From positions 1-22,919 of the IMG/VR virus record IMGVR_UViG_3300025671_000567: a stretch of DNA of 22,919 nt. One strand, written 5' to 3'. The notes under the pieces are model-generated. The model was not told where the DNA came from. It searched no databases and was given only the letters and a program-made list of their open reading frames with translations. Origin of the DNA: a virus. Below are positions 1 to 22,919 of this stretch, one piece after another (the stretch's first letter is position 1; the number at the start of each line of letters is the position of its first letter). Position numbers and translations under genes: made by a program.

Positions 1-449
1 AAATTCTGATCTTGTTCTGACTCCTGATTCTCCATCAGTTTGTCATAGTAATACCTTGTACCCATTCTAGGTTCAAGTTCAAGCTCAGGAAATGTATCTA
101 AAAACATACCGTCTTGAGGCAACCATGATCTTTCAATGTACTGATTAATTTCAAGATCCATTGCAATATTAAGTACCTTTTTATTAGCATACTTTTCATA
201 GTTTACTAAATGAAAGAAACCTATATGTAATAACTCATGTTTTAGAACACCTACTTTTTGTTCTAAAGGTAAACTATCCCAAAATTGAGAATTAATTGCT
301 AATTCATAATTAATTCCTTTTAGACATACGCCTGCAGTAGGAATTTTTTCATTCCATACTTTATTAAGTGACATAAGAAGGAGACCGTAGAACGGCTCCT
401 TCAACATAAGTTCTTTACTAGCTTTAGCTAGAGACTCTATCTTTGTCAT
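1..449 (-). CDS. DUF2201-type metallopeptidase, partial (C-terminus beyond window)
   Basis: Zinc-dependent peptidase-like protein; 149 residues are visible and the frame runs off the left edge. I chose the ATG at 447-449. The visible part has the DUF2201 N-terminal pattern: FYGLLL near residue 20, then HELLH (H71, E72, H75), H80, and AMDLEINQYI at 96-105, the usual 'A.D..iN' block after the zinc site. In cellular members this domain precedes a VWA-like domain and pairs with a MoxR ATPase; that part cannot be seen here. The start lies inside the end of the upstream gene (26-bp overlap), so the two are probably translationally coupled. The substrate is unknown. Family recognition is from memory of the motif. 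Confidence 0.75.
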   Translation of the reverse strand, partial: MTKIESLAKASKELMLKEPFYGLLLMSLNKVWNEKIPTAGVCLKGINYELAINSQFWDSLPLEQKVGVLKHELLHIGFFHLVNYEKYANKKVLNIAMDLEINQYIERSWLPQDGMFLDTFPELELEPRMGTRYYYDKLMENQESEQDQN

Positions 450-855
450 ATTTAATATCTTTTAAATACTGTTGAATATTAATATCAACATATAGTTTAT
501 CAATAAAATTAAACCCTGCTTTTTTAGCTGAACTATGTAAGAAATCTTCTATATCTTCTCTGAATAATTCTAAATGCTCAATAGGTGTTTTCTTATTTAT
601 AATTTTGCTTATATCAGCATAAGTTAAAATACCAGAAGTATTTAATTTTTGAATTATATCTTCATAAAACTTTGGACAACGTTCACGCCAGTCATATGTA
701 GAAACTTGAACTACTTTTCTATATATTAATAATAAAGGAATAATATTATTTCTTATATCAGAATTATTAATAATTTCTAATCCTAATTTTTGATCTTCAG
801 GACCAGAATTTAACATATTTACTAAGTTGTTTATTTTATCTTTTGTAAATTCCAT
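424..855 (-). CDS. Hypothetical protein, 143 aa
   Basis: I do not recognise this family. The protein is soluble, mixed-charge and largely helical in appearance, with no cysteine pair, membrane segment or nucleotide-binding motif; one stretch (WRERCPKFYEDIIQKL) is the most conserved-looking. Its ATG overlaps the stop of the upstream DUF6915-like gene by one base (TAATG) and its end overlaps the metallopeptidase start by 26 bp, so it sits in the same transcript. Position between the two suggests an accessory role to the metallopeptidase, but that is only inference from order. Confidence 0.75.
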   Translation of the reverse strand: MEFTKDKINNLVNMLNSGPEDQKLGLEIINNSDIRNNIIPLLLIYRKVVQVSTYDWRERCPKFYEDIIQKLNTSGILTYADISKIINKKTPIEHLELFREDIEDFLHSSAKKAGFNFIDKLYVDINIQQYLKDIKYDKDRVSS

Positions 856-1196
856 TAGTCTTCAATTTTTAAAGTTCTTAACATCCACTCTTTAGGTTCA
901 TTAATATTATCAACCCATTCTTTTGCTGTAGGAATATATCCAAAGCAATCTTCTTTTACATGTTGTTCTCCTATGTAACGCACATATACTTTTTTACCAT
1001 CAGAGTTAATGATATATAAACCAAAAACTCTTTCTGCTTCAAATATTCCTTCACTATGATGACGGAACATTCTGTGTTTACTGTGCCCTATCCAACCTTT
1101 AGTTTCATCAAACCAGTTGTGAATAGGTAAATAATCTGATTCTGCTCCTCCCCATTTTCTTACGGAGGATCTTGCGTGATCAAAAGGATGTGCCAT
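855..1196 (-). CDS. DUF6915-like protein
   Basis: 113 aa. The sequence starts MAHPFDHARSSVRKWGG, followed by YLPIHNWFDETKG, HRMFRHHSEGIFEAERVFG and VRYIGEQHVKEDCFGYIPTAKEW. I recall this order of conserved blocks (PHxHAxSS..R.wGG, LPIHxWFDxSK, FRHRA.RHHxEGIF, RxxGEQHVxED) from the DUF6915 family found in bacteria and phages. The many invariant histidines suggest a metal or active site, but no reaction is established that I know of. The gene overlaps neighbours by one base on both sides (TAATG), typical of an operon. Confidence 0.7.
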   Translation of the reverse strand: MAHPFDHARSSVRKWGGAESDYLPIHNWFDETKGWIGHSKHRMFRHHSEGIFEAERVFGLYIINSDGKKVYVRYIGEQHVKEDCFGYIPTAKEWVDNINEPKEWMLRTLKIED

Positions 1197-1609
1197 TATA
1201 ATTCTATTGAGTTATGATGATCATGAACTTCTGTATAGTAAGTATGATTATCTATTTCTAACATCATTCTTTGTAAGTCTAATACTGCACTACCATAACC
1301 TCCATCATTGTTCCACCAGTCTTCAATATTATTTAAATGTGGATAGAATAAATTTTCAATAGCATCGTTATTAAAATCTTTATCATCAACAGTTACTGTA
1401 TTAGGATAATCTTCTTTATTATATGATATATCACTTGGTAATTCACCTGTTTGAATAAATTCTTCATCTAACTTATTAAACAAAAATATTTCATCAATTG
1501 CACCGTCATCACCTCCACCACTGTAAGTAATTCCTACATAGTTAACACCATTATGTAAAAGAGTCATCATGATAGCTAAATCTTTTTCTTTATTTTTTGA
1601 CATCTTCAT
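1196..1609 (-). CDS. DUF6878-like protein
   Basis: 137 aa, acidic. A glycine/aspartate-rich N-terminal strand region (VGITYSGGGDDGAIDEI) and a C-terminal block EDWWNNDGGYGSAVLDL followed by a histidine-rich end (TEVHDHHNSIEL) resemble the DUF6878 family (SGxGDSGxI ... GWENNDGAYGEF). No function is known to me. It starts with MKMSKNKEK: the second ATG at 1603 is an equally good start. It overlaps the end of the GIY-YIG gene by 14-20 bp. Being next to a DUF6915-like gene is notable because both are small domains of unknown function seen in mobile elements; that association is from memory. Confidence 0.65.
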   Translation of the reverse strand: MKMSKNKEKDLAIMMTLLHNGVNYVGITYSGGGDDGAIDEIFLFNKLDEEFIQTGELPSDISYNKEDYPNTVTVDDKDFNNDAIENLFYPHLNNIEDWWNNDGGYGSAVLDLQRMMLEIDNHTYYTEVHDHHNSIEL

Positions 1610-2030
1610 TTATTTTATAAAACTTACCTAAAATATTACCGTTTAAGTAATCTTCATTTTCTAATACTTCATTAACAAATTGATATTTAGTTTCATAATA
1701 AGTTAATTCAGTTTTAGAAAAACATATTTTAAGTATGTTTCTTTTAATTAACACTTTATTTTTATGTGCTTCTTTCAGCACATCATTACTACTGTAATAA
1801 TTATGATAATCTGTTTTAACAACAAGTTCATACTTTTTAGACCTTTTATCCGTCATTGCGGCTAAGGCCTTCTTACCAAATTTCTTTTTCCTTATAGAAT
1901 AAAAATTCTTTTTACCTATATATCTTACAGCTTTTCCATCAACTATAGCTTCCATTTCATATACAAAACCTATAGCATTTTCAGGAATCATTTCATCAGT
2001 GAATACAACACCATTATAAATCCAACTCAT
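1590..2030 (-). CDS. SegE-like GIY-YIG endonuclease
   Basis: 146 aa. Motifs in order: GFVYEM (residues 21-26, the GIY element), RYIGKKNF (36-43, the YIG element, followed by the paired lysines common in this subfamily), YYSSND (78-83) and YYETKYQF with the likely catalytic glutamate E113, then LNGNI near 129-133. This layout matches the putative SegE-type GIY-YIG nucleases of phages, stand-alone homing-type enzymes that make a double-strand break in DNA. There is no obvious DNA-binding extension. The ATG overlaps the stop of the primase gene by four bases (ATGA), so it is translated with the replication genes. It could be a mobile gene or a domesticated recombination nuclease. Confidence 0.8.
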   Translation of the reverse strand: MSWIYNGVVFTDEMIPENAIGFVYEMEAIVDGKAVRYIGKKNFYSIRKKKFGKKALAAMTDKRSKKYELVVKTDYHNYYSSNDVLKEAHKNKVLIKRNILKICFSKTELTYYETKYQFVNEVLENEDYLNGNILGKFYKINEDVKK

Positions 2031-2995
2031 TTTTTTATAACACCTTTTAATACAGGATATAATAGCTCTCTTGTATTATTGATACCGTGTATCATTATAC
2101 AATCAGCTAAATCTTTTTCATATTTAAAATGTACAAAATCTAAATCATACATTTTTTTATACTCTTGCATTGATCTATAACCAGCCTCATCATTATCAAA
2201 GAGAGTAACAATCTTATTATATTTTTCTTTTAATGTTTTTATTATTCTTTCTGGCAGAATAATATTTTCACTGTCTGGAGCAATCACTTCAGCATTTTTT
2301 ATATTTAATGTAAGAAATGCTAACATGTCTTTAAGTGAACTACAGATTACCAAATACGGTACTTTAAAAGTTAATTGATCTACACCTTGAATATAGGGAG
2401 CCACTTTAAAGAATTTATTTTCTCTTCCTGGTTGATAAACTTTATATAAACTACCATCCTTTCTAAAGTAACCATACATTCTTGGTGTCTTAACTTGAAA
2501 TTCATTATCAGGTTTTGTTAATGTAAACTCTTCTAACGGTATTACATTATACTTGCTTAGCAAATTAGAACTAATTTTATATTTACTCCAAAATTCTACA
2601 TCAAGCGTGTTCCAATTTCTTGTTGTAAATGATTTTACTTTATATCTTTCTTGTATTTGAAAATCATTATTGATTTCTTTACCATGAGTAGATACATACT
2701 TATTATAGTCTTGCAATATTTTTTGCATTGCAATCCAATTGTTTTCTAACTTATACAGTTGCTTAACTAATTCAACACCGTTACCACTTAATCCTGTAGA
2801 GAAATCTCTAAACAAGTATGTATTTTTTTCTGTTGAATAGAATACATAAAATGAAGGATTAGTGTCTTTAGGATTAAATATAGATTTAATTTTTACATCT
2901 TGGCCATTTAGTATTTCTGGCAAACTTAAATAGTTATTGAATACCCATTCAGCAGGTACTTCATTTATAGAAGTTATAATATTAGTCTTTAACAT
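2027..2995 (-). CDS. DnaG-like primase with TOPRIM domain
   Basis: 322 aa. Synthesises RNA primers at the phage fork. Residues 37-80 (FNPKDTNPSFYVF ... FRDFSTGLSGNGVELVKQLY) follow the pattern of the DnaG N-terminal zinc domain, including the GxGDxIDxV-like end, but contain no cysteines, so no zinc is expected. The TOPRIM core is at 215-300: LVICSSLKDMLAF, then LFDNDEAGYRSM (the DxD motif at 267-269) and KDLADCI. In the first TOPRIM motif the usual catalytic glutamate (vEGxxDa) is replaced by serine (CSSLKD). It lies directly downstream of the SSB-like gene, separated by a terminator-like hairpin, and overlaps the next gene by ATGA. Confidence 0.85.
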   Translation of the reverse strand: MLKTNIITSINEVPAEWVFNNYLSLPEILNGQDVKIKSIFNPKDTNPSFYVFYSTEKNTYLFRDFSTGLSGNGVELVKQLYKLENNWIAMQKILQDYNKYVSTHGKEINNDFQIQERYKVKSFTTRNWNTLDVEFWSKYKISSNLLSKYNVIPLEEFTLTKPDNEFQVKTPRMYGYFRKDGSLYKVYQPGRENKFFKVAPYIQGVDQLTFKVPYLVICSSLKDMLAFLTLNIKNAEVIAPDSENIILPERIIKTLKEKYNKIVTLFDNDEAGYRSMQEYKKMYDLDFVHFKYEKDLADCIMIHGINNTRELLYPVLKGVIKK

Positions 2996-3017
2996 AATGT
3001 AAATATTATAACCTAAA

Positions 3018-3039
3018 AAGGGGAGTTAAATCTCCCCTT
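3018..3039 (-). terminator. Intrinsic terminator between SSB-like gene and primase
   Basis: Perfect 8-bp stem AAGGGGAG/CTCCCCTT with a 6-nt loop. Read on the minus strand it is followed by TTTTTAGG. It stands after the SSB-like gene and 23 bp before the primase start, so it would lower primase expression relative to SSB by partial termination. No promoter between it and the primase is evident, which implies read-through. Confidence 0.75.
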
Positions 3040-3064
3040 AATTAGATTTATGAAATCAAATTAT

Positions 3065-3796
3065 TTATAATTCAAAATCAGGCATAGTGTCATCTGTATC
3101 AAAAGGCATTTCAGCAGATGTTGGTAAATCAGATAATGTATTACCGTTACCAGAGAAACCTCCTACATCTGATTTTTCAGCTCTTTGTACATGATCTTCT
3201 TCATTAAAAGGAAGTAAGTTACTTTTCTCTTTAGTAGCAGATTCATATAACGTAAATCCTTTTTTGTATTTAGGTAAGAATAAATCATAGTTATAATGAT
3301 TTTGTTTATTCAAATACTCTTTACCACCAATAGTCATATTCATATACTTATCAGCAAAAGGTTTAGCTTTGTTAAACCCTTCAACTAAATCTTCAATTGT
3401 ATCAAATTTACCATCAGCCTTTACTAACCAATCTAAACAATCTGTTTCAACACAAATGTTTTTAATTTGTTTAATGATTTCTTCATCTCTACTAATCTGA
3501 ACTCCCGATGGTAAAGTATTATCTTTATAAAAATACTTATTAGTTTTTACTTGACCTACTTGACCTTCATATCTACCTTTAGATTCATCATTAGGATCAA
3601 TAAAGAAACCTTCAAACCCTTCAATAGGTTCTGTTTCAATATTCATGATTAAGTAATAACCACCTTCAGATTCCATAAAGTTAAATCTTTTTAACTCTAA
3701 GTTGTTTAATTTTACTTTATGTTGTCCAGGAAAGATAACTTTTGCTAAATTTCCACTTGATTTTTTCTCTGCGATTTCTTTTGTCTTTAATGCCAT
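3065..3796 (-). CDS. Putative single-stranded DNA-binding protein
   Basis: 243 aa. No catalytic motif is visible. The N-terminal two thirds is beta-rich with lysine and aromatic residues (VKLNNLELKRFNF, KTNKYFYKD), consistent with an OB-like fold, and the C-terminal about 50 residues are low complexity and end in DTDDTMPDFEL, an acidic tail tipped by hydrophobic residues like those SSB proteins use to recruit partners. Context fits: it lies between the Sak4-like ATPase and the primase, and the terminator behind it suggests high, separate expression. A 14-nt A/T leader (3802-3815) identical to two others in the window precedes the ATG. The function is inferred from tail and position. Confidence 0.65.
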   Translation of the reverse strand: MALKTKEIAEKKSSGNLAKVIFPGQHKVKLNNLELKRFNFMESEGGYYLIMNIETEPIEGFEGFFIDPNDESKGRYEGQVGQVKTNKYFYKDNTLPSGVQISRDEEIIKQIKNICVETDCLDWLVKADGKFDTIEDLVEGFNKAKPFADKYMNMTIGGKEYLNKQNHYNYDLFLPKYKKGFTLYESATKEKSNLLPFNEEDHVQRAEKSDVGGFSGNGNTLSDLPTSAEMPFDTDDTMPDFEL

Positions 3797-3821
3797 AGCT
3801 TTTTAAATTTTAAATTTTTAA

Positions 3822-4616
3822 TTAATCAATATATACTTTATCCCAGTTTGTTACAAATCCGTCATCTGTTAATTCACTTACAACAATTTCTGCATTACGT
3901 AAATGTGGAGGTCTTGCACCACATGATATTGAATCAGAAGTTGCAAAGCTAAGGATATTTTTATTACCTTTTCTATATAAATATCCAATTGCATCTGATT
4001 GAGATGAAATAATTCTTTTTATTTTACCTGTTAAATCAAGGTCTGAAGATGTAAATTCTGCACCTGCTTTTTCTAATAATGTGTCTTTAATGTGACCAAC
4101 TAGAATTATTCTAGGAGCTAATGTTTTAACATATTCAATAATTTTAGTCATTGCTTCTCTTAAGTAAGAATAACCTGCACCATTAGGTAAATTTAAAATA
4201 TTACCATATTGTACTTTACCGCTATCAGATGCTAGTTTTCCATCAGCTCCTTTCTTAAACCAAGCTTTACCCATAGGTTTTTGAGAATATAATTTCTCAG
4301 CATATGGTACACACATTTCTTCAAGTGCTGTAATAGTATCTAAAGCAATATACTTGTAGGGTTTTCCAGCTTTGATAATTTCTTTACCAATAGCAACTAT
4401 CTCTTCAACTGATGTAGCATTTAATTTAACTGCATCAAAATGTTTAGTACCACCTTCTAAATCTATAATAAGACATCCTTCTAGCTCTGCTAATAAAGAA
4501 GTCTTACCAACTTTGGGTTTTGAAAAGATAATCAAATTGCTAGGACTTTGCGATTCAGCCTTAACTTTTTGCATAGGTAAAACAATACCTCCGCTTTCTT
4601 TTGTTTTTTCAGCCAT
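3822..4616 (-). CDS. Sak4-like RecA-fold ATPase
   Basis: 264 aa. NLIIFSKPKVGKTSL at residues 27-41 contains the Walker A (32-39), and YIALDTITALEE at 89-100 is the Walker B strand; IDLEGGTKHF at 51-60 and IILVGHIKDT further on match the single-domain RecA-like ATPases called Sak4 (AAA_24), which act with SSB in annealing and recombination in phages. There are no RecA N- or C-terminal domains, as expected for this family. The stop is one base from the next upstream start region (4616/4618), and the SSB-like gene follows 25 bp downstream, the usual Sak4-SSB pairing. Confidence 0.8.
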   Translation of the reverse strand: MAEKTKESGGIVLPMQKVKAESQSPSNLIIFSKPKVGKTSLLAELEGCLIIDLEGGTKHFDAVKLNATSVEEIVAIGKEIIKAGKPYKYIALDTITALEEMCVPYAEKLYSQKPMGKAWFKKGADGKLASDSGKVQYGNILNLPNGAGYSYLREAMTKIIEYVKTLAPRIILVGHIKDTLLEKAGAEFTSSDLDLTGKIKRIISSQSDAIGYLYRKGNKNILSFATSDSISCGARPPHLRNAEIVVSELTDDGFVTNWDKVYID

Positions 4617-4617
4617 T

Positions 4618-5184
4618 CTACTTTGTTTTATTTATAATTTCATTCAACCACTTCTTGTTGCTACAAGGAGTTTTCAATTGTATTGCTGCATAATCTCTTA
4701 AAGTCATATCAGCATATGGCACATCCGTACCTGCAGCAGGTTCTGCATCAAAGTCATCAAAAGGTGCTGTATTTAATTTAATCTCTTTATGTAATTCAGC
4801 AACATCAATAAGTTCATCAACAGGTATTATATACCTTTTATCTCCTGTAACAGGATGCGGTTCAGAAGTTTTATATTCAACTTCATAATCTGCATTAAAA
4901 ATCCATTTGTAAAGTTTTCTATTTTCATCTTCAGGATGATATTCTTTACTTACAAACTCTATATAAATATTTTCTCCACCATTTAATTCTGAAGGATAAA
5001 GGCTGATAATTTTTTCACCTTCATAGAAGTAAGCCATTCTAGGAATAAATTTAACAGGACCATTAATTCCTTCTTTTTCAATTAAATCTTTGTGTTTTTC
5101 TAAAAGTAAATTTACCTTACCTCTTTTGTCTAGCTTATCAAGTTTAGCTGACAATTCAGGAAAGTAATTAACTGTTTTTATCAT
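4618..5184 (-). CDS. Conserved-looking hypothetical protein in replication block
   Basis: 188 aa. I do not recognise a family. The first 120 residues are mixed alpha/beta with several aromatic and charged positions; residues about 130-155 are acidic and linker-like (FDDFDAEPAAGTD), and the last 30 residues form a distinct motif, MTLRDYAAIQLKTP, followed by KKWLNEII. The short C-terminal motif could be a protein-interaction peptide. It lies between DnaB and the Sak4-like ATPase with gaps of 10 bp and 1 bp, so a replication or recombination partner role is likely, for example helicase loading, but this is inference only. Confidence 0.75.
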   Translation of the reverse strand: MIKTVNYFPELSAKLDKLDKRGKVNLLLEKHKDLIEKEGINGPVKFIPRMAYFYEGEKIISLYPSELNGGENIYIEFVSKEYHPEDENRKLYKWIFNADYEVEYKTSEPHPVTGDKRYIIPVDELIDVAELHKEIKLNTAPFDDFDAEPAAGTDVPYADMTLRDYAAIQLKTPCSNKKWLNEIINKTK

Positions 5185-5194
5185 AAAATTGATT

Positions 5195-6196
5195 TTAAAT
5201 ATTAATACTTAATTTACCTGTATTAGCTTGTGGTGTAGCCATTTCATCAACCCTCATTTGATCAAACTTAGCTTCAAAGAAACTAAATCTTGTGTCACCA
5301 TTTCTCACTTTAATAAAATGAAATACTAATACATTAGAATCTGCAATAGGGTATCTTGAAGGACCATAGTGCTTAATATTTCTCTTACCTGGTCTATTAA
5401 CACCTATTACAAGATCTGCATGTTGCATTAATGCATCACCACCTAAGATATCAGTTTCAAGTATATAGTTACCATACTTACCATCTTCATTTCTTTCTGG
5501 TGTTTCTACATGTCTACCTAATTGCGATAATACAATAAAACATATAGGAAATGCTCTCTTTAAAGCTGTTAAAGCTTCACCTAAATTATATAACATATCA
5601 GTCTTACTTTCATTGCCTTCTGTTTTAAATAAATAAGAATGGTCAATAGTAATTACTGTATTTATATATGTTTTCATACCAGTATTAGGATCCTCAATAG
5701 CATTTGTATCCATATACTTTTTTACAGTTGCTATAAACTCATTAACTGAACAAGGTGTTTCTACAATATCAACAGGAAAGTTTTTTATTGAAGTAACTTG
5801 TTTAGCATAAGCTTGTAATTTAGCAATTTCTGCATCAGTAATTTTATCATTATCATCAGCACTACATATATATTTATATGATTTACCAATAACAGATGAA
5901 AATTCTCTTTGTTTACTGACTCTACCAATCATCTCAAAAGAAAACTCTAGCACATTAATATTGTGTCCTTTATTATGCGTATAAGCTTCTCTAATCATCT
6001 GATCTTTAATTAGCGTTTTACCTGTACCAGGTCTCCCTCCTATAACTACAAGAGAGTTCCATTCAAATCCGTTAATTCCTGCATCATTTACTTTAGGCCA
6101 AGGTGTTTTAAAACTTGTTATTGTACCTTGCTGTCTATTCCAAATATAGCGAAGAGCTTCACTATAAGCCTGTTTGTGACTTTTCCATTTTGCCAT
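5195..6196 (-). CDS. DnaB-family replicative helicase (C-terminal ATPase domain form)
   Basis: 333 aa. Motor of the replication fork. SLVVIGGRPGTGKT at 48-61 holds the Walker A, LEFSFEM at 83-89 is the H1a region, TVITIDHSYLF at 180-190 the Walker B, LSQLGR at 223-228 the sensor, and KVRNGDTRFSFFEAKFDQM at 296-314 is the typical RecA-fold C-terminal block of DnaB. The family's N-terminal domain that contacts primase is absent: only about 40 residues precede the ATPase core, versus about 170 in bacterial DnaB. It is first in the run DnaB, hypothetical, Sak4-like ATPase, SSB-like protein, primase; a candidate promoter lies 47-77 bp upstream. Confidence 0.88.
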   Translation of the reverse strand: MAKWKSHKQAYSEALRYIWNRQQGTITSFKTPWPKVNDAGINGFEWNSLVVIGGRPGTGKTLIKDQMIREAYTHNKGHNINVLEFSFEMIGRVSKQREFSSVIGKSYKYICSADDNDKITDAEIAKLQAYAKQVTSIKNFPVDIVETPCSVNEFIATVKKYMDTNAIEDPNTGMKTYINTVITIDHSYLFKTEGNESKTDMLYNLGEALTALKRAFPICFIVLSQLGRHVETPERNEDGKYGNYILETDILGGDALMQHADLVIGVNRPGKRNIKHYGPSRYPIADSNVLVFHFIKVRNGDTRFSFFEAKFDQMRVDEMATPQANTGKLSINI

Positions 6197-6222
6197 TATT
6201 AAATTTATGTTTGATTTGTATT

Positions 6223-6393
6223 CTAAGTAGAATTCTTACTTACAAATATACTTAAAACTTGTTTAAAAATCAATAAAATTTCTAAACATATAAAAGTTAT
6301 AAATGAAATTTCAAACACAAATTTATTAATAATAATGTAAAGTAAATATGAGAAACTAAAAGATATAATAAATTTATGAATTGATTTTGTCAT
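6223..6393 (-). CDS. Possible small membrane protein, 56 aa
   Basis: The frame opens with ATGA overlapping the stop of the gene at 6390-6983 and stays open for 56 codons through DNA that is about 80% A+T, where stops are frequent. The product is extremely hydrophobic, with two likely membrane helices (residues 8-21 IISFSFSYLLYIII and 28-52 ISFITFICLEILLIF and onward). The start overlap supports a real gene; the isoleucine/phenylalanine richness could equally be the by-product of A/T-rich intergenic DNA. A promoter-like sequence lies within its last codons. No function is suggested. Confidence 0.45.
   Translation of the reverse strand: MTKSIHKFIISFSFSYLLYIIINKFVFEISFITFICLEILLIFKQVLSIFVSKNST
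6243..6273 (-). promoter_or_regulatory. Candidate Bacteroidota-type promoter for DnaB-primase operon
   Basis: On the minus strand, TTG at 6273-6271 is followed after 20 bp by TATATTTG at 6250-6243, matching the Bacteroidota -33/-7 pattern (TTG, 19-21 bp, TAnnTTTG). The start site would fall near 6236, giving a leader of about 40 nt before the DnaB ATG at 6196. It overlaps the 3' end of a possible small membrane-protein gene. Confidence 0.5.
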
Positions 6394-6983
6394 ACTACTT
6401 TTTCATCATGTGACTCTTTAAAATCATTAAAATTATCATGTAGGATATTCTCACAATAGTCTGCTAATTTGCTATAATCATTTTTTCTAACAAAATAGTG
6501 TGACTGCTGTGTATACTTGTGATTATCTTTCTCACTTTCATTTATATACATAGCTGTTGCTTTTAATATTACATCCCAAGAATATTTATAATTTCTAAAG
6601 AACCAAGTAAATACTTTCTTTAAATTAGCAGGTGATGATTTCCACGGTCTTCCTGAACCTAGCTTACCCATAGGACCTAATTCCACAAACTGCAGAATCA
6701 TTTCTTCATCTAGAATATTTTTCTTTTTAGTTTTTTCTTGCTCCTGTATATTAAATTGATTTTCTATGTAGTCAATCAAGTCAATACTTTTTTGTGTAAG
6801 CTTAGCAGGACTATCCTCTACCCAATTGTTATTAGATAATATTCTCATTTCAACTCCAACATTAATATTAGAACTTAAAATAGAATTCTTTATGCATAAT
6901 AACATATAATACTGGTTAGGTGATAATCCGTTTGAAACTATTTCATTAAATAAGTCTAACGGTTTTAAAATTTGTTTTTCCAT
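6390..6983 (-). CDS. Hypothetical protein upstream of DnaB
   Basis: 197 aa. The N-terminus (LDLFNEIVSNGLSPNQYYMLLCI, about residues 9-31) looks like a short helical, possibly winged-helix-like DNA-binding segment; the centre has a lysine-rich linker (EQEKTKKK) and the C-terminal half has an unusually conserved-looking aromatic block (TWFFRNYKYSWDVILKATAMY, about 127-147) followed by HYFVRK and YSKLADYCENI. I recall similar blocks in proteins next to replication genes of Bacteroidota phages, without a known function. Helicase loader or replication initiator are reasonable guesses from position, not from sequence. Confidence 0.75.
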   Translation of the reverse strand: MEKQILKPLDLFNEIVSNGLSPNQYYMLLCIKNSILSSNINVGVEMRILSNNNWVEDSPAKLTQKSIDLIDYIENQFNIQEQEKTKKKNILDEEMILQFVELGPMGKLGSGRPWKSSPANLKKVFTWFFRNYKYSWDVILKATAMYINESEKDNHKYTQQSHYFVRKNDYSKLADYCENILHDNFNDFKESHDEKVV

Positions 6984-6986
6984 ATT

Positions 6987-7445
6987 TTATCTTTTTATAA
7001 TTTCATAAAACGGTAAATCAGATTGCATTCCTACAACTTCATCTTCTTCAAGATATTCATTTAAATACTTAAATAACCATCCTCCTGTTGAACCTCTATG
7101 TCCTTTACAAACAGCAGTAACTTTAGAAGGGTTTAAATTTAGTATTTGAGAAGCTAATGCCGCAGAAGAAAAGTGGTATATTTTAGTATAACCATTTTTT
7201 ATATCTTCTTTATTATAAACTTCCCATCCTACAATTGGTTTTTCTCTACCACTCAAATTAAATACATCTTTTGCAATTTGAATTGCGATTCCTATATATT
7301 GTAATTCATGTAAAAGTTTATTTTGTTGTTCCCCATTTAACTTGTATTTAAATTCAGAACTTTCCATATACAAAGCTAAATTAAACTTATAATGTTCTAA
7401 CTGCTTGATTTTATTTTTATCTATTTTAGGTCTGTAATGAGGCAT
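6987..7445 (-). CDS. DNA-binding protein with NUMOD1-like helix-turn-helix
   Basis: 152 aa. Residues 90-126 (YHFSSAALASQILNLNPSKV, then TAVCKGHRGSTGGWLFKY) match the NUMOD1-type pattern 'y.s...Aa..lgi....I...ckG....agGy.w.y', a helix-turn-helix normally attached to homing endonucleases. Here no HNH or GIY-YIG catalytic motif is present; the N-terminal 70 residues are helical and lysine-rich (YRPKIDKNKIKQLEHYKFNL). It may be a regulator or a decayed homing-endonuclease module. It is divergent from the lysis cassette, with only 57 bp between the two starts, so it is well placed to control that promoter, but this is inference. Confidence 0.7.
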   Translation of the reverse strand: MPHYRPKIDKNKIKQLEHYKFNLALYMESSEFKYKLNGEQQNKLLHELQYIGIAIQIAKDVFNLSGREKPIVGWEVYNKEDIKNGYTKIYHFSSAALASQILNLNPSKVTAVCKGHRGSTGGWLFKYLNEYLEEDEVVGMQSDLPFYEIIKR

Positions 7446-7502
7446 ATTTTTATATTTAAATTATTAATATTAATATTGTACTACAATTATAACACATTTA
7501 TT

Positions 7503-7736
7503 ATGAAGTTTTTTAAAGACATTTTTACAGAATCTTTAGAAGAAGGAAAATTTTCTTCTAAAAAAGCCGTTGGTGTATTTGCAGCAGCATTAGCTTTCTT
7601 AGGTTTTTTAGTTGACGGGTTTCATTTTTATGATATTAATAATCATATGTTTGATTCCATGTTAATTTTTAGTGGTACTATGCTAGGTGCATCAGTTGTT
7701 AAATCATTTAAAAAAGGATCAGGTGAGCAAAAGTAA
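7503..7736 (+). CDS. Holin-like protein
   Basis: 77 aa from the ATG at 7503; an upstream in-frame extension to 7437 is A/T-rich and overlaps the divergent gene's start, so I rejected it. After an amphipathic N-terminus ending EEGKFSSKK, there are two membrane helices (about residues 24-44, VGVFAAALAFLGFLV and onward; and 53-68, MLIFSGTMLGASVV) and a short lysine-rich tail. This is the shape of small two-helix holins of Bacteroidota phages, which open the inner membrane at the end of infection. It is first in a plus-strand cassette followed by spanin-like genes. No endolysin is adjacent. Confidence 0.7.
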   Translation: MKFFKDIFTESLEEGKFSSKKAVGVFAAALAFLGFLVDGFHFYDINNHMFDSMLIFSGTMLGASVVKSFKKGSGEQK

Positions 7737-8052
7737 TCTTTTTATTTTTTTTGTTATAATCTTAGTTTTTTCTGTATTTATTACTAAAAACAAAGTAGCT
7801 ACACATGCTAGAGCAGATTTTAACAAACAATTATTAAAATATGAAGACTCTATTGCTTACAAAGATTCTCTAATTGAAAACTATTCAGTTCAAAGACAAG
7901 CTTTACAAAAAGAGCTTGTCTTTTTATCTAATGTAAATGATAGTCTTTTAAAATTAAAACAAAAAGTTAAAATTAAGTATGAAAAAATCTATATTAATAT
8001 CAACAACGCTTCTAATACTAAACTTGACAGCATTATACGGGCAAACTGGTGA
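7723..8052 (+). CDS. Rz-like inner-membrane spanin (i-spanin)
   Basis: 109 aa from the GTG at 7723 (preceded by AAAGGATCAG); an upstream GTG at 7687 would lie deep inside the holin-like gene. The N-terminal helix (about residues 5-20, NLFIFFVIILVFSVF) is a membrane anchor, followed by a periplasmic coiled coil with repeated 'YxDSI' heptads (KYEDSIAYKDSLIENYSVQ), and a C-terminus LDSIIRANW similar to Rz proteins. Rz-type spanins bridge the envelope and fuse the membranes after wall degradation. Its start overlaps the holin-like gene by 14 bp and its last 74 bp overlap the next gene in another frame, the Rz/Rz1 arrangement. Confidence 0.7.
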   Translation: MSKSNLFIFFVIILVFSVFITKNKVATHARADFNKQLLKYEDSIAYKDSLIENYSVQRQALQKELVFLSNVNDSLLKLKQKVKIKYEKIYININNASNTKLDSIIRANW

Positions 8053-8386
8053 TAGTGTAACTTGTTATACAAAATCTGAGCTTAAACGTATTGCAGGCAA
8101 ATTAGTATATGCTAATGAGTGTTATAGTCTTTATCAGATTGCTGAAGAACAAATTACTGTAAAAGACAGTATAATAGCTCTTAAAAATAAAGATATTCTC
8201 TTACAAGATTCCACAATAGTAAGTTACAAAGACATTGTAACATATAAAGACTCTATAATAAGTGTAAACAAGAAACAACTTAAACAAGTTACAACTGATT
8301 TAGAAGAAACTCAATCTAAATTAAAATTAACTAAAATAGGTTGGGTGTCATCTCTAGTAGCTACTGTCTTGTTAATGCTGTTGTGA
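7979..8386 (+). CDS. Spanin-partner-like protein with signal peptide and C-terminal membrane helix
   Basis: 135 aa. N-terminus MKKSILISTTLLILNLTALYGQ looks like a Bacteroidota signal peptide, with cleavage probably just before the Q at 22; there is no lipobox cysteine (the first Cys is residue 29). Residues 60-120 are heptad-like with repeated KDSI/KDI units (VKDSIIALKNKDILLQDS). The last 16 residues (IGWVSSLVATVLLMLL) form a membrane helix. It starts inside the Rz-like gene, where Rz1 would start, but it is not a classical Rz1 lipoprotein; it has some features of a unimolecular spanin with the lipid anchor missing. Exact role unknown. Confidence 0.65.
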   Translation: MKKSILISTTLLILNLTALYGQTGDSVTCYTKSELKRIAGKLVYANECYSLYQIAEEQITVKDSIIALKNKDILLQDSTIVSYKDIVTYKDSIISVNKKQLKQVTTDLEETQSKLKLTKIGWVSSLVATVLLMLL

Positions 8387-8454
8387 TGAAGTGTTGCGTG
8401 TGTGATGATAGTAAGCACCGTGAATTGAGCTTTATACAATATCATTTTGTGTAA
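8386..8454 (+). CDS. Possible 22-residue peptide downstream of lysis genes
   Basis: An ATG overlaps the stop of the preceding gene (TGATG) and opens 22 codons: MKCCVCDDSKHRELSFIQYH and two more residues. The CCxxC cluster is unusual for random frame. It ends inside the convergent minus-strand gene. Evidence is only the start overlap and the cysteine cluster, so this may be chance. Confidence 0.25.
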   Translation: MKCCVCDDSKHRELSFIQYHFV

Positions 8455-8584
8455 CATGAAACACACCAACAGCACCTTTCTTAGTGGGTTTCTTTTTACA
8501 TACTAGTAATCCATTACTTTGTTCTTTTACCACGTAGACAGTAGTATCACCGTTAACTGTTTTAACTTTAATCTTCTCCATCAT
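8432..8584 (-). CDS. Small hypothetical protein, 50 aa
   Basis: Starts with two consecutive ATGs (8584, 8581) inside the last codons of the DUF3310-like gene and runs 50 codons: MMEKIKVKTVNGDTTVYVV, then a lysine-rich turn (CKKKPTKKG) and GVFHVTQNDIV. It looks like a small beta-barrel-like basic protein. It is the last gene of the minus-strand group 8.4-9.7 kb and converges on the lysis cassette. No family recognised. The overlap and clean reading frame across otherwise unassigned DNA support it. Confidence 0.6.
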   Translation of the reverse strand: MMEKIKVKTVNGDTTVYVVKEQSNGLLVCKKKPTKKGAVGVFHVTQNDIV

Positions 8585-8783
8585 TTAATTGTTTTAGTGC
8601 CCATTGAGCATATGCAATAATCTTTTCAAAATCTTCTTTGTCCTGACCTTTCTTACGCCAGTTGTACTTATCAATATTAAATCTTACACAAGCTAATAAT
8701 TCTTCATTAGTCATATTAGCTTCTGCTCTATCAAAAGTATCAATACCTATTTGATATTGTTTAGGTTTATTTACGTTTTCCAT
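8568..8783 (-). CDS. DUF3310-like protein
   Basis: 71 aa from the ATG at 8783; an upstream extension to 8852 runs through the neighbouring gene and lacks conserved character. The sequence pattern YQIGIDTFDRAEANMTNEEL, FNIDKYNWRKKGQDKEDFEKI and YAQWALKQL follows DUF3310 ('y..GiE..d......t.e...f..gN..KYi.R.g.Kn..eDl.KA..yl..L'), which includes the phage T7 gp1.7 nucleotide kinase and many phage proteins. A role in nucleotide metabolism is therefore possible. It overlaps the zinc-binding gene upstream by 17 bp. Confidence 0.7.
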   Translation of the reverse strand: MENVNKPKQYQIGIDTFDRAEANMTNEELLACVRFNIDKYNWRKKGQDKEDFEKIIAYAQWALKQLNDGED

Positions 8784-8955
8784 CTTTTTTAAAGTATTTC
8801 TTTTCAAACTTATCCCAACCTTTTTTATCAAATTGTGCAACAAGCAGATCAAGTCTTATCTCTTCTACATGTTCATCACAATATCCAATACCTGTTACAT
8901 CTAAATCAGGTCTAAATGCTCCAGTAGCAGCGTTACCACACTTAATACAAAACAT
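8767..8955 (-). CDS. Small zinc-binding protein, 62 aa
   Basis: The first 29 residues contain a zinc-ribbon-like set of ligands: C3-x2-C6 (FCIKCGN) and C26-x2-H29 (YCDEH). The rest is charged and helical, ending in a lysine-rich tail (KKYFKKDGKRK) suited to nucleic-acid binding. Function unknown. It lies two bases downstream of the lipoprotein gene's stop and overlaps the DUF3310-like gene. Confidence 0.65.
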   Translation of the reverse strand: MFCIKCGNAATGAFRPDLDVTGIGYCDEHVEEIRLDLLVAQFDKKGWDKFEKKYFKKDGKRK

Positions 8956-8957
8956 AA

Positions 8958-9101
8958 TTAATTACTTAAATCTCTTTTTATTTGTTTTTTCTTTAATTCA
9001 CCTTTACCTGTAGGCATTACACTAGGTGTACCGTATCTATAAGGGTTACACGCTACAAATAATAAACTTACAATACTTAATAATACTACTACTCTTTTCA
9101 T
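8958..9101 (-). CDS. Small lipoprotein, 47 aa (candidate outer-membrane spanin)
   Basis: Positively charged start MKRVVV, hydrophobic core LLSIVSLLFVA, then cysteine 18: a type II signal peptide with lipobox FVAC (phenylalanine at -3 is a mild deviation). The mature part is 30 residues, CNPYRYGTPSVMPTGKG followed by a basic tail. There is no acidic lipoprotein-export signal after the cysteine, so the protein would stay on the periplasmic face of the outer membrane. Its ATG overlaps the stop of the upstream gene (ATGA). It lies 0.5 kb from the lysis cassette but on the opposite strand; o-spanin is a guess from size and topology. Confidence 0.65.
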   Translation of the reverse strand: MKRVVVLLSIVSLLFVACNPYRYGTPSVMPTGKGELKKKQIKRDLSN

Positions 9102-9256
9102 TTTTTTAGTTTTAACCAACTCTGTCCATCAGAATCTTTGCAAATATAGTGAGTATCTTTCAGATCATGTATAAGAAGGATAGCATACATGTAAGCCCAC
9201 CATCCTTCAAATGTCATAGTATCCCAAGTTTCTATCTTATGATTTACTAATTTCAT
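9098..9256 (-). CDS. Small hypothetical protein, 52 aa
   Basis: ATG at 9256 overlaps the stop of the zincin gene by one base (TAATG), and its TGA overlaps the lipoprotein's ATG. The product starts MKLVNHKIETWDTMTFEGWW, has a moderately hydrophobic middle (AYMYAILLIH) and ends DGQSWLKLKK. No family recognised. The start/stop overlaps on both sides make a real gene likely. Confidence 0.65.
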   Translation of the reverse strand: MKLVNHKIETWDTMTFEGWWAYMYAILLIHDLKDTHYICKDSDGQSWLKLKK

Positions 9257-9651
9257 TAAGGGGTTACTAATTTTATTTTATTCACAATACTGTATGCTTC
9301 ACTTTCTGCCCACGTTATCATTTCTTCCTCATGTGAATCCCAACAACCATCATATATGATACCAGCCATATGCATACATTCATGCATTACTAATCCCATT
9401 GTATGAATATCATCTGTACATCTTGATAGGTTTATGTAGATAAACATTTTATCTTCTTTACCGTATTCACCTGATTCTTTTGGTATATAATTACACCAAC
9501 CAGCTATATAAGCAGAGTCTTTGGTATTGTTATGTGCTGTGCAATCAGCAAGGTTTAATCCATGCATTTCTGTTACACCAAAATGTGTGAACACATCACA
9601 TGGGTTATAACTTAATAGCAATGTGTACATTGCAAAATTATAAACTAACAT
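9256..9651 (-). CDS. Zincin-like metallopeptidase
   Basis: 131 aa. The zinc-binding motif HECMH (H90, E91, H94) sits in MGLVMHECMHMAGIIYDG, preceded by a strand (MFIYINLSRC) and followed by SHEEEMITWAESEAY, where H107 or one of the glutamates would give the third ligand. This is the compact zincin fold seen in phages and in crAss-like phages in particular. There is no membrane anchor, though the first 15 residues (MLVYNFAMYTLLLSY) are hydrophobic. It may act on host or envelope proteins; the substrate is unknown. This is a second, unrelated HExxH protein besides the one at the left edge. Confidence 0.7.
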   Translation of the reverse strand: MLVYNFAMYTLLLSYNPCDVFTHFGVTEMHGLNLADCTAHNNTKDSAYIAGWCNYIPKESGEYGKEDKMFIYINLSRCTDDIHTMGLVMHECMHMAGIIYDGCWDSHEEEMITWAESEAYSIVNKIKLVTP

Positions 9652-9699
9652 ATTAAAAAGTTTTAAAGGGTTTATTTATCACAAATATTTTTGACATAC

Positions 9700-9927
9700 C
9701 TAATCTACTGTTGCACTACCATAAAACTCACCCATAGTAGTACTTCTTCTGATACCTGTTTTAGTACAGTACATAGATCTTCCGTACTTATCTTTACCCA
9801 TCATGATCCAGTTATACTTTTCTTTATCATCTATATCAGGTATGTCTTCCCATCTTGTAAGAGGGATTGCTTTTATTTCATCCGTATAAGGATGCATTTC
9901 ATGATCTTTAAAATTGTGTACACTCAT
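9700..9927 (-). CDS. Small hypothetical protein, 75 aa
   Basis: I use the ATG at 9927, ten bases after the stop of the upstream gene; a longer frame to 10059 would overlap that gene by 122 bp and encodes a low-quality N-terminus. The product begins MSVHNFKDHEMHPYTDEIKA and has a tryptophan-rich centre (LTRWEDIPDIDDKEKYNWIMMGKD) ending in GIRRSTTMGEFYG. No family recognised. Confidence 0.65.
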   Translation of the reverse strand: MSVHNFKDHEMHPYTDEIKAIPLTRWEDIPDIDDKEKYNWIMMGKDKYGRSMYCTKTGIRRSTTMGEFYGSATVD

Positions 9928-9937
9928 AACTTTTAGT

Positions 9938-10357
9938 TTAATCTTTCCAAATCCATTTACAGTCTTGACATTGTTTATATCCTGATTGAAACAATTTTGC
10001 ATTCTCATGTTTACAATCCGGTTCTTCTTCTGGTGAGTCATCACCAAAAGCAATATCATTATTTTTAAGTGCTTGTCCTAATGTTAGTATTTTTTCAAAA
10101 GATGATTCTGAAATCCATTCAGTTATGTAACTAATGTGTTTAATCATCTTTCTAAAGTTTTGTTCCTCTTGATTATAAATTTTAACAAAGGGTCCTTCTA
10201 ACATTTTTTCAAACTCTTTCTCAAGTTTATTTAAATGAAATTTAAGATCATGTCTATATACAGTTGTTCCTTTAACTTCATCCATAACTTCTAACTGAAG
10301 TTGGGTATGTATCAAGGCTAATAATAATTTTTTATAGTCTTCATTTGGTACTTTCAT
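9938..10357 (-). CDS. Hypothetical protein with C-terminal zinc ribbon
   Basis: 139 aa. The first 100 residues are helical and charged, with coiled-coil potential (LKFHLNKLEKEFEKML). The last 26 residues, CKHENAKLFQSGYKQCQDC, carry C-x-H ... C-x2-C, a small zinc ribbon of the type common at the ends of short phage proteins. The combination suggests a nucleic-acid or protein-binding adaptor. It sits one base from the methyltransferase-like gene, in the same transcript. Confidence 0.7.
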   Translation of the reverse strand: MKVPNEDYKKLLLALIHTQLQLEVMDEVKGTTVYRHDLKFHLNKLEKEFEKMLEGPFVKIYNQEEQNFRKMIKHISYITEWISESSFEKILTLGQALKNNDIAFGDDSPEEEPDCKHENAKLFQSGYKQCQDCKWIWKD

Positions 10358-10358
10358 A

Positions 10359-10907
10359 CTAATTAACTTTTATTGTATAATAAACTGGTAATGAAGTGTA
10401 ATTTCTAAACATATGTTTTTTTGTTCTTTTAGAATTTAATTTATCAATTGTTCTTACACTTATTACTAAACATCCTGTAGGAAGATTATCAAATACTTTT
10501 TGAGCTACGCTGTTTTCTATGACAGCATTGTCAATGTAAACAATGGTAGCATTTGATAAGTCTATCTTTGTAAAGTCCTCTAAAATAAACTCTACATTTT
10601 TTATGTCAGGGTTATCTTTCAGATTATCTTCAGCTAACTTAAATCTCTTAGGTTCAAACTCAACTCCGTATGCTTTCTCTACATTAGTAGCAAGAGCAAT
10701 GTGAAATACTAAATGTCCTGGACCACATCCTAAATCATAAAATATAGCATTAGGATTATCAAAGTATTCTTTAAACTCTGAGATTAAGTTTTCTACACCT
10801 TCATATTTAAATTGACCATATGTACTTCCTCTTAATACAGAATAACATTCTTCTGATATTTTATTACTAGGAAAATAAAAACTTTGTATTTTATCTTTTA
10901 AATTCAT
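10359..10907 (-). CDS. Class I SAM-dependent methyltransferase-like protein (DOT1-like)
   Basis: 182 aa. FYDLGCGPGHLVFHIA (56-71) is motif I of the Rossmann methyltransferase fold; KAYGVEFEP (about 78-86) supplies the acidic residue that binds the SAM ribose, and ATIVYIDNAV (about 119-128) is the motif IV strand. The stretch RGSTYGQFKYEGVENLI (26-42) resembles the segment before the catalytic domain of DOT1-like lysine methyltransferases. No target-recognition domain is visible, so a protein or small-molecule substrate is more likely than sequence-specific DNA methylation. The family call is firm, the substrate unknown. Confidence 0.7.
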   Translation of the reverse strand: MNLKDKIQSFYFPSNKISEECYSVLRGSTYGQFKYEGVENLISEFKEYFDNPNAIFYDLGCGPGHLVFHIALATNVEKAYGVEFEPKRFKLAEDNLKDNPDIKNVEFILEDFTKIDLSNATIVYIDNAVIENSVAQKVFDNLPTGCLVISVRTIDKLNSKRTKKHMFRNYTSLPVYYTIKVN

Positions 10908-10909
10908 CT

Positions 10910-11110
10910 TTATACCACTTTAAAATTAACTTTTTTTATAAAATGATTATATACTTCTGGTATATGTTTCTTATAATAAGGTTGCTCTGATTTGCACCAC
11001 TCTCTTACATCTTCAAAAGTATGAAATGTCTGATAAGGAAAAGTTATTTCTAACTCATCTATAAAATCTTGAACAGTCCACCCCTCCCATATGTGTCTAT
11101 TGTTACTCAT
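10910..11110 (-). CDS. Small hypothetical protein, 66 aa
   Basis: Aromatic-rich soluble protein: NRHIWEGWTVQDFIDELE, then FPYQTFHTFEDVREWC and a basic C-terminus KKVNFKVV. The DFIDELE and VREWCKSEQPYYKKHIPEVY segments look helical. No family recognised. Its ATG lies inside the last codons of the upstream 65-aa gene (8-bp overlap) and is preceded by the A/C-only leader described for the repeated junction at 11105-11126. Confidence 0.65.
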   Translation of the reverse strand: MSNNRHIWEGWTVQDFIDELEITFPYQTFHTFEDVREWCKSEQPYYKKHIPEVYNHFIKKVNFKVV

Positions 11111-11300
11111 CTTTGTTTTGTTTTAAATCTTCTTCTGTAATCCCATTGATAGCATAATATACTTCATTAATTTGTTGTTGAAGATATACTCTTTGACAAT
11201 CTGTTGATTTATCTCCTTTTTGAGGCATTGTTTGAATATGATCCTCTAATTTTTCTAATATACCTTCTGCCTTCTTTTTAAATTTTTCTACTTTACTCAT
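11103..11300 (-). CDS. Small hypothetical coiled-coil protein, 65 aa
   Basis: Strongly helical and charged: KVEKFKKKAEGILEKLEDHI in the first third suggests a coiled coil, then CQRVYLQQQINEVYYAI. The C-terminus LKQNKDE is encoded by DNA that also serves as the leader and start codon of the next gene. No family recognised. Confidence 0.6.
   Translation of the reverse strand: MSKVEKFKKKAEGILEKLEDHIQTMPQKGDKSTDCQRVYLQQQINEVYYAINGITEEDLKQNKDE
11105..11126 (-). repeat. 22-bp gene-junction repeat, copy 1
   Basis: A 22-bp sequence (minus strand TTAAAACAAAACAAAGATGA plus two bases) that ends one gene and starts the next; an identical copy is at 11479-11500. It contains the ATG of the gene 10910-11110 and an A/C-only leader without Shine-Dalgarno sequence. 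Confidence 0.8.
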
Positions 11301-11307
11301 CTTTGCT

Positions 11308-11484
11308 TTAAATTAATCTTTCATCATCATAATAATCAGTATAATCTAGCATAAATGGTACTAGTTCTTCATTTAAAAGATTAAAGTAGTCATCTTCATT
11401 TTCATCTTTATATGCTGTAGACATCTCTAATAAAAAGTTTAACTTTTTTATAAACTTTTCTTTTTCTGTTAATTCTTCACTCAT
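11308..11484 (-). CDS. Small acidic hypothetical protein, 58 aa
   Basis: The ATG at 11484 lies in the end of the upstream 69-aa gene (8-bp overlap), with the same A/C-only leader as the gene at 10910-11110. The product begins MSEELTEKEKFIKKLNFLLE and becomes acidic and aromatic (DENEDDYFNLLNEELVPF, DYTDYYDDERLI). Such small acidic proteins are common among phage early genes and sometimes act as inhibitors or DNA mimics, but nothing here proves it. No family recognised. Confidence 0.65.
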   Translation of the reverse strand: MSEELTEKEKFIKKLNFLLEMSTAYKDENEDDYFNLLNEELVPFMLDYTDYYDDERLI

Positions 11485-11686
11485 CTTTGTTTTGTTTTAA
11501 TAGTTTCCATTTAAAATTAGCTGTCTGTCCTATGGCATCACCTATATCATTTGAGTGCAATATTACTGTTGTATTTTTTTTGTCATTCAATACAGATTTA
11601 AACCACTCAAGTTCTTCTTCATCATCATGACTATACCACATCTCTTCATCAAATTCTATCTCACATTCTATCTTTATCTTAGTCAT
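11477..11686 (-). CDS. Small acidic hypothetical protein, 69 aa
   Basis: Begins MTKIKIECEIEFDEEMWY, followed by a highly acidic stretch (SHDDEEELEWFKSVL) and a short beta-like part (NTTVILHSNDIGDAIG). Ends LKQNKDE, the same seven residues as the 65-aa protein two genes downstream, because both ends overlap the same leader sequence. No family recognised. It lies three bases downstream of the radical SAM gene's stop. Confidence 0.65.
   Translation of the reverse strand: MTKIKIECEIEFDEEMWYSHDDEEELEWFKSVLNDKKNTTVILHSNDIGDAIGQTANFKWKLLKQNKDE
11479..11500 (-). repeat. 22-bp gene-junction repeat, copy 2
   Basis: Identical to 11105-11126. It provides the last codons of the 69-aa gene and the leader plus ATG of the 58-aa gene; only the base after the repeat differs, giving TGA here and TAA in copy 1 as the upstream gene's stop. 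Confidence 0.8.
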
Positions 11687-11689
11687 AAC

Positions 11690-12568
11690 TTAAAATATGT
11701 AACGTATTGTGTTCCAGGGTATTACCCTGTTATGCAATGCTCTCCATTCATTAATCCATTGAGATTTAAATGTAACAGCATACCTTATATTTTCTCCTCC
11801 ATACTGAGATACTTTACTCTCTTGTAAGTGAGGTTTCCATAACAGATCTTCACCAGGTAAATTATTATCTAAGTTATACTGGTGCTTACCTTCATTGTGA
11901 GTAAGAAAGATTACTTCAGCTTTTACAGGATTACCTAAATCCCAATGATCTCTTATAGCTACATTCAGAACTTGGTAGAACAATTCTTCATAATCTTGTA
12001 ACCACTTATCATAGTAAATTACAGGACTGAAGTTAAGATGAACATCATAACCTGCTTTCTGAAATAATCTTACAGCATCTAATCTCTCTTCTATAGTGCT
12101 AGTATTAGGTTCTAATATCTGTCTGATATTCTCAGGCATCAAGCTGAATCTAATTCTAATTTTACCTTCAGGATTAAAATCCAACAGGTTCTTATTTACA
12201 TACTTAGTAGCAAAGCTTCCCATTGCTAACTCATGATCTCTAAAGAATGTAAATATTCTTTTCCAATCATGGTGCTTAGCATGTAGTGCAAAGTCTTCAT
12301 TACAACTTATGTCATATGTAATATACTTCTCATGTGTTTGATTAGGTTTCTCTACAGAAGTATCAAAATAAACATGAGAGTTTATCTCTGTAAGAATGTC
12401 TGTTACACTCTTATCATCTGCAATATCTAAACCTTTCGGCTTATGTCTTTTCATGTAGCAATAGCTACAATTGTATAAACAGCCGTGACCAAAGCTAGGA
12501 GAAATAAAATCTGTACTTCTCCCGCTTGGTCTTATCAGCATACTTTTTCTAGTAACAGTTTTTACCAT
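11690..12568 (-). CDS. Spore photoproduct lyase-like radical SAM protein
   Basis: 292 aa. GCLYNCSYCYMKRH carries the radical SAM cluster C30-x3-C34-x2-C37. A further cysteine, C89 in YDISCNEDFALH, falls where spore photoproduct lyase has its hydrogen-donating Cys141 (motif 'aSCtsD'); the RIRFSLMPENI and KAGYDVHLNFSPVIYY blocks also fit the SPL family. SPL reverts the thymine dimer '5-thyminyl-5,6-dihydrothymine' of spores; outside spore formers the family is seen in bacteria and phages with uncertain substrate. Here it directly follows the SF1 helicase and uracil-DNA glycosylase genes (gap 2 bp), so DNA repair or modification is the best guess. Length is a little shorter than bacterial SPL (about 340 aa). 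Confidence 0.75.
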   Translation of the reverse strand: MVKTVTRKSMLIRPSGRSTDFISPSFGHGCLYNCSYCYMKRHKPKGLDIADDKSVTDILTEINSHVYFDTSVEKPNQTHEKYITYDISCNEDFALHAKHHDWKRIFTFFRDHELAMGSFATKYVNKNLLDFNPEGKIRIRFSLMPENIRQILEPNTSTIEERLDAVRLFQKAGYDVHLNFSPVIYYDKWLQDYEELFYQVLNVAIRDHWDLGNPVKAEVIFLTHNEGKHQYNLDNNLPGEDLLWKPHLQESKVSQYGGENIRYAVTFKSQWINEWRALHNRVIPWNTIRYIF

Positions 12569-12570
12569 AA

Positions 12571-14199
12571 TTAATTAACAATAAATAATCTTTTACTTGC
12601 TCTTGTGTAAGCAGTATAACGTATCCTGTTTCTCTCTACGACTTTGTTGTTCATATCTATATCATTATCTAATACCATAACATTTCCATAGGTAGATCCT
12701 TGAGATTTATGTGCAGTGATAGCATAGTTATAAGCTATATCAGCATCCCATTTAAGTATGTTATAATACAGAACCCACTTCTTTTTATTCTTACTACGTA
12801 AAGCTTCTGATTTAATTTTATCTAAAAGCTTATTGTAATCTTCCAAAGAGTCTTCATGGATAACAGTCAATATACTTGTTCTATAACTTTCACTTTCTAA
12901 AGAATAGTATTTAACTTTTAAAGAATATACTTTAAGCCTGATACTGCATAACAACACATCATTCTTATACTCATCAAAGTCTTCATTATGAACCTGAACA
13001 TCTTCTACTTCAAACTCTGTTGAGGTAGTAAATATAACATCATAAGATGTAGTTACACCGTATTTAAATGATTCATATTCAGATCTGTCAAACAAAGCTT
13101 TGCTAGCAATAATCTTATCACCTACAATAAATCTATCAAGATGTGTATTACCGCTTTTACCAAATCTCATACGCCTTACAATTTCATTTACTTGTTTAAC
13201 TGTAGAGTTAGTCCAAGCAATTACTTTCATATGATCAGGATCGGTATCAAACTCAGAACTTGTAAAATGATGTCTTAGTACTTTTGCTATAGAATCTTTA
13301 TTTGTATTATTATCTAACACAATAACTCCAGGTCCTTTCTTATCACCAAGTAATTTAGTTTTAAGACCGGGGTTAGGAGTTTTTAATCCTAAGTTTTCTC
13401 TAACATTAATACTTATATCTACAATAGGGTTATCACCTTTCTGCCTCATTATCTGATCTAAGATCAAATGTTTAAAGCTGTATATGCAATCATTTCTAAA
13501 CGGCATACAATCTGTTTTCTTAACAGGCGGTATTTGAGCAGGATCTCCTAGAAAGATAAACTTAATCTTGTCTTTGAAATCCATTAAGTCTTTCAATAAC
13601 TTATCATCAAGCATTGATACTTCATCTACTATAACATATTTGAATCCTGTTAACGTAGGGGATTCTCCTGTAAGAAATAATTGATCACCATTTTCTGTGA
13701 TAATTTCTTTTAACCCTAGTAGTTTATGTATTGTAGAATAAACAAGTTTTTGTTTTGAATCAACTTGAGTTTCATCATAGAAAACACCTTGATTATTCTT
13801 ACTGTTTTTATACAGTACACTTACTGCTTTATTAGTAGGGGCTGTAATAGCAATTTTTCTTTTAGGATACGCAGTCATTATATATTCAATAACTCTTGTG
13901 ATAACAAAAGTTTTACCTGTACCAGCATAACCTTTAAGTATTAATCCATCAACATCTTCAGAGTCAACATCTTTTACGTAGTTTACAATCTCAATAAAAG
14001 CCTTAAGCTGTCCTTCATTAAGATCTTTATACAAAGCCTCCTCTATTTTAAGATTTAAGATTTCTTCAGCAAGTAATTTACTTTCTGTATCATTACTAGA
14101 AATCATAGATTCTAAATTACTTTTCTGATCACCGGATAGCTTTTGCAATTGGCTTAATTTCTCATTAAGCTTTAGCATTTTATCTTCATTCTTTTCCAT
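12571..14199 (-). CDS. Dda/RecD-like SF1 DNA helicase
   Basis: 542 aa. Helicase motifs in order: NEGQLKAF (61-68, Q motif), LKGYAGTGKTFV (88-99, Walker A), ITAPTNKAVSVL (118-129, Ia), YSTIHKLLG (154-162), YVIVDEVSML (188-197, DE box), FLGDPAQIPPV (216-226, III), VIAWTNSTVKQVN (IV), YAITAHKSQGSTYGNV (492-507, V) and YTAYTRASKRLFIV (528-541, VI). This is the 5'-3' SF1B arrangement of T4 Dda. The first 60 residues add a coiled-coil-like helix absent from short Dda proteins. It would remove proteins and unwind DNA for replication initiation or recombination. Its ATG overlaps the glycosylase stop by one base. Confidence 0.9.
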   Translation of the reverse strand: MEKNEDKMLKLNEKLSQLQKLSGDQKSNLESMISSNDTESKLLAEEILNLKIEEALYKDLNEGQLKAFIEIVNYVKDVDSEDVDGLILKGYAGTGKTFVITRVIEYIMTAYPKRKIAITAPTNKAVSVLYKNSKNNQGVFYDETQVDSKQKLVYSTIHKLLGLKEIITENGDQLFLTGESPTLTGFKYVIVDEVSMLDDKLLKDLMDFKDKIKFIFLGDPAQIPPVKKTDCMPFRNDCIYSFKHLILDQIMRQKGDNPIVDISINVRENLGLKTPNPGLKTKLLGDKKGPGVIVLDNNTNKDSIAKVLRHHFTSSEFDTDPDHMKVIAWTNSTVKQVNEIVRRMRFGKSGNTHLDRFIVGDKIIASKALFDRSEYESFKYGVTTSYDVIFTTSTEFEVEDVQVHNEDFDEYKNDVLLCSIRLKVYSLKVKYYSLESESYRTSILTVIHEDSLEDYNKLLDKIKSEALRSKNKKKWVLYYNILKWDADIAYNYAITAHKSQGSTYGNVMVLDNDIDMNNKVVERNRIRYTAYTRASKRLFIVN

Positions 14200-14924
14200 T
14201 ACCAGATAATTTTATCTCCGTATAGTTTCTCAACTACTACGTTTATTTGATTAAATAAATTAGCACTATCCCATTTACCACCTTTATAGGCAGCAGCTGC
14301 AGGATGTACAGCAAAAAACTTATAATTATTCTTTGATATTAATTTAGCATGCTCTTGTGATTTCTTACCCAAGAATACATAAACAATACCAGTGTTAGAA
14401 TTATTCAGTGTATCAAATAAGTAATTGATAAACGGTTTCCATAAATCAATATGAGAACCTATCTTACCTATCTGACAAGTCATTGCAGTATTTAACATTA
14501 AGATACCCTGATTACTCCATCTCTTAAGATCTGGATCATAATCTTCTCTTTTAATTACATCATCTGCTTGAGGTTTAGAAGGATCATATACTGTTCTTTC
14601 TATCTCATCAAATATATAACGCAAAGAAGGTTGTTCTTTTTCTGTTTTACTACAACTAAATGATATACCATCAGCTACATTTGCTTGAGGGTATGGGTCT
14701 TGTCCTACAAAAACAACACGTAGGTCATTATAAGGACATTCTTCAAAGGCTCTAAAAATATCTTTAATAACAGGTGTGAATTTATTACCATCTACAGATT
14801 CATTCCATAAGTATGTAAGTATTGTTTCAAACTCATGGCTAAGAATAAACATTTTTAGTTTATCTCCCCATCCTGATGGCTTAAGCCTTTCATATAATTT
14901 TTGTTGTATGTCTGATATTCTCAT
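14199..14924 (-). CDS. ung: Uracil-DNA glycosylase, family 1
   Basis: 241 aa. Removes uracil from DNA. VVFVGQDPYPQANVADGISFS (70-90) holds the catalytic Asp76; the H after PY in the E. coli enzyme is P here, as in many Bacteroidota enzymes. WSNQGILMLNTAMT (136-149) contains the uracil-binding Asn145, and HP (207-208) begins the leucine-loop motif. That loop reads HPAAAAYKGGKWDSANLF rather than HPSPLSAHRGFFG, so the intercalating leucine is missing. It is divergent from the plus-strand gene at 14945, with 20 bp between starts, and heads the glycosylase-helicase-radical SAM run. Confidence 0.92.
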   Translation of the reverse strand: MRISDIQQKLYERLKPSGWGDKLKMFILSHEFETILTYLWNESVDGNKFTPVIKDIFRAFEECPYNDLRVVFVGQDPYPQANVADGISFSCSKTEKEQPSLRYIFDEIERTVYDPSKPQADDVIKREDYDPDLKRWSNQGILMLNTAMTCQIGKIGSHIDLWKPFINYLFDTLNNSNTGIVYVFLGKKSQEHAKLISKNNYKFFAVHPAAAAYKGGKWDSANLFNQINVVVEKLYGDKIIW

Positions 14925-14932
14925 AAATTTAT

Positions 14933-14940
14933 TATATTTG
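14933..14940 (+). promoter_or_regulatory. Candidate -7 box (TATATTTG)
   Basis: An exact match to the Bacteroidota -7 consensus lies in the 20-bp divergent gap, ending four bases before the ATG at 14945. No convincing -33 element at 19-21 bp spacing. If used, the transcript would be nearly leaderless. A/T-rich sequence makes chance matches possible. Confidence 0.3.
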
Positions 14941-14944
14941 AATT

Positions 14945-15286
14945 ATGGAACAAAAAAAATTTAATGTAGCGTATATACCAAAAGACAAAGTAGTATCTAT
15001 TGAACTTAGCGGTGCCTTTTATGAACGCTTGTCAAACTTTGTCTTGCGTCATCTTACTACGTTTTCTGAACAAGAAGCTGATAAAGCAATGACTATGATT
15101 AAAGATCGTACATCTCACTTAGATGTTAAAGCATATGATCTAGACACTCTTTTTACTTTACTACATGGTATTGAAGAAAAGTTTAATCAAAAAGGTTACA
15201 TCACCCAAGAAGAAATTACAGTTACTCCTGAAGATCAAATGGATGATGAAGAAGATGATGAAGAAGATTCTAAAACTGAAGATTAA
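14945..15286 (+). CDS. Hypothetical protein with acidic tail, alone on plus strand
   Basis: 113 aa. A compact alpha/beta N-terminal part (VAYIPKDKVVSIELSGAFYERL, then FVLRHLTTFSEQEADKAMTMI) ends in a very acidic tail (about residues 91-113, rich in EEDDEEDSKTED). Such tails act as DNA mimics or as contact sites on SSB-like and nucleoid-type proteins. It stands alone in the leftward gene block, divergent from the glycosylase and converging with the next gene (17-bp 3' overlap), so it is probably expressed at another time, for instance with late genes. Family unknown. Confidence 0.75.
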   Translation: MEQKKFNVAYIPKDKVVSIELSGAFYERLSNFVLRHLTTFSEQEADKAMTMIKDRTSHLDVKAYDLDTLFTLLHGIEEKFNQKGYITQEEITVTPEDQMDDEEDDEEDSKTED

Positions 15287-15659
15287 CTAGTGCTCCTGCT
15301 TCATTTAAAGCTTCAAACACTAAACTGATTTCATCATTAGAACAATCAGCAAAGGATTTTACGTAGCCGTCACTAGTATTTAAATCACCATATGCTAGTC
15401 CAGCTTTACGTTTAATCTCTAACTTCATTTCTTCAAAGGTATAACCCATTTCAGTAGCTAGCTTTCTTATACATACATGTATTTTAGCTAGCTGCTTTTT
15501 ACTTTGTGAAGCATCATCTGCTTCCAAGAAAAACTTAACAACTTGTCCTTCTGCTAAGTTATTTACAAACTCTTTAAATAATAATTTTTCTGCCTCACTA
15601 GTAGGCGTTAAATTATTACCCACTTTTACAAATGAGATGTTTAATATGTTATCTTGCAT
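15270..15659 (-). CDS. NinB-like recombination protein (tentative)
   Basis: 129 aa. The central and C-terminal pattern, KKQLAKIHVCIRKLATEMGYTFEEMKLEIKRKAG-like (split here: KKQLAKIHVCIRKLATEMG, TFEEMKLEIKRKAGL) followed by KSFADCSNDEISLVFEALNE, resembles lambda NinB/Orf-type proteins ('q...H..l..ia...G.s.e.mK..lk ... kStt.Ls..e.s.lie.l'), which bind ssDNA and assist recombination. The match is from memory of the pattern and is weak in the N-terminal part. Its context among helicases and a glycosylase fits. It overlaps the plus-strand gene's 3' end. Confidence 0.55.
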   Translation of the reverse strand: MQDNILNISFVKVGNNLTPTSEAEKLLFKEFVNNLAEGQVVKFFLEADDASQSKKQLAKIHVCIRKLATEMGYTFEEMKLEIKRKAGLAYGDLNTSDGYVKSFADCSNDEISLVFEALNEAGALVNLQF

Positions 15660-15662
15660 AAT

Positions 15663-15884
15663 CTAATTATTACTGTATGTAATAGGAAGAAGTGTTGCGT
15701 TAGGTATTATCTTTACAGAATATCCTAACTCATGTAGGGAGTTATCAGACTCTGATTGTACCGATTCATATACTGCTTCAATGAAATCATCAACATCAGC
15801 AAAGTGTTCATAAAAATTAGGATATAAGTCTTGTATATTCTTATCATCCACTTTAATTTCTATAACTGCTGTTATTGTTTTCAT
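15663..15884 (-). CDS. Small hypothetical protein, 73 aa
   Basis: Begins MKTITAVIEIKVDDKNIQD, then an acidic, aromatic helix (LYPNFYEHFADVDDFIEAVYE) and a beta-like C-terminus (YSVKIIPNATLL). The alpha/beta pattern suggests a small ferredoxin-like fold, which is common among phage early proteins. No family recognised. Three bases separate it from the NinB-like gene. Confidence 0.65.
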   Translation of the reverse strand: MKTITAVIEIKVDDKNIQDLYPNFYEHFADVDDFIEAVYESVQSESDNSLHELGYSVKIIPNATLLPITYSNN

Positions 15885-15905
15885 ATTATAATATACGAAA
15901 ATAAA

Positions 15906-16121
15906 CTAACTTCTTGTTACATCATTATCAAAATCCCCATTATTATACTTCTTCATAAGCTCTTGCATGTGATGATCAGAATACAATCTCTGAATTCTTT
16001 CTGCAATAACAAGTTTATTACAAGGATCACAACATCTACCCTCTTTTAAAGGTCTAGCATTATTACCATAACCGTAATAAATCTTATCACAAATTACACA
16101 CTTGTTTACTTCTGCTGACAT
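15906..16121 (-). CDS. Small zinc-finger protein, 71 aa
   Basis: KCVICDKIYYGYGNNARPLK followed by EGRCCDPCNKLVIAERI gives a C8-x2-C11 ... C-C-x2-C zinc-binding site. I recall this 'CxxCGKxyyGyGNNxxPlkxGrCCdxCN..VI..R' pattern as a frequent small phage zinc-finger family of unknown function. The helix after the last cysteine (VIAERIQRLYSDHHMQELM) could contact DNA or protein. The gene is preceded by a long hairpin in its leader (16139-16195). Confidence 0.7.
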   Translation of the reverse strand: MSAEVNKCVICDKIYYGYGNNARPLKEGRCCDPCNKLVIAERIQRLYSDHHMQELMKKYNNGDFDNDVTRS

Positions 16122-16138
16122 AATTTAATTTTTAAAAT

Positions 16139-16195
16139 GCTAGTCCCGCATCCACACATGAAAACAGCAACTTTAATGTGGATGCATAGACTAGC
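16139..16195 (-). other. Long stem-loop in leader of zinc-finger gene
   Basis: Nested stem: GCTAGTC/GACTAGC (16139-16145 with 16189-16195) closing a 2x3 internal loop, then GCATCCACA/TGTGGATGC (16148-16156 with 16177-16185) with a 20-nt apical loop. Sixteen perfect pairs in total. On the minus strand it is followed by ATTTTAAAAATT and then the ATG at 16121. It could be a terminator for 16216-16452, a leader regulating the zinc-finger gene, a processed small RNA, or a protein-binding palindrome in DNA. Confidence 0.65.
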
Positions 16196-16215
16196 TCTAT
16201 GAGAATAACATAGAT

Positions 16216-16452
16216 TTATTTTTCAGATTCTTCTTTAAGTCTTACAAGCATACCGTAGTTATAACTATAGTTAGAATCATTATTGAAGTTCTCTTTAGTA
16301 TAACCAAATTGTTCTTCAAAATTATCTATTACTTTTTGTTTAACTGCAATAGCTGTTTCAATATCCTTGTAAGTAGTTCTTTCAATATGTTTAGCTACTG
16401 ATTCTGCAGACCAGTAACCTTCCTGATAATTAATATCTTTCTCAATACTCAT
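16216..16452 (-). CDS. Small hypothetical protein, 78 aa
   Basis: Begins MSIEKDINYQEGYWSAESVA and continues with helices (HIERTTYKDIETAIAVKQKV, FEEQFGYTKENF) and NYGMLVRLKEESEK. Soluble, acidic; no motif or family recognised. Its stop is followed by about 20 bp and then the long stem-loop. Confidence 0.65.
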   Translation of the reverse strand: MSIEKDINYQEGYWSAESVAKHIERTTYKDIETAIAVKQKVIDNFEEQFGYTKENFNNDSNYSYNYGMLVRLKEESEK

Positions 16453-16462
16453 CTTATAAATT

Positions 16463-17011
16463 TTAATAAGGTGCTAAACCGACAAATCTATACACACCAG
16501 GTTTTTGATTAGTAGATTTTTTGTAGCTAACACTAGCACACAATAAATCTCCTTTAACTAATTTCTTTTCTAATTTAACTTCTAAATAAAGATTAGGATC
16601 TTTCTCTACAAGTTTTCTTGCCTTATCAATACATGCTTGTAAAGTTCCTGCCTCAGCATAAACTTTATCATTCCATTTTTCTTTAGCTACATATACTGTC
16701 TTCCAGACTCTAGTTCCTTTATTAGGATTTCTAGTCACTTTACTTTTTGTTTTATTACTATTCTGTACAGGTTTCTTAACACACCACCCAAATACTTCTC
16801 CTTTATCAGCTTTGTTAGCGGCATATTCAACTGCTTTTATATCAGTTTTGCCACTAGCCATATGAGAAATATCACCACGCAGTATGCAATTATTGATACC
16901 TCCAGAGTAGTAATCTGATCCGGTTTCTTCTTTTGCTTCATCACTTAAAATATTAAATGCTTCTTTCATTGAGTAACCTCTACCTGTTACATCTACTGAT
17001 ATAGCTCCCAT
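16463..17011 (-). CDS. Hypothetical protein, 182 aa
   Basis: N-terminus MGAISVDVTGRGYSMKEAFN followed by a glycine/tyrosine loop (SDYYSGGINNC) resembles small phage proteins of the form 'MGfIsvdvtGrG.t..eAf...' that I have seen without a known function. The middle is basic (SNKTKSKVTRNPNKGTRVWK) and the C-terminal third is beta-rich (LYLEVKLEKKLVKGDLLCAS), ending in GVYRFVGLAPY. The basic centre suggests nucleic-acid contact. Two bases separate its start from the upstream gene's stop. Confidence 0.7.
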   Translation of the reverse strand: MGAISVDVTGRGYSMKEAFNILSDEAKEETGSDYYSGGINNCILRGDISHMASGKTDIKAVEYAANKADKGEVFGWCVKKPVQNSNKTKSKVTRNPNKGTRVWKTVYVAKEKWNDKVYAEAGTLQACIDKARKLVEKDPNLYLEVKLEKKLVKGDLLCASVSYKKSTNQKPGVYRFVGLAPY

Positions 17012-17013
17012 AA

Positions 17014-17334
17014 TTAATCATTTAAATTTTTAATGTATCCTTCAGGGTTCCATTCAGCATCTGTAGAATGTGAAGTTATCAAATGTTTTTTCTCAGCAGC
17101 TTGAACTCTGAGTTCAGTATGAAATTCTTCTTCTGTAGATTTAGCTACAGAATATTTCTTATCACTTACAGGACGCATTTTTTCATCTACTAGATACTTA
17201 GCAATTACTAAATCATCTTCTTCTAATCCTTCTTCCTTAAGCAATTCTTTATTCTTAAAATCAATTTGATTATTAATAGTTTCAAATGCTAGCAAAAGAC
17301 CATTCTCTTTTAACTGTAATACTGTTATAGGCAT
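17014..17334 (-). CDS. Hypothetical protein, 106 aa
   Basis: Begins MPITVLQLKENGLLLAFETI; the rest is strongly charged and acidic (KNKELLKEEGLEEDDLVIAK, STEEEFHTELRVQAAEKK) and ends WNPEGYIKNLND. No family recognised. A terminator-like hairpin (17350-17371) stands between it and the upstream helicase gene, so its expression may be lower than, or separate from, the helicase. Confidence 0.65.
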   Translation of the reverse strand: MPITVLQLKENGLLLAFETINNQIDFKNKELLKEEGLEEDDLVIAKYLVDEKMRPVSDKKYSVAKSTEEEFHTELRVQAAEKKHLITSHSTDAEWNPEGYIKNLND

Positions 17335-17349
17335 AATATAAAATTTAAA

Positions 17350-17371
17350 AGCGCAGGATTTCTCCTACGCT
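17350..17371 (-). terminator. Intrinsic terminator overlapping the SF2 helicase stop
   Basis: On the minus strand AGCGTAGGA, GAAA tetraloop, TCCTGCGCT (9 bp with one G-T pair), followed by TTTTAAATTT. The stop codon of the helicase gene (17370-17372) lies in the 5' arm, so a terminating ribosome would cover it and could link termination efficiency to translation. Confidence 0.7.
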
Positions 17372-18461
17372 ATTTCCAACTAATTTTGTTTTGATCAAAA
17401 TCTTTAAGAGCACTAGTAACCCAATCAATATCTACAGTATCAACATAACATAGTATATGTATTGTAGATTTATCATCAGGATTAAGTCTAAGTAATCTAC
17501 CAATCTTCTGAGCAGCTTTACGGTTATTAGCATAAGCATGCATTATAATACCTACTTTTAAATTAGGTATAGTAACACCCTCACTTAACTGTTCTACTGC
17601 ACTCAGCTCAAGTACATCACCGTTCTTAAACATTTTAAGATTATTATCAGACTCAGAGTTACTAGAGTGATAACTGTACTCACAAATTTCATCTGCTTGT
17701 TTTTTAGTATTAGCAAAGACAATAGTTTTATCTGTAGTGTTACCTAACAGCTTCATCACATAGTCTTGTTTACTTTTAAAACTTTGCAGTGCTTTCATCC
17801 TTTGTATTCTACATATTTGTAAAGACTTAGGATCATTAGCATGTTCTAATTTATTAGTCCAGTAGTTATACTCTTTAACTTCTGATGTCTTATACTTACC
17901 ATACTTACCTTCTCTTTCTAACGTAGGAATATGATTAAGTTTTAATCTGTGTATGATTACTTCATAATCATTAAGTATCTTATCACCAACTGCATTATCA
18001 GTTTTGTATTCAAATACTTTAGGACAGAAATAATTACACATCTTACCTTTTTCTGTTGATACTTTATTAGGGTATGTTCCCGTAAGTCCTACTATACAAC
18101 CTCCATTTTTCTCATAAGCCTTTAACCAGGGTGCATGAGTTTCTTTTAATGAATGACACTCATCCAAATAAACAACATCATAATCTAAATCATGTTTAGG
18201 TAAAGACCTGTATGTTGTAAATGTAATATGAGGTATCAAGTGAGTCATGTTGAATTTACCCATATCATCTATCCATGATGTGAATATACTTTTCTTAGGT
18301 GCAACAACAAGATACTTTCTTATGTCTGTATAGATAGAAGACATGTGTTGTAGACCTATTAAAGTTTTACCTACACCCATTGATACTTCTATACCGGATT
18401 TACGTGAACGTCCAATAGCTTTCAACGCAGCTATTTGAATTTCACTTCTGGTATCCATCAT
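17370..18461 (-). CDS. SF2 (SNF2/UvsW-like) DNA helicase
   Basis: 363 aa. Motifs: RSEIQIAALKAI (5-16, Q-like), VSMGVGKTLIGLQ (26-38, Walker A), VVAPKKSIFTSW (52-63, Ia), VVYLDECHSLKE (97-108, DECH box), IVGLTGTYPN (123-132, III), IVFANTKKQADEIC (IV) and AAQKIGRLLRLNPDD (316-330, VI with the arginine fingers). A two-lobed SF2 helicase of the type used by phages for branch migration or fork restart. The C-terminal lobe is short (about 130 residues). Two ATGs start it (18461, 18458), directly behind a 14-nt A/T leader shared with two other genes. Confidence 0.85.
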   Translation of the reverse strand: MMDTRSEIQIAALKAIGRSRKSGIEVSMGVGKTLIGLQHMSSIYTDIRKYLVVAPKKSIFTSWIDDMGKFNMTHLIPHITFTTYRSLPKHDLDYDVVYLDECHSLKETHAPWLKAYEKNGGCIVGLTGTYPNKVSTEKGKMCNYFCPKVFEYKTDNAVGDKILNDYEVIIHRLKLNHIPTLEREGKYGKYKTSEVKEYNYWTNKLEHANDPKSLQICRIQRMKALQSFKSKQDYVMKLLGNTTDKTIVFANTKKQADEICEYSYHSSNSESDNNLKMFKNGDVLELSAVEQLSEGVTIPNLKVGIIMHAYANNRKAAQKIGRLLRLNPDDKSTIHILCYVDTVDIDWVTSALKDFDQNKISWK

Positions 18462-18462
18462 T

Positions 18463-18810
18463 TTAAATTTTAAATATTTTGAAATAAATATTATCAGGAA
18501 GTTTTGTAGGTAAATACTTTAACAAATCTTCACCGAAAAATACTTTTAATTGTTTAGACTTACGCCCAACTTTTATGTCGTACTTATAAGAATAAACTAA
18601 TTGCTTATTAGACATAAAAGTTTTATCAAAAACTAATTTAGATACATTATCAGGAAATGGATAATCAGCATATGCAATTGCTACATCTGGCCAATCATCT
18701 ACGTAATTTTCTATAACAAAACCTGCAGCAGATGTTAAAGCATTCCCGTCTTCTAACATCCACTGTTCATCATAGTTCTTATGTGCCTTTACAACCTTAA
18801 CCGATTTCAT
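18463..18810 (-). CDS. Hypothetical protein, 115 aa
   Basis: I use the ATG at 18810; a longer frame to 18864 overlaps another convincing small gene in a different frame. The product begins MKSVKVVKAHKNYDEQWMLE, with DDWPDVAIAYADYPFPDNVS in the middle and a beta-rich, basic C-terminus (YSYKYDIKVGRKSKQLKVFF). No family recognised. Its stop is one base from the helicase start, so it is co-transcribed with it. Confidence 0.65.
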   Translation of the reverse strand: MKSVKVVKAHKNYDEQWMLEDGNALTSAAGFVIENYVDDWPDVAIAYADYPFPDNVSKLVFDKTFMSNKQLVYSYKYDIKVGRKSKQLKVFFGEDLLKYLPTKLPDNIYFKIFKI

Positions 18811-18892
18811 AAGACGGTAAAACTTTGACAATACTTGTACCTGTTTGTTCATCTCCAGGATCACTCACAATAACTGTAATTTTTTTAAACAT
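18797..18892 (-). CDS. Possible 31-residue protein
   Basis: ATG at 18892 opens 31 codons, MFKKITVIVSDPGDEQTGTS and then IVKVLPSYEIG, ending 14 bp inside the next gene (ATGAAATCGGTTAA junction). The alternation of hydrophobic and polar residues (KITVIV, SIVKVLP) is protein-like and it closes a gap that would otherwise be unused. The competing reading is that this region is the N-terminus of the 18463 gene started at 18852 or 18864. Confidence 0.5.
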   Translation of the reverse strand: MFKKITVIVSDPGDEQTGTSIVKVLPSYEIG

Positions 18893-18901
18893 AAATAAGT
18901 A

Positions 18902-19012
18902 TTATTTAATTAAAATCGTAATTAGTAAATTTAATAAATTTAAAGCTATTGCCAAAATAGCTATGCTTAATGCTATGGTTGATCTTTTACTGTATTTTTT
19001 ATAGTTATTCAT
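18902..19012 (-). CDS. Single-helix membrane protein, 36 aa
   Basis: ATG at 19012 overlaps the stop of the upstream gene by 8 bp. The product MNNYKKYSKRSTIALSIAIL continues as AIALNLLNLLITILIK: a basic N-terminus followed by one long membrane helix, positive-inside orientation predicted with the N-terminus in the cytoplasm. Tiny membrane proteins of this kind occur among phage early genes as host-takeover or superinfection factors. No family recognised. Confidence 0.55.
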   Translation of the reverse strand: MNNYKKYSKRSTIALSIAILAIALNLLNLLITILIK

Positions 19013-19223
19013 CATATTTTGGATTATAAGGACAGATTTCATCTTCATCAAAGTCTGTTATGTTTTCTGATACATACTTTAACCTTTCTTCTTCTAACCT
19101 TTCTTTAATAACTTTATAAACAGCTTCATCAAACTCGTCATCCATATTAGGATCAATATGTTCTTTTACAACTACTCTAACTTGAAGCGTAACATCCACT
19201 AAATAAGCTTTCTTTTTACTCAT
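19005..19223 (-). CDS. Small hypothetical protein, 72 aa
   Basis: Begins MSKKKAYLVDVTLQVRVVVK, a beta strand pattern, followed by a helical acidic region (DDEFDEAVYKVIKERLEEER) and an acidic end with a single cysteine (DFDEDEICPYNPKYDE). Reminiscent of small phage proteins with 'TrVvV ... n.E.DeecPY' that I have seen without function. Preceded on its strand by a TAATA tandem repeat. Confidence 0.65.
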   Translation of the reverse strand: MSKKKAYLVDVTLQVRVVVKEHIDPNMDDEFDEAVYKVIKERLEEERLKYVSENITDFDEDEICPYNPKYDE

Positions 19224-19245
19224 CTTTAATATTTTTATTTCTACT

Positions 19246-19265
19246 TAATATAATATAATATAATA
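19246..19265. repeat. Tandem (TAATA)x4 microsatellite
   Basis: Four perfect TAATA units between the HNH gene stop and the start of the 72-aa gene. It makes up much of that gene's leader. It is weakly melting DNA; copy number could vary by slippage. Confidence 0.8.
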
Positions 19266-19679
19266 TTAGATTCTTGTAACAGAAAAGCCTAATTCTTTAG
19301 CCTCTTTAGGATGTGTTTCTATCCAATTATGACAAGGTCTACAAACACTAAGAAAATATTTTTCATCTGTAAGTAAGTTTGCTATCCTACCTTTCATGTG
19401 GTGGACATCAGTAGAATGAACTTTGCATACACCAGATATCTTAGCTTGACATAAAGGATGAGAAACAAGAAACTTATTTCTAAGTTTCATGTATTCTCTT
19501 TCCTGTGCAGATCTTTTAGAAGAACGATGAGCAATAGGTTTTTGTTTTTTGACCGTAGGTTTTTTATCAGACATACTGATAATCTGCCAACAGCTTTTAC
19601 AATATCTACTGCCCTTATCATTCTTCCATATGTAACTTAAATTGTTACACCTGTTACAAATTTTCTGTTTGCTTTTCAT
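19266..19679 (-). CDS. HNH endonuclease with N-terminal zinc ribbon
   Basis: 137 aa. ICNRCNN (C8-x2-C11) and YCKSCW (C27-x2-C30) form a zinc ribbon, then a basic linker (KKPTVKKQKPIAHRSSKRSA). The nuclease is at about 75-125: PLCQAK and VCKVHSTDVHHMKGR (the first H of the ββα-metal site, H93/H94), TDEKYFLSVCRPCHNWIETHP (asparagine and histidine of HNH; C113-x2-C116 structural zinc). Could be a recombination nuclease in the style of lambda NinG, or a homing-type enzyme. It overlaps the upstream gene by 4 bp (ATGA). Confidence 0.8.
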   Translation of the reverse strand: MKSKQKICNRCNNLSYIWKNDKGSRYCKSCWQIISMSDKKPTVKKQKPIAHRSSKRSAQEREYMKLRNKFLVSHPLCQAKISGVCKVHSTDVHHMKGRIANLLTDEKYFLSVCRPCHNWIETHPKEAKELGFSVTRI

Positions 19680-20179
19680 TTAGCAACAAACTCTTCATGC
19701 GGTAATATTTTCTTGTCCACAAGTCTTTCTATTACCATAGCTTTTGTAATACCTAATTCTTTCCAAGAGGTTTCACATCTAAATCTATTGTGAGGCTCAC
19801 TGAATTCTTCTACAATACCTTTAGCAAAAGGGCTGTTATGAAAGATACTAAATATTGCATTAGTAAACTCAATAAGCTTTTCCTGTTTGAGAATGTTTAT
19901 CTCTGATAATGCTTTTGCATTTACTTTCTTTATTCTCTGTATCTGATCTGGACGCATTTTCTTTACCTCCTTAAGATCATATGCATGCAAACCTTTCAAT
20001 GCTTTTCTAAACAGAAAGTTTTGCCTTTCACTGTATACGTCTTTCTCATAAGACATAACAGTTTGTTCTTCATTATTGAAATACCTTTTACCTTTGAAGG
20101 TATTACCAAATGTTTGAAAATCTGAGAATACACCCTTGTATTCTAAATCTTGATGCTGTTTTAAATCTACTCTACTCAT
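19676..20179 (-). CDS. Hypothetical protein, 167 aa
   Basis: I use the ATG at 20179 (MSRVDLKQHQDLEYKGVFSD); an extension to 20239 would pass through a terminator-like hairpin. The protein is basic and helical, with RKALKGLHAYDLKEVKKMRP and QIQRIKKVNAKALSEIN suggesting a long helical region, and a C-terminal SWKELGITKAMVIERLVDK that could be a small helix-turn-helix. It overlaps the HNH gene by ATGA, which ties the two together. No family recognised. Confidence 0.7.
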   Translation of the reverse strand: MSRVDLKQHQDLEYKGVFSDFQTFGNTFKGKRYFNNEEQTVMSYEKDVYSERQNFLFRKALKGLHAYDLKEVKKMRPDQIQRIKKVNAKALSEINILKQEKLIEFTNAIFSIFHNSPFAKGIVEEFSEPHNRFRCETSWKELGITKAMVIERLVDKKILPHEEFVAK

Positions 20180-20211
20180 AGTACAAAAATTTTTAAATGT
20201 GAATATTAAAA

Positions 20212-20238
20212 TGCCTACCCAGTGTGAATGAGTAGGCA
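20212..20238 (-). terminator. Terminator-like hairpin
   Basis: Stem TGCCTAC/GTAGGCA (7 bp) with a 13-nt loop; on the minus strand it is followed by TTTTAATATT. It lies between the stop at 20247 and the start at 20179. The loop is large and the T-run short, so termination is probably partial. Confidence 0.5.
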
Positions 20239-20246
20239 CTCTTGAA

Positions 20247-20717
20247 TTATAATGAGAAATCTTCTCCTACGTTATGATCCTCTATATGCTGTTTTATTTC
20301 CTGATAAGCAGCTTGTATTTCAGCTTCATTATCATGTTTTAATAAAACATCTTTTGCATCAGGATGCATGCTGTAGAATGTCTTTCTATAAATAGTCTGT
20401 CCTTCTAATGTACAAACTATACCAGAAGCACCTGCTACTTTGATATCATAGTCAGGTGATTTAGGATTAAAAGGTATTAAAGATTCTTTAGCAATAATCT
20501 GCCCAGACACTTCTTGATTAGCTTTCCAACCAAACCCTTTTAAGTCTTGTACCTTACCAGGAATTAATGCTGTACGTTTTTTACGTCTAGCAAAACCTCC
20601 CTCATCAACTTCCATAACATACTGTTCAATCTGAATATGTCCATACTCAGGATTCTTCTTACTTTGAATGATTACTTGTCCTTCATCATTACAACAAACT
20701 TTAACTTTACTGTCCAT
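20247..20717 (-). CDS. Hypothetical protein, 156 aa
   Basis: I use the ATG at 20717, three bases behind the shared 14-nt A/T leader; the frame stays open to 20780 but that part contains a strong terminator hairpin. The product is beta-rich: MDSKVKVCCNDEGQVIIQSK, then PGKVQDLKGFGWKANQEVSG, LIPFNPKSPDYDIKVAGASG and TIYRKTFYSMHPDAKDVLL, ending DHNVGEDFSL. The 'KGFGWkANQEVsGkI..kESl.PF' block looks strongly conserved and familiar from Bacteroidota phages, but I know no function. Terminators on both sides imply separately tuned expression. Confidence 0.7.
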   Translation of the reverse strand: MDSKVKVCCNDEGQVIIQSKKNPEYGHIQIEQYVMEVDEGGFARRKKRTALIPGKVQDLKGFGWKANQEVSGQIIAKESLIPFNPKSPDYDIKVAGASGIVCTLEGQTIYRKTFYSMHPDAKDVLLKHDNEAEIQAAYQEIKQHIEDHNVGEDFSL

Positions 20718-20750
20718 AACTTTAAATTTTAAATTAAACATATAAAAAAA

Positions 20751-20771
20751 GGCTACTGTAAAACAGTAACC
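20751..20771 (-). terminator. Intrinsic terminator in leader of the 20247-20717 gene
   Basis: On the minus strand GGTTACTGT, TTT loop, ACAGTAGCC (8 of 9 paired), followed by TTTTTTTA. One of the strongest terminator shapes in the window. It stands 34 bp upstream of a start codon and has an upstream sequence (20794-20803) able to pair with its 3' arm, so it may act as an attenuator. Confidence 0.75.
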
Positions 20772-20868
20772 CATAACCACATAGAGAATGACCTTTTACA
20801 GTACAATCCTCAATATTATTTTAACAAAGATTCTTTTATTTGAAAGAAGAGTGAATATTTCCGGTTGA

Positions 20869-21132
20869 TTAATCTAGATTATCATAGTCAATAGGACCAG
20901 TAGCATCATAATCATCATCATATTCAGGCTTATAATCCAAACTATTATCTACCTCTTCCTCTTCTACTTTAGATTTTTTAATACGACTACTACCAGAAGC
21001 ATATGATTTATAATTAGCTTCATCCTGACAGTAACCACTGCTAGCAATTTCATTCAGTTCCTGGTCACTTAGTGAAAGGTATTCCTCCACCGACATATAA
21101 ATTACTTTTCCATTAGGTAACTGATACTGCAT
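20869..21132 (-). CDS. Hypothetical acidic protein, 87 aa
   Basis: Begins MQYQLPNGKVIYMSVEEYLS, a compact domain of about 40 residues (LSDQELNEIASSGYCQDE), then a serine/lysine linker (SGSSRIKKSKVEEEEVDN) and a disordered acidic, tyrosine-rich tail (DYKPEYDDDYDATG). I recall the 'yqLPNGKviylsveeYL.LtD.e' opening from Bacteroidota phage proteins without function. The tail suggests a partner-binding role. A TATATTTG box lies 24 bp upstream. Confidence 0.7.
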   Translation of the reverse strand: MQYQLPNGKVIYMSVEEYLSLSDQELNEIASSGYCQDEANYKSYASGSSRIKKSKVEEEEVDNSLDYKPEYDDDYDATGPIDYDNLD

Positions 21133-21155
21133 AACATATTATATATTTTTCACTA

Positions 21156-21163
21156 CAAATATA
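21156..21163 (-). promoter_or_regulatory. Candidate -7 box (TATATTTG)
   Basis: An exact Bacteroidota -7 match on the minus strand, 24 bp before the ATG at 21132, in a 70-bp gene-free gap. No TTG at the expected -33 spacing, so only half of a promoter is visible. Confidence 0.4.
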
Positions 21164-21202
21164 TAATATTTATCTTATTAATTTTGAATTCATCAAAATA
21201 TT

Positions 21203-21619
21203 TTATAAGCTTTCATAAAATCCTTGCACACAACTTTCATTTACACTAGTTTTCAGTACAACTCTTTTGCCTTGATCATCTAATGCTGTAAAAGTAACAC
21301 CATACTGTTTGAATGCATATTTATTTGTACTAGTGATCTTACAAATAACATAACCTTTAGAGGCATATTCTGATTCTTCAGTTTTCTCTCTATCAAATTT
21401 CCAACTATCCAAATCATATGCTCTAACTAGAATTTCATTATTAATTTTATATTCTAGTTTAGGTATAATACCAAGTGATCTTTTAAATAATGTAGACAAT
21501 GCATGCTCATTATCCTCCAAGGCACCTAGTAACACTTCAACAATATCATCTTGATACTCTTCTTTAAATAACGACTTCAACCTCTGAGCCATTTCATTAT
21601 TTGATATCTCTATTTTCAT
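21203..21619 (-). CDS. Hypothetical protein, 138 aa
   Basis: Begins MKIEISNNEMAQRLKSLFKE; an N-terminal helical part (DDIVEVLLGALEDNEHALST) is followed by a beta-rich half (YKINNEILVRAYDLDSWKFD, GYVICKITSTNKYAFKQYGV) that could be an SH3- or OB-like barrel. No family recognised. A strong terminator (21679-21705) isolates it from genes to the right, so it needs its own promoter; copy 1 of the 26-bp motif (21645-21670) lies in the right place. Confidence 0.7.
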   Translation of the reverse strand: MKIEISNNEMAQRLKSLFKEEYQDDIVEVLLGALEDNEHALSTLFKRSLGIIPKLEYKINNEILVRAYDLDSWKFDREKTEESEYASKGYVICKITSTNKYAFKQYGVTFTALDDQGKRVVLKTSVNESCVQGFYESL

Positions 21620-21644
21620 AACATTTGTTTTCTCTTATTAATAG

Positions 21645-21670
21645 TTAATTGATTTTCCTTATACGAAGTA
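21645..21670 (-). repeat. 26-bp motif, copy 1 (possible phage promoter)
   Basis: Plus-strand TTAATTGATTTTCCTTATAC followed by GAAGTA. It matches copy 3 at 19 of 26 positions. It lies between a terminator and the start at 21619, where a promoter is required. Confidence 0.5.
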
Positions 21671-21678
21671 CATAAAAA

Positions 21679-21705
21679 AAATAGGGTTAAATTATAACCC
21701 TATTT
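21679..21705 (-). terminator. Strong intrinsic terminator
   Basis: Stem AAATAGGGTTA/TAACCCTATTT (11 bp) with a 5-nt loop, followed on the minus strand by an unbroken run of T (plus-strand A-run 21674-21681). It ends transcription of the small genes at 21729-22042. Confidence 0.85.
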
Positions 21706-21728
21706 AAAACAAAGAAAATAAAGTAGTA

Positions 21729-21899
21729 TTACTTTATACCTTTTCCTACTAATTCAATATGTATAGCAAAACACAATACACTGATGTACATATCAATGTC
21801 ACGTTTTACTGTAGATGTAAAACCAAACAACACACCAAGATGAAAGCCAAAACTTACAACAGTGTTCTTTCTTCTATATAATATCCACTCCTTAGTCAT
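21729..21899 (-). CDS. Small hypothetical protein, 56 aa
   Basis: The ATG at 21899 overlaps the stop of the upstream 47-aa gene by one base (TAATG). Product MTKEWILYRRKNTVVSFGFH continues LGVLFGFTSTVKRDIDMYIS and VLCFAIHIELVGKGIK; two moderately hydrophobic stretches (VVSFGFHLGVLFGF and MYISVLCFAIHIELV) may be membrane-associated. It is followed by the strong terminator. No family recognised. Confidence 0.6.
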   Translation of the reverse strand: MTKEWILYRRKNTVVSFGFHLGVLFGFTSTVKRDIDMYISVLCFAIHIELVGKGIK

Positions 21900-22042
21900 T
21901 ACTTAATAGTTTTTTTCTTATAAGAAGCTTTCATCTTTTTCAATAACTCTTTCTCCTTATCTGTTTTAATAAATGTTTTCTTATCAACGTTAACCTTGTT
22001 ATCATTGATCTCCTGTGCTAATTTTTCTGTACTGTTTGACAT
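21899..22042 (-). CDS. Small basic hypothetical protein, 47 aa
   Basis: ATG at 22042 behind an A/T leader ending AAAACAAAATAAAAATG. Product MSNSTEKLAQEINDNKVNVD continues KKTFIKTDKEKELLKKMKAS and YKKKTIK: lysine-rich, helical, probably nucleic-acid-binding or disordered. Coupled to the 56-aa gene by TAATG. No family recognised. The 26-bp motif (copy 2) lies 12 bp upstream. Confidence 0.6.
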   Translation of the reverse strand: MSNSTEKLAQEINDNKVNVDKKTFIKTDKEKELLKKMKASYKKKTIK

Positions 22043-22054
22043 TTTTATTTTGTT

Positions 22055-22080
22055 TTAATTAATGTTCTATGTATTAAGTA
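22055..22080 (-). repeat. 26-bp motif, copy 2
   Basis: Plus-strand TTAATTAATGTTCTATGTAT followed by TAAGTA; 21 of 26 positions match copy 3. It is 12 bp upstream of the ATG at 22042. Confidence 0.5.
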
Positions 22081-22108
22081 GCATTATATTCCTCTAAGTA
22101 TTACAACG

Positions 22109-22134
22109 CTAATTGATTTTCTATGTGTAAAGTA
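22109..22134 (-). repeat. 26-bp motif, copy 3
   Basis: Plus-strand CTAATTGATTTTCTATGTGT followed by AAAGTA. It lies 54 bp from copy 2 in the same non-coding stretch. Confidence 0.5.
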
Positions 22135-22138
22135 ATAT

Positions 22139-22161
22139 GGAAGAGCATGTACAACTCTTCC
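22139..22161. other. Hairpin GGAAGAG/CTCTTCC
   Basis: Perfect 7-bp stem with a 9-nt loop in the gene-free stretch 22043-22301. There is no T-run on either side, so it is not a standard terminator; it may be part of the same structured RNA as 22220-22297. Confidence 0.5.
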
Positions 22162-22219
22162 GTATCACCATTGATTTTTAATAACAAGAAACTATATATC
22201 TTATATGCATGTTATTAGA

Positions 22220-22297
22220 ACTCTTGCAAGGTTGCAATCCTTGAAGTGCATGTTGACATATACGGTCTAACCCGATTTACCTGCATTGGACAAGAGT
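22220..22297. ncRNA. Candidate structured RNA (three-way junction)
   Basis: A closing stem ACTCTTG/CAAGAGT (22220-22226 with 22291-22297) encloses two stacked hairpins: CAAGG, 7-nt loop, CCTTG (22227-22243), which abuts the closing stem without a gap, and AGTGCA/TGCATT (22245-22250 with 22282-22287) with a 31-nt loop. No reading frame of useful length crosses it. The 7-bp plus 5-bp/7-nt arrangement on the minus strand copies the acceptor and T-arm of a tRNA, but D- and anticodon arms are not formed. The strand is not determined; minus is likelier from context. Confidence 0.45.
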
Positions 22298-22301
22298 AAG
22301 T

Positions 22302-22421
22302 TTAGTTATCACTAACTTCTTCTGTACACTGTTGACAAATATGAAATTCATCACATGTGCAAGTTAATGAAGGATCTATACTATACAAATCCATCATATC
22401 TTGTGCGTCTTCAAAAAACAT
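22302..22421 (-). CDS. Small cysteine-rich protein, 39 aa or longer
   Basis: From the ATG at 22421: MFFEDAQDMMDLYSIDPSLT then CTCDEFHICQQC and TEEVSDN. CxC ... CxxC looks like a small zinc site. The same frame remains open upstream to 22523 and would add a hydrophobic segment (VAIISAVLLLSLYSV) plus GESDILPDVLKFKL, giving a membrane-anchored protein, but that part has no ATG, GTG or TTG start. Either the short form is real or the longer one uses an unusual start such as ATT. Confidence 0.5.
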   Translation of the reverse strand: MFFEDAQDMMDLYSIDPSLTCTCDEFHICQQCTEEVSDN

Positions 22422-22557
22422 AAGCTTAAATTTTAGTACATCAGGCAGTATATCACTTTCTCCTACGCTATAAAGAGAGAGTAATAATACTGCTGATATA
22501 ATTGCAACTTGTAAATCAAAAAATTATATACACTATGAAAATACACTAGGTAGTTGC

Positions 22558-22902
22558 TTAACCTAGCAATTTCTTTATTATGAATAGTATACCAAAGGCA
22601 ACTATAAATTTCAATATTAGAATGATCTTAGATATAATGATCATTATAATTGATTCAGTAAGCTTTTCAGACTTGATCAAACCGGTAGTGTTATTTATGT
22701 CCTCCTGGCAGTATCTCTTGTACTCAAGCAAAGCAATTCTCAACGCACTCAAAGTAATATATATAGTAAAGAAACTATATAAGGAATGTATGTAAGGAAT
22801 AAGCTTAATAATACCCATAGTAACAGGTATGAGTAATAAGAGGTCTATAATGTACTCAAAGACCCATACTATGATTTTATGTAGTGTTTTATCTATCTTC
22901 AT
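22558..22902 (-). CDS. Small integral membrane protein, 114 aa
   Basis: Three likely membrane helices: about 10-33 (IIVWVFEYIIDLLLLIPVTM), 36-60 (PYIHSLYSFFTIYITLSALR) and 84-108 (SIIMIIISKIILILKFIVAF), with a charged loop (EYKRYCQEDINNTTGLIKSE) between the last two and a basic end. ATG at 22902, stop at 22558. No family recognised; a host-membrane or superinfection-exclusion role is possible for an early phage membrane protein but not shown. A plus-strand frame over the same DNA is its shadow. Confidence 0.6.
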   Translation of the reverse strand: MKIDKTLHKIIVWVFEYIIDLLLLIPVTMGIIKLIPYIHSLYSFFTIYITLSALRIALLEYKRYCQEDINNTTGLIKSEKLTESIIMIIISKIILILKFIVAFGILFIIKKLLG

Positions 22903-22919
22903 GGTACTTGAATTTCTAT

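What the first reader, a model, noticed from the sequence alone, without database searches (positions are those of the whole stretch)
22043..22301. Folded non-coding stretch with tRNA-like acceptor/T-arm geometry
In a genome where genes touch or overlap, 260 bp carry no usable reading frame but several paired elements: a 7-bp hairpin (22139-22161) and a three-way junction (22220-22297). On the minus strand the junction has a 7-bp closing stem immediately stacked on a 5-bp stem with a 7-nt loop, as in a tRNA acceptor plus T-arm, while the D and anticodon arms are replaced by one long hairpin. It could be a tRNA mimic, a phage small RNA, or a structured leader. Pairings are seen directly; function is inference.
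Basis: partly seen in the sequence, partly recalled or inferred. Interest (0 to 1): 0.6.

Follow-up and report, generated by a model that had tools for sequence, protein, structure and literature searches.

The report
Phage RNA scaffold with swappable arms
The stretch encodes a real, previously uncatalogued small phage RNA: a constant tRNA-shaped frame that carries a different, exchangeable arm in different phages, which suggests that these viruses trade small RNA modules with one another.

Summary
The 3-way junction (minus strand 22298-22219, 80 nt) belongs to a conserved RNA family absent from Rfam 15. A pattern scan of IMG/VR found at least 119 contigs (scan truncated); the same pattern in 257 Gb of bacterial and archaeal genomes gave one.

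Every copy has the same frame: an 8-bp closing stem, UCCAA(U0-3)GCAGG, and a 5-bp hairpin with loop RUUGCAA set directly against the closing stem. Six of 8 closing-stem pairs show two-sided compensatory changes (0/500 shuffles), three of 5 hairpin pairs do, and one copy shows a compensated loop-loop contact. Between the two ends sits a variable arm (51 sequence clusters in 101 copies).

The same arm occurs at unrelated sites, different arms occur at the same site with up to 99-100% identical flanks, and one near-exact empty site was found. Copies always run with the replication genes of an uncultured crAss-like clade. Eighteen Flavobacterium phage records carry a diverged copy, so it can be tested.

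It is tRNA-like in outline only: no anticodon arm, no T-loop consensus. Function is inferred: most likely a trans-acting small RNA whose arm gives specificity.

The parts
22219..22298 (-). Whole RNA element (80 nt), member of the scaffold family
   Evidence: Covariance model R1 hit 61.2 bits, E 2.7e-9 in 1.42 Mb (the window is one of the 30 seed sequences); relative L172 78.7% identical over 89 nt
22291..22298 (-). 5' strand of the closing (acceptor-like) stem, UACUCUUG; 7 pairs formed here, the outermost U-U unpaired in this copy
   Evidence: Compensatory changes in 6 of 8 pairs of this stem
22280..22290 (-). Conserved D-loop-like motif UCCAAUGCAGG
   Evidence: Near-invariant in alignments A3 and A4; GCA can pair with UGC of the hairpin loop; one relative has GUA:UAC (L187:2348-2462 minus)
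22244..22279 (-). Variable, exchangeable arm (36 nt in this copy; hairpin CGG 22274-22272 / CCG 22265-22263)
   Evidence: Shared with L172; other copies carry unrelated arms
22227..22243 (-). T-arm-like hairpin CAAGG-AUUGCAA-CCUUG, directly stacked on the closing stem
   Evidence: compensatory changes in 3 of 5 pairs
22219..22226 (-). 3' strand of the closing stem, CAAGAGUU
22139..22161 (-). Separate 8-bp hairpin downstream
   Evidence: z -4.0 as RNA; no clear homologue found; role unknown
22302..22421 (-). Upstream 39-aa ORF with CxC...CxxC motif; its stop codon ends 3 nt before the element
   Evidence: 18 relatives at 61-77% identity
21899..22042 (-). Next gene downstream (47 aa)
   Evidence: One relative at 44% (L078)

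Best explanation
The element is a small structured RNA read from the same strand as the phage's early and replication genes. A constant tRNA-shaped frame (8-bp closing stem, D-loop-like UCCAA(U)GCAGG, and a T-arm-like hairpin whose loop contacts the D-like motif) holds out a variable arm. The frame most likely gives stability or processing, or is the handle for one common binding partner. The arm gives specificity, most likely by base-pairing with or decoying a host or rival-phage factor. Phages gain, lose and exchange these RNAs as cassettes, probably by recombination at the conserved frame ends and AT-rich spacers. SHOWN by comparison: the frame and its pairing, the structured arms, the constant orientation, the cassette exchange. 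INFERRED: transcription, action in trans, the nature of the target, the recombination route. My confidence by layer: real RNA family 0.97; constant frame with exchangeable arm 0.9; acts in trans with the arm as specificity part 0.55; the target being a host defence or regulatory factor 0.35. The confidence figure is for the whole statement up to 'acts in trans'.
For: At least 119 contigs match a 22-nt pattern of the 3' part of the frame, against one in 257 Gb of cellular genomes. The 5' strand was not in the pattern, yet pairs with the 3' strand in all main variants: TACTCTCA/TGAGAGTA, AACTCTCA/TGAGAGTT, TTCTCTTA/TAAGAGAA, TACTCTTG/CAAGAGTA. Covariation exceeds all 500 shuffles and all slid controls (in two count measures reach at most 21/500). 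Copies found independently of the pattern carry further compensations, for example L227 UGUUCUUG/CAAGAACA, L164 CAGGG/CCCUG, FpV21 with one pair lost on both sides. On the sense strand, G-U pairs outnumber A-C 15 to 2, as expected for sense RNA. Arms have their own two-sided changes. 51 arm clusters lie in 70 left and 65 right contexts; L144 and L176 have 100% and 99% identical flanks but different arms; L222 has the element and L221 the same site without it. Arms do not occur outside the frame. All 23-46 comparisons with each of five replication-module genes are co-directional.
Against: No expression data. No target found. Most genomes carry a single copy, and 22 of 32 long contigs carry none, so it is not essential. 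The loop-loop contact rests on one compensated copy plus invariance, and two copies do not fit it. Sequences come from metagenome assemblies, and chimeras at short repeats could mimic some exchanges: L144 and L176 are from one sample, though L174/L202 and L179/L206 are from different samples.
Confidence: 0.55

Rival explanations
1. Cis-acting RNA element of the early operon (processing site, attenuator, antitermination site such as HK022 put, or mRNA-stabilising 3' element).
For: Always co-directional with the operon; 15 of 88 copies start within 15 nt of an upstream ORF end; in FpV21 the closing stem is followed directly by a run of T, like a terminator.
Against: Only 4 of 101 copies have a run of 5 or more T after them; distances to flanking ORFs vary widely; the same RNA sits before different genes or cassettes. 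A cis element would not need dozens of unrelated arms.
Confidence: 0.2
2. DNA-level mobile cassette or recombination site (attC-like or MITE-like), conserved because a recombinase or transposase recognises the folded single strand or the inverted-repeat ends.
For: Cassette exchange, one near-exact empty site with the 5-nt sequence TTATT on both sides of the insert, inverted terminal 8-mers; in FpV21 the element ends a 762-nt segment missing in FpV4.
Against: Strand-specific G-U tolerance (15 v 2), constant orientation to genes, arms with their own conserved pairing, one or two copies per genome, absence from cellular genomes. No linked recombinase was identified, but none was systematically searched for.
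Confidence: 0.15
3. Degenerate tRNA gene or tRNA-derived remnant.
For: Acceptor-T-arm-like geometry; real tRNAs and a GOLLD-tRNA unit occur in the same region of relatives.
Against: ARAGORN and the Rfam tRNA model find nothing in the window; loop RUUGCAA is not a T-loop; no anticodon arm; the frame has its own strict consensus across more than 90 distinct copies.
Confidence: 0.03
4. Chance fold in a non-coding gap.
For: Single-sequence folding energy is ordinary (z -0.24 minus, -1.1 plus).
Against: Conservation and covariation in many relatives.
Confidence: 0.01

Closest known systems
tRNA (RF00005)
   Same: 7-8-bp stem directly joined to a 5-bp hairpin with a 7-nt loop; U after the stem; a D-loop-like motif complementary to that loop
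   Different: No T-loop consensus, no anticodon arm, no encoded CCA in most copies; the middle is a variable arm; no model match
tmRNA / permuted tmRNA (RF04321)
   Same: tRNA-like end without an anticodon arm; a permuted tmRNA-like gene occurs in relative L004
   Different: No tag reading frame; 80 nt; no model match in the window
GOLLD and ROOL phage RNAs
   Same: Phage-encoded structured RNAs of unknown function near tRNAs, held together by kissing loops (PMC12286853); a GOLLD-like RNA lies in relative L005
   Different: Several hundred nt with their own folds; no exchangeable arm in a constant frame
Integron gene cassettes (attC)
   Same: Exchange of units at sites with conserved folded ends
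   Different: No integrase identified; RNA-level selection on the sense strand; the cargo is RNA structure, not an ORF
Type III toxin-antitoxin RNA antitoxins and phage mimics of them
   Same: Short structured phage RNAs can act as decoys of host factors (from general knowledge)
   Different: No tandem repeats, no toxin gene recognised next to it; different fold

Membership tests
tRNA | Recognised by tRNA models | tested here: not met
   ARAGORN 0 genes; no Rfam tRNA match, gathering or E<=10
tRNA | T-loop consensus UUCRANY | tested here: not met
   Loop is RUUGCAA in 99 of 111 scanned copies
tRNA | Anticodon arm (5 bp, 7-nt loop) in the middle | tested here: not met
   The middle is 36 nt here and unrelated in sequence and length between copies
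tRNA | Acceptor stem stacked on a 5-bp T-arm with a 7-nt loop | tested here: met
   geometry only
tRNA | 3' CCA | tested here: inconclusive
   C follows the stem in 90 of 101 copies, but only 17 have CCA; the window has CTA
tmRNA | Tag reading frame and model match | tested here: not met
   No tmRNA match in the window and no tag frame seen in the 80 nt
GOLLD / ROOL | Match to the Rfam model, several hundred nt | tested here: not met
   No match in the window up to E 10; element is 80 nt
Any Rfam 15 family | Gathering-score match | tested here: not met
   window; lenient; six related loci, lenient: nothing at the frame
Integron cassette array | Linked IntI-type integrase and attC sites | not tested
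   No integrase among the window genes tested; contigs were not searched systematically
Crassvirales (carrier phage) | Replication proteins closest to crAss-like phages | tested here: met
   Uracil-DNA glycosylase best hits are crAss-like phages, up to about 40% identity; the SF2 helicase's best hit is Cellulophaga phage phi14:2, 27%
Crassvirales (carrier phage) | Crass-type capsid, portal and terminase | not tested
   Not in this 22.9-kb fragment; not searched in the longer relatives

The most novel reading that the evidence does not exclude
A clade of crAss-like phages keeps islands of small RNA cassettes built on at least two unrelated constant scaffolds (this tRNA-shaped frame and a second one, UAAUGYACCA...AGURCAGAGGG). 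Both display hypervariable, exchangeable arms, in effect an RNA counterpart of an integron cassette or antigen-variation system, used in the contest with hosts or rival phages.
Probability: 0.45. Interest if true: 0.93.

Novelty: categorically new. Interest (0 to 1): 0.82.

Why it matters
Known phage RNAs are usually single conserved molecules. Here the frame is constant and the working part appears to be swapped between phages, as variable domains of surface proteins are, which points to diversifying selection acting on RNA structure. It would open a new class of phage-host interaction molecules in an abundant phage group, help explain non-coding islands that gene annotation leaves blank, and can be tested because 18 records of cultured Flavobacterium phages carry a copy. 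It is also a caution: the single-sequence folding energy was unremarkable, and only comparison showed the RNA.

Tried and rejected
Folding energy alone: not significant for the junction. ARAGORN with relaxed, intron, mitochondrial and tmRNA settings: only the noise of relaxed cut-offs in the window. DNA searches of INPHARED with window or uncultured-relative DNA: no real hit; the covariance model was needed to find FpV21. Close relatives of the neighbouring proteins 22558-22902 and 20247-20780 by single-protein scan: none; alignments were needed. A cargo loop UUAUGAU shared with the L005 tRNA-like gene looked like exchange with a true tRNA, but its frequency was within that of control 7-mers: dropped. 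Homologues of hairpin 22139-22161 and of 22422-22557: none convincing. The window region as a GOLLD or tmRNA remnant: no match. Terminator role: T-runs follow only 4 of 101 copies. Literature: no description found in the open-access library. A published catalogue of candidate structured RNAs in viruses and phages that I recall from memory is not held, so prior listing of this motif without interpretation cannot be excluded.

Full report
WHAT WAS CHECKED. The window is a complete IMG/VR record of 22,919 nt, 29% GC, with nearly all genes on the minus strand. The genes form the replication module of a crAss-like phage: DnaB, primase, Sak4, Dda-like helicase, uracil-DNA glycosylase, SPL. The stretch 22043-22301 lies between a real 39-aa ORF (22302-22421, 18 relatives) and a 47-aa ORF. 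Thermodynamics gives no support for the junction (z -0.24), good support for the separate hairpin 22139-22161, and support for the whole 515-nt gap 22043-22557 (z -4.5), which however contains the small ORF.

HOW THE FAMILY WAS FOUND. Relatives of the window's SF2 helicase and of the 20247-20780 protein gave about 140 viral loci. BLASTN of the gap against them hit a 32-nt block in several loci that is exactly the T-arm-like hairpin plus the 3' closing strand. Inspection showed that the 5' strand and a motif UCCAA(n)GCAGG precede it at a variable distance. By my own estimate about one is expected by chance, and the same pattern matched only one contig in 257 Gb of cellular genomes.

THE FRAME. 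Thirty divergent copies align without ambiguity at both ends. A covariance model (R1) recovers the window copy at 61 bits (it is one of the 30 seed sequences) and 113 matches in 100 loci. On 93 distinct matches 99.2% of cells are paired and 9 of 13 pairs have changes on both sides, above all 500 shuffles and all slid versions. The search pattern constrained only the 3' part, so the pairing of the unconstrained 5' strand is an independent test. Copies that do not fit the pattern carry more: UGUUCUUG/CAAGAACA in L227, CAGGG/CCCUG in L164, UACUCCUA/UGGGAGUA in L198. The D-like GCAG(G) can pair with the loop RUUGCAA; extra U residues before GCA lengthen this helix. It is nearly invariant, with one compensated copy (GUA:UAC in L187, minus strand 2348-2462) and two copies that do not fit. 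This contact is therefore likely, not proven. Sense-strand G-U outnumbers A-C 15 to 2, which argues for RNA rather than a DNA hairpin.

THE ARM. Between the frame ends lie arms of very different length and sequence: 51 clusters in 101 copies with flanks. Arms do not occur outside the frame, except one degraded frame. Within arm families the arms keep their own helices with two-sided changes: family of 8 copies; second family of 8; weaker. The window's arm is shared with L172 (78.7% over the element) at a different site, with the closing stem doubly compensated.

EXCHANGE. The same arm lies in up to 10 left and 9 right contexts, and one right flank is met with up to 7 arms. L144/L176 have 100%/99% identical flanks and different arms; L174/L202/L273, L125/L257 and L179/L206 repeat this at 92-100%. 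L221 shows the site of L222 without the element; TTATT stands once there and on both sides of the insert in L222. In the cultured phages, FpV4 lacks a 762-nt segment of FpV21 that ends just behind the element. L144 and L176 come from one sample, so assembly artefacts must be excluded there; other pairs come from different samples.

SETTING. All matches to the genes p20247 (46), p20869 (36), p19676 (28), p19266 (27) and the helicase (23) run in the same direction as the element, with medians of 3.5-6.3 kb downstream; the element thus sits in the region upstream of the replication module. 81 of 120 pattern loci carry relatives of the window's proteins. Of 32 long contigs 10 carry it, nine once and one twice. 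The neighbours are often other conserved non-coding cassettes, including a second scaffold with the same design, and in relatives of the window a GOLLD-like RNA, a permuted tmRNA-like gene and tRNAs. None of the frame copies tested matches Rfam.

CULTURED HOLDERS. R1 finds the element in Flavobacterium phage FpV21 (KT876726.1 88126-88211 minus, 44.3 bits, E 6.3e-7) and not, at E below 0.06, in phi14:2, crAss001, DAC15, cr116_1 or cr108_1. Eighteen phage records hold the FpV21 copy. There the hairpin loop is UGCAA, two nt shorter but still complementary to UUGCA; one pair of the closing stem is missing on both sides; and a run of T follows the stem.

INTERPRETATION. A constant frame with an exchangeable, structured arm, always sense to the operon, is best explained by a trans-acting small RNA whose frame serves a common need and whose arm sets the specificity. 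Exchange suggests changing targets, as expected in conflicts with hosts or other phages; that part is inference. The tRNA likeness is in outline. Whether a tRNA-binding factor recognises the frame is an open and testable question.

NOVELTY. 'Categorically new' refers to the design (constant RNA frame, exchangeable structured arm, cassette turnover), which I could match to no known kind; as a structured phage RNA of unknown function near tRNAs it stands beside GOLLD and ROOL. The label would drop to 'new variant of a known kind' if the element proved to be a cis element or an attC-like site.

LIMITS. No expression data, no target; the pattern scan was truncated and biased to the consensus; catalogues outside Rfam 15 and the open-access library could not be checked.

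Noticed in passing
L027:6565, L028:5711, L061:3833, L125:1828, L205 and others, 61 loci in all: A second RNA scaffold with the same design: UAAUGYACCA-[hairpin around UUCCCAAGG]-CAGUUGUAAUA-[variable arm]-UAUUACAACUG-AGURCAGAGGG; 68 distinct copies in 61 loci, closing pair C-G 55 / U-A 9 / U-G 4, inner hairpin compensated in several ways, length 65-236 nt; 50 loci also carry the first scaffold. Not in the window.
   Followed up: partly
L257:1701-3312: A 1.6-kb stretch without ORFs of 45 aa or more, holding two copies of the first scaffold, one of the second and other hairpin units.
   Followed up: partly
L165, L166, L262, L270, L217, L078, L184 and others: Further recurring non-coding units in the same islands: AGAAAGGCAGTGATATTCTGCGTAT, AAAGAATGCTCCAGCAATTA...GCATTCT, AAGGGATTTTAATGTAG...TTCCCTT.
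   Followed up: no
L004:1735-1995: Permuted tmRNA-like gene (RF04321, 46.9 bits, cut-off 47, E 8.8e-8) with a tag frame ending ...AHAMAA on a crAss-like phage contig.
   Followed up: partly
L005:2390-2910: GOLLD-like RNA (45.7 bits, below cut-off 150, E 1.9e-10) followed by a tRNA-like gene with intact acceptor, T-arm and CCA but degenerate D and anticodon arms.
   Followed up: partly
L004:957-1031: tRNA (50 bits) with an 8-nt anticodon loop, CUUAAUAC.
   Followed up: no
window 22440-22500 (-): Very stable long hairpin in the next upstream gap (z -4.1), no convincing homologue.
   Followed up: partly
window 21622-21705 (-): Terminator-like palindrome 21705-21679 with a T-run overlapping a weak freshwater-2 RNA match (22.6 bits, cut-off 49.9, E 0.62) before gene 21203-21619.
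   Followed up: no
window about 22131-22107, 22081-22057 and 21666-21642 (-): Repeated motif TACTT...ACATAGAAAATCAATTA upstream of starts; possible promoter or operator (AAAATCAATTA part; rest read by eye).
   Followed up: no
KT876726.1 83840-86170 (L297): 2.3-kb stretch of FpV21 with no annotated gene; only a few ORFs of 40-67 aa.
   Followed up: no
L279:3031-3052: The only cellular-genome hit of the pattern lies on a 4.1-kb MAG contig labelled Sneathiella, probably misbinned phage DNA.
   Followed up: no
window 22302-22421 (-): 39-aa CxC...CxxC protein conserved in 18 early-region relatives; no annotated relative found.
   Followed up: partly
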